Below are positions 1 to 64,000 of a DNA stretch of 64,000 nt, piece after piece. This DNA comes from Methylocystis sp. H62. GTDB taxonomy: Bacteria > Pseudomonadota > Alphaproteobacteria > Rhizobiales > Beijerinckiaceae. The notes beneath the pieces are model-generated. The model was not told the DNA's origin. It saw only the letters and a list, made by a program, of their open reading frames with translations, and ran no database searches. How positions within the stretch are numbered: the stretch's first letter is position 1; each line of letters begins with the position of its first letter. Position numbers and translations under genes: made by a program. The stretch lies in NCBI RefSeq assembly GCF_015709515.1, contig NZ_JADNQZ010000048.1:1-64000 (forward strand), written 5' to 3'.

Positions 1-522
<522 letters not shown>

Positions 523-538
523 CCCGTCAACGCATGAG

Positions 539-568
539 CGTCGACCTCCCGCACGCGGGAGGTCGACG
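539..568 (+). terminator. Perfect 13-bp stem-loop between nifH and nifQ
   Basis: Bases 539-551 pair exactly with 556-568 around a 4-base loop. The stem is very GC-rich but no run of T follows. It could attenuate transcription after nifH or protect the 3' end of the abundant nifH message. Its right arm contains the GGGAGG that would serve as ribosome-binding site for the ATG at 571, so folding could also limit nifQ translation. Role inferred from structure only. Confidence 0.6.
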
Positions 569-570
569 TT

Positions 571-1296
571 ATGTTGTCAGCGGAGCGTGACGTGATGGTG
601 CGCGCATTCCCGAATATCGACAGCGGCGGCTACGCATCTGCGGTGACGGAGAACGGGCGAAGCGTTACTGACGCTGCGCGCGTGTATCGCGACCTGACGG
701 GAGTTTTGCCCGAGGCGGCGAACATCGATGGCGACGCGCATTTCGACCGCCACGTTCTGGCGTCAATCCTCGCCTTAGCGTCGAGCGAGGGCGGAAGTCT
801 CGCGGCGCAAGCCGGTCTGACGGACACTGAACTCGGCGATCTCTTTTCTCATTGGTTTCTCGCTCGAAGCATTGAATCGTCTGGCGACCACGAGGCGAGT
901 GTCGTCGACGCCGACGAAATCGGAATTGTGCGAGATCTGCTTCTTGAAAATCGCTCCAGCGATGGGGACCACGGCCGCTGGCTCGCCGCGATGATCGCGC
1001 GCCGCGCCATGGAGCCCAACCATCTTTGGGAGGACCTCGGGCTTCGCGACAGAACGGAACTGACGCGGCTGATCGCGCGCCATTTCGCGCCGCTTGCGCG
1101 GCGCAATGACAAGAACATGCGTTGGAAGCGATTCATCTACCGCATGATGTGCGAGAACGACGGTTTCGTCATGTGCAGCACGCCGGTGTGCTCGAACTGC
1201 GCGGATTACGCACTCTGCTATGGCGCGGAAACAGGGACGAGCCGCGTCGCATCGGCGGCGCAATCGCCCGCGACGTCCGCCGAACAGACAGTGTAA
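571..1296 (+). CDS. nifQ: NifQ, molybdenum donor for FeMo-cofactor synthesis
   Basis: A 241-aa protein whose C-terminal part (about residues 185-220) has the NifQ signature: a WKRFIYRMMCE segment followed by Cys-X4-Cys-X2-Cys-X5-Cys. In known NifQ proteins these cysteines hold a Mo-Fe-S cluster that supplies Mo to NifEN/NifH for FeMo-co assembly. The N-terminal half is variable, as usual. Two starts are possible. ATG 571 has its Shine-Dalgarno inside the preceding stem-loop. ATG 595 has GGAG at 582-585 with good spacing and gives 233 aa. It follows nifH by 48 bases and is probably co-transcribed with it. Confidence 0.9.
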   Translation: MLSAERDVMVRAFPNIDSGGYASAVTENGRSVTDAARVYRDLTGVLPEAANIDGDAHFDRHVLASILALASSEGGSLAAQAGLTDTELGDLFSHWFLARSIESSGDHEASVVDADEIGIVRDLLLENRSSDGDHGRWLAAMIARRAMEPNHLWEDLGLRDRTELTRLIARHFAPLARRNDKNMRWKRFIYRMMCENDGFVMCSTPVCSNCADYALCYGAETGTSRVASAAQSPATSAEQTV

Positions 1297-1314
1297 GTTC
1301 ATTCGAACAACTTT

Positions 1315-1330
1315 TGTCGAGTTTTCGACA
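1315..1330 (+). promoter_or_regulatory. NifA upstream activator sequence (TGT-N10-ACA)
   Basis: TGTCGAGTTTTCGACA is an exact TGT-N10-ACA match and nearly a perfect palindrome. It lies about 48 bases upstream of the sigma-54 promoter at 1379, which is closer than the usual ~100 bases. It indicates NifA activation of the HesB-nifV-cysE-nifW-fix genes. Confidence 0.75.
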
Positions 1331-1378
1331 ATCTCATAATTTGCTGGTCGGACTGGCGGTTTTTGCCCGCGTTAGCGA

Positions 1379-1393
1379 TGGCATGTCGATTGC
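1379..1393 (+). promoter_or_regulatory. Sigma-54 (RpoN) promoter for the HesB/nifV/fix operon
   Basis: TGGCATGTCGATTGC fits the -24/-12 consensus TGGCAC-N5-TTGC with one mismatch and correct GG-N10-GC spacing. It sits 40 bases before the HesB-like start codon and is paired with the NifA site at 1315-1330. Confidence 0.85.
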
Positions 1394-1433
1394 TTGATAC
1401 AGGCACAGGCAAGTTCATCTCGGAGGCTCCAGT

Positions 1434-1754
1434 ATGATCACGGTCTCGCAGGCAGCCGTCGCCGCGGTAAAGGATGCGATGGCGCGGGCCTCTCAACGAG
1501 AGGGTGGTCTGCGCATCCTGGTCAAGGAAGGCGGCTGCGCCGGCTACGAATATGTCGTCGATCTTGATCCTCAGCAGAGAAGCGACGACATCGTCGTCGA
1601 GGCGGACGGCGTACGCGTGCTGATCGATCCGGCCTCGCGTCCGCGCCTCGAAGGCATGACGCTCGGCTTTCGCCAGGATCTCGCCGGCTCCGGCTTCACC
1701 TTCGAGAATCCCAACGCAAGCTCCACCTGCGGCTGTCAAAAATCCTTCAACTGA
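1434..1754 (+). CDS. HesB/IscA-family iron-sulfur carrier, nif-associated
   Basis: A 106-aa A-type Fe-S carrier of normal length. It has the three family cysteines: one in the GGCAGYEY motif near residue 35 and a Cys-Gly-Cys pair at the C-terminus. In diazotrophs such proteins (HesB, also called nifIscA) deliver Fe-S or iron to nitrogenase maturation. A strong GGAGG lies 7-8 bases before ATG 1434. It is the first gene after the sigma-54 promoter and leads into nifV. The symbol is left blank because hesB, iscA and iscN are used inconsistently. Confidence 0.92.
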   Translation: MITVSQAAVAAVKDAMARASQREGGLRILVKEGGCAGYEYVVDLDPQQRSDDIVVEADGVRVLIDPASRPRLEGMTLGFRQDLAGSGFTFENPNASSTCGCQKSFN

Positions 1755-1766
1755 AGGAGCGCCCGG

Positions 1767-1841
1767 ATGCGTGAAGCGATTGTGCGGTTGTTTCTTGGTT
1801 GCATAGAAGCGGGCGCCTCGAGCGTTCGTATGAGCCGATGA
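1767..1841 (+). CDS. Short coupled ORF (24 aa) in front of nifV
   Basis: Reading from ATG 1767 gives 24 codons. The stop TGA (1839-1841) overlaps the nifV ATG (1838) as ATGA. A textbook AAGGAG at 1754-1759 is correctly spaced for this ORF, while nifV itself has no clear Shine-Dalgarno. It may work as a translational-coupling leader for nifV or be a remnant of a lost gene. The peptide has a hydrophobic core (VRLFLG) and matches nothing I recognise. Confidence 0.4.
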
Positions 1842-3037
1842 CGACATATGTGCCCCGAAAGAGTTGGCTCCCTCCCGTCGCGTCGCCGACGCAGAGAGCG
1901 CTGGATGTGGTGTTGAACGACACCACGCTTCGGGACGGCGAACAGGCCCCCGGCGTCGCTTTCACCTGCGAAGAAAAGCTCGAAATCGCACGCGCCTTGG
2001 CGCGCGCTGGCGTCACTGAACTCGAAGCCGGAACGCCGGCGATGGGCGGCGTGGAGATCGCGATGATCCGAGCGATCGTCGACGCCCAATTGCCGTTGCG
2101 CGCCATCGCCTGGTGCCGAATGCGCGTCGAGGACGTCGATGCCGCGCTGGCGACGGGCGTTTCGATGGTCAATCTTTCCGTACCCGTCTCCGAGACGCAG
2201 ATACGTGCGAAATTGCGCGGCGGGCGCGCCCAGGCGCTGGAGATGACGCGGCGCGTCGTCGCTTACGCACGCGACAAGGGGCTCGACGTCGCGGTCGGCG
2301 GCGAAGATTCCTCGCGCGCCGAACCAGAATTCCTGATGGAGACGATGGCGGTCGCGCGCGCCGCCGGCGCTCGCCGATTCCGGGTCGCGGACACGTTGAG
2401 CGTGCTTGATCCTTTCGCCGCTTTCGATCTGATCGCTAAACTGCGCGCGCAGAGCGATCTTGAAATCGAAATCCATTGTCATGACGATCTGGGTCTCGCC
2501 ACCGCCAATACCCTGGCTGGCATCAAGGCAGGCGCGACGCATGCTTCGGTCACCGTGATGGGGCTCGGAGAGCGCGCCGGCAATGCGCCGCTCGAGGAAG
2601 TCGCCGTGGCGGCGCGTCAGTTGCACAAATATGAAACCGGGATTGTGCTCACCGAATTGCGCAACGTCGCGGCGCTCGTCTCCGCCGCGGCGCGTCGGCC
2701 GATCCCGCTCAACAAATCCATCGTCGGCGAGCACGTCTTCACACATGAGTCCGGCATTCACGTCGATGGGCTGCTCAAGGACCCCCGCACCTATGAAGCC
2801 TTCGATCCGAGCATGCTCGGGCGCGCGCATGAGATCGTCATCGGCAAGCATTCCGGCTCGGCGGCCGTCACCGCGATACTGCGGCAGCTGGATTTAGAGG
2901 TCAGTGTCGAGGAGCTCGGCGAGATCGTCTCCTGCGTGCGCGCCCATGCGCTTGATCACAAAGGGCCGGTCAGCGGCGAGGCCTTGACCTCGATCTGGCG
3001 CAGCGTCTGCGCGAGCACTCACGCGAGAGGCATGTGA
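1838..3037 (+). CDS. nifV: Homocitrate synthase NifV
   Basis: NifV condenses acetyl-CoA with 2-oxoglutarate to give homocitrate, the organic ligand of FeMo-co. The 399-aa protein is a DRE-TIM metallolyase: [16 protein letters not shown] near the N-terminus, [12 protein letters not shown] carrying metal-binding histidines, and [16 protein letters not shown]. Length fits NifV (380-400) and is shorter than LeuA, which has a C-terminal regulatory domain. I chose ATG 1838. An upstream TTG (1799) is in frame but unlikely. Translation is probably coupled to the 24-aa ORF ending here. Its presence suggests fixation in the free-living state, since many symbionts lack nifV. Confidence 0.95.
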
Positions 3038-3849
3038 GCGTCATGTTCGAACGAGTCGCCACAATGACCAACCAGGCAACGCAGGCTAAGGCGGCGACGG
3101 CGGCGACCTCGGCGCCCGAGCCGACGCGCTTGCAACTGATCCGCGAGGATCTGGCGTGCGTGGCGACACGCGATCCAGCCGCCCGCGGACGCTTCGAGAC
3201 GCTGCTCACATATCCCGGGCTGCACGCGGTCATCTGGCATCGCCTCGCCAATTGGCTGTGGATCAACGATCATCGCTTCTGGGCGCGTCTCCTCTCCTGG
3301 TTCGCGCGCTTTCTGACCAACGTCGACATTCATCCCGGCGCGACGATTGGCCGACGCTTTTTTATCGACCATGGCGCCGGCGTCGTCATCGGCGAAACGG
3401 CGGTCGTCGGCGACGACGTGACGCTCTATCACGGCGTGACGCTCGGCGGCGTCTCCTGGTCGCCGGGCAAGCGCCATCCGACGCTGGAAGACGAAGTGAT
3501 CATCGGCGCTGGCGCGAAGATTCTCGGTCCCATCACGATCGGCCGCAACGCGCGGGTCGGCGCCAATTCCGTCGTGATCGAAAGTGTGATGCGCGATGCG
3601 ACGGTGGTCGGAATTCCGGCGAAGATCGTGCATCGCGACGTCGGCCGCTGCACATTCGATGGCCGCATCAACCTCAATCACCATCTGATGCCGGATCCGG
3701 TCGGCGAGGCATTCTCGGTCCTGCTCGATCGCGTCGAGTTTTTGGAGACGCGCGTGTCGCATCTGCAAAGGCGTCTGCGGGAACGCCAGTCGACCGTCAC
3801 AGCCGCTGATGGCGCCGCGCCAAAGACGGAACCGGTGGAAATCATATGA
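3034..3849 (+). CDS. cysE: Serine O-acetyltransferase (NifP/CysE type)
   Basis: Acetylates serine as the first step of cysteine synthesis. Nif-linked copies (NifP) raise the cysteine supply for Fe-S cluster formation. The 271-aa sequence has the left-handed beta-helix hexapeptide repeats (about residues 95-190) and conserved [26 protein letters not shown] and HGVTLGG motifs with the catalytic His/Asp residues. GTG 3034 overlaps the nifV stop (GTGA). ATG 3043 or 3064 are alternatives, since the first 30 residues are low-complexity and Ala/Thr-rich. The position between nifV and nifW supports the nif role. Confidence 0.93.
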
Positions 3850-3860
3850 AGGAGACCAAA

Positions 3861-4187
3861 ATGTCGGAGCCCGCCGTTCTGGAGCAATTGAAAACGGCGT
3901 CCTGCGCCGAAGAGTTCTTCGCGCTGCTTGGCGTCGAATATGATCCGAAAGTGGTCAATGTCGCGCGCCTGCATATTCTGCGGCGCATGGGACAATATCT
4001 CTTCAGCGAGGATCTAGCCGAGCTGGACGACGCGACGGTGACCCAGCGCTGCAAGGACTTCTTGGAGCGCGCCTATCAGGACTTCCTGAAATCGACGCCG
4101 ATCGACGAACGTCTGTTCAAGGTTCACAAAGACGCCGTCAAGCCGGCGGCGCCGCCGTCATTGGTGCAGCTCAACGTTCTGAAGTGA
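3861..4187 (+). CDS. nifW: Nitrogenase stabilising/protective protein NifW
   Basis: A 108-aa protein with the NifW pattern: LKTASCAEEFFALLGVEYDP near the N-terminus, LHILRRMGQYL in the middle, and an FLERAYQDFLKSTP helix. NifW protects the MoFe protein or assists its maturation, notably under oxygen. I prefer ATG 3861, which has AAGGAG 6 bases upstream. ATG 3846, overlapping the cysE stop, would add five residues. It is in the same operon as cysE and fixA. Confidence 0.93.
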   Translation: MSEPAVLEQLKTASCAEEFFALLGVEYDPKVVNVARLHILRRMGQYLFSEDLAELDDATVTQRCKDFLERAYQDFLKSTPIDERLFKVHKDAVKPAAPPSLVQLNVLK

Positions 4188-4216
4188 ACGCTTAGGGATC
4201 AACGGGGACAACTCGA

Positions 4217-5059
4217 ATGCATATCGTCGTCTGCATGAAGCAAGTGCCCGACTCGGCGCAGATCCGCGTTCACCCGGTGACCAACACGATCATGCGCCAG
4301 GGCGTTCCGACGATCATCAACCCATATGATCTGTTCGCGATCGAAGAAGCGTTGCGACTGCGCCAAAAATTCGGCGGCGCGGTCACCATTCTCACCATGG
4401 GTCCGCCTTCCGCCGAGGACAGCCTGCGCAAGGCGCTCACCTTTGGCGCCGATCGCGCGGTGCTGTTGACCGACCGCTTCTTCGCCGGCGCCGACACGCT
4501 GGCGACGACATATGCGCTAGCGACGGCGATCCGCAAGATCGGCGTGGAGTTTGGCCCGCCGCACGTCGTCTTCACCGGCAAGCAGACGATCGACGGCGAC
4601 ACGGCGCAGGTCGGTCCCGGCGTCGCCAAGCGGCTCGGCCTGATGCAGCTCACTTATGTCTCGCATATCGACAACGTCGATCTTGAGGCGGGAACGATCG
4701 ACGTCGAGCGGCGCAGCGAAGGCGGCGTTCAGAAACTGCGCAGTAAAATGCCCTGCCTGATCTCCGTCCTCGAGGGCGTCAACGAGATGCGCATTGGTTC
4801 GCTGAGCGATGCTTTGACGGCGGCGCGCGCGACGATCATCAAATGGAGCGCGCAGGACGCCGGCGTCGAGGACATCACCAAATGCGGACTGCGCGGCTCG
4901 CCGACGATTGTCAAGCGCGTCTTCGCGCCGAAGCCGCGTGCGGAAAAGGCCCAGTTCATCGAACTCGGCGACAAGCCGGGGGACGCCTTCGTCGATGAAT
5001 TGTTCAAGCGCCGGCCGAAACTCGAATCCGAGCTCGGACAATTGACGCGCGGCTATTGA
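4217..5059 (+). CDS. fixA: Electron-transfer flavoprotein beta-type subunit FixA
   Basis: A 280-aa ETF-beta family protein beginning [18 protein letters not shown]. It has the nucleotide-binding [29 protein letters not shown] region and the [20 protein letters not shown] motif typical of FixA. It pairs with FixB to form the bifurcating flavoprotein of FixABCX, which lowers the potential of NADH-derived electrons so that ferredoxin or flavodoxin can feed nitrogenase. It follows nifW by 29 bases with no room for a separate promoter, so it belongs to the NifA/sigma-54 operon. Confidence 0.96.
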
Positions 5060-5081
5060 TCTTGAAACAGGAGCGCGACAC

Positions 5082-6185
5082 ATGAACGATAAGGCAAAAG
5101 CTCCTGCTCCGGCGGGGCGCGCGGCGGCGAAAAAAGAGCTGCCTGAACATCTCAAAGCCTACAAGCACGTCTGGGTCTTCATCGAGCAGGAGCGGGGACA
5201 AGCGCATCCCGTGTCTTGGGAGCTGATGGGCGCGGGGCGGATTCTCGCCGATAAGCTCGGCGTCAATCTCGCCGCGGTCGTCGTCGGCGCGCGCAACGAG
5301 GCCACGCAGGCGGTCGTGCGGGAAAGCTTCAACTATGGCGCAGACCTCGCCTATCTCGTCGCGGACGATATCCTCATGGATTACCGCAATGAGAGCTACA
5401 CCAAAGCGATGACCGATCTCGTCAACGCCTATCAGCCGGAAATCCTGCTGCTGGGCGCGACGATTTTGGGGCGCGATCTTGCCGGCTCGGTGGCGACGAC
5501 GCTGCTGACTGGCCTTACCGCCGATTGTACGGAACTGGACGTCGATGCGGAAGGTTCGCTCGCGGCGACGCGTCCGACGTTCGGCGGCTCGCTGCTCTGC
5601 ACGATCTTCACGCTCAACTATCGCCCGCAAATGGCGACCGTGCGCCCGCGCGTGATGCCGATGCCGGAGCGCGTCGAAAAGCCGATCGGCCGCGTGATCG
5701 AACATCCGCTCGGCTTGGTGGAAGACGACATTGTCACGAAAGTGTTGTCCTTTCTGCCCGACCGCGATTCGACAAAGTCCAACCTGGCTTTCGCCGACGT
5801 GGTCGTCGCGGGCGGCCTCGGCCTCGGCTCTCCGGAAAACTTCCAGCTCATCCGTCAGCTGGCGAGCACGATCGGCGCGGAATTCGGCTGTTCGCGCCCG
5901 CTGGTGCAAAAGGGATGGGTCAGCTCTGACCGGCAGATCGGCCAGACCGGTAAGACGATACGGCCCAAACTTTATATCGCCGCGGGCATTTCCGGCGCGA
6001 TCCAGCATCGCGTCGGCGTCGAGGGCGCGGACTACATCGTCGCGATCAACACCGACAAGAATGCGCCAATCTTCGATTTCGCTCATGTTGGAATCGTCAC
6101 CGACGCGGTACGGCTTTTGCCTGCACTCACGGAAGCGTTCTCGAAACGATTGTCTCCGCATCAGCGCGACCGTCTAGCGAGCTAG
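5082..6185 (+). CDS. fixB: Electron-transfer flavoprotein alpha-type subunit FixB
   Basis: A 367-aa ETF-alpha family protein. The N-terminal domain starts near residue 25 ([24 protein letters not shown]) after an Ala/Lys-rich tail. The C-terminal FAD-binding domain contains [17 protein letters not shown], the [25 protein letters not shown] motif and [12 protein letters not shown]. FixB holds the FAD that passes electrons to FixC. It lies 22 bases after fixA with GGAG before the ATG. Confidence 0.96.
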
Positions 6186-6196
6186 GGGAGATAGGC

Positions 6197-7504
6197 ATGA
6201 TCGAAGAAAGATTCGATGCGATTGTCGTCGGCGCCGGCATGGCCGGCAACGCCGCCGCCCTGACCCTGGCGCGCAAGGGACTTAAAGTCCTGCAGTTGGA
6301 GCGCGGCGAATATTCCGGCTCCAAGAATGTGCAGGGCGCGATCCTCTATTCCGACATGCTGGAGAAGCTTATCCCGGATTTCCGCGAGGACGCGCCGCTG
6401 GAGCGCCATCTCGTCGAGCAGCGCTTTTGGATGATGGACGACAACTCCCATACGGGACTCCATTATCGTTCGGACGAATTCAACGAGGAGCGTCCCAACC
6501 GCTACACGATCATCCGCGCGCAATTCGACAAATGGTTCTCCAAGAAGGTTCAGGAGGCCGGCGCGGTCGTGCTGTGCGAAACCACGGTCCTGGAGTTGCT
6601 GCAGGACGCCTATGGAAAAGTCATTGGCGTGCGCACGGACCGCAAGAACGGACAGGTTGGCGCGGACGTTGTCGTGCTGGCGGAAGGCGTGAGCGGGCTG
6701 CTCGGCACAAGAGCCGGCCTGCGCAAGACGCCCGACAAGAGCAATGTCGCTCTGGCGGTGAAGGAAATGCACTTCCTCCCGCAGGAAACTCTGGAAGCCC
6801 GCTTCAATCTGCGCGGCGACGAAGGCGCGGTCATCGAGGCGGTCGGCACCATCTCGCAAGGCATGACCGGGATGGGCTTCATATACACCAACAAGGAGTC
6901 GATCTCGCTTGGCATCGGCTGTCTCGTCGCGGACTTCGAGAAGACGGGACAGACGCCGTACGGACTGCTGGAAAAGTTCAAGCAGCATCCATCGGTGGCG
7001 GCGCTCATCGCAGGCTCTGAAGTCAAGGAATACGCCGCGCATCTGATCCCCGAAGGCGGCTTCAAGGCGATCCCGCAGCTCTTTGGCGACGGCTGGGTCG
7101 TCGTTGGCGACGCCGCGCAGTTGAACAACGCCATCCATCGCGAAGGCTCAAATCTGGCGATGACCTCCGGACGGATCGCCGCGGAAGCGATCTTTCAGAT
7201 CAAATCGCGCCGCGATCCGATGACCAAGGAGAATCTGGCGCTCTACAAGAAGATGCTCGACGAGTCCTTCGTCATGAAGGATTTGAAGAAATATCGCGAC
7301 ATGCCGGATCTGCTTCACATTCAGGCGCAGAACTTCTTCCTGACCTATCCGCAGCTCGTCTCGAAGGCGATGACGAATTTCCTGCGCGTCGACGGCACGA
7401 CGAAGCGGGAAAAAGAGAAGACCACGTTCCGCTCCTTCCTGGCGGCGCGTTCGCTGACCGGACTGGTCGGCGACGCCTTTCGGCTGGCGCGCGCGTGGAG
7501 GTAG
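6197..7504 (+). CDS. fixC: FixC, ETF-quinone oxidoreductase-like flavoprotein
   Basis: A 435-aa FAD protein with the N-terminal dinucleotide-binding motif [19 protein letters not shown] and an ETF-QO-type middle domain. The second FAD motif is [14 protein letters not shown]. FixC takes high-potential electrons from FixAB to quinone while the low-potential branch goes to ferredoxin. It is membrane-associated rather than membrane-spanning. Length and order (A-B-C-X) are standard. Start at ATG 6197 with GGGGAG upstream, 11 bases after fixB. Confidence 0.96.
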
Positions 7505-7540
7505 TTGGGCGCGATGCCCCTCTAGCAACGGAGTAGGACA

Positions 7541-7837
7541 ATGAGCGCAGAAGCAGCGGTCCGGGTGGAGGACAAGCTTTACCTCAATCGCTATCTCGTC
7601 GACGCCGGCCGCGCCCACATCAAGGTGCGTCCGCACACCACGCCTTCGCCGCAACTGCTCAGTCTGGTAAACGTCTGTCCGGCGCACTGCTATGAAATGA
7701 ACTCGACCGGGCAGGTCGAGATCACGACCGACGGCTGCGTCGAATGCGGCACCTGCCGGATCATCGCCGAGCCGAGCGGCGACATCGAATGGAACTATCC
7801 GCGCGGCGGCTACGGCGTGCTGTTCAAATTCGGCTAA
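7541..7837 (+). CDS. fixX: Ferredoxin-like protein FixX
   Basis: A 98-aa ferredoxin-like subunit that closes the fixABCX set. Cysteine motifs are visible: [10 protein letters not shown], then [14 protein letters not shown] (Cys-X2-Cys-X2-Cys), matching the FixX/ETF-QO ferredoxin domain that carries [4Fe-4S] centres. The C-terminus ([19 protein letters not shown]) is a family hallmark. It acts with FixC in electron transfer to quinone or ferredoxin. GGAG is present upstream. Confidence 0.96.
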
Positions 7838-7875
7838 ATCATCGACGCCGATCAGCCGCGCAAGGCGAGCCGGGA

Positions 7876-8490
7876 ATGAAATTCTATATGACGCCCGGAT
7901 CCTGTTCCACGGGCATACACATCCTGCTCGAAGAGATCGGGCTGGTGTTCGAGGCTTATATCGTCAATCTGGTCAAGGGCGATCACCTCAAGCCGGACTA
8001 TCTGGCGATCAACCCGCATGGGACGATCCCGACTCTGTTGCGCGATGACGGCGTCGCGCTGACGGATTTTCACTCCATCGCCCTATGGCTTGCGCAGACC
8101 TATCCGCGCCGCAAGCTCCTGCCGGAGAGCGTGGAGGCGCGCGAAGCGGCATTGGCCGCCATGCATTTTTGCGTTCAGCATATTCATGGCGAAGGCTTTC
8201 GACGCGTGTTCACGCCGGAGCGCTACGCCGGGCGGCAGGCCGACATCGAGGCGATCAAGGCCGAAGGACGCGAAATCGTCGTCTCGGCGCTGATCGCGAT
8301 CGATACGGAACTCGCGGGAAAGGACTATGTCGCCGGCGGCTTTTCGGTCGCCGACGCGGCGCTGTTCTATGTGGAGTTTTGGGCCGACAAGACGGGCATG
8401 ACGCTGCCGCGCAATTGCCAGGCGCATTACGCGCTTATGAAAACGCGCCCGGCCGTGCGTCAGGTGCTCGCTGAAGAAGGCTATCGCTGA
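7876..8490 (+). CDS. Glutathione S-transferase-like protein
   Basis: A 204-aa protein with an N-terminal thioredoxin-like GST domain (MKFYMTPGSCSTGIHILLEEIGL..., cis-Pro in NPHGTIPTLL, then TDFHSIALWLA) and an all-helical C-terminal domain with AGGFSVADAALFYVEF. The SCSTGIHILLEE segment fits bacterial beta-class GSTs. Start ATG 7876. Lying 38 bases after fixX on the same strand, it is probably read with the fix operon and may protect nitrogenase from oxidative or electrophilic stress. The substrate cannot be told. Confidence 0.85.
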   Translation: MKFYMTPGSCSTGIHILLEEIGLVFEAYIVNLVKGDHLKPDYLAINPHGTIPTLLRDDGVALTDFHSIALWLAQTYPRRKLLPESVEAREAALAAMHFCVQHIHGEGFRRVFTPERYAGRQADIEAIKAEGREIVVSALIAIDTELAGKDYVAGGFSVADAALFYVEFWADKTGMTLPRNCQAHYALMKTRPAVRQVLAEEGYR

Positions 8491-8573
8491 TTCAAATTGC
8501 GCACTTCAGCTGATAGGCGGCGCAGTTTTCTTCGTTTCCTCAGCATCAACATTGAGTGATGCAGCCGCCGCGC

Positions 8574-8999
8574 TCAATGGCGCTTGTCATGCGCATTATC
8601 CGGATCGTTGCGCATCCAGTCGGCCAGCTTTGCGAGATTTTCACGCAGGCCTTCACGTATGCCGACGTCTTCGATCGTCGTATCCAGCGCGCCGTTCATG
8701 CACAGCATCCAGGCGTCGCGCTCGGCCGGACCGATGCGCAAATGGCTATGCCGCATGCGCAGGCGCGGATGCCCCTTCTTGGCGGAATAATCCTTGGGGC
8801 CGCCGAGCCATTCGGCCAGATAGACCTTCAAAATGGCGCGCGTCGGTCCAAGATCGTCCGCGTGAACGGCGCGTATGCCGCGCGCTTCCGGTAACTCGTC
8901 CATGTTGCGGTAGAAGGTTTCGACAAGCCGGTCGACCGTGTCGAAGCCGCCGATGCGATCGAATATGGATACGGTATGGTCGATAGTGGTCGTCGTCAC
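8574..8999 (-). CDS. Group II truncated haemoglobin
   Basis: A 141-aa 2-on-2 globin. SIFDRIGGFDTVDRLVETFYRNM gives the B-helix with the Phe-Tyr pair that contacts bound ligand. WLGGPKDYSAKKGHPRLRMRHSHLRIG holds the proximal-His F-helix region, and ERDAWMLCMNGAL the G8 Trp typical of group II. The start is GTG at 8999 (no suitable ATG), 11 bases after the XdhC-like gene, so they are co-transcribed. In a diazotroph it may scavenge NO or O2 near nitrogenase. It converges on the GST gene; the 83 bases between show no clear terminator. Confidence 0.9.
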   Translation of the reverse strand: MTTTTIDHTVSIFDRIGGFDTVDRLVETFYRNMDELPEARGIRAVHADDLGPTRAILKVYLAEWLGGPKDYSAKKGHPRLRMRHSHLRIGPAERDAWMLCMNGALDTTIEDVGIREGLRENLAKLADWMRNDPDNAHDKRH

Positions 9000-9010
9000 G
9001 GCCTCGAGCC

Positions 9011-9880
9011 TCAGTGATAGGATACGGTAAGGGGCCGTGTCCAATGGCGTGTGTGGGCCGCTTTGGCGATCACGCGATAGGCGGCGTCCGCTATGGCGCG
9101 CCCATATTCGTCGGTGCCTGTCCAAGTCGAGGCGCGCCCGCGCGGATCGACCTCGACGAGTTTGACATCTTGCGGCACGACGACCCCGTCGCGCGCAATG
9201 CCACGCAGGAAGCCGTCCATCGGCGAAAGGACGCGGTGACCGTCGAGGAGCCCGAGGAGGTAGTCCTTGAAGATTCTGGCGCCAACGTCGAGCGGCGTGC
9301 GCCAAACGCCATCTCGGGCGGAATAGACGAAGCGGCCGCGGCCGACGCCGCCAAGATAGCGCGGAAGGTGGTCGTTGGGCCGAGTTTCGCCGGTTTCGAC
9401 GAGGTCGCCGGCATGGTCGGGATGCGTCTCGATGGCGACGTCGCAGTTCAAGCCGGCGGCGAAATGCGGGCCGAGGCCGATGGCGAGATTGGCGATCTTG
9501 CGCAGATTGGTCGTCATGCGGTTCTTTTGCATTCGCGCGTCGATCAACACGTCGGGGGTGCGGAGCGCGAGGAGATCGGTCAGTTGCAGCGAGGTCACCG
9601 CGACGACGCCGGTTACCGTCAACACCCGTACGATTTCCAGCGCAGTCTCGCCGCGGTAGCCCTGAATGCCGTCGACCTCGGCGCGATCTTGGAAAAGAGC
9701 GTCGTGGAACGACATGCCACGCCGAATGACGGGCGGGTAAGGGTCGTGACTGAGCACGACGCGGTAGCCTTCCCGCGTCAGACGCGCAGCCACCGCCGAA
9801 GCAATCTCATTCGCGCCCAAAACGATCACGAAGGGGGCGCTTCGCTTGGACAGAAATTCGCAGAATCGCACGTGTGTCAT
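9011..9880 (-). CDS. XdhC/YqeB-like molybdoenzyme maturation protein
   Basis: A 289-aa protein with a Rossmann-like N-terminus (FVIVLGANEIASAVAARLTREGYRVVLSHD), then PPVIRRGMSFHDALF and a long C-terminal domain. This matches the EF2563/YqeB branch of the XdhC family, known for selenium-dependent molybdenum hydroxylase maturation. No molybdenum hydroxylase is in the window, so a role in Mo handling near nifQ is only a guess. I chose ATG 9880 (GGGGGGA upstream) over TTG 9907. It lies in a minus-strand operon with the haemoglobin and Rieske genes. Confidence 0.75.
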   Translation of the reverse strand: MTHVRFCEFLSKRSAPFVIVLGANEIASAVAARLTREGYRVVLSHDPYPPVIRRGMSFHDALFQDRAEVDGIQGYRGETALEIVRVLTVTGVVAVTSLQLTDLLALRTPDVLIDARMQKNRMTTNLRKIANLAIGLGPHFAAGLNCDVAIETHPDHAGDLVETGETRPNDHLPRYLGGVGRGRFVYSARDGVWRTPLDVGARIFKDYLLGLLDGHRVLSPMDGFLRGIARDGVVVPQDVKLVEVDPRGRASTWTGTDEYGRAIADAAYRVIAKAAHTRHWTRPLTVSYH

Positions 9881-9960
9881 CGTCCCCCCGCGCCCCAGCG
9901 AAAGCAAGACGCACGCCAGCGACTGAAGCGACGCGCGTCTTCGCTGCGTCGCCGAATGCG

Positions 9961-10275
9961 CTACAAAGCCACGTAAACGAACTTCCCCGCCTTCAGTCCG
10001 GGATAATTTTCGCGCAAGGCGTTCGCGATCTTTCCGACGAGTGTCTTGTCGGCGGCGGCCGAGACGCCGACGAAATCAGTTCCCTGCATCCAGGTTTCGA
10101 AGAAGCAGTGCAGCGTCTCGTCGTAGTCGGCGCCGGTGGGATTGGCGGTCTTGTCGCTAAGATCGGCGACTCCCGCGGCGCTGACCTCGAGACGCCAGTC
10201 GCGGTCGTCTTCGACGGACGCCATCAGCCTGGCGAGATCGTCATTCGTCCAATCGGTCTTCAGATCCACCGCCAT
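9961..10275 (-). CDS. Unknown 104-aa protein in nif accessory operon
   Basis: Function not recognised. The protein is acidic, soluble and intact, with an N-terminal DLKTDWTNDDLARLMASVEDDRDWRLEV block, a YDETLHCFFETWMQGTDFVGVSAA core (one Cys) and a C-terminal GLKAGKFVYVAL. AAGGAAGGTGGG precedes ATG 10275, a good ribosome-binding site. It lies 55 bases after the Rieske gene and upstream of the XdhC-like gene on the same strand, so it most likely belongs to the sigma-54-driven unit starting near 10697. Confidence 0.7.
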   Translation of the reverse strand: MAVDLKTDWTNDDLARLMASVEDDRDWRLEVSAAGVADLSDKTANPTGADYDETLHCFFETWMQGTDFVGVSAAADKTLVGKIANALRENYPGLKAGKFVYVAL

Positions 10276-10330
10276 GCTCGCCCACCTTCCTTGCGTGATC
10301 GCGGTCTCGCAATATGCGGACCAGCGTTGT

Positions 10331-10663
10331 TCAGGGTTCTGCGAAGATCGGCGCGACGCCTTCGGCGTCGATGTAGACGACGCCGTCTTCGATCCGCACC
10401 GGATATTCGGCGAGCGGCGTCGCGTGCTCGTGGGTGGGTTGGCCGCTGTTCATGTCCCACGACCAGAAATGCAGCGGACAGGTCAGCGTCGTCCCATCGA
10501 AATCGGCGTCCGCCAAGGGAGCGTTGGTGTGCGGACAGACTCCCTGAAACGCCTTTACGACGCCGTCTTCCGGCCAGGCGAGAACGATGAGTTGCGCGTC
10601 GGCGATAACCACGCGCATTCCGCCCTCCATGAGGGTGTCTTCCTTGCAGACGCGAACAAACAT
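10331..10663 (-). CDS. Rieske-type [2Fe-2S] ferredoxin
   Basis: A 110-aa single-domain Rieske protein. Cluster ligands are in CPHTNAPL and CPLHFWSWD, that is Cys-X-His and Cys-X2-His. No transmembrane anchor or signal peptide is seen, so it is a soluble electron carrier like those serving dioxygenases, not a bc1 subunit. Start ATG 10663 with GGAG upstream. First gene of the four-gene minus-strand set, preceded by a sigma-54 promoter match. The reductase encoded at 15290-16252 is a plausible partner (inference). Confidence 0.9.
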   Translation of the reverse strand: MFVRVCKEDTLMEGGMRVVIADAQLIVLAWPEDGVVKAFQGVCPHTNAPLADADFDGTTLTCPLHFWSWDMNSGQPTHEHATPLAEYPVRIEDGVVYIDAEGVAPIFAEP

Positions 10664-10681
10664 GAAGGCGCTCCGTGCTGC

Positions 10682-10696
10682 TGGCTGCGAATTTGC
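10682..10696 (+). promoter_or_regulatory. Sigma-54 promoter toward the HicAB-like genes
   Basis: TGGCTGCGAATTTGC (followed by A) fits TGGCAC-N5-TTGC with GG-N10-GC spacing. The expected start near 10707 leaves a ~37-base leader before the HicA-like gene. No TGT-N10-ACA site was found close by. Confidence 0.7.
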
Positions 10697-10707
10697 ATCG
10701 ACGGCGA

Positions 10708-10722
10708 GCAAGATTCGAGCCG
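10708..10722 (-). promoter_or_regulatory. Sigma-54 promoter toward the Rieske operon
   Basis: On the minus strand CGGCTCGAATCTTGC matches the -24/-12 elements at correct spacing. The expected start is near 10697, about 34 bases before the Rieske ATG. It is interlocked with the plus-strand promoter at 10682-10696: each start falls inside the other promoter. Confidence 0.6.
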
Positions 10723-10743
10723 GGACGGATGGGAGGCGACGCC

Positions 10744-10986
10744 GTGCATAACAAGCGCTTGGAGGCGTTTCGCAATGATCCGGGCGGCGCCTGGACGCCC
10801 GCCGATTTTGAAATCACCGCCTCGCAATATGCGATCAAGTTCCGCAAGGTGACGGGAACGCATGTCGTGTTCACGCATCCTTCCGTGCCCAATTGCGTCG
10901 CCATCCCGATGAAGGCGAAGGTGAGAAGCGTTCACGTGAAGGCCTTCGTCGCGATGGTAGACCTCATGGATGAGTTGGACAAATGA
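10744..10986 (+). CDS. HicA-like small protein (possible mRNA interferase)
   Basis: An 80-aa protein if started at GTG 10744, which has GGGAGG 7 bases upstream; ATG 10729 adds five residues. The segment FRKVTGTHVVFTHPSVPNCVAIPMKAKVRSVHVKAFVAMVDLMDEL resembles the dsRNA-binding-like HicA fold, with the conserved Gly-X-His in GTHVVF. HicA proteins are translation-dependent mRNA interferases. Its stop overlaps the HicB-like start (ATGA), the usual hicA-hicB coupling. Its place behind a sigma-54 promoter in a nif region suggests co-expression with nitrogenase rather than a stray toxin-antitoxin module. Confidence 0.75.
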   Translation: MHNKRLEAFRNDPGGAWTPADFEITASQYAIKFRKVTGTHVVFTHPSVPNCVAIPMKAKVRSVHVKAFVAMVDLMDELDK

Positions 10987-11201
10987 GCGAGGCGCCCGTC
11001 TATCGAACCGAGCTCGGCCGCGGACCGCCAGAGGAGGGCGGCTATTACGTGCTGTCTTATCCAGAGATTCCCGGCTGCTTTGGCGTCGGCGGCACCGAGG
11101 CGGAGGCGGTGGAGGATGGGCGCCGCGCGCTGATCGCCGTGCTCGATGCGCTAAAGGCGGTCGACCGGCCGCCGCCAGAGGCGCGGGGGGAGAGCGCGTG
11201 A
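10983..11201 (+). CDS. HicB-like antitoxin-type protein
   Basis: A 72-aa protein with the HicB N-terminal fold: YYVLSYPEIPGCFGVGGTEAEAVEDGRRALIAVLDAL. The usual C-terminal DNA-binding (HTH or RHH) domain of full-length HicB is absent; the tail is only a Pro/Arg-rich stretch. It may therefore neutralise or partner the HicA-like protein without autorepressing the operon, which is instead under sigma-54 control. It overlaps the previous gene by ATGA and the next by GTGA. Confidence 0.8.
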   Translation: MSEAPVYRTELGRGPPEEGGYYVLSYPEIPGCFGVGGTEAEAVEDGRRALIAVLDALKAVDRPPPEARGESA

Positions 11202-11659
11202 GGACGGAACATCATGGCTCCGCCACGGCGGCGTTGCAGGAGTCTGCGGGCTGCGTCAACGCTGTGCCGGCGCTTTCCGTTCCGATGGGGTTCCGGCTGC
11301 TGGCGCTGCGTTGCTTTCACAATGATCCTGATCCGCCTGCCTTCGCCTGGCTCAATCAGCGCATCTTTCGCACGCCCGACCGCATGGGTCGGCACGGGTT
11401 GTTTTTTGGCGCCGCTTTTCGGCCGGAAATCATGGATTGGCTGATTGCGCGCGTCGGCCGGCCCTCGTCGCGCGAGAGCGGCAAGCCGCAGCGCAATCCT
11501 GACTGGCCAGACATCCTCTGGCGTAGCGCGGAACGGACGTGGCCCGACGATACGCGCACCACGGAATGGTCGATCGAGGTCGTCTTTGCGAGCGAGAATG
11601 TGGCGAGCGCCTTTCGCGAACGCTGGCGCGAGCGACTGTCCGGCGGATTCGACGACTGA
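11198..11659 (+). CDS. Unknown 153-aa protein coupled to HicAB-like pair
   Basis: Not recognised. GTG 11198 overlaps the HicB-like stop (GTGA), so translation is coupled; ATG 11215 is out of frame and the first in-frame Met is in VPMGFRLLALRCFHNDPDPPAF. The protein is soluble and rich in Trp/Arg (WPDILWRSAERTWPDD, TTEWSIEVVFASENVASAFRERW), with no membrane segment or metal motif. It is the last gene of the plus-strand three-gene unit and ends 6 bases from the converging AAA+ gene. A nif-specific accessory role is inferred from context only. Confidence 0.65.
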   Translation: MRTEHHGSATAALQESAGCVNAVPALSVPMGFRLLALRCFHNDPDPPAFAWLNQRIFRTPDRMGRHGLFFGAAFRPEIMDWLIARVGRPSSRESGKPQRNPDWPDILWRSAERTWPDDTRTTEWSIEVVFASENVASAFRERWRERLSGGFDD

Positions 11660-11664
11660 GTCTG

Positions 11665-13362
11665 CTACGCCGCATGCGCCGTGTCGAGGCCGCGGAAGAT
11701 CGCGCAGCGGCGGAAAACGGCGACGCTCGGCGGCACATTCTTCTGGTGGCAGAACTTCGCCGTGAGCTTCGCCAACCCCTTTATGTCGCGGCCCGTGGCG
11801 GCAGGGAAAATCTCAACGAGGTCGTCGATGAGCGCGTCATCGACGTTGAGCGCGAATTGCTCGGTCATCACGCGCCAGATCCGGCGCTTCGCGTCAGCGT
11901 CTGGCGGGTTGTATTTGATCAGCGCGATGCAGCGCGAGACGATCGCCTCGTCGATGTCGTCGACGCGGTTCGTCGTCAGGAAGAGCAGACCATTGAAATA
12001 TTCGAGGACGCGCAGGAAAACGCCGACGACGGCGTTCATCGCGATGTTGTCGTCGCGGCGCTTGATATAGACGTCCGCCTCGTCAATCAGCATCACCGCT
12101 CCCCAGCGCTGGGCGCGCGTCAAAATCTCTTTTAGCGCCGTCTCCATCGTGCCGACGTTGAGGCCCAGTTGTCCCGAATGCACGCGGTACAAGGGACGCT
12201 GGATGATTTCCGAATAGACTTCCGCCGTCAGCGTTTTGCCGACGCCGGGCGGGCCGGCGCAAAGAACCGTCGTGCCGCCGGATTTGCCTTGGACGATGTC
12301 ATCCATCAGCACGTCCATTTCGGCGGTCAGAATGTCGATGAGATCCGTCTGCTCCTCCGGCAGCACCAGCTTGCTCTTCAACTCGGGCTGATAGCGATAA
12401 GGCCGCATCTCGTCGACATGCACCCAGACGTGATGGTGCAGATCGAGATGGAACATCAGAATGTAGGGATGCACGGGAACTTGCGTGAAGAGTCCCGGCG
12501 GAATCTGTTCGCGCAGCTCGGCGATTTCGTCCTCGCCGGAGAAATTGTTGCTCTTGCCCGCCTTGCGCAGAAAATGCCCGAGCACGTCGCCCGGCGCCTC
12601 CAGCGTCAGATTGCGCGCCGAGAGCACCGCCTCGTCATTGACGAGGCGCGCCTCGCCGCCGCTCGTCGAGAGCACGATGACGTCCTTGCGCGTCCAGTCC
12701 GTGTCGCGATGCGTGGCGTTGGGATCTTCGGCGTGAAAGCCGGAGCCCTTGCCGGAAAATTGCGCGCCATAGCGGCCGCGCCAATCAAAATAAGTCTCGC
12801 TCGCCGCGTCGAAGGCCTCGATCAAAGCCGGCGTCTCGCGCAAGAAGCCCTTGGCGGCGAGGATTTCGCTGATCGTTCGGCCGACGACATCGGGCGCCAT
12901 GATGCGCATGAGATTCGTTTGCAGCGTGCCCTTGGCGTTGGCCTTCAGTTCCACCAGGATTTTGCCGGCCTCGTCATTGGAGGTCGGCACATAGTCGAAG
13001 CGCGTCACGACATAGGGCAGCGCCTTGGCGGCGACGCTCGCCGTGAACAGCCAGCCGCGCAGCCCGTCGGTCATCAGATATTTGACCAGCGCCGGCAACA
13101 CGTCCTCAAGATCGCCCGCTTCGAAGCGCTTGCCCTGCGACTCGAGCGCCGAGCGCAGCGTCGCAAGCTGCGCGGCTCTGGCGCGCAATTCGGGACCCGA
13201 TTGCTGATACAGCTCCTCGAGGAAATCGAATTCGGCGCCAGAGAGATGCGCGAGATCGAGTTCGACTCTGTCGCCGAAACGCAGTTGCGACGAGAGCCCC
13301 GAATGGGCGGGAAAGCGCGCAATCAGCGCTTCGACATGCGGCCTTTCAATTTGAATGTTCAT
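11665..13362 (-). CDS. AAA+ ATPase coupled to a SagB-like nitroreductase
   Basis: A 565-aa protein. The N-terminal ~330 residues form a domain I do not recognise. The C-terminal half is a AAA+ module: Walker A GPPGVGKT, Walker B VMLIDEADVYI, sensor-1 LFLTTNRVDDID, arginine-finger region EAIVSRCIALI, and a helical lid ending near residue 545. It resembles proteasomal/CDC48-type remodelling ATPases and may unfold or activate a protein partner. ATG 13362 overlaps the stop of the upstream SagB-like gene (ATGA), implying a 1:1 functional link. Its substrate is unknown. A nif role is inferred from location. Confidence 0.8.
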   Translation of the reverse strand: MNIQIERPHVEALIARFPAHSGLSSQLRFGDRVELDLAHLSGAEFDFLEELYQQSGPELRARAAQLATLRSALESQGKRFEAGDLEDVLPALVKYLMTDGLRGWLFTASVAAKALPYVVTRFDYVPTSNDEAGKILVELKANAKGTLQTNLMRIMAPDVVGRTISEILAAKGFLRETPALIEAFDAASETYFDWRGRYGAQFSGKGSGFHAEDPNATHRDTDWTRKDVIVLSTSGGEARLVNDEAVLSARNLTLEAPGDVLGHFLRKAGKSNNFSGEDEIAELREQIPPGLFTQVPVHPYILMFHLDLHHHVWVHVDEMRPYRYQPELKSKLVLPEEQTDLIDILTAEMDVLMDDIVQGKSGGTTVLCAGPPGVGKTLTAEVYSEIIQRPLYRVHSGQLGLNVGTMETALKEILTRAQRWGAVMLIDEADVYIKRRDDNIAMNAVVGVFLRVLEYFNGLLFLTTNRVDDIDEAIVSRCIALIKYNPPDADAKRRIWRVMTEQFALNVDDALIDDLVEIFPAATGRDIKGLAKLTAKFCHQKNVPPSVAVFRRCAIFRGLDTAHAA

Positions 13363-15014
13363 GTTCGCTCGCGCATCTCGTCGGGGTAGGCGGGGAGCGT
13401 CAGCATGCGCGGATCTTCCAGCGCGGCGCCGACGGTGAAGTGGTAGACGTCCTGAAAGGCGTATTGCTCTGGCGACAGACCGAGCATCGCGTGAATCTCG
13501 TCGTCGAAGAAGCAACCGATCCCCGTGCCGGAGAGGCCGATGGCGCTGGACCAGAGATAGAGCGCCTGGCCGATCGCGCCGGCCTCCCAGTGCAGCCGGC
13601 GATAGCCGAAGCCGCCGTCCTCTTGAAGCGTGCGATCGAAATCGGCGATCATCGCGACGGCGAAACAGCCCTTGCCGGCGATCGCCTGGCGACAGGCGTT
13701 CATGCTCGCCTCGCGTTCGACCGCGCCTTGCCGCAGGCGAAAGAGTTTAAGCGGCCCGATCTCGATCGGCGTCCAAAGCAACGCCAGCGCCGACATCTCG
13801 CGCAACCGCGCCGTGGTTTCAGCGTCGCGCTGCAGCAGATAGAGTCCGGGCTCCACGCCTTCGACGCGATGCACGAAGAGCAGCAGATTTAGTCGCGGCG
13901 GCCAGGAGAAGGGCGCCAGGCAAGGCTCGGCGCCGAGAAGCGTCGACGTCAGCATGGCGCAAAACGCCTCCTGCGAGAGGCGGGCGATTCCGTCCATACG
14001 CTGCGCGCTGCGCCGACGCCGCACCACGCGCCCGATGTCCGGCAGCGGGAACGGGAAGGCGGGTTTGGGCGCAATGCGCGACATGGGCTCCAATGTCGGC
14101 GTGTGGGGCTTGACGCAGAACCGCGTCGCGCGGTCGACGAGCGGCCAGCCGTCGTGGTCGTCGCTCAAGCGATTTGCCGCGCCCGACCAGGTTCGCGGCG
14201 CGCGCGCAAGGTTGGAGACGTCAATGGCGGGAGGCGCGTTCCCATCAGCGGCGATCCACAGAAGCGCATCGGGATGTTCTTCCTCGCGCCGATGAGAAGC
14301 GTCCGGCCGATCGAGTCCGAGCAGCGCCGCAATGTCGGCGTCGCCCGGTTCGCACAAAAGACGCGCGCGCCAGCCCAGCGCGGCGGCGGCCTCCGCGGCG
14401 GCGCCGATCGCATGGCCGACGTCGAGTTGGCAATAGCGAAACGCCCGCTCGCCATATTTCCAGCTTTCGCGCCAGGGGACGGAACTCAGTCCGAGCAGAA
14501 AGCCACCCTCGGGCAGAACGAGCGGCGTTTCAAAATCAGCGCGCCGCTCCAGCGCATGATCTTCCGGCGCATAGTGATAAAGCGCGGCGGTCTCGCCGAG
14601 CCCCTCGGCGGCGTTGGCGAGGAGATAGGCTTCGGTCGGATGTAGATTGCCGGAAGACGGATTGTTGCGAAGCGCCCACGTCGAGCCTTCGTAACTTTTC
14701 CAGGCGCTGATCCCGAAGCCGAGCTCCATGAACAGGCCGAGCGCCACGCGGTCGAGCGGCGCGGCGCGCAGCGCGGGGCCGGGAAAAGGCGCGGTCTCTT
14801 CGCGATCGCGTAGCGGCAGTTCGATGCGCGGCGCGCCCTCGAAGCGCCGGAAGGGCGAAGGCTGCGAGGTCCAGTCGAGAAAGGCCGGCCCAAGCGCGTA
14901 GCGCGTCGGGGCATGTTTCGTGCGCCTGTGATAGCCGCGGATGTCGCTTGGCAGAGCGTCGGCGTCCTGCGGGCGTTCTTTCAGGCTCTGAATTTCGGTT
15001 TCGGCGTCAGCCAT
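13359..15014 (-). CDS. SagB/ThcOx-family tandem nitroreductase-like protein
   Basis: A 551-aa protein with two FMN nitroreductase-like domains. The first (about 60-275) has NNPSSGNLHPTEAYLL, the SagB/ThcOx hallmark, and WKYGERAFRYCQLDVGHAIGAAAEAAAALG. The second (about 315-545) has RRRRSAQRMDG..., YRRLHWEAGAIGQALYLWSSAIGLSGTGIGCFFDDEIH and a C-terminal YHFTVG strand. Such proteins oxidise azolines in modified peptides, but no YcaO/cyclodehydratase or precursor gene is nearby, so another redox role is likely. GAGGAGA precedes ATG 15014. It is the first gene of a two-gene operon with the AAA+ ATPase. Confidence 0.82.
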   Translation of the reverse strand: MADAETEIQSLKERPQDADALPSDIRGYHRRTKHAPTRYALGPAFLDWTSQPSPFRRFEGAPRIELPLRDREETAPFPGPALRAAPLDRVALGLFMELGFGISAWKSYEGSTWALRNNPSSGNLHPTEAYLLANAAEGLGETAALYHYAPEDHALERRADFETPLVLPEGGFLLGLSSVPWRESWKYGERAFRYCQLDVGHAIGAAAEAAAALGWRARLLCEPGDADIAALLGLDRPDASHRREEEHPDALLWIAADGNAPPAIDVSNLARAPRTWSGAANRLSDDHDGWPLVDRATRFCVKPHTPTLEPMSRIAPKPAFPFPLPDIGRVVRRRRSAQRMDGIARLSQEAFCAMLTSTLLGAEPCLAPFSWPPRLNLLLFVHRVEGVEPGLYLLQRDAETTARLREMSALALLWTPIEIGPLKLFRLRQGAVEREASMNACRQAIAGKGCFAVAMIADFDRTLQEDGGFGYRRLHWEAGAIGQALYLWSSAIGLSGTGIGCFFDDEIHAMLGLSPEQYAFQDVYHFTVGAALEDPRMLTLPAYPDEMRERT

Positions 15015-15289
15015 GCGGTCTCCTCGTCGACTTCTAATTCAAGAAGGGCGCCCAGTTTTGTAGGTTGAGAATAGCCAACGAGATCAATGACCTTTACAGG
15101 CCCGGGAAGGAATGCGCCCAGATAGCGAGGAAGAATGTCGCACAAGACCGCGACAGTGGAGACGCAACCCAGGACTTTTGGCCGATAGGTGACATTGTCG
15201 GTTCGCCGGGGCTCAGGTCTGCGGCGACTCCAAGGGTATGCTTCTTGCTACTTTCTGCGCTCTGTTCCGCATCTTGATCGGACGACGCG
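15015..15289. promoter_or_regulatory. Divergent intergenic region, SagB-like / PDR-type reductase
   Basis: These 275 bases hold no gene with a convincing frame. They separate the minus-strand SagB-AAA operon from the plus-strand reductase. The only clear signal is the sigma-54-like element at 15234-15248. No TGT-N10-ACA or TGT-N12-ACA site was found, and no clear minus-strand sigma-54 promoter. Confidence 0.5.
15234..15248 (+). promoter_or_regulatory. Candidate sigma-54 promoter of the reductase gene
   Basis: GGGTATGCTTCTTGC has GG-N10-GC spacing and a full TTGC -12 element, with a weaker -24 half. It lies 42 bases upstream of the reductase ATG at 15290, giving a plausible ~30-base leader. 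Confidence 0.5.
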
Positions 15290-16252
15290 ATGGACGAAAC
15301 TCTGCGTGAAGTGATTGTGGCCAAGAAGAGCGAGGAGGCCCACAATATGGCCTCGTTCGAACTGGTCGATTCCACCGGCGCCGAACTGCCGACCTTCTCG
15401 CCTGGCGCGCATGTCGACGTCACGCTTCCCGGCGGTTTGGTGCGGCAATATTCCTTGTGCAACAGCGCCACCGAACGCCATCGCTACGTCATTGGCGTGT
15501 GGAACGACGCCAACAGTCGCGGCGGCTCCAAGGCGCTGCATACGCAAGTGAATGTCGGCGACAAATTGCAGGTGGGCTTGCCGAGAAATCGGTTTCGCGT
15601 GCCGCGGCAAACGAAACGCGCGATCTTGATGGCGCGAGGCATCGGCGTGACGCCGATCCTGAGCATCGCCGACCATCTCAAGCGCCAGGACATTCCCTTC
15701 GATCTGCACTACGTCTACGCAATGATGTCGCCGCGTTCATTCAGCGAGATGATCGCGACGTCGAATTTCGCGGAGAATACGAAATATTATTATGAGGCGA
15801 GCGAACTCAATCAGCTGCTCAATCCAGTGACCCTTCTGCAGGACCAACCGGAAGAGACGCAGCTCTTCATCTGTGGCGTGGATTGGTGGCAGGATCCGAT
15901 CATCCACCTCGCCGAGCAGAAAGGTTGGGCGAAGGAGCGGATCCACGTCGAAAGATTCACCGCGAAAGTGCCGCCGGCCGTGCTCGACAAGGTCTTCGAA
16001 GTCAAGATCGCCAGCACCGGAGCCGTTTATAAAGTCCCCGGCGACAAGACCGTCACGGCTTTCCTCGAGGAGCAGGGCGTCAAGATTCCCACGTCCTGCG
16101 AACAGGGCATGTGCGGAACTTGCAAGATCCAGGTCATCGAAGGCGAGCCGGACCATCGCGACAAGCGTCTCTCCGATCAGGAAAAGGCGGACGGCTTTTT
16201 TCTGGCCTGCGTCTCGCGCGCCAAGAGCAATCTGCTGGTGCTGAATTTGTAA
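15290..16252 (+). CDS. Phthalate-dioxygenase-reductase-type oxidoreductase (FMN, NAD, plant-type [2Fe-2S])
   Basis: A 320-aa three-domain electron-transfer protein. The flavin domain (about 1-105) has RQYSLCNSATERHRYVIGV. The NAD(P)H domain (about 105-225) has MARGIGVTPILSIADHL and the LFICGVDWW motif. The C-terminal plant-type [2Fe-2S] domain has CEQGMCGTCKIQV and a final FLACVSRA Cys. Relatives include VanB and the PDR family, which reduce Rieske oxygenases. No oxygenase alpha subunit is present, so the target may be the soluble Rieske protein at 10331 or a nif-linked electron acceptor. It is the last gene on the nif side before the photosynthesis genes. Confidence 0.9.
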   Translation: MDETLREVIVAKKSEEAHNMASFELVDSTGAELPTFSPGAHVDVTLPGGLVRQYSLCNSATERHRYVIGVWNDANSRGGSKALHTQVNVGDKLQVGLPRNRFRVPRQTKRAILMARGIGVTPILSIADHLKRQDIPFDLHYVYAMMSPRSFSEMIATSNFAENTKYYYEASELNQLLNPVTLLQDQPEETQLFICGVDWWQDPIIHLAEQKGWAKERIHVERFTAKVPPAVLDKVFEVKIASTGAVYKVPGDKTVTAFLEEQGVKIPTSCEQGMCGTCKIQVIEGEPDHRDKRLSDQEKADGFFLACVSRAKSNLLVLNL

Positions 16253-16300
16253 GGCTGCGCGCAGGCGCCTTATGGCGTAGACACGGCCCATCGCACACCC

Positions 16301-16344
16301 TTGATCGTTTCGCCTGACCGCGCTAGTGTCTACTTATGTTGACA
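16301..16344 (+). promoter_or_regulatory. crtI promoter with PpsR/CrtJ operator over the start codon
   Basis: TTGATC (16301-16306), 17 bases, then TAGTGT (16324-16329) form a sigma-70-like promoter. TGTCTACTTATGTTGACA (16327-16344) is an exact TGT-N12-ACA PpsR/CrtJ operator that overlaps the -10 element and the crtI ATG (16336). The predicted transcription start coincides with the ATG and no Shine-Dalgarno is visible, so the message may be leaderless. Confidence 0.7.
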
Positions 16345-17865
16345 CTGGCTGAGCGACCCCGCTTGGCGGCGGCCACCGGGAGGAAGCCCCGCGCCGCCGT
16401 GATCGGCAGCGGCTTTGGCGGGCTTGCCGCCGCGATCCGGCTGGGCGCGCGCGGCTACAGCGTCACCGTTCTGGAAAAGCGCGATGCCCCCGGTGGCCGC
16501 GCCTCTGTCTATCGTCAAGATGGATTTACGTTCGACGCCGGGCCGACGATCATCACGGCGCCCTTCCTTTTCGAAGAGCTTTGGACGCTCTGCGGGCGCC
16601 GGATGGCCGACGATATCGAATTGCGGCCGATGTCGCCCTTTTATCGCATCCGTTTCGCCGACGGCGCCTGTTTCAACTACAGCGGCGACATGGATGCGAT
16701 GCAGGCCGAGGTCGCCCGCTTCTCGCCGCGGGATGTCGAGGGCTTCACGCGCTTCATGGACAAAAGCCGAGAGATCTGTCGCATCGGCTTCGAAGAGCTT
16801 GGCGATGTTCCCTTCTCCTCGCCGCTCGACATGGCGCGCATCGCCGGCGATCTCATCAGCCTTCAGGGCTACCGCAGCGTCCATGGGCTCGTGTCGCAAT
16901 TCTTTCGCGACGAGCGGTTGCGCACAATCTTCAGCTTCCATCCGCTGCTCATCGGCGGCAGTCCGTTCCGCGCCAGCGCGATTTATTGTCTGATCGCGGC
17001 GCTGGAAAAGCGTTGGGGCGTGCATTTCGCGATGGGCGGCACGGGCAGTCTTGTCGCCGGGCTCGTCAAACTCATCGAAAGTCAGGGCGGCGAGATGCGC
17101 TGTAATGCGGAGGTCGGCTCCATCATCGTCGAGAAGGGCGTCGCCAAGGGCGTGCAATTGGCGTCGGGCGAACGCATCGACTCTGACATCGTCGTTTCGA
17201 ACGCGGACTCAGCCTGGACCTATCGCTATCTTTTGCCTGCGTCCGCTCGGCGTCGGTGGAGCGATCGCAAGCTCGATCGCGCCAGCTACTCGATGGGACT
17301 TTTCCTCTGGTATTTCGGCGTGCGGCGCAGATATGAGGACGTCGCCCATCATACAATTCTGCTCGGGCCGCGCTATCGCGAGCTGCTGAAAGACATCTTC
17401 GAGCACAAGACCCTTGCCGAAGATTTCAGCCTGTATCTGCATCGACCGACAGCGACGGACCCGACGCTCGCGCCGCCGGGCTGCGACACATTTTACGTTC
17501 TTTCGCCGGTGCCCAATCTCGAAGGCGGCCAGGACTGGTCAGCGCTCGCGGAGCGCTATCGCCAGAGAATTGAACAGAACCTCCAAGAGACGGTCTTGCC
17601 GGGCCTCGCTTCTGAAATCGTCACCTCGCGGGTCGCGACTCCGTTGCATTTCGAAGCAGAACTTAACGCCTTCCACGGCGCAGCCTTCGGACTGGAGCCG
17701 ATACTGACGCAAAGCGCATGGTTTCGTCCGCATAATGCGAGCGAGGACGTGCGCAATCTCTTTCTCGTCGGGGCGGGCACGCATCCCGGCGCCGGACTGC
17801 CGGGCGTTCTGTCGTCGGCGCGGATTCTCGACAAGGTGGTGCCCGATGCATCCGTTTTCGCCTGA
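16336..17865 (+). CDS. crtI: Phytoene desaturase CrtI
   Basis: A 509-aa FAD-dependent desaturase that converts phytoene to lycopene (or neurosporene). It has the N-terminal dinucleotide motif AAVIGSGFGGLAAAIRLGARGYSVTVLEK, GGRASVYRQDGFTFDAGPTIIT, and the C-terminal carotenoid-oxidoreductase motif LFLVGAGTHPGAGLPGVLSSA. Membrane-associated, first step of the spirilloxanthin-type route with crtB, C, D, F here. Start ATG 16336 lies inside a PpsR operator and lacks a Shine-Dalgarno, so expression should be directly repressed by PpsR. It overlaps crtB by 20 bases. Confidence 0.97.
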   Translation: MLTLAERPRLAAATGRKPRAAVIGSGFGGLAAAIRLGARGYSVTVLEKRDAPGGRASVYRQDGFTFDAGPTIITAPFLFEELWTLCGRRMADDIELRPMSPFYRIRFADGACFNYSGDMDAMQAEVARFSPRDVEGFTRFMDKSREICRIGFEELGDVPFSSPLDMARIAGDLISLQGYRSVHGLVSQFFRDERLRTIFSFHPLLIGGSPFRASAIYCLIAALEKRWGVHFAMGGTGSLVAGLVKLIESQGGEMRCNAEVGSIIVEKGVAKGVQLASGERIDSDIVVSNADSAWTYRYLLPASARRRWSDRKLDRASYSMGLFLWYFGVRRRYEDVAHHTILLGPRYRELLKDIFEHKTLAEDFSLYLHRPTATDPTLAPPGCDTFYVLSPVPNLEGGQDWSALAERYRQRIEQNLQETVLPGLASEIVTSRVATPLHFEAELNAFHGAAFGLEPILTQSAWFRPHNASEDVRNLFLVGAGTHPGAGLPGVLSSARILDKVVPDASVFA

Positions 17866-18892
17866 CGTCGCGTTCGCCGCTCGAGGCGATCATGCCGCCT
17901 GCCGGGAGGCGATCCGACAGGGCTCGCGTTCTTTCTTTGCGGCTTCGCTGATCTTGCCGCGTCGCGTGCGCGCGCCTGCCTATGGGCTTTACGCCTTCTG
18001 TCGTCTCTCGGACGATGCGGTTGATGTCGAAGGCGGCTCCTTTTCCGCCTTGGAACGGCTGCGGGAGCGATTGGCGGGCGCCTATGAGGGCCGTCCGTAT
18101 CCCGTCGCCGCGGACCGCGCGATGGCGGATCTCGTGCGCCGTTACGCCATTCCGCGCGCCGTGCCTGAAGCGCTGCTCGAAGGTCTCGCCTGGGACGCCG
18201 AAGGGCGCCGCTATGAGACGCTCGATGAACTCCATGATTACGCCGCGCGCGTCGCCGGAACCGTCGGCGTGATGATGACGTTGATGATAGGCGTGCGCGA
18301 GCCGCAGACATTGGCTCGGGCGTGCGATCTCGGGATCGCCATGCAACTGACCAATATCGCGCGCGACGTCGGCGAGGACGCGCGCGCCGGCCGGCTCTAT
18401 CTGCCGCTTTGCTGGCTGCGCGAGGCGGGCGTCGATCCTGAAGGGTTCCTCGCGCGTCCCGCCGCAACGCCGGAGCTCAAGAGTGTCGTTCGACGGCTGC
18501 TAAGCGAAGCCGACGCGCTCTATACGCGCGCGCGGCGCGGCATCGCGCAACTTCCTCTTTCATGCCGGCCTGCCATTCTCGCCGCTGCGATGCTTTACGC
18601 CGAAATTGGTTGCGAACTCGAAGGGCGCTACGCGCTCGACTCGATCACGCATCGCGCGCGCGTCGGCGGCGCGCGCAAGCTGGCGTTGGTCGCAAAGGCC
18701 TGTGCAGCGTCGCCGCTGCTTTCAGGCGGCGCGCCTTTGCCGCCGCATGGCGCCGCGATGTTTCTGATCGAAGCGGTTGCGCGGCATCCGGTCCGGCCGC
18801 TGCGCGGAGCAGACAATGGCGCCGTGCCGCAGTTCCTGCGCGTGCTCGAAATATTCGAACGTTTGGAGCGCGCCGAACGCTACGGCGACTAG
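17846..18892 (+). CDS. crtB: Phytoene synthase CrtB
   Basis: A 348-aa squalene/phytoene synthase that joins two geranylgeranyl diphosphates into phytoene. Visible motifs: CRLSDDAVDVEGG (first Asp-rich motif, with substitutions), YAARVAGTVGVMMTLMIGV, and LGIAMQLTNIARDVGEDARAGRLYLP (second Asp-rich motif, DVGED). Start ATG 17846 lies within the end of crtI, indicating translational coupling. Confidence 0.96.
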   Translation: MHPFSPDVAFAARGDHAACREAIRQGSRSFFAASLILPRRVRAPAYGLYAFCRLSDDAVDVEGGSFSALERLRERLAGAYEGRPYPVAADRAMADLVRRYAIPRAVPEALLEGLAWDAEGRRYETLDELHDYAARVAGTVGVMMTLMIGVREPQTLARACDLGIAMQLTNIARDVGEDARAGRLYLPLCWLREAGVDPEGFLARPAATPELKSVVRRLLSEADALYTRARRGIAQLPLSCRPAILAAAMLYAEIGCELEGRYALDSITHRARVGGARKLALVAKACAASPLLSGGAPLPPHGAAMFLIEAVARHPVRPLRGADNGAVPQFLRVLEIFERLERAERYGD

Positions 18893-18895
18893 CAG

Positions 18896-19039
18896 ATGTT
18901 GGATGACTACTTCGGCCTTGTCGAAATGGTCTTTTCCTTCGGCCTGATCATCGGTCTATGCGTCTGGCAGCTTTGGGCGCTGGAGAAGGCAAGAAAGCGC
19001 CTGAGCGACGAACAGTCGAAGTCTGACGAGAGAGGCTGA
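18896..19039 (+). CDS. Small single-pass membrane protein after crtB
   Basis: ATG 18896 opens 47 codons beginning MLDDYFGLVEMVFSFGLIIG. One hydrophobic segment (about residues 10-29) is followed by a charged, Lys/Arg/Glu-rich cytoplasmic-type tail. It starts 3 bases after the crtB stop, so it is probably co-translated with crtB. There is no strong Shine-Dalgarno. The acidic N-terminus plus single helix is reminiscent of small photosystem-assembly proteins, but I do not recognise the family. It ends 12 bases from the converging crtC. Confidence 0.6.
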   Translation: MLDDYFGLVEMVFSFGLIIGLCVWQLWALEKARKRLSDEQSKSDERG

Positions 19040-19051
19040 TTTTGCGCGGCG

Positions 19052-19972
19052 TCAGGCGCGGCGCGGCATGCGGAAGGGCAGCATCAATCGCACGAGCGGA
19101 TGTGCAAAGCGATCGAGCGAGAGACTCTCATTGATCCAGTTGACCGTCTCGCCCTGAAACTTCGCCGAGACAAGCGAGCGAGAATAGAAGGGCGCATCCT
19201 CGAAGCTGCGCAGCGGCTGGGCGACTCCATCATCGGCGCGCGTGCGGCGTTGGACGCGCCATTTCGTCAAAGGCAGCGGCGCGAGGGGCGGAGGGTCAAG
19301 CGTCTCCATCTCGCCCGATGCGCTGAATCGCAAGGCGAGCGACAGCGGAGCCTCCCGGCGACGCTCGGCGTCGTAGAGAATTGCGGCGTCGTCGCCGATA
19401 TTGGCGCGCGACCATGTCCAAAAAGCAAAGGCCTTTTCGAGCGGCTCGTCGCCGGCGTTGGTGTCGAAATAGCCGTGGCCTTTCCAGCGCAGCTCTGGCG
19501 CATGAAGATCAAGCGACACGCGCGCCACGGGCGCGATCGGCCGCCAGATATGATTGCCCTTGGTCTCCAGCGTGAATTCCTTCGCATTCATCGCCAAGGG
19601 CTCGACAACAATTGCGCCGCGGATCGGCTTGGGCAGGGGCGTCGCAATCTCGTTAAGGCGGATGGTCAGCGCGCCGTTGCGCCATTCGAGCGAACTCGGT
19701 CCGATCAACAGAACGTCGCTGGTGCGCTTCAAACTGCTGCGGCCGCGTTCGGTCATCGCCCAGCGCGCGCCGCGCGGCCCGTAAAGCGCGACATTGACGG
19801 CGCAATGATTGAAGGGGTCGGCCCATCCCGACCAGGCGTAATAGGGCGAGAAGACGCTGCCGATGAAAGCGATGACGGTCAGGCCATATTGGCCGTCGTC
19901 GCTCAGCGCGTCGACATACCACCAGCGATAGCCGCTCGGCGCAACGGCCGCGTCGAAGCAAGGTCCGCCATC
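19052..19972 (-). CDS. crtC: Carotenoid 1,2-hydratase CrtC (start codon unclear)
   Basis: Adds water across the terminal double bond of acyclic carotenoids, the first spirilloxanthin-branch step. Homology-type sequence begins at about CFDAAVAPSGYRWWYVDALSDDGQYGLTVIAFIGSVFSPYYAW, a clear CrtC N-terminal region, and continues about 300 residues to a normal end (LVRLMLPFRMPRR). The oddity is the start. No ATG, GTG or TTG occurs in this frame between the homologous region and ATG 20251, which lies ~100 codons upstream inside crtD. The crtD stop (19903) lies within the crtC N-terminal region, so a non-canonical start, frameshift coupling or a sequence error is possible. The limit 19972 is approximate. 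Confidence 0.88.
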   Translation of the reverse strand, partial: DGGPCFDAAVAPSGYRWWYVDALSDDGQYGLTVIAFIGSVFSPYYAWSGWADPFNHCAVNVALYGPRGARWAMTERGRSSLKRTSDVLLIGPSSLEWRNGALTIRLNEIATPLPKPIRGAIVVEPLAMNAKEFTLETKGNHIWRPIAPVARVSLDLHAPELRWKGHGYFDTNAGDEPLEKAFAFWTWSRANIGDDAAILYDAERRREAPLSLALRFSASGEMETLDPPPLAPLPLTKWRVQRRTRADDGVAQPLRSFEDAPFYSRSLVSAKFQGETVNWINESLSLDRFAHPLVRLMLPFRMPRRA

Positions 19973-21438
19973 AGACTCTTCGCAGCGAGACGACCCGAGA
20001 TCGCCGCCATCGGCACGCCCGGGCCCGGATGCGCGCTGCCGCCCGCGAGATATAGACCCGGAAGAAGCGTGCGCGACCCCGGCCGCGTGAAGGAGGCCAT
20101 CCAGCCGTGCGACGCCTGGCCGTAGATCGCTCCGCCAGTCGCCGGGAAGAGCTGCGCGAAATCCTTGGGCGTCGTGCGCGCGATCGCCTGCCGCGGCGCC
20201 TGGATGTCGAGACCACAGTGGGCGAGAAATCGAAAGGTCCTTTCCTCGCATTGGCGTAACTCCTCAGTCGAAAGTTCTCCTGCGCCATCGGCGGCGGGGG
20301 CATTGACGAGCGCAAAAAGCCTTTCGTCGCTGGAACGGACGTCTTCGTCGCCGCGATCCTGCGCGCACACATAGACCGTCGGCGCGCGCGGCAGCCGTCG
20401 ATCGCGGAAGATGTCGTCGAATTCGGCGCGGTAGTCGCGCGAGAAGAACACATTGTGATGGGCGAGGGGAAAGCCGCGGGCTGGCGCCTGCATGGCGAAT
20501 GTCATGGCCGAAAGCGATGGCTGCGCGCGCGGCGCGCTGTTCAGCGCGGCGATTGCGGACGCGCCGAGAAGTCCCGCCCGCAGCGCGCCGGCGTCGCCGT
20601 TCATCACCACCGCATCGGCGCTGATGATCTCGCCCTGTTCGGTCTCGACGCCCGTGGCGCGCCCGCCCTCGACGAGAATGCGTTTGGCGCTTTGGCCATA
20701 GAAAATACGCGCGCCGCGGTCGCGGGCGAGATCGGCAAGCGCGACGGCGAGACGATGCATGCCGCCTTCGACGCGCCAGACGCCGTCCATCTCGACATGC
20801 GCGACGAGCATCAAAGTCGCCGGCGCCAAAAACGGCGAGGAGCCGCAATAGGTCGCGTAGCGCCCGAACAGCTGGCGCAGGCGAGGATCGCCAAAATATT
20901 TGCCGAGTTCATCCCACATCGACGAAAAGGGCGAAATGCGCGTGAGATTGGCGAGGCCGGAGACGCCGGCGCGGCGCACGAGATCGATTGGGCTCGGCCG
21001 TTGCGCGAGAATGAAGGAGTCGCGCAGCGTCTCGTAGATGCCGCGCGCGCGCGCGCAAAAGCGCGCAAAACCTTCGGCTTCTCTTTTGCCGGCGAAGGCG
21101 TGGATGGCGTCGAAGCTGCGCGCCGGATCAGCGAAGAGATCCAGCCTTTCGCTTTCGCTCCAGGCGTGGCGCGCAAGCGTTTCCAGGCGAAGCAGCTTTA
21201 CGCGATCGGAAAAATCGGCGTCGGCTTCATCGAAGATTTGGTCGAAGACCCATCGCATTGTCATGACGGTGGGGCCGGCGTCGAGCGCTACGCCGCCTGC
21301 TTCGATCTCACGCATCTTGCCGCCGGGAGACTGCGCGCGCTCGAGCACGGTGACGTCGAAACCGCGCGTCGCCAGCAGCAGCGCGGAAACGAGCCCGCCG
21401 ATCCCAGCGCCGATGACGACGACGCGATGCGTTCTCAT
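19903..21438 (-). CDS. crtD: Carotenoid 3,4-desaturase CrtD (methoxyneurosporene dehydrogenase type)
   Basis: A 511-aa CrtI-family oxidoreductase that introduces 3,4 double bonds in 1-hydroxy carotenoids. N-terminal FAD motif VVVIGAGIGGLVSALLLATRGFDVTVLER; GGKMREIEAGGVALDAGPTVMTM follows; the C-terminal motif is LYLAGGSAHPGPGVPMAAISGRLAA. Gene order crtD-crtC on the strand opposite crtI-crtB and crtE-crtF is a common PGC layout and separates it from CrtI. Start ATG 21438; its promoter region holds the PpsR operator at 21529. Confidence 0.94.
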   Translation of the reverse strand: MRTHRVVVIGAGIGGLVSALLLATRGFDVTVLERAQSPGGKMREIEAGGVALDAGPTVMTMRWVFDQIFDEADADFSDRVKLLRLETLARHAWSESERLDLFADPARSFDAIHAFAGKREAEGFARFCARARGIYETLRDSFILAQRPSPIDLVRRAGVSGLANLTRISPFSSMWDELGKYFGDPRLRQLFGRYATYCGSSPFLAPATLMLVAHVEMDGVWRVEGGMHRLAVALADLARDRGARIFYGQSAKRILVEGGRATGVETEQGEIISADAVVMNGDAGALRAGLLGASAIAALNSAPRAQPSLSAMTFAMQAPARGFPLAHHNVFFSRDYRAEFDDIFRDRRLPRAPTVYVCAQDRGDEDVRSSDERLFALVNAPAADGAGELSTEELRQCEERTFRFLAHCGLDIQAPRQAIARTTPKDFAQLFPATGGAIYGQASHGWMASFTRPGSRTLLPGLYLAGGSAHPGPGVPMAAISGRLAAKSLMADLASTRPLRRAAIAGGMSTR

Positions 21439-21528
21439 TCGATTTCATCCCGATCGCAGATAGCGGCGCACGAGCGCCGCGCCGCTGCATCGCCACGTCG
21501 GAAAAGAGTTGATCGAACTTCCAGCTTG

Positions 21529-21546
21529 TGTCAATCTATATTGACA
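21529..21546. promoter_or_regulatory. PpsR/CrtJ operator between crtD and crtE
   Basis: TGTCAATCTATATTGACA is a perfect TGT-N12-ACA site with matching TGTCAAT/ATTGACA arms. It lies in the 148-base divergent region, 91 bases from the crtD start and 41 from the crtE start, so it can govern both directions. Confidence 0.9.
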
Positions 21547-21586
21547 TAAATGAAGACCACAAAACATTACATAGCGGAGGCGGGCC

Positions 21587-22456
21587 ATGCAAATTGCCGA
21601 CCGTATCGAACAGGCGCTCGACCAGGCCGTGGCGCTGGCGCAAGGCCCCGGGGCGCCGCCGCTGCTGGCTTCGGCGCTGCGCTACGCGGTTTTTCCCGCA
21701 GGCCACCGCATCCGCCCTCAGCTTTGCCTTGCCGTGGCCGGCGCCTGTGGCGACGCCGATCCAGAGTCGGCTGACGCCGCCGCGGCGGCGATCGAACTTT
21801 TGCACTGCGCCTCGCTCGTCCACGATGATCTGCCTTGTTTCGACGATTCCGCCCTGCGTCGCGGCAAGGCCTCGGTCCACGCCGAATATGGCGCGCCGAT
21901 CGCCGTGCTGACCGGCGACGCGCTGATCGTTCACGCCTTCGCGACGCTCGGGCAGGTTGCGGCGCGCGACCCGGCGCGCATGGCGACGCTGCTCGGCATC
22001 GTCACGGAGGCGGTCGGCTCGCCCGGCGGCATCGTCGCCGGCCAGGCCTGGGAGTGCGAAGTCGCCGTGCCGCTCGCCGATTACCAGCGGGCGAAGACCG
22101 GCGCGCTCTTTGTCGCCGCGACGCGGGCCGGCGCGGCCTCGGCCGGCGTCGCGGCGGAGCCCTGGCGCATGCTCGGCGACAAACTCGGCGAGGCCTATCA
22201 GGTCGCGGACGATCTGCGCGACGTGCTCTGCGACTCTGATGAACTTGGCAAGCCGATCGGCCAGGACGCCGTGCGCCTGCGCCCCAACGCGGCGGCGCAG
22301 CTCGGCGTCGGCGGCGCCAAGGCGAGGCTCGAGGAGCTGGTCAGGGCGGCGGTGGAGTCCATTCCCGATTGTCCCGGGGCCATGGAGCTGCGCGCGCTGA
22401 TTAAGGCGCAGACGGCGCTGTTCTTTCCCAAACAGCTCGCCCGCGAAGCGGCCTGA
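21587..22456 (+). CDS. crtE: Geranylgeranyl diphosphate synthase CrtE
   Basis: A 289-aa polyprenyl synthase supplying GGPP for carotenoids and for the bacteriochlorophyll tail. Both Asp-rich motifs are present: LVHDDLPCFDDSALRRG (DDxxxxD type) and LGEAYQVADDLRDVL. The N-terminal FPAGHRIRPQLCLAVAGACG segment is also conserved. GCGGAGG precedes ATG 21587. It starts the crtE-crtF-bchCXYZ-puf superoperonal arrangement. Confidence 0.96.
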   Translation: MQIADRIEQALDQAVALAQGPGAPPLLASALRYAVFPAGHRIRPQLCLAVAGACGDADPESADAAAAAIELLHCASLVHDDLPCFDDSALRRGKASVHAEYGAPIAVLTGDALIVHAFATLGQVAARDPARMATLLGIVTEAVGSPGGIVAGQAWECEVAVPLADYQRAKTGALFVAATRAGAASAGVAAEPWRMLGDKLGEAYQVADDLRDVLCDSDELGKPIGQDAVRLRPNAAAQLGVGGAKARLEELVRAAVESIPDCPGAMELRALIKAQTALFFPKQLAREAA

Positions 22457-22467
22457 GGGGCCGGCGG

Positions 22468-23601
22468 GTGTCGGCCGCCTCACATCCCGCGCCTGGCGGT
22501 CGCGCCGCCTGGCGCGAACGCTGGCTCAACTGGCGCAACGGCCTCGTCGCCGACCCGCGATTCCAGCGCTGGGCGGCGATTTCGCCGTTCACGCGTTTCA
22601 TCGCGCAGCGCCGCGCCAAGGCGCTTTTCGACCTTTGCGCTGGCTTCGTCTATTCGCAGATCCTGCTCGCCTGCGTGCGGCTGCGCCTGTTTGAGACGCT
22701 TGCGGCCGGCCCGCAGGATGTAAGCGAGATCGCTTCGCGACTCGCTCTCTCGCCCGAGGCCGCGCATCGCCTGCTGCGCGCCGCGGCGTCGCTCAAGCTC
22801 TTGCGCGCACTGCCGAATGACCGTTTCGCGCTCGACGATCTTGGCGCCTCGATGCTCGGCAATCCTTCGGTCGCCGCCTTCGTCGAGCATCACACGCTGC
22901 TTTACGACGATCTGCGCGACCCGGTCGCGCTGCTGCGCGGCGAAACGACGACGCGGCTCTCGGATTTCTGGCCCTACGCCAAAGGCGACGAGAGCGATGA
23001 GGCGGCGTGCGGCCCCTACAGCGATCTTATGGCGCGCTCGCAAAAGCTCATCGCGCAAGACGTGCTCGACGCCTACCCATTCGGTCGCCACCAATGTTTG
23101 CTCGACATCGGCGGAGGCGAGGGCGCGTTCGTCGCCGCCGTCGCGGCAAGGCATCCGGCGCTGCGCCTGCAGCTTTTCGATTTGCCGCCGGTCGCAGCCC
23201 GGGCCAGCCGTCTCCTCGCGGCGCAGGGGCTGTCGCGGGTCGAGATCCACTCGGGGAGCTTTCTCGAAGCGCCGCCGCCCACCGGCGCGGACGTCGTCAC
23301 CCTCATTCGCGTGCTGCACGATCACGACGACGAGAAAGCTTTTGCCGCGCTGCGCGCCGCCTACGCCGCCCTGCCGCCGGGCGGCACGCTGGTCATCGCC
23401 GAACCCATGGCGCAGACGCCTGGCGCGGAAGCGATCGGCGACGCCTATTTCGGCTTCTATTTGCTGGCGATGGGCAGCGGCCGCCCCCGCCGCCAGGCTG
23501 AAATGACGCGGCTGCTCCAAGCCGCCGGCTTTGAACGGATTCGCGCCCTTAAATCGCCGCGTCCGCTCTTCGCCAGCGTGCTGACTGCGCGACGTGTGTA
23601 A
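22468..23601 (+). CDS. crtF: Hydroxyneurosporene O-methyltransferase CrtF
   Basis: A 377-aa SAM-dependent O-methyltransferase that makes methoxy-carotenoids such as spirilloxanthin. The N-terminal dimerisation/winged-helix region contains EIASRLALSPEAAHRLLRAAASLKLL. The catalytic domain has SAM motif LLDIGGGEGAFVAAVAARHPALRLQLFDLPPV and catalytic-site LIRVLHDHDDEKA. It starts at GTG 22468, 11 bases after crtE, with GAGGGG upstream. Confidence 0.95.
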   Translation: MSAASHPAPGGRAAWRERWLNWRNGLVADPRFQRWAAISPFTRFIAQRRAKALFDLCAGFVYSQILLACVRLRLFETLAAGPQDVSEIASRLALSPEAAHRLLRAAASLKLLRALPNDRFALDDLGASMLGNPSVAAFVEHHTLLYDDLRDPVALLRGETTTRLSDFWPYAKGDESDEAACGPYSDLMARSQKLIAQDVLDAYPFGRHQCLLDIGGGEGAFVAAVAARHPALRLQLFDLPPVAARASRLLAAQGLSRVEIHSGSFLEAPPPTGADVVTLIRVLHDHDDEKAFAALRAAYAALPPGGTLVIAEPMAQTPGAEAIGDAYFGFYLLAMGSGRPRRQAEMTRLLQAAGFERIRALKSPRPLFASVLTARRV

Positions 23602-23640
23602 TATTTACTTGACGCAATTTAATGTCAATATAGACTGACG
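23597..23640 (+). promoter_or_regulatory. Tandem PpsR/CrtJ half-consensus operators at bchC promoter
   Basis: Two TGT-N12-ACG sites (23597-23614 and 23623-23640) lie 8 bases apart, each one base off the full consensus. The right end of the first forms a -35-like TTGACG (23609-23614), followed after 16 bases by TAGACT. Paired, closely spaced sites favour cooperative PpsR binding as reported for Rhodobacter bch promoters. They lie immediately after crtF and before bchC. Confidence 0.75.
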
Positions 23641-23671
23641 ATCGATCCAAGTTGGTTCACCTTCAGCGCAC

Positions 23672-24631
23672 ATGCGCGAAAGGCCGATGATGTTGGAAGC
23701 GCTCGCCATCGTCCTTGAAGAGCCTGGAAGGCTGGCGCTCAACCGCCTGCCGCTCGATGCGCCGGGCGCCGCCGACGTCGTCGTCGAAACCGCCTGGAGC
23801 GGAATCAGCACCGGCACCGAGCGGCTCCTCTATAGCGGGCGCATGCCGGACTTTCCGGGCATGGGCTATCCGCTCGTCCCCGGCTACGAGACCGTCGGCG
23901 AAATCGTCGAAGCGGGTCCTGACAGCGGCTATAGCGTCGGTCAGCGCGTCTTTGCGCCGGGAGCGACCTGCTACGGCGCCGTTCGCGGACTGTTTGGCGG
24001 CGCCGCCTCGCATCTTGTCGTCAAAGGCGCTCGCGTCGCCGCTATTCCCAGAGAGCTTGGCGACAGAGGCGTGCTGCTTGCGCTCGCAGCGACCGCGCAA
24101 CACGCGCGCGGCGACGTCGCGGCGCAAGGCGCCGAGCTCATTGTCGGACACGGGGTCCTTGGACGGTTGCTCGCGCGTCTTTCCGTCGCCGCCGGCGGCG
24201 CGCCGACCGTGTGGGAGCGCGATCCGCAGCGCGCCGAAGGCGCAGAAGCCTATCTCGTGACGACGCCGGAGGCAGATGCGCGCAGCGACTATCGCGTGAT
24301 CTATGACGTCAGCGGCGATCCGACGATCCTCGATGCTCTCATCGCGCGTCTCGCGCCTGGCGGCGAGATCGTTCTCGCCGGCTTTTACGAGCGTCCCCTC
24401 GCTTTCGCCTTTCCGCCCGCCTTCATGCGCGAAGCGCGCCTGCGGGTCGCGGCCCAGTGGCGCCCCGACGACCTCAAGACCGTCATTGATCTCGCCGAAG
24501 ACGGACGTCTTTCGCTCGAAGGCCTGATCACGCATCGGCGCTTCGCGCTGCAAGCGCGGGACGCCTATCCGATTGCCTTCGACGATCCGCGCTGTCTCAA
24601 GATGGTTCTCGATTGGAGAGCGGTAGCATGA
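23672..24631 (+). CDS. bchC: Bacteriochlorophyllide a dehydrogenase BchC
   Basis: Oxidises the C3 hydroxyethyl group in late bacteriochlorophyll a synthesis. A 319-aa medium-chain dehydrogenase-like protein: AWSGISTGTERLLYSGRMPDFPGMGYPLVPGYETVGEIVEAG, then GHGVLGRLLARLSVAAGG (nucleotide fold). The true start may be ATG 23687 or 23690. The stop overlaps bchX (ATGA). Confidence 0.95.
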   Translation: MRERPMMLEALAIVLEEPGRLALNRLPLDAPGAADVVVETAWSGISTGTERLLYSGRMPDFPGMGYPLVPGYETVGEIVEAGPDSGYSVGQRVFAPGATCYGAVRGLFGGAASHLVVKGARVAAIPRELGDRGVLLALAATAQHARGDVAAQGAELIVGHGVLGRLLARLSVAAGGAPTVWERDPQRAEGAEAYLVTTPEADARSDYRVIYDVSGDPTILDALIARLAPGGEIVLAGFYERPLAFAFPPAFMREARLRVAAQWRPDDLKTVIDLAEDGRLSLEGLITHRRFALQARDAYPIAFDDPRCLKMVLDWRAVA

Positions 24632-25644
24632 ATGACGCGCAAGGCTTTCTCACCGCCGCCGAACTCGCCAATCCGCCCGCGCATCTTCTGCGCGAGGAAG
24701 CCGCCATAGAACCAGATCCGGCGCCGACGACCGCGACCAAAGACACACAAATCATCGCGATCTACGGCAAAGGCGGCATCGGCAAGAGTTTCACTCTCGC
24801 CAATCTCTCCTACATGATGGCGCAGCAGGGAAAGAAAGTGCTGCTCATCGGCTGCGATCCAAAGAGCGACACGACCTCGCTGCTGTTTGGCGGACGCGCC
24901 TGCCCGACGATCATCGAAACGTCGACGAAGAAAAAGCTTGCGGGCGATCAGGTCGCGATCGGCGACGTCTGCTTCAAGCGCGACGGCGTCTTCGCGATGG
25001 AGCTCGGCGGGCCCGAAGTCGGACGCGGCTGCGGCGGACGCGGCATCATTCACGGTTTCGAGCTTTTGGAAAAGCTCGGCTTCCATGAATGGGGATTCGA
25101 CTACGTCCTGCTGGACTTCCTTGGCGACGTGGTGTGCGGCGGCTTCGGGCTGCCGATCGCGCGCGACATGTGCCAGAAGGTCATCGTCGTCGGCTCGAAT
25201 GATCTGCAGTCGCTTTACGTCGCCAACAATGTCTGCTCGGCGGTGGAATATTTCCATAAGCTCGGCGGCAATGTCGGCGTCGGCGGCCTCGTCATCAATA
25301 AGGACGACGGCACGGGCGAAGCGCAGGCCTTCGCCAAAGCCGCCGGCATTCCGATCCTCGCGTCGATCCCGGCGGACGACGACATCCGCCGCAAGAGCGC
25401 GAATTACGAAATCATCGGCCGTCCGGAGGGACGCTGGGGCGCGCTCTTCGCCGAACTCGCCGCAAATGTCGCCGGCGCGAAACCGCACCGCCCCGCGCCA
25501 CTGACGCAGGACGATCTGCTCGGCCTTTTCTCCGGAGAATCGGTCGGACGCGATGTCGTGCTCGAGCCGGCGACGCTGCAGGACATGTGCGGCGCAACGC
25601 TGACGCAGAAGCCGTCCCTCGAAGTCGTCTACGAAACGGTCTGA
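24628..25644 (+). CDS. bchX: Chlorophyllide reductase iron protein BchX
   Basis: A 338-aa NifH-like ATPase that donates electrons to BchYZ, reducing ring B of chlorophyllide. P-loop [24 protein letters not shown], the CDPKSDTTSLLFGGRACPTI region, cluster Cys residues in GRGCGGRGI and [13 protein letters not shown]. The ~45-residue N-terminal extension (MNDAQGFLTAAELANPP...) separates BchX from BchL and NifH. ATG 24628 overlaps the bchC stop. Confidence 0.97.
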   Translation: MNDAQGFLTAAELANPPAHLLREEAAIEPDPAPTTATKDTQIIAIYGKGGIGKSFTLANLSYMMAQQGKKVLLIGCDPKSDTTSLLFGGRACPTIIETSTKKKLAGDQVAIGDVCFKRDGVFAMELGGPEVGRGCGGRGIIHGFELLEKLGFHEWGFDYVLLDFLGDVVCGGFGLPIARDMCQKVIVVGSNDLQSLYVANNVCSAVEYFHKLGGNVGVGGLVINKDDGTGEAQAFAKAAGIPILASIPADDDIRRKSANYEIIGRPEGRWGALFAELAANVAGAKPHRPAPLTQDDLLGLFSGESVGRDVVLEPATLQDMCGATLTQKPSLEVVYETV

Positions 25645-25656
25645 GGCAAGCTCAAG

Positions 25657-27195
25657 ATGGATGATCTCGGCTCCAACACGGTCGCTCTCGACACGGCGAA
25701 TGATGTCGCCGCGGCGCTGCAGACGGATGGACTGGGCTGTCATGCGGGCAAGGAGAGGCTGCGCTCCGCCGCCGAAGCCGCCGGCATGAGTGACACGCTC
25801 GGCCAATATGCCAAGGACTATCCGCAAGGACCGCATGATCAGCCGCAGAGCATGTGTCCCGCCTTTGGATCGCTGCGCGTCGGCCTGCGCATGCGCCGCA
25901 CGGCGATGGTGCTCTCGGGCTCCGCCTGCTGCGTCTATGGCCTTACCTTCACGTCGCATTTCTATGGCGCGAAGCGCACCGTCGGCTATGTGCCGTTCAA
26001 TTCCGAGACGCTCGTCACAGGCAAATTGTTCGAGGACATTCGCGAGGCGGTTCACGCCCTCGCCGATCCTGAGACTTATGACGTAATCGTCGTCATCAAT
26101 CTCTGTGTGCCGACGGCGTCGGGCGTGCCGCTGCGACTGCTGCCGAAAGAGATCAACGGCGTGCGCGTCATCGGCATTGACGTGCCGGGCTTTGGCGTGC
26201 CGACGCATGCCGAGGCAAAGGATGTGCTCGCCGGCGCCATGTTGCGTTTCGCGCGGCGCGAGGCCGAGCAGGGTCCAGTTCAAGCGCCGCGTGCGCCGCG
26301 CGCCGAAAAGCCGACGATCTCCTTGCTCGGCGAAATGTTCCCGGCCGATCCGATGCAGATCGGCGCGATGCTGGATCTCATGGGCCTCGCCACCGGCCCG
26401 GTGACGCCGACGCGCGAATGGCGCGAACTTTATGGCGCATTGGATTGCGCGGCCGTCGCCGCGATTCACCCGTTCTACGCCTCCTGCGTGCGCGAATTCG
26501 AATCCGCCGGGCGCGCCGTGGTGGGCTCGGCGCCCGTCGGTCACGACGGAACGGCCGCCTGGCTCGAGGCGATCGGCGCCGCGTGCAACGTTGCGCGCGA
26601 AAAGATCGACGCGGCGAAAAACCGCCTGCTGCCGGCAATAAAAGGCGCCCTGTCAGCGGCCCCGATCGCCGGACGCATAACGCTCTCCGGCTATGAAGGC
26701 TCAGAACTCCTCGTCGGACGCCTGCTCGTCGAATCCGGCGCCGACCTTCGCTATGTCGGCACCGCCTGTCCGCGCACGCGCTTCTCCGACGCTGATCGTG
26801 AATGGCTCGAAGCGAAAGGCGTGCATGTGCAGTTTCGCGCCTCGCTCGAACAGGACTTCGCCGCCTTTGACGAATTCAAGCCCGATCTCGCCATCGGCAC
26901 GACGCCGGTGGTGCAGAAGGCGAAGCAGAATGCGACGCCGGCGCTCTATTTCACCAATCTCATCTCCGCGCGCCCGCTGATGGGCGTCGCCGGCGCCGGC
27001 TCGCTTGCGAAAGTCGTCAACACGGCGATCGCCAATCGGGCGCGCTTCGACGAAATGAATGATTTCTTCGAAGGCGTCGGCAAGGGATTCGCGGCCGGAG
27101 TCTGGCAGGACGTTCCGCGGGACCGTCCCGAGTTCGCTAAGAAGCAGCGCGCGAAAACCGCGGCGAAGCCCATCGAGGAGATGGGCGCATGCTAG
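25657..27195 (+). CDS. bchY: Chlorophyllide reductase subunit BchY
   Basis: A 512-aa NifD/NifE-type subunit. Conserved [76 protein letters not shown] supply cluster cysteines and the family signature. With BchZ it forms the catalytic component that uses electrons from BchX. It follows bchX by 12 bases and overlaps bchZ by 7. Confidence 0.97.
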
Positions 27196-28646
27196 TCCTC
27201 GATCACGATCGCGCCGGCGGCTATTGGGGCGCCGTCTATGTCTTCACGGCGATCAAGGGCCTGCAGGTCATCATCGACGGGCCGGTCGGCTGTGAAAATC
27301 TGCCCGTCACCTCGGTGCTGCATTACACCGACGCGCTGCCGCCGCATGAACTGCCGATCGTCGTCACCGGACTGTCGGAAGAGGAACTCGGGCGCCACGG
27401 CACCGAAGGCGCGATGAAGCGCGCGCACGCGACGCTTGATCCCGATTTGCCGAGCGTCGTCGTCACCGGCTCGATCGCCGAAATGATCGGCGGCGGGGTG
27501 ACGCCTGAAGGGACAGGCATTCAGCGGTTTCTGCCGCGCACGATCGACGAGGATCAATGGCAGTGCGCCAATCGCGCCATGAGCTGGCTCTGGAGCGAAT
27601 ATGGCGCGAAGAAAGGCAAGACCCCGAAGCGCAAAGCGCGCGCAGCCGGCGAGAAGCCACGCGTCAACATCATCGGGCCCTGCTACGGCGCTTTCAACAT
27701 GCCGTCCGATCTTGCGGAGATGGAGCGGCTGGTCGAAGGAATCGGCGCCGAGATCAACATGATCTTTCCGCTTGGCAGCCATATCGCCGACACGCCGAAA
27801 CTCGCGGACGCCGACGTCAATATCTGCATGTATCGCGAGTTCGGCCGCCATCTTTGCGAGGCGCTGGAGCGTCCCTATCTCCAGGCCCCGATCGGGCTGC
27901 ACAGCACGACGAAATTTCTGCGCACGCTCGGGCAAGAACTGGGTCTCGATCCCGAGCCGTTTATTGAGCGCGAGAAGCACACGACGATTAAGCCGCTGTG
28001 GGATCTGTGGCGATCGGTGACGCAGGATTTCTTTGGAAGCGCCAACTTCGGCATCGTCGCGACGGACACCTATGCGCGCGGCGTGCGGCATTTTCTCGAG
28101 GACGAGATGGGCCTGCCCTGCGCCTTCGCCATTGGCCGGCGCCCGGGCGAGAAGACGGACAACGCCGCCGTGCGCAAGGCGGTGAAGGAGACGGCGCCGC
28201 TCGTTCTCTTCGGCAGCTACAATGAGCGCATGTATGCGGCGGAAGCCGGCGGACGCTCGATTTATATTCCGGCGTCCTTCCCCGGCGCGATCATCCGGCG
28301 CCACGCCGGCACGCCGTTCATGGGCTATTCGGGCGCCGTCTATCTCGTGCAGGAAGTCTGCAACGCGCTGTTCGATGCGCTTTTCAACATTCTGCCGCTG
28401 GGAACCGAGCTCGACAAGGTTGAGCCGACTCCCGCGCGGCTGCATCGCGAAATGTCCTGGGATGAGGCCGCGAAATCGATGCTGGACGATCTCGTGGAAG
28501 CGACGCCGCTGCTGGTGCGCATCTCCGCGGCCAAACGCCTGCGGGACGCCGCCGAACGCGCGGCGCGCAGCGCCGGCGACGACATGGTGACGGCGGCGCG
28601 CGTCGAACGCGCGCGCGATCTGGTGATGGAAGGGCGGGGCGCATGA
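27189..28646 (+). CDS. bchZ: Chlorophyllide reductase subunit BchZ
   Basis: A 485-aa NifK/NifN-type subunit. N-terminal [65 protein letters not shown] is diagnostic, with Cys in GPVGCEN. The C-terminal region ([26 protein letters not shown]) ends in a basic amphipathic tail. It is the last bch gene before pufQ; its stop overlaps a 20-codon ORF (ATGA). Confidence 0.97.
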
Positions 28647-28705
28647 CGCAGCGCAGACTGACGCCGGTGAAAACTCTCGTTCTCGCATGGAAGGAGAAGC
28701 CATGA
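28643..28705 (+). CDS. Short 20-aa ORF linking bchZ to pufQ
   Basis: ATG 28643 overlaps the bchZ stop (ATGA). The 20-codon frame ([20 protein letters not shown]) ends in TGA at 28703-28705, which overlaps the pufQ ATG at 28702. Ribosomes could pass from bchZ to pufQ without leaving the message. The peptide is basic and unrecognised. It may be only a coupling device. Confidence 0.35.
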
Positions 28706-28977
28706 GTTCCGCGATCTATTCGACGCCCGATTTTCGCGCGACCGAATTCAAATTCCAGCTGCTGCTCGGCGTGCTGTTCCCGGCGTTCCTCGTCGCGACG
28801 GCGGCGCAGCGCCTTTTGCAGCGCGCGCGCAGCCATGGCGAAGCGCCGCAACCATCGACCGCGTCGGTCGTCGCCGAAGCGCGCGAGAACATGCTGATCG
28901 TGATCTCCTACGCCTTGATCGCGCGCGCCATGTTGCAGAGCTTCGCCCGGGAAAGCCGGGCGGAACGCCTGTCGTGA
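28702..28977 (+). CDS. pufQ: PufQ-like protein
   Basis: A 91-aa protein with one strongly hydrophobic stretch near residues 18-38 (FQLLLGVLFPAFLVATAAQRLLQRA) and a second C-terminal hydrophobic helix (MLIVISYALIARAMLQSF). Position between bchZ and pufB and the hydrophobic pattern fit PufQ, which in purple bacteria supports bacteriochlorophyll supply to the forming complexes. AAGGAG precedes ATG 28702. PufQ is poorly conserved, so the name rests partly on position. Confidence 0.75.
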   Translation: MSSAIYSTPDFRATEFKFQLLLGVLFPAFLVATAAQRLLQRARSHGEAPQPSTASVVAEARENMLIVISYALIARAMLQSFARESRAERLS

Positions 28978-28998
28978 CTCTCGGGTTGCGATGCTACC

Positions 28999-29019
28999 GC
29001 CGCGTAAGGCGTGCGCGGC
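28999..29019 (+). other. Stem-loop upstream of pufB
   Basis: GCCGCG (28999-29004) pairs perfectly with CGCGGC (29014-29019) around a 9-base loop, 21 bases before the pufB ATG. It may act as a 5' stabiliser of the processed pufBA message. Inference from structure. Confidence 0.4.
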
Positions 29020-29040
29020 AATTCTAACGGAGGTCAATAG

Positions 29041-29265
29041 ATGGCCATCGAGAGAGAAAGGAGTTCTCTGTCAGGTCTGACAGAGCCGGAGGCTATGGAA
29101 TTTCATAGCCTCTTCGTCAGGAGCTTCCTGATCTTCACCTTCATCGCGATCATCGCGCATGTGTTGGTGTGGTTCTGGCGGCCCTGGTTGCCGGGTCCCA
29201 AGGGCTACGCTCTGCTCGACGGCGTGACGAACGCCGCTCATGCGGCGCTGTCGCTCCTCGGCTGA
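29041..29265 (+). CDS. pufB: Light-harvesting 1 beta polypeptide PufB
   Basis: A 74-aa LH1 beta chain: [44 protein letters not shown]. It has the membrane helix, the bacteriochlorophyll-binding His in IIAHVLVW, and the WRPWLPG C-terminal motif. The extra tail beyond the motif ([19 protein letters not shown]) is longer than in many LH1 beta chains. ACGGAGG precedes the ATG. Confidence 0.95.
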
Positions 29266-29277
29266 TAGGAGATCGGC

Positions 29278-29475
29278 ATGCACAAAGTATGGCTGCTTTT
29301 CGATCCGCGTCGCACGCTGGTCGCGCTCTTTACCTTCCTGTTCACGCTGGCGCTGCTGATTCATTTCATTCTGCTCAGCACCGACCGTTTCAACTGGCTG
29401 GAAGGACCGCGTCCCGCGCGCACAGGACAGATCGAACAGACGATTCACGGCGGCCCGCCCGCCGCGTTCGGCTGA
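29278..29475 (+). CDS. pufA: Light-harvesting 1 alpha polypeptide PufA
   Basis: A 65-aa LH1 alpha chain: [43 protein letters not shown]. It has the basic N-terminus, one transmembrane helix with the bacteriochlorophyll His in LLIHFILLS, and the FNWLEG motif. It forms the ring around the reaction centre with PufB. Starts 12 bases after pufB. No LH2 genes are seen in the window. Confidence 0.96.
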
Positions 29476-29497
29476 TCGGTTCGACGCACATCACGCG

Positions 29498-29530
29498 CTG
29501 CGGACGGACGCGTTTCGCTTCCGCCCGCGG
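29498..29530 (+). other. Stem-loop in the pufA-pufL intercistronic gap
   Basis: GCGGACGG (29500-29507) pairs with CCGCCCGC (29521-29528) with one mismatch; outer bases and an inner GCG/CGC extend the hairpin. Known puf operons carry hairpins here that protect pufBA RNA and keep antenna subunits in excess over reaction-centre subunits. The 94-base gap is otherwise empty. Confidence 0.6.
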
Positions 29531-29569
29531 ACGCAGACAATTTGACTGGCATCCGAGGGAGGCGCGGCC

Positions 29570-30394
29570 ATGGCCCTGCTGAGTTTCGAGCGAAAATATC
29601 GCGTGCGCGGCGGCACGCTCATCGGCGGCGACCTCTTCGATTTCTGGGTCGGCCCGTTTTACGTCGGCTTCTTCGGCGTGACGACGATCATCCTTTCGTC
29701 GCTCGGCACGGCGCTGATCATCTGGGGCGCGGCGATGGGCCCGACCTGGAACATCTGGCAGATCAACATCGCCCCGCCCGATCTTAAATATGGTCTGGCG
29801 CTCGCGCCGCTGAAGGAAGGCGGGCTCTGGCAGATCATCACCTTCTGCGCGACCGGCGCGTTCATTTCATGGGCGCTGCGCCAGGTCGAAATCTGTCGCA
29901 AGCTCGGCATGAACTATCATGTGCCCGTCGCCTTCGGCTTCGCGATTTTCGCCTATGTGTCGCTCGTCGTGATTCGTCCGCTGCTGCTGGGCGCCTGGGG
30001 CTTCGGCTTCCCCTACGGCATCATCAGTCATCTCGATTGGGTGTCGAACACCGGCTACCAATATCTGCATTTCCACTACAATCCCGCGCATATGATCGCG
30101 GTGTCGTTCTTCTTTACGACATGTTTCGCCTTGTCGCTGCACGGCGCGCTGGTGCTATCAGCGACCAATCCCGGCAAGGGCGAGGCCGTGAAGACGCCCG
30201 AACACGAAGACACATTCTTCCGCGACTCGATCGGCTACTCCATCGGCACGCTCGGCATTCATCGGCTCGGCCTGTTCCTGGCGGTGTCCTCCGCATTCTG
30301 GAGCGCGGTGTGCATGATCATCAGCGGCCCGTTCTGGACACGCGGCTGGCCCGAGTGGTGGAACTGGTGGCTCAATCTTCCCGTCTGGCGCTAA
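29570..30394 (+). CDS. pufL: Photosynthetic reaction centre L subunit PufL
   Basis: A 274-aa subunit with five membrane helices. It begins [36 protein letters not shown]. Conserved [40 protein letters not shown] contains the special-pair and accessory bacteriochlorophyll His residues. [18 protein letters not shown] carries a ligand His of the non-haem iron. GAGGGAGGC lies upstream. Confidence 0.98.
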
Positions 30395-30412
30395 CGCGTA
30401 GGGAGACGAACC

Positions 30413-31390
30413 GTGGCCTATTATCAGAACATCTTTACGCAGGTTCAGGTCCGCGCCGATGCGCCGCACCCCGGCGTTCCCGTTCCCGGAATGAAGCGAA
30501 CGAGTTGGGCGACGTTTTCCCATCTTCTCGGACGCATCGGCAATGCGCAGATCGGGCCGATCTATCTCGGCTATCTCGGCACGCTGTCGCTTGTCTTCGG
30601 ATTCATCGCCTTCGAAATCATCGGCCTCAACATGTGGGCGTCGGTGAATTGGGATCCGGTGCAGTTCGTGCGGCAATTGCCGTGGCTGGCGCTCGAGCCG
30701 CCCAAGCCGCAATACGGAATCAAGATCTTTCCGCCGCTCAGCGAAGGCGGCTGGTGGCTGTTCGCCGGCTTCTTCCTGACGTCATCCGTGTTGCTGTGGT
30801 GGTGGCGCATGTATCGCCGGGCGCGCGCCTTGGGTCTCGGCACGCATACGGCATGGGCCTTTCTTTCGGCGATCTGGCTCTATCTGGTGCTGGGCTTCAT
30901 TCGTCCGCTGCTGATGGGCAGCTGGAGTGAGGCGGTGCCGTTCGGCATTTTCCCGCATCTGGATTGGACCGCGGCCTTTTCCATCCGCTACGGCAATCTC
31001 TTCTACAATCCATTTCACATGCTCTCGATCGTCTTCCTCTATGGATCGGCGCTGCTGTTCGCCATGCATGGCGCGACGATTCTGGCGGTCGGGCGCTTCG
31101 GCGGCGAGCGCGAGATCGAGCAGATCATCGATCGCGGCACCGCGTCGGAGCGTGCGGCGCTGTTCTGGCGCTGGACGATGGGCTTCAACGCAACGATGGA
31201 GTCGATCCACCGCTGGGCCTGGTGGTTCGCCGTGCTGTGCCCATTGAGCGGCGGCATTGGCATTCTCCTGACCGGCACCGTCGTCGACAATTGGTATCTC
31301 TGGGGCGTGCTGCATGGCATTGCGCCGGAATATCCGCATGTCTTCGCGCCGGTCGTCGATCCTGCGCTCACCACGGGAGGCGCGCCATGA
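30413..31390 (+). CDS. pufM: Photosynthetic reaction centre M subunit PufM
   Basis: A 325-aa five-helix subunit. [92 protein letters not shown] holds the bacteriochlorophyll His residues and the iron-binding His/Glu residues. Together with PufL and PuhA it forms the type-II quinone-reducing centre. The stop overlaps pufC (ATGA). Confidence 0.98.
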
Positions 31391-32409
31391 GACTGGCTTT
31401 CTCTCTCCTCGGCATCGTCGTGGCGACGCTGCTCACGGTCGCCATGCTGTTCACCCCCGGATGGGTTCGCCCGCCGATCATCAGCACACAAACCGGTTAC
31501 CGCGGCACGGGCCAGGAGCAGCTCATCAGCGCCCAGAACAAGCGCATTCTGGAAGCGGCCAACGCTTTGCCGGCGCCGATCGATAAGGCGTCGCCCTCGG
31601 GCGAGCGCGCGACCAGCGCCTACAAGAACGTGAAAGTGCTGACCGACCTCAGCACGGATGAGTTCAACCGTCTGATGGTCGCCATCACGCAATGGGTGTC
31701 GCCCGACCAGGGCTGCGCCTATTGCCACACCGACGATCTCGCCGACGACGGGATTTACACCAAGATCGTCGCCCGGCGCATGATTGCAATGACGCGTGAC
31801 ATCAACAAGGAATGGACGTCGCATGTCGGCGATGTCGGCGTGACCTGCTACACCTGTCATCGCGGCCAGCCTGTGCCCAAAAACGTCTGGTACGAAAATC
31901 CGGGCGCGCGGCACGCTGGCGGCATGGCGGCGCATAACTATGGTTTCGGCCATCCATCGACATCGAATGGAACGACGGCGCTTCCCGTCGATCCGTTTAC
32001 GCCGCATCTGCTCGGCGACGATAATATTCGCGTCGTGGGCAAGACTCCGTTGCCGACCACGCAGGGCGCCTCCATCCAGCAGACGGAGCAGAGCTACGCG
32101 CTGATGATGCACATGTCACAAGCGCTCGGCGTTAATTGCACCTTCTGTCACAATAGCCGCGCATTCCTGGACTGGTCCCAGAGCGCGCCGCAGCGCACGG
32201 CCGCCTGGAACGGCTTGCAGATGATGCGCGAGGTGAACGCCGTCTATCTTGAAACGCTGAAATCACTCTATCCCGCCAATCGGTTAGGCCCGCTCGGCGA
32301 CAGCCCGAAGGCCAATTGCGGCACCTGTCATCAGGGCGTGAGCAAGCCGCTTTACGGTCAGAGCATGTTGCAGGACTTCCCCGAGCTCGGCGGCAAGGCC
32401 GCGCGCTGA
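31387..32409 (+). CDS. pufC: Tetraheme reaction-centre cytochrome c PufC
   Basis: A 340-aa periplasmic cytochrome that re-reduces the special pair. Four CXXCH haem sites are visible: CAYCH, CYTCH, CTFCH and CGTCH, each preceded by Met-containing helices (for example [21 protein letters not shown]) that supply axial ligands. The N-terminus ([20 protein letters not shown]) is an uncleaved-type membrane anchor; no lipobox Cys is seen. ATG 31387 overlaps pufM by ATGA. Last gene of the puf operon. Confidence 0.97.
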
Positions 32410-32420
32410 CCGTCGGCTTT

Positions 32421-32456
32421 CGCCCGGCCGACGGCCACATCGGCCGGGCGCTTTTT
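32421..32456 (+). terminator. Rho-independent terminator after pufC
   Basis: CGCCCGGCCGA (32421-32431) pairs perfectly with TCGGCCGGGCG (32440-32450), followed by C and five T residues. This strong hairpin sits 11 bases after the pufC stop. Confidence 0.9.
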
Positions 32457-32552
32457 GGCCATTTTTGACAAGGATGGTCGCGCACGTCTCAATACCGGCA
32501 GTTTGCAGCTTTGCTTTCGTTTCGCTGGGCGCAAAGCAGGGAGGATGACGCC

Positions 32553-32885
32553 GTGTGCACAGTGGAAAGCGCGCTGCAAGATGATTGCGTCAGCGTCGTT
32601 CAAAGGCGAGACGACGAAGGCGCCTATATGATCCGGATCGGGACGCTCGAGACCGTCGTCACCATTCGATTGCGCCGGACCTGGGGTTCGCGCACGGCCT
32701 ATCGCTTGAGCCACGCGATCAAGACGCCGCGCCAGCCGAGCCCCTTTTGGAGCTGCGCGTCGGAGGCGGATACGCCAGGCGATGCTTTGCGCAAAGCGAT
32801 CAGCGGCTTCACGATGCATTATCGCAAAGCGGTGGGCGAAGGCTATGCGCCAGCCGAAGACTGGCTCGTTCCAGCCGGAAGCTAG
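32553..32885 (+). CDS. Unknown 110-aa protein downstream of puf
   Basis: Not recognised. GTG 32553 has GGGAGG about 8 bases upstream; a TTG at 32511 would add 14 residues. The protein is soluble, with two Cys near the N-terminus (VCTVESALQDDC), a basic middle (TIRLRRTWGSRTAYRLSHAIKTPRQ) and an aromatic C-terminus (ISGFTMHYRKAVGEGYAPAEDWLVP). It lies after the puf terminator, so it needs its own promoter; none is obvious in the 96 bases between. Confidence 0.5.
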   Translation: MCTVESALQDDCVSVVQRRDDEGAYMIRIGTLETVVTIRLRRTWGSRTAYRLSHAIKTPRQPSPFWSCASEADTPGDALRKAISGFTMHYRKAVGEGYAPAEDWLVPAGS

Positions 32886-32896
32886 ACGCGCGCCGT

Positions 32897-32960
32897 GATT
32901 GCGAAGAGCGCAAGCGACAAAGCAATCGAGGGCGGAGCGCGAGCTCATGGATTGCTCCGC
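32897..32960. repeat. REP-like palindromic intergenic element
   Basis: The gap between the unknown gene and bchJ contains GATTGC (32897-32902) facing GCAATC (32922-32927), then GATTGC again (32950-32955), with GCGGAGC/GCTCCGC (32932-32938/32954-32960) inside. The ATTGCGAAGAGCGCAAGCGA wording resembles dispersed palindromic repeats common in alphaproteobacterial intergenic DNA. It sits where two genes converge and may also serve as a bidirectional terminator. Confidence 0.6.
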
Positions 32961-32974
32961 GCGTAACGGCGCGC

Positions 32975-33589
32975 TTACCAGCGCACCTCGAAGACGCAGG
33001 CCGCGGCGCCCATCGCCGCGCATTCTGTTTCCGTGACGCTCAGCGAAGGCCCGAGCATTTCCGCGAACACACGCTCAAAAGTCGCGGCGAAATAGGCGCA
33101 GGCCGGCGCCTCTGTGCAAAGCCCCTTGCAGATCGGCGACCGGGCGACGCGCAAACGCAGATGCGGCGCGAAATCATAGGAGAACTCGCCGCTTCCTGAA
33201 AACGTCCAGGCATGGCGCGCAATCGCCGCGACGAGAATCCGCGCCGCAAGCGGACGCGGCAGGATTTTTAAAGCGCCTTGGACGAATATGGGAATGCGGT
33301 TGGCGAGGAGATAATCTCCGGTGCGCCGTCCCGCCTCGCGCGAAACCTCCGCGGCTTTCGCTTCGCCGAGACGGTCGATCGCCGCCCGATGCAGCCGCGC
33401 GACGTCGTCTTCGGGGGTCATATGCGTCGGCGGCGCGCAGAGATAGCGCGCAAGTCCCGCGTCTTCAAAAATGTCGCGGCGCAGCGGCGCGCCGCATGCG
33501 TCGGACAGCGCCGCCGCCATTTGCGTGATGGCGTTCGGTCCGATCAGACCGAGGCGCGCCGTCGCGCCTTCAGCGCGCGCGATGCTCAT
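32975..33589 (-). CDS. bchJ: BchJ, V4R-domain protein of bacteriochlorophyll synthesis
   Basis: A 204-aa protein with a 4-vinyl-reductase-type (V4R) domain in its C-terminal half, including a Cys cluster [27 protein letters not shown] and a final [18 protein letters not shown]. BchJ was first linked to 8-vinyl reduction. Later work on BciA/BciB makes an accessory or substrate-channelling role more likely. The start ATG 33589 lies inside the 3' end of bchE (20-base overlap), so the two are coupled. Confidence 0.9.
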
Positions 33590-35228
33590 GCGGCGTCGCG
33601 GAATCGCGCATGATGGCCGGCTCGAACGGCGCGTCGTCCGCCTGCTCGACGAGCTGTTCCTTGCCGCCGCCGCAGGCCATGGCCTGCGCCGCCTCATGCA
33701 TCGTGCTGGCGGGGCGCTTATGCGTGACCTGCCACTCGACATCCTCGTCGGCGGCGCGCCGGCGCGTCGCGTCGAAGTTGAACTTCACTTTGGAGCGCGA
33801 CTGCGGCCCCCAATAGTCGACTTTGCCGAGATCATAGAATTTTCGCTCAAAGCCGGCCTTGAGGAAGGCCTTGAGGCAGCCGAGGAGATAGCGTCGTCGC
33901 TGTCCGCTGCCGGCCCATGGATAGGAGAACAGCGCCTTCTTCATGTAGAAGCGACGATAATTGTTCATCACCCGGTCGAGCAGTTCGCCGCGGTCCATCG
34001 CCTGCGGTTTGATGATCGGCGTGACGAAATTGTATTTTTCATAATCGAAGATCTCGACCTTGTCGCCGAGCTCCTTGAAGAGATCAGAGAACGGCCAGGG
34101 CGTGTACATCGACCAGTTGGCGAGGTCCGGCTTCCAGTCCCGCGCCATCTGATAGGTTTCTTCCAGCGTTTCCGCCGTCTCGTTTTCGAGTCCGACGATG
34201 AATTGCGCCTCGACGACGATGCCGGCGCTCCGCAGCAGCTCGATCGCCTTCTTGTTCTGTGCGACGGTCGTCTCCTTGTTGAAGAGATCGAGCTTTAGTT
34301 GCGCCGCCGCCTCGGTGCCGAGCGAAACATGGATCAATCCCGCTTTGCGGTAGAACGGCAGGAGCGCTTCATCGCGCAAAATGTCGGTGACGCGGGTGTT
34401 GATGCCCCAGAGAATATTGAGCTTGCGGTCGATCAGCTCCTGACAGAAGGCGACGAATTTCTTCTTGTTGATCGTCGGCTCCTCGTCGGCGAGGATGAAG
34501 AAGCCGACGCCGTGATCGCGCATCAGCGTCTCGATCTCATCGACGACTTTCTTCGGATCGCGAATGCGGTAATCCCGCCAGAACTTCCACTGGCTGCAGA
34601 AGCTGCAGGTAAAGGGACAGCCACGCGCCATATTGGGAATGGCGACCTTCACGCCGAGCGGGATGTAACTGTATTTGTCCCAATTCAGCAGGCTCCAGTC
34701 GGCGACGATGGAATCGATGTCCTTCACCGTTGGCGCTGCGGCGGTCGCGACCGCCTTGCCGTCCTGTGCATAGGCGATGCCCTTGATGGCGTCGCGTTTT
34801 GCAGGCCAGCCGCCTTCGTCGATCGTCCGCACAAGATCGACGATGATCTCCTCGCCTTCGCCGCGCACGATCGCGTCGATCCACGGCGCCTCGGCGAGCA
34901 CCTGACCGTACATGAACGTCGCATGGACGCCGCCGAGCACGGCGATGGCCCCGGGCGCGGCCTCCTTCGCGATCTGCAGCACGCGCTCCGCCTTGTAGAT
35001 CGACGGCGTGATCGAGGTCACGCCGACGATATCGGGCGCATAGTCGACGATCTCTCTGCGCAAATCCTCATCGCCGATGTCGAAGGTCATCGCGTCGATG
35101 AATTTGATGTCGGCGTAGCCGGCCTTCTTGAGCGCGCCGGAAAGATAGGCCACCCAGGCCGGCGGCCAATTGCCGGCGATCTCGGCGCCGCCGGAATGAT
35201 AATTCGGATGAATGAAAAGGATGCGCAT
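33570..35228 (-). CDS. bchE: Anaerobic Mg-protoporphyrin monomethyl ester cyclase BchE
   Basis: A 552-aa B12-dependent radical SAM enzyme that forms ring E without oxygen. The N-terminal cobalamin-binding part starts [37 protein letters not shown]. The radical-SAM cluster motif [14 protein letters not shown] (Cys-X3-Cys-X2-Cys) follows at about residue 205. The oxygen-dependent alternative AcsF is not in this window, so synthesis from these genes alone would be anaerobic or microaerobic. The Cys-containing C-terminal tail ([15 protein letters not shown]...) looks variable. Confidence 0.97.
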
Positions 35229-35263
35229 GCTTTCCCTTTCCGACGTTTGTCAATTGCACTGAT

Positions 35264-35301
35264 CGTAAATCATACTTGACGTTTTGCAACGGAGATTGAC
35301 A
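35264..35301 (-). promoter_or_regulatory. Degenerate tandem PpsR-like sites upstream of bchE
   Basis: The 107-base gap between bchE and bchO holds CGT-N12-ACG (35264-35281) and TTG-N12-ACA (35284-35301), two bases apart, each with a conserved TTGAC arm. A separate lone TGTCAATT arm lies at 35248. They fit weak or cooperative PpsR binding in front of bchE but are below full consensus. Confidence 0.45.
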
Positions 35302-35335
35302 TTTCAGGGCGTTATGAAACGCGCGACTGATCGCC

Positions 35336-36268
35336 TCAGGGCGTGACGGTGGCCGGTTCTTCGCAGTGACGGCGCTGCGCGGCGTCCCAGAGGTCAAAAA
35401 TCAACTTCGCGTGCAGGTCGGGGGCTTCCTCATGCGCCAAATGGCCAAGGCCGCCGACTTCCTGGACGCGTGACGTCGACAGGCGCGCGGCGATGTTGCG
35501 TGCGCTCTGCGGCCGCACGGTGCGGTCATTGGCGGCGACGATCAGGGCAAGCGGCGTCGAGAGGCGCGGCAGGTCGCGATTGAGCGCATGCAAATCCCAA
35601 TGCGCCATCATGGCGAGCGCGCCTTCGACATGCGCCGGATTGCGCATCAACCTCGCGTAAAGATCGACGCCGCGCGCGTCGAGCGTCGAGCCGGTGCCGG
35701 CGAGAAGTCGCGCCACCGCGGCGCGGTCCGCCGACCAGGCGAAATAGCGCGGCGCGAAAGGGTTGAGGAACAGCGCCTTGGCGAGCGACGGCAGCACGTG
35801 GCTGGCGACGCCGCCGAAAGGCGTGAACGCGCCGTTGAGCGCGACGATCAGGTGCGGCGCGATCGCCTTGTCGAGTTCGAGGCGCGCCGACACGGCGGCG
35901 CCGGCGGAATGGCCGACGACGATCTCCGGCAGGGCGCCGAGCGCGCGCAGCAGGGCCGCGAGCGCTTTCGCCATGCCGGGCAGCGATTGCGTAGTCGCGC
36001 CCGGCGATGTCGAGAAGCCGTGGCCGGGAAGGTCGGGGGCGATGACGCGAAAACGTGACGCAAGCAGCGGCGCGAGGTCGCGGTAGGAGTGCGCCGACGC
36101 GCCCGCGCCATGCAAGAGAAGCAGCGACGGACCCTCGCCCATGAGCTGCACGTGCCAGCAGACGCCGCCGGCTTCGATCATGCGGCTGGCATGCCGGTTC
36201 GGCCAATCGGCGCCGTCCCGCTCGAGAGTGAGCCGCGCGACGGGCGCGAAGAGATGCGGGAGGATCAC
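35336..36268 (-). CDS. bchO: BchO, alpha/beta hydrolase of the Mg-chelatase operon
   Basis: A 310-aa alpha/beta hydrolase: oxyanion-region LLLLHGAGASAHSYRDLAPLLA, VIAPDLPGHGFS, nucleophile elbow VVGHSAGAAVSARL, and a late VGGLGHLAHEEAPDLHAKLIFD with the catalytic His. It is always found after bchI-bchD in PGCs; its reaction is not established. It overlaps bchD by 4 bases and ends the bchI-D-O operon. Confidence 0.93.
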   Translation of the reverse strand: MILPHLFAPVARLTLERDGADWPNRHASRMIEAGGVCWHVQLMGEGPSLLLLHGAGASAHSYRDLAPLLASRFRVIAPDLPGHGFSTSPGATTQSLPGMAKALAALLRALGALPEIVVGHSAGAAVSARLELDKAIAPHLIVALNGAFTPFGGVASHVLPSLAKALFLNPFAPRYFAWSADRAAVARLLAGTGSTLDARGVDLYARLMRNPAHVEGALAMMAHWDLHALNRDLPRLSTPLALIVAANDRTVRPQSARNIAARLSTSRVQEVGGLGHLAHEEAPDLHAKLIFDLWDAAQRRHCEEPATVTP

Positions 36269-38049
36269 GGCGCCGGCGCGGCCGCGCGTACCGCCTGCGA
36301 TAGAGTCGCCGCGTCGGCGAAGGGCATTTTGAGATAGCGGCCGTTCATCGCCTCGGCGATTTTGCGCGTCGGGGCGTCTGCGCGCGCCGCGGCTGCAGGC
36401 GACGAGTCGATGGCGAGCGCCGCGAGGCCAGGCGCGCGTAAACGCCGCGCCGCGTCGAGCGCGTCGTCGAGCGCTTTGGCGCGATCGGGCGCGCCCTTGC
36501 GGTCGATATTGCCGCGCCCGTCGGTCAGCAGGATCAGAAGCGGCGTCTGGCCCTTGCGCCTGACGCTTTCCGCCAGCGCGCCGGCGGCGTCGAGCCCAAG
36601 CGCCAGCGGCGTGCCGCCGCCGCCCGGCAGCGCCGCGAGCAGCCGCTTGGCGCGCGCCAGCGAACGTGTCGGCGGCAGCAGGATTTCCGCGCTCTTGCCG
36701 CGGAAGGCGACGAGGGCGACGCTATCGCGCCGCACATAGCAATCGGCGAGCAGCAATTCGATCGCGCCCTTCACCTCGCCGAGACGCTGCATGGCGGAGG
36801 AGCCCGAGGCGTCCACGACAAAGATGGCGGTGGTTTCGCGACGCTCGCGGAAACGCGTGACGCGAAAATCGTCGGCGCGCACGCGCACGGCGAGCCCGGC
36901 GTCGTCAGCCGCATGCGCGCGCCGCAGCGGTTGCCAGGGCGCGGCGGCCCGCAAGGTTTCGATGAGGCAGAGGCGCCCCTCGCGCAGCGCGCCGCGCCTT
37001 GCGCCCAGCGGCCGGCCGCGCCGAGCGGAGACGAGAGCGGCGCCGGACTTTCCGCCGCGCGCGGCGGGCGCGCGGGTTCGTGCGGTGGTGGCGAGCCGCG
37101 CCAAGACATCAGCCGGAATGGCGGAGCGGGCGGCGGCGACCACGAGATCGTCGGGCGCCGGCGCTTCGCGCGGCTGCGCATTGTCATTCTTGGGGTCGGC
37201 GTCATTTTTCGCTGGGCCGGGCTCGTCACCCGCCTCTTCGGGAGGGACTTCGCTCTCTTCGATCGGCGGCGCGCATGTCGCGCGCGGCGCCAGCGCCAGG
37301 CAGGCGGCGACCGCGAGGTCTTCGTCGTCGATCACATCGGCGCCGCGGAGGGCGCAAGACGCGCGGGCGACGCGCAGCGCCAGCAGCGGCGCGCGCAAGG
37401 AGTCGATGCCGAGCCGCGCGGCGGCGGCGACGAGCGCTTCGATCGCCTTTGTAGGCGCGATGACCGACGGGAGTCGCGCGCGCGCCGCCGCGACTTCCGC
37501 GGCGCTTGTGCAGCGCGCTTTGACGGCGGCGCGATGGCTCACCTCGGCGAGGTCGAGATGGAAAGCCAGGCGGTCGAGCAGCGCCGTCGGCGGCCGCTCG
37601 TCATCGTCATGGCCTTCATCGAGGGCGACGACCCCGATGCGCGCTTGCTGGCGGGCCGAAAGTCCGTCGCGCGCGAGTTCGATCTCCCCGGCGTCGAGCG
37701 CTGCGGCGATCCGCGCCGCCGTCGCGCCGCCGAGGCGCTCCGCCATGGTCAGCAAGAGGACGCCGCCGTCCGCTTGCGCAAGCAGGCCGGTTTCGGCGAC
37801 GGGCCGTCCCGCGCGCAACGTGGCGGGAAGATCCAGTCCGCCCAGCAGGCGGTCGTCGGAGATGGCGAGCGGCGCGCGGCGCATCGGCGCGCCGCTCGGG
37901 AGATAGTCGCGCAGCAGGGCGAGCCAGGCGTCGCGCGCCGGCCCCGGCGGCGCGCGCAGCGACACGCCGGAACCCAAAGGGTCGACCGCAAACAACGCGG
38001 CGGCGTGGCTCGCGCGCGCCCAGGCGGCGGCCTCGCCGTCGCCGCTCAT
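36265..38049 (-). CDS. bchD: Magnesium chelatase subunit BchD
   Basis: A 594-aa subunit with an inactive AAA-like N-terminal part, an acidic/Pro-rich linker (EESEVPPEEAGDEPGPAKNDADPKNDNAQPREAP region, about residues 265-295) and a C-terminal von Willebrand A domain with MIDAS motif FVVDASGSSA. It forms the BchI-BchD complex that drives Mg insertion into protoporphyrin by BchH. Overlaps bchI and bchO by 4 bases each. Confidence 0.96.
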   Translation of the reverse strand: MSGDGEAAAWARASHAAALFAVDPLGSGVSLRAPPGPARDAWLALLRDYLPSGAPMRRAPLAISDDRLLGGLDLPATLRAGRPVAETGLLAQADGGVLLLTMAERLGGATAARIAAALDAGEIELARDGLSARQQARIGVVALDEGHDDDERPPTALLDRLAFHLDLAEVSHRAAVKARCTSAAEVAAARARLPSVIAPTKAIEALVAAAARLGIDSLRAPLLALRVARASCALRGADVIDDEDLAVAACLALAPRATCAPPIEESEVPPEEAGDEPGPAKNDADPKNDNAQPREAPAPDDLVVAAARSAIPADVLARLATTARTRAPAARGGKSGAALVSARRGRPLGARRGALREGRLCLIETLRAAAPWQPLRRAHAADDAGLAVRVRADDFRVTRFRERRETTAIFVVDASGSSAMQRLGEVKGAIELLLADCYVRRDSVALVAFRGKSAEILLPPTRSLARAKRLLAALPGGGGTPLALGLDAAGALAESVRRKGQTPLLILLTDGRGNIDRKGAPDRAKALDDALDAARRLRAPGLAALAIDSSPAAAARADAPTRKIAEAMNGRYLKMPFADAATLSQAVRAAAPAP

Positions 38050-39179
38050 GCGCTGAAAATCTCCTCGATGGCGCGCGCGACGCGCGTCGCCGAGCCGATA
38101 TCGTCGAGCGGATTGCGCCGCAGCCGGTGGCCGAGCGCGAAGGGCGCGACGCGCCGCAGCTGCGCGTCGCCGACGCGCTCCACGCCCTCAAAACTCGCGA
38201 GCGCGCGGGCGGCGCGCAACAGCGTCAGTTCCCCGCGCAGGCCATCGGCTCCGAGCGCGACGCACAGCCTTGCGGCCTTCTCCAGCGCTTCGTCCGGCGC
38301 CTGGACTGCGCCGAGGCGTTCGCGCCCCGTCGCAATCCTGCGTCGCAGCTTGTGCTCTTCGACCGACCAGGCCTTGGCGAAGCGCGCCGGATCGCGCTCG
38401 AATGCGTCGCGCCGGCGCACGACTTCTATCCGAACCGGGATGTCGGTCGGCGTCTTCACGTCGACGGCGAGGCCGAAGCGGTCGAGGAGCTGCGGACGCA
38501 GCTCGCCCTCTTCGGGGTTGCCGCTGCCGATCAGCACGAAGCGCGCCGGATGGCGCACGCTCAATCCCTCGCGTTCGACGACATTTTCGCCGGACGCGGC
38601 GACGTCGAGCAAGAGGTCGACGAGATGATCCTCGAGAAGATTGGCTTCGTCGATATAGAGAAAGCCACGGTTGGCCTTGGCGAGCAGGCCGGGCTCGAAA
38701 GACTTCTCGCCCTGCGTCAGCGCCCGTTCGAGATCGAGCGCGCCGACGACGCGATCCTCCGTGGCGCCGAGAGGCAGATCGACGACCGGCGCGGCGCGCA
38801 GCGTCGTTTTGAGCCCGCCCTGCGCGGCGCGTTTTTTACAGCCGTCGCAAAGCGCGGCGGTCGCTGCGGGATCGCAATTATAGGCGCAGCCGACGACCGA
38901 ACGCATGGGCGGCAGCAGGCGCGCCAGCGCGCGCACCGCCGTCGATTTTCCCGTCCCGCGATCGCCAAAGACGAGCACGCCGCCGACAGACGGATCGATC
39001 GCGGCGATCACGAAGGCGAGCTTCATGTCGTCCTGGCCGACGATCGCGGTGAAGGGAAATGGCGCGAGCGAGTCGGGCGGCGAGAAATTCTGCGCCGCGA
39101 GCGCGCCTTCAGCTTGCGTGCGGCGCGCCTCTATCGCGCGCGTCGTTGTTCGGGAAAGCTTGACCGGAAGCGGCGACAT
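38046..39179 (-). CDS. bchI: Magnesium chelatase ATPase subunit BchI
   Basis: A 377-aa AAA+ ATPase. Walker [26 protein letters not shown], Walker [34 protein letters not shown], and the sensor/Arg region [26 protein letters not shown]. It hydrolyses ATP to power Mg chelation with BchD and BchH. Start ATG 39179; a perfect PpsR operator lies 45 bases upstream. Confidence 0.97.
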
Positions 39180-39223
39180 GCACGGTCCTCTCGGCTTGGC
39201 GCGAAGTAAACTTACACGCCATG

Positions 39224-39241
39224 TGTCATTTTAAATTGACA
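39224..39241. promoter_or_regulatory. PpsR/CrtJ operator between bchI and ppsR paralogue
   Basis: TGTCATTTTAAATTGACA is a perfect TGT-N12-ACA site in the divergent 282-base region. A weaker AGT-N12-ACA lies at 39279-39296. The sites can repress bchI-D-O and the divergent regulator gene. The rest of the region shows no gene. Confidence 0.88.
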
Positions 39242-39461
39242 CCTTTAGCCACTCCGCGCAAGCTCGCGTGACAGATTTAGTCAATTAATCGGCACAAATT
39301 GACGGCTGTGGCGTAGCAATTTTCACCAACAGGCTCCATTCTCTGATGTGGGCTGAATGAAACCGGGGGTCTGTTCATGTCTGCTGGCGTCAACGCCGGA
39401 CGCCTTGAGGGGCTATGGGACGTCCTGGCGTTCCCTGCCGTCGGCCCGTTGGGGATCGGCT

Positions 39462-40778
39462 ATGCCCGATAGGTCCAATACCCGCCCCGATCTGACGCTG
39501 ACGCTCGACAAAGACGGCGTCATCCAGAATGTCGTGCGAGCGAAATCACTGGCGAAGGAGCCGCTCGACGCGTGGCTCGGCCGGCGCTGGGGCGAGATGA
39601 TGGAGCCGGCGATCGACGACGGCGCGCTGCAGAAGATCGAGGATGTGCGCTTGGGCGGCGACTCCTCCTGTTTTCAGGTGCGTCAGCGGTTTCCGAGCGG
39701 CCGCGAACTGGCGATGGAATATACGACCTTCAGTCTTGGCAAGAAGGCGGGTTTTGTCGCGATCGGACGCAGTCTCGAAGCGATCGGCGAATTGCAGTCG
39801 CGTCTTCAGCTCGCCCAGGAAGCGCGCGAGCGAGACTACTGGAAAATGCGCGAAATCGAGACGCGCTATCGCATGCTGTTTGATGCGACGAGCGAGGCTG
39901 TGGTTCTGGTCAGCGTCTCCGATCTGCGCGTCGTCGAAGCCAATCTTTGCGCAACCAAGAATCTTGATCTCGCCCCCGGTGCGCCCTTCTTGGCGCGACT
40001 CGACGATCGCCACCGGCGCGTCCTCGACGAAATGCTGGCGAAGACCCGCGAAGAAGGCCGCGCGCCTGGCGTCGTGCTGCGCGCGACGCCGTTCGGCGAA
40101 CTATGGAGCCTGCGCGCGTCCTTGATGAATGCGGAGTCGGGCGCGCTTTATCTTTGCCAGCTGACGCCGATGCGTGATCCGGGCGCAGCTGACAGGGCCG
40201 ATGGCTTCTCGATGAGAACTTTCGTCGATCGGATGCCTGACGGCTTTGTCGTCGTCGACCGCGACGGCGTCGTACAGGCCGCAAATGACGCATTCCTAGA
40301 TCTCGTGCAGATCGGCTCGGAAGCGACGGCGATCGGCCGCAAATTGACGCGATGGCTCTCAAGCCCCGGCGCCGACGCCAATCTGGTGATTGCGCTCGTT
40401 CAAAAACACGGCGAAGTGCGGCGCTTTCAGACCACGATTGACGGAGAGCTTGGCCAATCGATCAGCGTCGAGGTTTCCGCTATCGGAAACGACGCCTCAC
40501 AGCCGAGCTACTTCGGGCTGCTCATACGCGATTCTGGTCATCGCCGTGCGACCGCAGAGGCTCCGCCAAGAGCGGTCGCCGATGCATCCGTTGCGGTGGA
40601 CGATTTTGACAATCGAACGCTGGAGCAGATCGTCAAGATGACCACGGAAACGATCGAGCGCAAAGCCATTGCGCGTGCGCTCGAACGGTTTCGCGGCAAT
40701 CGCACGGTCGCCGCCCGCCATTTGGGTTTGAGTCGGCAGAGCCTGCATGCGAAACTAAAGAAATACCAACGAGAATAA
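39462..40778 (+). CDS. ppsR: PpsR/CrtJ-family regulator, paralogue lacking the redox Cys
   Basis: A 438-aa PAS-PAS-HTH regulator. An N-terminal PAS-like region (TLTLDKDGVIQNVVRAK), a coiled linker (LQSRLQLAQEARERDYWKMREIE), PAS domains near 150-250 and 275-390, and a Fis-type HTH (NRTVAARHLGLSRQSLHAKLKKY). Where PpsR proteins, including the copy at 50703, have Cys in the HTH helix (ERLCIEAAL), this one has Ala (ERKAIARAL, about residue 402), so it cannot use that disulfide switch. I chose ATG 39462 over 39357. It lies 43 bases before the bacteriophytochrome gene, as in photosynthetic Bradyrhizobium and Rhodopseudomonas. Confidence 0.92.
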   Translation: MPDRSNTRPDLTLTLDKDGVIQNVVRAKSLAKEPLDAWLGRRWGEMMEPAIDDGALQKIEDVRLGGDSSCFQVRQRFPSGRELAMEYTTFSLGKKAGFVAIGRSLEAIGELQSRLQLAQEARERDYWKMREIETRYRMLFDATSEAVVLVSVSDLRVVEANLCATKNLDLAPGAPFLARLDDRHRRVLDEMLAKTREEGRAPGVVLRATPFGELWSLRASLMNAESGALYLCQLTPMRDPGAADRADGFSMRTFVDRMPDGFVVVDRDGVVQAANDAFLDLVQIGSEATAIGRKLTRWLSSPGADANLVIALVQKHGEVRRFQTTIDGELGQSISVEVSAIGNDASQPSYFGLLIRDSGHRRATAEAPPRAVADASVAVDDFDNRTLEQIVKMTTETIERKAIARALERFRGNRTVAARHLGLSRQSLHAKLKKYQRE

Positions 40779-40820
40779 GTTACAAAAGCCATTCCATTCG
40801 CAGGCAGGGGAAGCTAAGCC

Positions 40821-43019
40821 GTGACCCTCGATCCCGCCGCCTCGCCAGCCTTTGGTCAGGCGAATCTTTCGAACTGCGAACGCGAGCAGATTCATTTCGC
40901 CGGGTCGATTCAGCCGCATGGCGCGCTTCTGGCGGTTCGCGAGTCGGACGGCGTCATCGTGCAGCAGAGCGGCAACGCAGCGGCGTTTCTTGGCTACCCC
41001 CAATCCTTGCGCGGCGCGCATCTGCGCAAGCTTGGCGGCGACCTCTGGAACCGCAGCCGCCTTTACCTTGACCGGCCCGTCGACGCCATCCCCGTGGCCC
41101 TGCGATGCGCCGCCGGCGTCCGGGGAGAGCCTCTCAACGCGCTCTTGCATCGTGCGCCGCACGGCGGCCTCATCGTCGAACTGGAATATGCCGGTCCCCC
41201 CGTCGACTATACGATCGCTATTCAGCGGGGCGTGGACGCCATTCTCTCATCTTCGACTTTGCGTGGGCTTTGCGACTCATGCGCCGGGATGTTTCGCGAC
41301 TTGACCGGCTATGACCGTGTCATGATCTATCGCTTCGACGACGAAGGGCATGGCGAGGTCTTCTCGGAGACGAAGCGCCCCGAGCTCGAAGCTTTTTTCG
41401 GCAATCGCTATCCTGCCTCGGACATTCCTCAGATCGCCCGACGTCTTTACGAACGCAACCGCGTGCGGCTGCTCGCAGACGTGGACTACACGCCGTCGGC
41501 GCTCGAGCCGCGACTTTCGCCGCTCACAGGCGAAGAGCTTGACATGTCGATGTGCTTCCTGCGCAGCGTGTCGCCCATCCATCTTCAATATCTGAAAAAC
41601 ATGGGCGTGGCCGGTACGCTTGTCGTGTCGCTCATGGTTGGCGGAGAACTGTGGGGCTTGATCTCCTGTCATCATTATTCGTCACGTCTTATCCACTTCG
41701 AAATGCGCGCCGTCTGCGAATTGCTGGCTGAGGTCATGGGGACGCGCATCGCCGCGCTGGAGAGTTTCGCACAGGGCCAAGCCGACCTTTCCGTGCGCCG
41801 CCTGGAGCAGCGCATGATCGAAAGCGTGACGCGCGAGGGCGACTGGCGCGGCGCGCTGTTCGACGGAGCGCGTTCCCTGTTGCTGCCGCTCAACGCCAGC
41901 GGCGCGGCGCTGCTGTTTGAAGGCAAGATGCAAACCGTCGGCGATGTCCCAGGGTCCGAAGAAATCCGCGCTCTTGGCCAGTGGCTGCAAACGCGCCTCA
42001 ACGACGGCGTCTTCGTAACATCCGCCCTCTCTTCGCAAGAGCCCGCCTTCGCGCCGTTAACTGGCGTCGCCAGCGGAGTCATCGCGACGCGCATTTCCAG
42101 CGAACCTGGCGAGTTGCTGATCTGGTTTCGCAAGGAGCGCGTGCGAACGGTGACCTGGGGCGGCAATCCCTTCAAAGCGCCGTCCGACGGGGACGACCCA
42201 AACGAGCTTTCGCCGCGCCGCTCCTTCGCCCAATGGCATCAGGTCGTCGAAGGCACTTCTGACCCCTGGACCGCCGCGGATCGGGCCGCGGCGCGATTGA
42301 TCGGCGAGAGCGTCACCGATGTCGTCGTCCAGTTTCGTTCTTTGCGGATTCTCGTCGCGCAAGATCAGCTCGAACATGTCCTGCGCCAAGTGCATTCCTC
42401 GAGCCAGCAGATCGTCGTCGCCGGCGCCGACGGCGCCGTGCTCGAAGCAAACTCAGCCTTCAACCTGCTTCTGGGGTTGCAGCGACCGCTTCGTCATCTT
42501 GATGAATTGAGCGCCCATTTCGCCGATCCGGAAGAGGCGGAGAAAAAATTGCGCGCGCTGCGCGACAGCGGCGCGCCCTGGCGCGGCGAAGCGATGCTCG
42601 TTGATCGTATTGGCGGCGCACGACCGATCGCCGTGCGCGCCGATCCCGTGCTGGCGTCGCGCGACCGTATATTGGGCTATGTCATTCTCTTCACCGACCT
42701 TGCCGAGCGGAGGTCGGCGGAGGCGGCGCGCCGGAATTTTCGCGACAATCTCCTCTTGAGCCAACGGCGGCTGATGCGCCGCATCGACTCGAGCGCCACG
42801 CTCGCCGTTGAGAATGTGATGTCGAGCATTATCGACAATGCGCAGCTCGCCGCGTTGGAGATCGCGGACGGTTTGGACACCGCCAGCATTCCCGACACGC
42901 TCGAGAGCGTTCGGGCGTCGGTCGCTCGCGCCGCGGAAGTGCTCGAACAGATTTCGATCGGCGGCGCTTCGGACGCGGGCGGGCGCTCGCCTTCGAAAAG
43001 CTACGGCGGAAAAAAATGA
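40821..43019 (+). CDS. bphP: Bacteriophytochrome without histidine-kinase domain
   Basis: A 732-aa red/far-red photoreceptor. The biliverdin-binding Cys is residue 19 (LSNCEREQIHFAGSIQPHGAL). PAS, GAF (with RYPASDIPQIARRLYERN) and PHY (with the PRRSFAQWHQVVEGTSDPW tongue) fill residues ~20-500, followed by a PAS domain (~525-640) and a helical dimerisation-type output (~650-715). No H-box, HATPase or response domain is present. This matches BphP1-type phytochromes that bind PpsR and lift repression in far-red light. ATGA overlap with the haem oxygenase gene ensures chromophore supply. Confidence 0.95.
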   Translation: MTLDPAASPAFGQANLSNCEREQIHFAGSIQPHGALLAVRESDGVIVQQSGNAAAFLGYPQSLRGAHLRKLGGDLWNRSRLYLDRPVDAIPVALRCAAGVRGEPLNALLHRAPHGGLIVELEYAGPPVDYTIAIQRGVDAILSSSTLRGLCDSCAGMFRDLTGYDRVMIYRFDDEGHGEVFSETKRPELEAFFGNRYPASDIPQIARRLYERNRVRLLADVDYTPSALEPRLSPLTGEELDMSMCFLRSVSPIHLQYLKNMGVAGTLVVSLMVGGELWGLISCHHYSSRLIHFEMRAVCELLAEVMGTRIAALESFAQGQADLSVRRLEQRMIESVTREGDWRGALFDGARSLLLPLNASGAALLFEGKMQTVGDVPGSEEIRALGQWLQTRLNDGVFVTSALSSQEPAFAPLTGVASGVIATRISSEPGELLIWFRKERVRTVTWGGNPFKAPSDGDDPNELSPRRSFAQWHQVVEGTSDPWTAADRAAARLIGESVTDVVVQFRSLRILVAQDQLEHVLRQVHSSSQQIVVAGADGAVLEANSAFNLLLGLQRPLRHLDELSAHFADPEEAEKKLRALRDSGAPWRGEAMLVDRIGGARPIAVRADPVLASRDRILGYVILFTDLAERRSAEAARRNFRDNLLLSQRRLMRRIDSSATLAVENVMSSIIDNAQLAALEIADGLDTASIPDTLESVRASVARAAEVLEQISIGGASDAGGRSPSKSYGGKK

Positions 43020-43651
43020 CCAGGTGCGTTTCCGTTCGCGAGGAGCTTCGCGCCGCAACGCGAGAGACGCATCAGCGCTTGCATCGGCATCCCGGACTTT
43101 CGGCGGCGGCGCGCGGCGCCATCGGTCTTGGCGATTACCGTGAATTGCTGATGCGGCTCTATGGTTTTCACCTAGCCTTCGAGGATACTCACGCAAGCGC
43201 CATGCAGAAGCTCGGCTTTATCGCGAGTTCGCGCGCTGAGCTTATTGCATTGGATCTCGCCGCGCTCGGCATCAAGCGCTTCGATGTTTCGCGCTTGCCG
43301 CGATGTGCGGCGCTGCGTGCGCCTTCGAGCGAGGCTTGCGCGCTCGGCGCGCTCTATGTCGTCGAGGGCTCTGCGCTTGGCGGCGCGCTGATCGCCGAAG
43401 CGCTGGCGCCGGTCGTTGGCGAGGCGCGCCGGTTTTTTCTCGGCGGCCCATCACGGCCCGCGGTCTGGCCAAGCTTGCTGGCGCGCGTCGAGACGCTCGC
43501 GCCTGGGGTGCAACGCGCCAGCGCAACATACGCCGCCGTCGAGACGTTTCGGATCTTCGAAGAGTGGATGCTCGACTGGCGCGCCGCCCCGTCTTGCCTC
43601 GATCGCTTGGCGGTCAACTCCGGCAGCGAAACTAGAGGCGGCGTTCCGTAG
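43016..43651 (+). CDS. bphO: Haem oxygenase (biliverdin-producing) of the phytochrome operon
   Basis: A 211-aa BphO/HmuO-like haem oxygenase. VREELRAATRETHQRLHRHP contains the proximal His region, and GALYVVEGSALGGALIAEALAP is the distal helix. It cleaves haem to biliverdin, the BphP chromophore. ATG 43016 overlaps the bphP stop. It converges with the AerR-like gene, overlapping tail to tail by 20 bases. Confidence 0.93.
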   Translation: MTRCVSVREELRAATRETHQRLHRHPGLSAAARGAIGLGDYRELLMRLYGFHLAFEDTHASAMQKLGFIASSRAELIALDLAALGIKRFDVSRLPRCAALRAPSSEACALGALYVVEGSALGGALIAEALAPVVGEARRFFLGGPSRPAVWPSLLARVETLAPGVQRASATYAAVETFRIFEEWMLDWRAAPSCLDRLAVNSGSETRGGVP

Positions 43652-44540
43652 CGTGGCGCGCCGACGCGCACGGCTGACGCAGGACCAGCTTTTTCGCCAG
43701 AATGGTCGCTGTCGCCGCATCAGACGCGGTGGCGTCCGCGCCGACCTGCGCAACGAGATTGGGATTGCGTTTGAAGAGGGGCCCCCCGACCATCACGCCG
43801 ACATCGGCGTTCGCGGAGGATTCGCGCACCGCCCGAATGGTGCGCGCCAGCGTCTCCAACTCCGACTCGGCGCTCAGCGTTATTCCGAAGACGCCAAACC
43901 AACCGCGCGCCGAAACGCCGGCGACGCCGTCGGCGTCGAGGTCCCTCTCGACGCGTACGTCCCAGGAGGCGTTGCGCATGAACACCGCGACCATGTCAAC
44001 GCCGAAGACGTGCTTTTCACCGGGAAGCGTCGCGAGCAGCGCGCGCTGGCGCGGATCGCACGCCGCCGATTCCTCGACGCCGCCGAAGCGGCACATCAGC
44101 TTCTGCATGCGTGCGACGCCGAGCGTGACGTCGACGAAATCGCAGCGGTCCTCTTCCCATAGAACGCCGAGGTGACGCGCCGCTTCGGCGAGAAGGCCGA
44201 CGAAAAGCGTTTCAAGCGAATGGCCTTTGGCCCGCATCTTGTCGAAGAACGCCGATGATTCATCGCCGTCGTCGCGCGTCAACAGCGCGCCGAAGGTTTC
44301 GATCTCCTCGGTTTGAAACGCCTTCTCCGGTTCATGCGCCAGCAGCGCGTGGTGCATCAGCTGGAGACGCGGAACGATGTCGTCGAGGATCACGCAGGCG
44401 AGTCGCGCCTGCCGGGCCTGGAGGTCGGATCGAACGATGACGTCAGGCTCGGGCCAGTCTTGAAATTCATTCGGGCAGGGAGTCGCGCGAGGGATCGCGC
44501 GTCGGGCGGAAGCGGGATCGAATTCGCCTAGATCGGTCAT
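43632..44540 (-). CDS. ppaA: Cobalamin-binding PpsR antirepressor (AerR/PpaA)
   Basis: A 302-aa protein with the AerR/PpaA layout. The N-terminal part has FQDWPEPDVIVRSDLQARQARLACVILDDIVPRLQLMHHALLAHEPEKA. A helical cobalamin-contact region follows (LETLFVGLLAEAARHLGVLWEEDRCDFVDVTLGVARMQKLM), then a B12 Rossmann domain (RALLATLPGEKHVFGVDMVAVFM ... DVGVMVGGPLF). AerR senses light or oxygen through B12 and binds PpsR/CrtJ to change its DNA binding. ATG 44540 with GGGAGG upstream. Confidence 0.93.
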   Translation of the reverse strand: MTDLGEFDPASARRAIPRATPCPNEFQDWPEPDVIVRSDLQARQARLACVILDDIVPRLQLMHHALLAHEPEKAFQTEEIETFGALLTRDDGDESSAFFDKMRAKGHSLETLFVGLLAEAARHLGVLWEEDRCDFVDVTLGVARMQKLMCRFGGVEESAACDPRQRALLATLPGEKHVFGVDMVAVFMRNASWDVRVERDLDADGVAGVSARGWFGVFGITLSAESELETLARTIRAVRESSANADVGVMVGGPLFKRNPNLVAQVGADATASDAATATILAKKLVLRQPCASARHATERRL

Positions 44541-44919
44541 CGTATGGCCTCCCGAGCCGGTCGCCACGGCGATGGCCCGCCGGCGCCCATGCCCCGAAAT
44601 CATCGTTGGTTGCGTTCCGACCTTCCGAACGGACATTTCAAGCGCTACATCTTGACGGCCATCCGGTTTTTCGGGCGAGCGGCCTCGCCTCTATTATTAT
44701 GACAATGAAGAGTTTTTTAACGTTTCCTGAGTGCGCCATTCGAGCCATGGCAGGTCATCGCCCGAATGAAAGCATTCAAACGCACAAAAACGCGATAGTA
44801 AAGCTTAATTGACGATAGCTTTGCGTTAAGCTCGGTTGTGTCATGCAGCACGGACACATGCGAGAGCCCGGCAATGGGCTTTAGAATCCGTTCGCTGCGA
44901 CATCGAGCAGGGCAGCACA
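44541..44919. other. Intergenic region, ppaA / hydrolase
   Basis: 379 bases without a convincing gene; base composition is markedly more AT-rich than the surroundings around 44690-44830. One TGT-N12-ACA match (44839-44856, TGTCATGCAGCACGGACA) has poor arm symmetry and may be chance. No terminator or promoter is clear enough to call. Confidence 0.4.
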
Positions 44920-46437
44920 ATGAAAAAGATGCGCTCAATTTTTTTTGCGCTGGTCGCATTCAGCGCCGTTACGCTCTCGCTTCACGGTTTATGGGAGTCC
45001 GAAGCCGGTCTGGTGATCGAACGTCTTCACATCGGCGACATCCCTGTCACGGTGATGCGCAAGTTCGACAGTCCGCCGGCGCCGGCGATTGTGATCGCCC
45101 ACGGCTTTTCCGGCTCGCAGCAATTGATGGCGCCGATCGCAACGACGCTCGCGCGAAACGGCTATGTGGCGGTCACCTTCGACTTCTCCGGGCATGGCCG
45201 AAATCCGACGCCGATGCCGGGCGGACTCGCCAAACTCGAAACCAGTACGGCGGCGCTCCTCAAAGACATCGACGAGGTCGTGCGCTTCGCGCAGCGTCAG
45301 CCCTGGTCCGATGGGCGGGTCGCGCTTGTCGGCCATTCGATGGCCACGGATCTCGTCGTGCGTCACGCGATCCGCGATCCGCAGATCGCCGCGGTCGCAG
45401 CGCTGTCCTTCTTTGGCGAGGGCGTCACGCGCGACCAGCCAAAAAATCTCATCATCATCGACGGCGCATGGGAGTCGCAACGGCTGATCGACGCCGGCGC
45501 GCGCGTCGTTTCGCAGTCGGCTGACGCGCCCGCGCAGGCGGGCGCCACCTATGGCGACATCGCGCGTGGAACGGGGCGCCGGCTGGTGATCGCGCGGGGC
45601 GTCGAACATATCGGCGTTCTCTACAGTCGCGACGCGATGACCGAGACGCTCAATTGGATGAACGCCGTCTTCGGGAGAAGCGAGGCCGGCTATATCGACG
45701 CCCGCGGTCCCTGGCTCGCGCTGCTGTTTGCGGGCCTCGTCGCCTTGATGTGGCCGCTCGCGCATTTGCTACCGCGGGTCTCGCCGATTCCGCTTGGCGC
45801 AGGGCTGCCATGGCGGCGCTTGGCGCCCATCGCGATAGCGCCTGCATTGCTGACGCCGCTTATCTTATGGAAGGCGCCGACGAATTTCCTGCCGATCCTG
45901 CTCGGCGATTATCTCGTGGCTCATCTCGCGGTCTACGGCGTCCTGATATTTGCCGGCCTGTGGCTCGCACAGGGCGGCTTGCCCGTCTTTCGGCCGCCGC
46001 GATGGAGGCCTCTGCTTGTGGCGGCGGCGGCGCTTGCCGCTATGTACACGCTCGTTCTCGGCCTGCCGCTCGACGCCTATGTCATCTCTTACCTGCCGAC
46101 CGGCGTTCGCGCGCCGCTTGTCCCAATAATGTTTATCGGTTGCGCGCTCTATTTTCTCGCGGACGAATGGCTGACGCGCGGCCCTGGCGCCGCGCCGGGC
46201 GGCTATCTCTTCAGCAAGTTCTGCTTCATCGCCTCACTTGCGATCGCGGTGGCGCTGAATCCAAGGCGGCTGTTCTTCCTCGTCATTATCGCCATCGTCA
46301 TCGTCATTCTGCTGACGGTCTATGGCCTCGTCGGGAGATGGCTCTATGCGCGCACCCGCGATCCCCGCGTCGGCGCGCTCGGCGCAGCCTTCGGACTCGC
46401 CTGGGCGCTGGCCGTCACGTTCCCGATCGTCGACTGA
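44920..46437 (+). CDS. Membrane-anchored alpha/beta hydrolase in the PGC
   Basis: A 505-aa protein. A Lys-rich signal-anchor (MKKMRSIFFALVAFSAVTLSLHGL) precedes an alpha/beta hydrolase domain (HGFSGSQQLMAPIATTLARNGYVAVTFDFSGHGRNP, nucleophile LVGHSMATDLVVRHA, His in GVEHIGVLY). From about residue 265 on there are seven or so hydrophobic segments. The fusion of a soluble hydrolase to a polytopic C-terminal domain is unusual, and its substrate is unknown. Its location among bch genes suggests pigment or lipid processing, but this is inference. Start ATG 44920 has only a weak ribosome-binding site. Confidence 0.8.
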   Translation: MKKMRSIFFALVAFSAVTLSLHGLWESEAGLVIERLHIGDIPVTVMRKFDSPPAPAIVIAHGFSGSQQLMAPIATTLARNGYVAVTFDFSGHGRNPTPMPGGLAKLETSTAALLKDIDEVVRFAQRQPWSDGRVALVGHSMATDLVVRHAIRDPQIAAVAALSFFGEGVTRDQPKNLIIIDGAWESQRLIDAGARVVSQSADAPAQAGATYGDIARGTGRRLVIARGVEHIGVLYSRDAMTETLNWMNAVFGRSEAGYIDARGPWLALLFAGLVALMWPLAHLLPRVSPIPLGAGLPWRRLAPIAIAPALLTPLILWKAPTNFLPILLGDYLVAHLAVYGVLIFAGLWLAQGGLPVFRPPRWRPLLVAAAALAAMYTLVLGLPLDAYVISYLPTGVRAPLVPIMFIGCALYFLADEWLTRGPGAAPGGYLFSKFCFIASLAIAVALNPRRLFFLVIIAIVIVILLTVYGLVGRWLYARTRDPRVGALGAAFGLAWALAVTFPIVD

Positions 46438-46709
46438 ATCTTGCGCGGCTCCCACCGAAGCGCGAGATCGGCGAGATGCGCCAGGAAGGCCATAGCGAGA
46501 CTTGCGGCGATCGCCAGCCCCGGCGCGCCCGCGAGGGCGCAGCGCAGCGCGACGAGCAGAGCCGCCCCAGCTAGAAGATTGCAGAGAAAGCCGGCTGGCG
46601 GCGGCCCGCGCCGGGTGAGTGTTCGCAGACCAAGAATGCCGATGGCTTCGAGCGCCACGAGGATCAAGATCCAGTCGATGAGTTGCGGGTCTGCCACGAA
46701 GGCGCTCAT
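46344..46709 (-). CDS. Unknown 121-aa membrane protein coupled to tspO
   Basis: Not recognised by family. Three to four hydrophobic stretches are visible: IDWILILVALEAIGILGLRTL, FLCNLLAGAALLVALRCALA and LAIAASLAMAFLAHLADLALRW. ATG 46709 overlaps the tspO stop (ATGA), good evidence that it is real. Its last ~30 codons overlap the 3' end of the convergent hydrolase gene by 94 bases and are Ala/Ser/Pro-rich, so the functional protein may effectively end near LRWEPRK. It belongs to the bchG-bchP-tspO operon. Confidence 0.65.
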   Translation of the reverse strand: MSAFVADPQLIDWILILVALEAIGILGLRTLTRRGPPPAGFLCNLLAGAALLVALRCALAGAPGLAIAASLAMAFLAHLADLALRWEPRKIQSTIGNVTASAQASPKAAPSAPTRGSRVRA

Positions 46710-47239
46710 GCGCGTTCCGCCGGGCGTTTGGCCTTGGGCCAATAGGTTGCGAAGGGCTTGTTCAGTTCGACCATGCGCCAGTTGAGACAGCCCGCGAAGC
46801 TGACCCAGGCGAGATAGGGCAGCAGCAATGCCGCTGCGAAGGTCGAGATCGCGCCGACGGCGATGACGAGCGACAGGACCGACAGCCACAGGAAAACGAG
46901 TTCGACGAGCGCCCAGTCGGGCCGCCGCAGCTTGAAGAACAGCGGGCTCCAGGCGATGTTCAGCACGGCGTTGATCGCAAAGAGCGCCAAAAGCCGCACC
47001 CGCGCCCCATCGTCCGGCGCCTGCTCCCAGGCGAGAACGCCGCTCGCCGCGGTCAGCAAAAAGATCAGCGTCCAGGCCGGGCCGAACAGCCAGTTTGGCG
47101 GACGCCAGGGCGGAAAATTCAAGCCCTCGTACCATTCGCTGATGTCCGTCGCGAGGCCGCCGATCATCGCCACGAGCGCGACGATCGCGGTCGCCACAGC
47201 GACAAGGGTCCAGCGATCGGCGGCGAGCGAGTCCATCAT
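46706..47239 (-). CDS. tspO: TspO/MBR family tryptophan-rich sensory protein
   Basis: A 177-aa five-helix membrane protein. Conserved WYEGLNFPPWRPPNWLFGPAWTLIFLLTAASGVLAWEQA, NAVLNIAWSPLFFKLRRPDWALVELVFLWLSVL and PYLAWVSFAGCLNWRMVELN match TspO. In purple bacteria it modulates tetrapyrrole export or degradation and photosynthesis gene expression in response to oxygen. The start ATG 47239 overlaps the bchP stop (ATGA). Confidence 0.95.
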   Translation of the reverse strand: MMDSLAADRWTLVAVATAIVALVAMIGGLATDISEWYEGLNFPPWRPPNWLFGPAWTLIFLLTAASGVLAWEQAPDDGARVRLLALFAINAVLNIAWSPLFFKLRRPDWALVELVFLWLSVLSLVIAVGAISTFAAALLLPYLAWVSFAGCLNWRMVELNKPFATYWPKAKRPAERA

Positions 47240-48420
47240 GGCGAGGCGAGCCTCAGGAGATGGGCGAGGTCCTTGAAGAAGATGCGCACATGCGCCATCG
47301 GATCCGCGCGCACGAGCTCCTTGTTCATATAGGCCTCCCAGGTGAGGCGCTGAACGTCGGGATCCTTGCAGATAGTGACGAAGGCTTCGCGCAGCCGATC
47401 GTTGCGATACCAGAAATATTGCATCATCCCGAGAATGAAGAAGACCCGCCCGTGCAGCTTCATGAAACGCTTGCGCGCCATCGAGAGCGCGCGCGCGTCT
47501 CCCGTGCGCAGGCATTCTTCGACAGAGTCGGCCGAAAGTCGGCCGCCGAGCATGGCGTAATAAATGCCTTCGCCCGACGCGGGCGCGACGACGCCAGCCG
47601 CATCGCCGGCGAGAATGACGTCGCGGCCATTGTCCCAGCGCTTGAGCGGTTTTAAGGGAATCGGCGCGCCTTCGCGGCGCACGGTCGATGCATCGGAGAG
47701 GCCTGTGCCGTCTCGCAGATCGCGCACGGAGTCTTTAAGTGAAAAACCCTTGTTGGCGCTTCCCGTGCCGACGCTCATCGTGTCGCCATGCGGGAAAATC
47801 CAGGCGTAGAAATCCGGCGAGAGCGCGCCGCGATAATGAATCTCGCAGCGATCCGGGTCGCTCGATTCAGCGGGCGGCGTTTCGATGACTTCATGATAGG
47901 CGAAGACGAAGCGCGTCTTATCGGCGCCGGGCACTTCCTGGCGGCCGACCTGCGAAAGCGCGCCGTCGGCGCCGATGACGATGCGCGCGCGCAGAGTTCT
48001 CGGCTGGGCATCGCCCTTTGCGCGATACTGCACGCGCGCAACGCCGTCCGCGTCGCGCGTGATCCTCTCATAGGCGCCTGTCAGGCGGGTCGCGCCATAA
48101 GAGGCGGCGCGGCAGCGCAGCCATTCGTCGAATTCGCAGCGGTCGACCATGCCGACGAAGCCGCCCTTGATCGGCATGTCGACGGCGACGCCTTTGGGGG
48201 AAATCATCCGCGCCGAGGAGACGCGCGCTTTCAGCAGATGATCGGGTATGCCGAAGTCGCGGATGAGCCGGGGCGGAATGGCGCCGCCGCACGGCTTGAT
48301 GCGGCCTGCCTTGTCAATGAGCGCGACGTTGCGGCCGCGCCGCGCGAGATCATGCGCGGCCGTCGCGCCTGCCGGTCCGCCGCCGACGACAGCAACGTCA
48401 AAGAGCGCGTCTTCACTCAT
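47236..48420 (-). CDS. bchP: Geranylgeranyl-bacteriochlorophyll reductase BchP
   Basis: A 394-aa FAD-dependent reductase that converts the geranylgeranyl tail to phytyl. N-terminal VAVVGGGPAGATAAHDLARRGRNVALIDKAGRIKPCGGAIPPRLIRDF is diagnostic, and VILAGDAAGVVAPASGEGIYYAMLGGRLSADSV is the second FAD motif. It follows the PucC-family gene by 11 bases. Confidence 0.96.
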   Translation of the reverse strand: MSEDALFDVAVVGGGPAGATAAHDLARRGRNVALIDKAGRIKPCGGAIPPRLIRDFGIPDHLLKARVSSARMISPKGVAVDMPIKGGFVGMVDRCEFDEWLRCRAASYGATRLTGAYERITRDADGVARVQYRAKGDAQPRTLRARIVIGADGALSQVGRQEVPGADKTRFVFAYHEVIETPPAESSDPDRCEIHYRGALSPDFYAWIFPHGDTMSVGTGSANKGFSLKDSVRDLRDGTGLSDASTVRREGAPIPLKPLKRWDNGRDVILAGDAAGVVAPASGEGIYYAMLGGRLSADSVEECLRTGDARALSMARKRFMKLHGRVFFILGMMQYFWYRNDRLREAFVTICKDPDVQRLTWEAYMNKELVRADPMAHVRIFFKDLAHLLRLASP

Positions 48421-48431
48421 CAGCGGCTCCT

Positions 48432-49757
48432 TTAGGACTGCGCCGTCGCGATATGCGGCGGCAATGGCGCGCTCGCGCGCGGGGGCCGTGGCGCGGCGAC
48501 TCGGCTCGCGAGCGCGGCCGAGACGACGAAAAGCAGGGCTTCGCCGACAAAAACGAGCGAATAGGCCGCAAGCGGCGTCGCGACGGCGAGTTTCGCGAGA
48601 TCGACCAGAACCGTCGCGCTAAAGCCGCCGAGGCCGAAGGCGACGGCCTGCGCAGCGCCCCACAGCCCCATGCGCGTGCCCGTGCGCTGGTGCGCGCCTG
48701 CGCCCGCAAGACCCATCATTGAACCAATCGCGGCGACCGCGAAAGCGCCGTTTGAAATGCCGAGCGCGAAGACAGATGCGCGCAGCGCCAGTGAGAATCC
48801 GGCGTAGCCGCTTGCCGCCACGCAGATGAGCGAAGCGGCTGACGCGGCGCAGCCGGCGACGGTCCACATCCGCAGCGAGCCCAGACGCGGTCCGCCAATC
48901 CCGGTCGCGGCGAATGCGACGCCGATCATTCCGAATAGAACGCCGCCGTGCTGGAGGCCAGCGAGCTTCGTTGTCGATCCCGGAGTCATGCCGAAGACGA
49001 CGCCGGCGTAGGGCTCAACGAGCAGTTCCTGCATACTGTAGGCGAGCATCGAAACGAAGATGAAGATGGTGAACCGGCGCGCCGCCGATTCGCTCCACAC
49101 CTGCATGAAGGCCGTACGGAAGGGCGGCCTCTGCGCCGCCGAAACCGGCGATGGGGCGTCCGTCTCCAAGCCAATGACGGCGATCGTCGCCGTCAACCAG
49201 GCCACGGAGCAGACGCAGGCCGTGACAACGACGAGGCGCTGCATCGAAAAGGGGTCAAGAAAGTGCCCTGCGAGCGGCGCGCTCACCGCGAAGCCGAGGA
49301 TCATCATCACCCACACGGTCGTCGCGGCGGCGGCGCGGCGCTCAGGCGCCACGCGCGTCGCCAGCATGGCGAGCACCGACGTGCCGGCGGCGCCTGCCCC
49401 CATGCCCACCAGAAGAAAGGCGAGGGCGGCGAGCGCCAGACCTGCGACGAGGTTTGTCGCGGCAAGCGCAGTGGCGAGCGCTGCGCCGACGCCGCCGAGC
49501 GCCAACGCCGCGAGGCCGCCGACAATCCAGGGCGTGCGACGCCCGCCGACGTCGGCGCCATATCCCCAGGCGGGGCGCAGAACCTGGATCGCGTAATGCG
49601 AGGCGACCAGCGCTCCAGGCACAAAGGCCGGCAACGCGAGTTCCACCGCCATCACGCGATTGATGGTCGAGGTCATCAGAACGACCACGGCGCCGAGCGC
49701 GGTTTGGACAAGTCCGAGCCGGATAATGCCGGACCAAGCGAGCGGCGGCGCGTTCAT
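48432..49757 (-). CDS. PucC/BCH family membrane protein (ORF428/Bch2 type)
   Basis: A 441-aa, about 12-helix MFS-like protein of the PucC family: LGLVQTALGAVVVLMTSTINRVMAVELALPAFVPGALVASHYAIQVLRPAWGYGADVGGRRTPWIVGG, with the MQELLVEPYAGVVFGMTPG motif also seen in LhaA. Members assemble antenna complexes or deliver bacteriochlorophyll. Located between bchG and bchP as in other PGCs, it corresponds to the bch2/G115-type member rather than lhaA, which is at 61174. Confidence 0.9.
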   Translation of the reverse strand: MNAPPLAWSGIIRLGLVQTALGAVVVLMTSTINRVMAVELALPAFVPGALVASHYAIQVLRPAWGYGADVGGRRTPWIVGGLAALALGGVGAALATALAATNLVAGLALAALAFLLVGMGAGAAGTSVLAMLATRVAPERRAAAATTVWVMMILGFAVSAPLAGHFLDPFSMQRLVVVTACVCSVAWLTATIAVIGLETDAPSPVSAAQRPPFRTAFMQVWSESAARRFTIFIFVSMLAYSMQELLVEPYAGVVFGMTPGSTTKLAGLQHGGVLFGMIGVAFAATGIGGPRLGSLRMWTVAGCAASAASLICVAASGYAGFSLALRASVFALGISNGAFAVAAIGSMMGLAGAGAHQRTGTRMGLWGAAQAVAFGLGGFSATVLVDLAKLAVATPLAAYSLVFVGEALLFVVSAALASRVAAPRPPRASAPLPPHIATAQS

Positions 49758-49767
49758 TCGATGTCCC

Positions 49768-50637
49768 CTATCCGCGCATGGCGAAAGCGCTGACCAGCAT
49801 GCCGAGCACGTAAAGAGTCGTGCCGGTGGCGTTATAGAAGGGCGCCTGTTCGCGCGGATGTGCGAGAAGTCTGCGCATCAGCGCGAATTGTCCGGCGAGC
49901 AGCGCCGCGACGATCGCCGCATAAACAGGGCGCTCCCAATAGGCGAGCAGTCCGACGACGACGAACTGCGGCGCCGCCATGACGTAGCAGGCGAAGCGCG
50001 CCGCTTCATTGACGCCGAGCTGCACCGGCAATGACAGAACGCCCATGCGACGGTCGCCGTCGACCGACTTGAAGTCATTCAGGGTCATGATGCCGTGCGC
50101 GCCGAAGCTATAGAGCAGGGCGAGCGCGATGATGCGCCAATCGGGAAGCGCGGCCGCCATCACGGCGGCGCCGGTGAACCAGGGCAGGCCTTCGTAACAA
50201 AGCGCGACGGCGGAATTGCCCCACCAGCCATTCTGCTTCAGTCGCAGCGGCGGCGCGCTATAGATCCAGGCGAGAACGAGGCCGAGCACCGCGGCGGCGA
50301 ACACCCAAAGGCCGAGCGCCGCCGCGACGGCGAGCGACAATACGGTCCAGAGGCAGGCGATGTAGAAGCCCCAGCGGCCGGGAATGCGCCCCGAGGGAAT
50401 TGGCCGGTTCGGCTCGTTGATGGCGTCGACGTGACGATCATACCAGTCGTTGACGGCCTGGCTCGTGGCGCAAACCAGCGGCCCGGCGAGAACCACGCCG
50501 GCGAGCGCAAAGGACCAGCGAGAGAGCGGCGAGACGCCGGACGATACGATGCCGCAGGCGAAGGCCCACATCGGCGCGAACCATGTGATGGGCTTGAGAA
50601 GCTCGAGAACGGCGGCAGGTTTCGGCGTCTGCATCAT
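49768..50637 (-). CDS. bchG: Bacteriochlorophyll synthase BchG
   Basis: A 289-aa UbiA-family prenyltransferase that attaches geranylgeranyl diphosphate to bacteriochlorophyllide. Signature AVNDWYDRHVDAINEPNRPIPSGRI (first Asp-rich motif) and GIMTLNDFKSVDGDRRMGVLSLPV (second), with about eight helices. Tandem ATGs (50637, 50634) have no Shine-Dalgarno. The upstream TTGACA-N17-TAGCGT promoter places the transcript start at the ATG. Confidence 0.96.
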   Translation of the reverse strand: MMQTPKPAAVLELLKPITWFAPMWAFACGIVSSGVSPLSRWSFALAGVVLAGPLVCATSQAVNDWYDRHVDAINEPNRPIPSGRIPGRWGFYIACLWTVLSLAVAAALGLWVFAAAVLGLVLAWIYSAPPLRLKQNGWWGNSAVALCYEGLPWFTGAAVMAAALPDWRIIALALLYSFGAHGIMTLNDFKSVDGDRRMGVLSLPVQLGVNEAARFACYVMAAPQFVVVGLLAYWERPVYAAIVAALLAGQFALMRRLLAHPREQAPFYNATGTTLYVLGMLVSAFAMRG

Positions 50638-50640
50638 GCG

Positions 50641-50681
50641 ACGCTATGCTTGACGCGAATTTATGTCAATGTAGATTTACA
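50641..50681 (-). promoter_or_regulatory. bchG promoter with PpsR operator
   Basis: TGTCAATGTAGATTTACA (50664-50681) is a TGT-N12-ACA operator. On the minus strand its end supplies TTGACA (50664-50669) as -35, followed after 17 bases by TAGCGT (50641-50646) as -10. The predicted start falls on the bchG ATG codons. The site also lies just after the ppsR2 stop, so it governs bchG onward. Confidence 0.75.
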
Positions 50682-50702
50682 CATGACTGTCAGGCTTGGC
50701 GG

Positions 50703-52145
50703 TCACTCGCCGTCGCCCGGCGCTTCGTCGTCGTCGAGGTCGCCAAGCCCGTAGCGGCGCAGCTTGGTGTAGAGACCCTGGCGGCTGAGGCCGAGCATTT
50801 CGGCCGCCGAGGCGCGATTGTCATGCGTCAGCTCCAGCGCGGCTTCGATGCACAATCGTTCGATGAGATCGGTGGTCTCGCGCACAAGATTCTTCAGCGG
50901 CACGCGGCCCACAAGATCGGCGAACTGCTCGGCGGTTCGCGGCAGCTCATGGCCGCCGAGCCGCTCGCGGCCGGCGCGCCAGCCGGCGCTGCGGATGCAA
51001 AAGCCAAGATAGTGGCGTGCGCCCTCGGCGACGTCGACGGCGGAGATCTCGACATCTTCGGAGGAGCCGTATTGGCCGCGCGCGAGCGTCGAGAAATGGC
51101 GCACGACGCCATGCGTCTGGAGATTGGCGAAGAGCACCTCGGCGTCGACCCCGGGCCGCCCGATCCAGCGCTCGATCGGTTCGCCGCGCAACTGTTCCTC
51201 CGACCCCGCTTGCGCCAGATCCACGAAAGCCGCATTGGCGGCGAGAATCCGCCGGTTGCTGTCGGTCAACGCAAAGGCGTCCGGCATCCGCTCGAGCGCG
51301 TTGAGCATGCCGGTCTTTTCGCCCGAGAGCGCCGTTGCGCCGCCCATCCGCGACAGTATGACAATGATGTTGGCGGCGCCGTCCTGCCGAAACAGCGCGC
51401 CAGAAAGCAGCAGCGATTCCCTGCTTTCGGCGAGCTGGGCGTGGACATTGTCGACGCGCGGCGCGACGAGCAGCGCGGTGACGAAAGACTGCGCGGCGCG
51501 GCGGCTCGCCTCGTCGAAGAGATCGCCGAAGGCGGCGCCGACGATTTTTTTGGGGGCTTTGCCGACCAGCGCGACCGCCGCGGGATTGGCTTCGGCGATC
51601 CGACTGCCGGCGCCGTCGAGGATAAGAATCGCCTCTGAGGAGAGCTGGAACAGCAGCCGATAGCGCTTCTCGGCGTTGCGGATGCGGTGATATTCGCGCT
51701 CCATCTCCTGTTGCGCCTCGGCGACGCGCTGCTGCAGCGCGGCGAGCGGCCGAAGATCGCGGCCGAACGCGACGATCGCGCCGCCGGCTGCGGCCCGCAC
51801 GGCGGTGTAGCGGACCGGGAGGTCCGGACCCGAAGCTGACGGATGGTTGACCTGCCGCCCGCGCGGGGTCGTCCCCTTTTGCGCGTCGCGCAGCAGCGCT
51901 TCGATTTTCGGCCGGCTCTCGATTGTCACCGTATCGATCCAAGGTCGACCGACCCATTCGCGCACGGGCGCATTGCATTCCGCGCTGGCCGCCGCGTCGA
52001 CGATGACGCCTTTCGCGTCAACGATGAGCGTCAAATCCGCGGCTGCGGCGAGAAGGCCGGCGATTCCTTGCGCATCGAGCGCGCCGAGCCGTGCGTCGGC
52101 GCTGAGAAATCCCGTCGTGGTCGCGGAGGAGGGCGCGTCGCTCAC
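50703..52145 (-). CDS. ppsR: PpsR/CrtJ transcriptional repressor (Cys-containing copy)
   Basis: A 480-aa regulator: N-terminal PAS (DLTLIVDAKGVIVDAAASAEC), long coiled linker (LAALQQRVAEAQQEMEREYHRIRNAEKRY), two further PAS domains (LFQLSSEAILILDGAG..., ERMPDAFALTDSNRRIL...) and a C-terminal Fis-type HTH (ASAAEMLGLSRQGLYTKLRRYG). Cys432 in the HTH helix ERLCIEAALEL corresponds to the redox-active Cys of Rhodobacter PpsR. This copy is therefore the likely oxygen-responsive repressor of the TGT-N12-ACA sites. It is separated from bchG by 65 bases containing an operator. Confidence 0.95.
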   Translation of the reverse strand: MSDAPSSATTTGFLSADARLGALDAQGIAGLLAAAADLTLIVDAKGVIVDAAASAECNAPVREWVGRPWIDTVTIESRPKIEALLRDAQKGTTPRGRQVNHPSASGPDLPVRYTAVRAAAGGAIVAFGRDLRPLAALQQRVAEAQQEMEREYHRIRNAEKRYRLLFQLSSEAILILDGAGSRIAEANPAAVALVGKAPKKIVGAAFGDLFDEASRRAAQSFVTALLVAPRVDNVHAQLAESRESLLLSGALFRQDGAANIIVILSRMGGATALSGEKTGMLNALERMPDAFALTDSNRRILAANAAFVDLAQAGSEEQLRGEPIERWIGRPGVDAEVLFANLQTHGVVRHFSTLARGQYGSSEDVEISAVDVAEGARHYLGFCIRSAGWRAGRERLGGHELPRTAEQFADLVGRVPLKNLVRETTDLIERLCIEAALELTHDNRASAAEMLGLSRQGLYTKLRRYGLGDLDDDEAPGDGE

Positions 52146-54359
<2,214 letters not shown>

Positions 54360-54362
54360 GCC

Positions 54363-55863
54363 ATGCAGCTGACGCTCTGGACCTATGAAGGACCGCCGCA
54401 TGTCGGCGCCATGCGCGTCGCCGCCGCCATGCGCGGCTTGCATTACGTGCTGCATGCGCCGCAGGGCGACACCTATGCCGATCTTCTTTTCACGATGATC
54501 GAACGGCGCGATACGCGCCCTCCCGTGACCTATACGACGTTCCAGGCGCGCGACCTCGGCGCCGACACGGCGGAACTGTTCAAGAGCGCGGCGCGCGAGG
54601 CCTATGAGCGTTTCTCCCCCCAGGCGATGATCGTCGGGGCGTCCTGCACGGCGGAGCTGCTGCAGGACGACCCCGGCGGTCTCGCCAAGGCGCTCGACCT
54701 GCCGTGTCCCGTCATTCCGCTCGAACTGCCCGCCTATCAGAAAAAGGAGAACTGGGGCGCGTCGGAGACGTTTTATCGTCTCGTGCGCAGCCTTGCCGGC
54801 GCGCGCCGCGACAGGCCATTACGCGATTGCAAGAGCTGCAATATTCTTGGGCCCACGGCGCTGGGCTTTCGTTGCCGCGATGACGTGCGCGAGATCGCAA
54901 AACTGCTCGCTGCGCTCGGCGTCGACGTCAATGTCATCGCGCCGCTTGGCGCAAGTCCGAAGGATCTGACGCGCCTCGGCGACGCCGATTTCAATGTGCT
55001 CCTTTATCCGGAAATCGGGCTCGCCGCCGCGCAATGGCTGGAGCGCGCGCATGGCCAGCCCTTCACCCGCAGCATTCCGATCGGCGTCGGCGCGACGCGC
55101 GACTTCATCGCTGAAGTCGCCCGGATGGCCGAGGTCGATCCCGCGTCGGCGTTGGAGACGAATGACTCTCGTCTGCCTTGGTATTCGCGCTCGGTCGATT
55201 CGACCTACCTCACCGGTAAGCGCGTCTTCATCTTCGGCGACGCGACGCACGCCATCGCCGCCGCGCGCATCGCGCAAGATGAGCTCGGCTTCGAGGTCGT
55301 CGGCCTTGGAACCTATGCGCGCGAATTTGCGCGCGACGTTCGCGAGGCCGCCGCGCGCTACGGGGTCGAGGCGCTCGTCACCGACGACTATCTCGACGTC
55401 GAAGCGAAAGTCGCCGAACTGCAGCCCGAACTCGTGCTCGGAACGCAGATGGAGCGTCATATCGCCAAGCGGCTCGGTCTTCCCTGCGCGGTGATCTCGG
55501 CGCCCGTGCATGTGCAGGATTTCCCTGCCCGCTACTCGCCGCACATGGGCTTCGAAGGCGCGAATGTGATCTTCGATTCATGGGTGCATCCGCTGATGAT
55601 GGGCCTTGAGGAGCATCTTCTGACGATGTTCCGCGACGACGCCGAGTTCCATGACGCCGCCGCGCCCTCGCATCTTGGCGAGAAGCAGCCACACCGGCAG
55701 CCGTCCGCGGCGGCGGTCGTGAGCGACATCATCCTCGCCTGGGCCGACGACGCCGAGAAGGAGCTCAAGAAGATCCCCTTCTTCGTGCGCGGCAAAGCGC
55801 GCCGGAACACCGAGAAATTCGCCGCCGAGCGCGGCCTTTCGACTATCACCGTCGAGACGCTCT

Positions 55864-55892
<29 letters not shown>
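54363..55892 (+). CDS. bchB: Light-independent protochlorophyllide reductase subunit BchB
   Basis: A 509-aa NifK-like subunit starting [20 protein letters not shown]. Asp36 (in [11 protein letters not shown]) is the unusual fourth ligand of the NB [4Fe-4S] cluster and is conserved, as is Cys in [13 protein letters not shown]. The C-terminal [49 protein letters not shown] is diagnostic, followed by a small helical domain ending KAHFAR. Three bases after bchN. Confidence 0.97.
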
Positions 55893-60475
<4,583 letters not shown>

Positions 60476-60476
<1 letters not shown>

Positions 60477-61177
60477 TGACGACGCCAAGCTATGTCGCCA
60501 GACGCGGCGAACTCGAGGCCTATTTCGACCGGACCGCCGTCGAGGCGTGGAAGCGCCTGACCTCCGACGCGCCGGTGAATCGGATTCGCGCCACGGTGCG
60601 CGCCGGCCGTGAGGCCATGCGCAACCGGCTGTTGTCCTGGCTGCCGCAGGACCTTCGTGGCCAGCGCTTGCTCGACGCCGGTTGCGGCACGGGCGCTTTG
60701 GCGATTGAGGCGGCGCGTCGCGGCGCCGAGGTCATCGCGGTCGATCTTTCGCCGACGCTGATCGGTCTGGCGCAGGAGCGCGCGCCGCGCGATTTCGGCG
60801 CGGGCCGCGTGACCTTCGCCGTCGGCGACATGCTGAATCCGGCCTTTGGGCGTTTCGATCATGTCGTCGCCATGGACAGTCTGATCCATTACGAGGGCGC
60901 CGATATCGCGCGAACGCTCGCCGCTTTGGCGCCGCGCGTCGACGGCAGGCTGATCTTCACCATCGCGCCGCGCACGGCGGCTCTTGCGGCGATGCACGCC
61001 CTCGGACAGCTGTTCCCGCGCGGCAATCGATCCCCGGCCATTGCGCCGATCTCGCTTTCTTCACTCGAACGCCACATGGCGGCGCAGAGCGCGCTCGGCG
61101 ATTGGCGCGTCGCGCAAACCGGGAAGGTCGTGAGCGGCTTTTACATCTCGCAGGCTGTGGAGGCGCGACGCTCATGA
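60476..61177 (+). CDS. bchM: Mg-protoporphyrin IX methyltransferase BchM
   Basis: A 233-aa SAM methyltransferase that esterifies the C13 propionate. RRGELEAYFDRTAVEAWKRLTSDAPVNRIRATVRAGREAMR is the family N-terminus; SAM motif RLLDAGCGTGALAIEAARRGAEVIAVDLSPTLIGLAQ; then MLNPAFGRFDHVVAMDSLIHY. ATG 60476 shares one base with the bchL stop. Its end overlaps lhaA. Confidence 0.96.
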
Positions 61178-62616
61178 ATCGCGCCAGCGCCGTTCTGGTC
61201 AAAGGCCTGATGCGGATCGGTCCGCAGATTCTGCCCTTTGCCGACGCAGGCTCCGCCGAACTGCCGATGCCGCGTCTGCTGCGGCTCTCGCTGTTCCAGG
61301 TGACGGTGGGCATGGCGGCGGTGCTGCTCATCGGCACGCTGAACCGCGTGATGATCGTCGAACTTGGCGTGCCCTCCTGGCTTGTCGCGCTGATGCTGTC
61401 GCTGCCGCTGCTCTTTGCGCCATTGCGCGCGCTCATCGGCTTTCGCTCCGACACGCATCGCTCGGTGCTCGGCTGGCGGCGCGTTCCTTACATCTGGTTC
61501 GGCACCATGCTGCAGTTCGGCGGCTTGGCGATCATGCCGTTTTCGCTGCTGATCCTCTCCGGCGATACGACGGGACCGATCATCATCGGACAAGCGGCCG
61601 CGGCGCTGGCGTTTCTTCTCGTCGGCGCGGGATTGCACACCGTGCAGACCGTTGGACTCGCGCTCGCCACCGATCTCGCGCCGGCGCATACGCGGCCGCG
61701 CGTTGTCGCGCTGCTTTGCGCCATGCTGCTCGTCGGCATGGGGGTAAGCGCGCTCGCCTTCGGCGCGCTGCTCGCCAATTTCAGCGCCATCCGCCTCATT
61801 CAAGTCGTGCAGGGCGCCGCCGTCGTGACGATGGTCTTGAATTGCGTGGCGCTCTGGAAACAGGAAGCGCGCGGCGCGCTCCCGCCCGTGCAGAACGTCG
61901 ACTTCTCGGAAGCCTGGAAGCGTTTCGCGAGCACCGGCCGGGCGCGCCGACGCTTATTCGCCACGGCGCTCGGCGCTGCCGGCTTTAGCATGCAGGACAT
62001 CTTGCTCGAGCCCTATGGCGGACGCGTGCTGCACTTGCCTGTCAGCGCAACGACGGCGCTCACCGCGATGCTGGCGCTCGGCAGCGGCGTGGGACTCGCC
62101 ATCGCGGCGCGCTGGCTGACGCGCGGTGCCGACCCCCATCGCGTCGCCGGTGTTGGCGCGGTCGTCGGCGTCATCGCCTTCTTCGCGGTGATCTTCGCGG
62201 CGCCGGCGGATTCCTCGACGCTGTTCAGCATCGGCGTCACGCTGATCGGGCTCGGCGGCGGCCTTTTTGCGCATGGCACGCTCACCGCCTCCATGCAGAC
62301 GGCGCGGCCGGAAGATCGCGGGCTTGCGCTCGGCGCATGGGGCGCCGCGCAGGCGACCGCGGCCGGTCTCTCCATAGCGGCGAGCGGCGTGATCAATGAC
62401 GCAGGCTCGATGCTTGCCGCCAGCGGCGCGCTGGGCGAGGCGCTTGTGAGCCCCGCCAGCGGCTACGCCATCGTCTACGCCATCGAAATCCTCCTGCTGC
62501 TCGCGACGGTCGTCGCGATCGGACCTTTGGTCCGCTTTACGAAACAGGACGGCGAAGCGCCGACGGACTTCGATCTCGTTCCCTCGTCAAGTTTCAACTC
62601 CGGAGTGATGCAATGA
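61174..62616 (+). CDS. lhaA: LhaA, PucC-family light-harvesting complex assembly protein
   Basis: A 480-aa, 12-helix protein: LPMPRLLRLSLFQVTVGMAAVLLIGTLNRVMIVELGVPSWLVALMLSLPLLFAPLRALIGFRSDTHRSVLGWRRVPYIWFGTMLQFGGLAIMPF, and MQDILLEPYGGRVLHLPVSATT. LhaA assists LH1 assembly; bchM-lhaA-puhA order is conserved in purple bacteria. ATGA overlap at both ends. Confidence 0.95.
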   Translation: MNRASAVLVKGLMRIGPQILPFADAGSAELPMPRLLRLSLFQVTVGMAAVLLIGTLNRVMIVELGVPSWLVALMLSLPLLFAPLRALIGFRSDTHRSVLGWRRVPYIWFGTMLQFGGLAIMPFSLLILSGDTTGPIIIGQAAAALAFLLVGAGLHTVQTVGLALATDLAPAHTRPRVVALLCAMLLVGMGVSALAFGALLANFSAIRLIQVVQGAAVVTMVLNCVALWKQEARGALPPVQNVDFSEAWKRFASTGRARRRLFATALGAAGFSMQDILLEPYGGRVLHLPVSATTALTAMLALGSGVGLAIAARWLTRGADPHRVAGVGAVVGVIAFFAVIFAAPADSSTLFSIGVTLIGLGGGLFAHGTLTASMQTARPEDRGLALGAWGAAQATAAGLSIAASGVINDAGSMLAASGALGEALVSPASGYAIVYAIEILLLLATVVAIGPLVRFTKQDGEAPTDFDLVPSSSFNSGVMQ

Positions 62617-63380
62617 TACGCGGAGCCATCACCAGCAATATCGATGTCGCCCAGGTCGTCCTCTATGCCTTCTTTATCTTTTTCGCCGGCCTCGTTTTCT
62701 ATCTGCGCCGCGAAGATCGCCGCGAAGGCTATCCTCTGGAATCCGAAGTTGGTCCGCAGAGGGATCGCGGGTTCCTAATGATCCCAACGCCCAAGACCTT
62801 CCTGCGCGGCGACGGCGCTAAAATTCAAGCGCCGAGTTTTAAACCCGATCCACGAACGCCGAACGCCACGAAAGTGGCGGTCTGGCCTGGCGCGCCGCTG
62901 ACGCCGAACGGCGATCCCATGCTCGCCGAGGTTGGTCCCGGCGCCTATGCGCTGCGCGTCGATGTGCCGGAGAAAATGCACGACGGCCGCCATCTCATCG
63001 CGCCGTTGCGCGTCGCCACAAATTTTGCGGTGTCGAGCGAAAATCCCAATCCCATTGGCATGGAGGTCGTCGCCGCGGATCGACGCGTCGCTGGCGTCAT
63101 CAAGGACGCTTGGGTTGATCGCGCGGAAGACTTTCTGCGCTTCTATGAAGTCACGCTGAGCGAGGGTCGAGGCGACGTTCTTCTGCCCGTGCCCTTCGCC
63201 AAGGTCGATGGCGCGAGGCGACAGATCCATGTCGACGCGATCCTTGCCGATCAGTTCGCCAACGTTCCAAGGACACGCAATCCCGATCAGGTGACGCTGC
63301 TCGAGGAAGAAAAGATCGCCGCCTATTATGGCGCGGGCACGCTCTACGCGACGCCCGCAAGAGTGGAGCCGCTGCTGTGA
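62613..63380 (+). CDS. puhA: Photosynthetic reaction centre H subunit PuhA
   Basis: A 255-aa subunit with one N-terminal membrane helix (IDVAQVVLYAFFIFFAGLVFYLRREDRREGYPLE) and a cytoplasmic PRC-barrel domain (SENPNPIGMEVVAADRRVAGVIKDAWVDRAEDFLRFYEV, DQVTLLEEEKIAAYYGAGTLYA). It caps the L/M core and shapes proton delivery to QB. ATG 62613 overlaps lhaA; the stop overlaps the puhB GTG. Confidence 0.97.
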   Translation: MIRGAITSNIDVAQVVLYAFFIFFAGLVFYLRREDRREGYPLESEVGPQRDRGFLMIPTPKTFLRGDGAKIQAPSFKPDPRTPNATKVAVWPGAPLTPNGDPMLAEVGPGAYALRVDVPEKMHDGRHLIAPLRVATNFAVSSENPNPIGMEVVAADRRVAGVIKDAWVDRAEDFLRFYEVTLSEGRGDVLLPVPFAKVDGARRQIHVDAILADQFANVPRTRNPDQVTLLEEEKIAAYYGAGTLYATPARVEPLL

Positions 63381-64000
63381 AGGCCATCAATCTCGAGAAG
63401 CTCTTGCCGGAAGACGTTCCACAAGGAGAGCGCATCTTGTGGCACGGCCGTCCTCAGTGGACGAGTCTCTTCCGCCGCGCCTACCGAGGCGACGTTGTCG
63501 CCGGCTACTTTGCGGCGCTGACCGCGTGGAACGTCTTCGACGCCGCGGTTCAATCTGGGGCGGGGTCAGCCGCGCTGGCGGGCGCTCGCACTCTGGCGAT
63601 CGGTCTTGGCGCGCTGGCGCTGCTCGCCTTGCTCGCCTGGGCCTCGGCCCGCACGGCGCTCTTCATTATCACCTCGCGCCGCGTTGTGATGAAGATCGGG
63701 GTGGCCTTACAGGTCTTTTACAATCTGCCGTTCTCGCAGATTAGAGCCGCCGGCTTGCGCGTCGAAAGCGACGGTTCGGGCGATGTCATGCTGACGCTCT
63801 CACCCGACAAGCGAATCGGCTACCTGCATCTTTGGCCCTTCGCGCGGCCGTTCCGCTTCGCGCATCCAGAGCCCGCGCTGCGCGGCCTCGCCGATGCAAG
63901 ACATGTCGGCGACATCTTGGGGCGCGCGCTTGTCGCGGCCGCGGCCGAACGTGGCGACATGTTCGTGATTGGCGAAGACGACACGGTCGCATCCGCTTCG
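63377..64000 (+). CDS. puhB: PuhB, reaction-centre assembly protein (3' end outside window)
   Basis: GTG 63377 overlaps the puhA stop (GTGA) and the frame stays open for 208 codons to the window edge (KAINLEKLLPEDVPQGERILWHGRP at the start). A PH-like domain is recognisable: TALFIITSRRVVMKIGVALQVFYNLPFSQI and GYLHLWPFARPFRFAHPEPALRGL. Two hydrophobic segments lie near residues 45-100. PuhB is a dimeric membrane factor that helps assemble the reaction centre and LH1. Most of the protein is present (usual length about 210-220). Confidence 0.94.
   Translation, partial: MKAINLEKLLPEDVPQGERILWHGRPQWTSLFRRAYRGDVVAGYFAALTAWNVFDAAVQSGAGSAALAGARTLAIGLGALALLALLAWASARTALFIITSRRVVMKIGVALQVFYNLPFSQIRAAGLRVESDGSGDVMLTLSPDKRIGYLHLWPFARPFRFAHPEPALRGLADARHVGDILGRALVAAAAERGDMFVIGEDDTVASAS

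Follow-up and report, generated by a model that had tools for sequence, protein, structure and literature searches.

A SagB-like double nitroreductase and an AAA+ protein associated with nitrogen fixation genes in Methylocystis and other proteobacteria

What do a flavin oxidoreductase and an ATPase encoded by two overlapping genes do among the nitrogen fixation (nif) genes of a methanotroph? We examined this question in the first 64,000 nucleotides of contig NZ_JADNQZ010000048.1 of Methylocystis sp. H62 (referred to as the window) and in related genomes. The association of the pair with nitrogen fixation is, in our judgment, very probably real. With a probability of roughly 50%, the pair is an accessory nif module that matures or protects nitrogenase or its Fe-S partners, the two proteins cooperating on one client.

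The gene pair and its neighborhood

The pair and the genes around it are as follows.

1..513, + strand: 3' part of a nifH copy, truncated by the contig edge (90% identity to Methylococcus NifH)
571-1296, + strand: nifQ (family match)
1799-3037, + strand: nifV (family match)
3034-3849, + strand: cysE (family match)
3846-4187, + strand: nifW (family match)
4217..7837, + strand: fixA and fixB (family matches), fixC and fixX (assigned by eye); order conserved in related loci
7876..8490, + strand: glutathione S-transferase-like protein; relative present in 33 of 80 AAA loci (best 80 of 323)
8574..8966, - strand: truncated hemoglobin (PF01152, 112.7 bits)
9011..9907, - strand: YqeB/XdhC-like protein, Mo-cofactor related (match below cut-off)
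9961..10275, - strand: small protein, no Pfam match; relatives in 10 of 80 AAA loci (best 80 of 323)
10331..10636, - strand: Rieske-type 2Fe-2S protein (PF00355); relative in 14 of 80 AAA loci (best 80 of 323)
11665..13362, - strand: AAA+ protein (P0001), 565 aa (ORF, PF00004, AAA motifs)
13359..13362, - strand: ATGA overlap of the SagB stop and the AAA+ start (reading frames)
13359..15014, - strand: SagB/ThcOx-like double nitroreductase (P0002), 551 aa (ORF and translation, TIGR03605, PF00881, structural model)
15290..16252, + strand: flavin/2Fe-2S reductase, divergent from the pair (PF00111, 60.4 bits; weak FAD/NAD domains)

The 551-aa protein had been read from the sequence as a fusion of two SagB-type domains, and profile searches confirmed this: TIGR03605 matched the whole protein at 102.5 bits (cut-off, 78.4), and PF00881 was matched in both halves, placing two nitroreductase domains in one chain. 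The predicted structure resembles 3eo7. The motifs PSSGN (residues 119-123) and RRS (334-336) are kept in nearly all aligned rows, and FMN binding is predicted. The 565-aa protein, described earlier as a complete AAA+ module behind a novel N-terminal half, proved to be just that. PF00004 matched at 63.8 bits, with the AAA module spanning approximately residues 331-560, and residues 1-330 matched no known family. Walker A (370-377), Walker B (423-428), sensor 1 (463-465), and an SRC motif (476-478) were located, R477 being the putative arginine finger. The structural model of the AAA core is of low confidence, and the fold search hardly probed the N-terminal half, since the listed VIA-align rows cover mostly residues 321-560.

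The overlap of the two reading frames, also noted earlier, held up: every one of the 14 paired loci preserved ATGA, suggestive of translational coupling. The host genome carries a single full-length copy of each gene, and its nifD sits on a contig other than the pair's. The neighbors claimed for the pair stood in part: nifQ and the Rieske-type protein were recovered, but the Mo-maturation gene matched only below the cut-off, and the weak HicAB-like pair, located between the Rieske gene and the AAA+/SagB pair, had both members below threshold. An IscA-like gene lies between nifQ and nifV. In four loci of Bradyrhizobium (L092, L097, L099, and L118), the gene next to SagB is a relative of the divergent reductase (~68-69% identity).

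Co-occurrence with nif genes

Three samples were analyzed: (a) 299 Pseudomonadota genomes, (b) 149 genomes of the host family (Beijerinckiaceae), the host's own included, and (c) a scan of species genomes with 323 AAA relatives, narrowed to the best 80 loci, 50 of whose genomes were tested. Because the limit used for the nifD family (E of 1e-60) also admits related subunits, counts over the cut-off are added where they differ.

In the host family, 30 genomes had a nifD-family match (29 over the cut-off). The AAA+ gene, present in 25 genomes in total, occurred in 24/30 of these versus 1/119 genomes without such a match; the corresponding numbers for SagB, present in 22, were 21/30 and 1/119. 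Both families track nif in this sample. Both genes were found together in 1 of the 119 nif-free family genomes (G383), with the same match places as G304 (L063, Methylosinus sporium DSM 17706). All 22 SagB genomes of the family contained AAA+. Among the 30 nif genomes, 21 held both genes, 3 AAA+ only, none SagB only, and 6 neither (Fisher P of 1.4e-4, uncorrected for kinship); in G411, the AAA+ match spans residues 152-564 only. Since six nif genomes, one of them in the host's genus, lacked both genes, neither is required for N2 fixation as such.

Thirty-seven of the 299 Pseudomonadota genomes had a nifD-family match (35 over the cut-off). AAA+ was present at ≥55% identity in five, all with a nifD-family match (four over the cut-off); in G068, the nifD match was below the cut-off only and a stop lay inside the AAA match. 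Two more AAA+ matches, at 42-45% identity, came from genomes without a nifD-family match. The SagB family was found in 33 genomes, 20 with nif and 13 without a nifD-family match; just 4 of the 33 contained AAA+, which was absent from the other 29. Fisher P values for association with nif were 2e-5 for AAA+ and 6e-13 for SagB, uncorrected for kinship. AAA+ is nearly confined to genomes with a nifD-family match; the SagB family also occurs in nondiazotrophs, mostly without AAA+. In the 50 AAA+-holding genomes tested (from the best 80 of 323), a nifD-family match was present in 47 (44 over the cut-off), SagB in 45, and two SagB matches in 3. One of the three nifD-family misses (L098) carries nifB and nifT within the AAA locus itself. 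Across species, the pair is linked to nif genes in the manner expected of members of a nif regulon.

Gene order, promoters, and published leads

Among the 45 tested genomes holding both genes (50 tested, from the best 80 of 323), SagB and AAA+ were strictly adjacent in 8, all of the Methylocystis/Methylosinus/Methylocella group, and ≤10 kb apart in 17. In the measurement of distance to nif suggested earlier, SagB lay within 10 kb of nifD (2-6 kb) in 19 of the 41 genomes with both and on the same contig in 26/41; AAA+ was within 20 kb of nifD in 7/44 genomes and on the same contig in 15/44 (both from the best 80 of 323). In Methylocystis rosea SV97 (L054, G300), 37-39 kb separate nifD from the pair. 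A nif-specific gene was found in the examined flank of 27 of the best 80 of 323 AAA loci, including nifHDK, nifB, nifN, or nifX in 13; the remaining 53 had none within the flanks examined, which extended ≤10 kb on each side and were often shorter.

Several arrangements recur. A nifS-like gene, nifT, and nifB follow AAA+ in loci of Bradyrhizobium (L103), Azorhizobium (L105), and Afipia (L126); L103 and L126 also have nifN and nifX on its opposite side. The AAA+ gene of Methyloversatilis (L102 and L119) and of a Methylobacillus MAG (L112) has nifHDK to one side and nifN/nifX/nifQ to the other, and in Methylococcus-type loci (L075, L078, L093, and L095) it comes after nifV and nifW. Methylococcus sp. 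EFPC2 carries both genes in the nif region of its nif plasmid, far apart. In seven loci, six of Bradyrhizobium (L076, L092, L097, L099, L101, and L118) and one of a Xanthobacteraceae MAG (L087), AAA+ is preceded, after a gap of 30-193 bp, by the gene for an amine-oxidase-type FAD protein; SagB follows within ~2-3.5 kb in all except L076, where the contig end is reached first. Another close AAA+ neighbor in relatives is a zinc-ribbon protein, the one result used from a de novo neighbor clustering that takes in shadow ORFs. Three distant plasmid AAA+ relatives (33-44% identity) are surrounded by ordinary plasmid genes.

In the SagB tree, the window's (Methylocystis) type clusters with four non-nif rows, outside the nifD-near clade. 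The branches there are long, and this placement may stem from a displacement inside the family or be an artifact of tree building. Each of the 22 SagB-holding genomes among the 149 of the host family has one SagB match, so it appears that in this family one SagB type takes the place of the other.

A sigma54-like site was found upstream of AAA+ in 26 of 60 loci versus 9.3% of random 300-mers from the same loci, a NifA site in 10/60 versus 4.5%, and both together in 8/60 versus 1.2%. As a positive control, both sites were detected in 5/5 nifH upstream regions. Four of 23 SagB upstream regions, all from Bradyrhizobium, contained both sites. Within the 500 bp scanned upstream of the window's pair and of L050-L057, neither a sigma54-like site (≥8/12) nor a NifA site was found; among the 15 paired promoters scanned, a sigma54-like site (9/12) was present in L061 only, and a NifA site in none.

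Our literature search for nif-linked SagB or AAA+ genes returned no match besides reports on Azoarcus. An RNA-seq study of Azoarcus olearius BH72 reports 490-, 373-, and 443-fold induction on N2 for azo2278-2280; its authors, describing Azo2278 as having two nitroreductase domains of very low similarity, urge that the connection of this protein with N2 fixation be examined (PMC8467165). That azo2278 belongs to the SagB-like family is a lead from this description. A second report gives eight BH72 genes that carry an RpoN site as well as a NifA site, among them azo3791, for a conserved hypothetical ATPase (PMC3916325); going by this description, azo3791 may be a member of the AAA+ family. The nitroreductase blr4652 of Bradyrhizobium diazoefficiens is reported to be induced in microoxia (PMC6515984).

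Proposed role and alternatives

In our proposal, both genes form part of an accessory layer of the nitrogen fixation set that only some proteobacterial diazotrophs have; several of these, judging from their genera, are known aerobes. The AAA+ protein, we infer, most likely works as a hexameric remodeling motor powered by ATP, and its N-terminal half would recognize a client or adaptor from the nif set. The SagB-like protein would be a flavoenzyme whose two fused halves form a pseudo-dimer, most likely binding a single FMN where they meet, and it could carry out a redox step on a nif-pathway protein or cofactor. The single coupled operon of the Methylocystis group suggests a shared client. The motor might act on a nitrogenase-pathway Fe-S protein that is immature, mis-assembled, or damaged by oxygen, exposing or loading it, and the flavoenzyme would give or take electrons, perhaps fed by the neighboring flavin/2Fe-2S reductase. 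Maturation or protection of an oxygen-sensitive client appears to be the most economical role, considering an ATP-driven remodeler, a flavin redox enzyme, Fe-S and globin neighbors, and a distribution over a subset of diazotrophs.

Whether the two proteins act jointly is about even. The two-component system proposed from the sequence gains from the presence of AAA+ in every SagB genome of the host family and from the invariant ATGA overlap, but the pair is adjacent in just 8/45 genomes (from the best 80 of 323), AAA+ has other close partners elsewhere (the FAD and zinc-ribbon proteins), SagB occurs without AAA+ in 29/33 genomes of the Pseudomonadota sample, and the Methylocystis SagB type falls outside the nifD-near clade. 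These latter observations would fit two nif-linked proteins that work separately, AAA+ on one nif client and SagB in a different redox job, the Methylocystis operon being a lineage accident of co-regulation. We regard such a division of labor as a tentative alternative and rather unlikely, since SagB was never found without AAA+ in the 149 family genomes (22/22) and the overlap was kept in 14/14 loci.

The accessory module may also be conceived more narrowly, as a dedicated activase of nitrogenase or nif Fe-S proteins in which, by analogy with Rubisco activases, the AAA+ motor and the flavin oxidoreductase would repair or re-activate oxygen-damaged nitrogenase-pathway proteins in aerobic diazotrophs. 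We consider this form unlikely.

A general protection of Fe-S proteins from oxidative stress, unspecific to nitrogenase and needed most by diazotrophs, would account for the truncated hemoglobin and GST neighbors and for the 13/33 SagB genomes without nif. It would also suit a SagB relative on a Polaromonas plasmid, found among Fe-S assembly genes (cysteine desulfurase, SufU, BolA, Grx4, NifU, and LipA) together with SelO; a report on the plasmid describes Fe-S and oxidative-stress genes (PMC6015842). The near-restriction of AAA+ to nifD-family genomes and the NifA/sigma54-type sites in relatives argue against this explanation, which we judge quite improbable. Still more doubtful is storage or sequestration of FMN by the SagB-like protein, as conceived by analogy with mycobacterial Acg, in aid of flavodoxin or other flavoproteins of N2 fixation. 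A RiPP-modifying SagB served by a YcaO elsewhere in the genome was rejected as nearly negligible in probability: TIGR03605 is over its cut-off and the genome does encode one YcaO, but this sole copy is on another contig, in agreement with the earlier remark that none lies beside the pair, and in 19/41 genomes (from the best 80 of 323) nifD is no more than 10 kb away from the SagB relative.

How aerobic diazotrophs keep up an oxygen-sensitive nitrogenase is a long-standing question, and it limits efforts to move nitrogen fixation into new hosts. The two families described here, conserved, uncharacterized in function, and linked to nif by a strong occurrence signal, are candidates for a part in maturation or repair, and both would be missed by minimal nif sets derived from organisms without them.

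Comparison with known systems

Both families are members of known superfamilies, matched here under general names only. Known SagB-family oxidases (ThcOx/CyaGox and McbC) work with YcaO on precursor peptides; in contrast, the window's SagB-like gene has nif neighbors and no adjoining YcaO. The model of the SagB-like protein is like 3eo7 (Ava_2154 of Anabaena variabilis), titled a putative nitroreductase in its entry. Azo2278 resembles the SagB-like protein in its double nitroreductase make-up, by the published description.

An aromatic residue in the pore loop is characteristic of AAA ATPases of the p97/VCP, FtsH, and proteasome types. Unlike these, the window's AAA+ protein has no aromatic residue in LGLNVG, the presumed pore-loop stretch, and it combines a single AAA module with an unmatched N-terminal half. 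An anti-phage reading of the protein was set aside, as the matches to IetA and TRIP13 are limited to the AAA module; the match to IetA of the IetAS anti-phage system (55.3 bits) covers only residues 326-534. Different from IetAS, many of the contexts in which the AAA+ relatives occur are nif clusters.

Photosynthesis genes and other neighbors of the pair

In the window, which comes from a methanotroph-type genome, nif accessory genes are followed by a photosynthesis gene cluster. The genes tested for this cluster lay within 16336-60476, where genes read as BchY/Z-, BchH- and BchL-like and as carotenoid genes were found together with two reaction-centre genes. The carotenoid portion of the cluster also adjoins the SagB/AAA+ pair in three other genomic loci (L050, L051 and L054, the last from Methylocystis rosea SV97). 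The window further holds a weak HicA-HicB-like pair.

Features of the window
10720-11198, weak HicA-HicB-like pair (Pfam, both members under cut-offs)
29570, reaction-centre gene 1 (PF00124)
30413, reaction-centre gene 2 (PF00124)

AAA+ genes apart from SagB

Some assemblies of the Methylocystis type carry an AAA+ copy with no adjoining SagB gene, close to a nifS-like gene (L058, L060, L064 and L065). One MAG contains two AAA+ copies, as L056 and L058 both derive from it.

An amine-oxidase-type FAD protein is encoded directly upstream of AAA+ in seven loci, six from Bradyrhizobium (L076, L092, L097, L099, L101 and L118) and one from a Xanthobacteraceae MAG (L087). By gene neighborhood, it is a second flavoenzyme with linkage to AAA+. 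Such a protein is also encoded on the nif plasmid of Methylococcus sp. EFPC2 (L130), where clpP, clpX and lon separate a flavodoxin gene from the nifQ region.

Features of the EFPC2 nif plasmid
7330-11831, clpP, clpX and lon
15584-17176, amine-oxidase-type FAD protein (nif region)

Conserved cysteines

Four cysteines of the AAA+ protein P0001 (368, 478, 538 and 553) were invariant in an alignment of 58 rows, as were three of the double nitroreductase P0002 (195, 441 and 501) in an alignment of 32 rows. These conserved residues are possibly redox active. In non-nif SagB proteins, C441 and C501 were present in 12/12 rows tested, but C195 was not in all 12.
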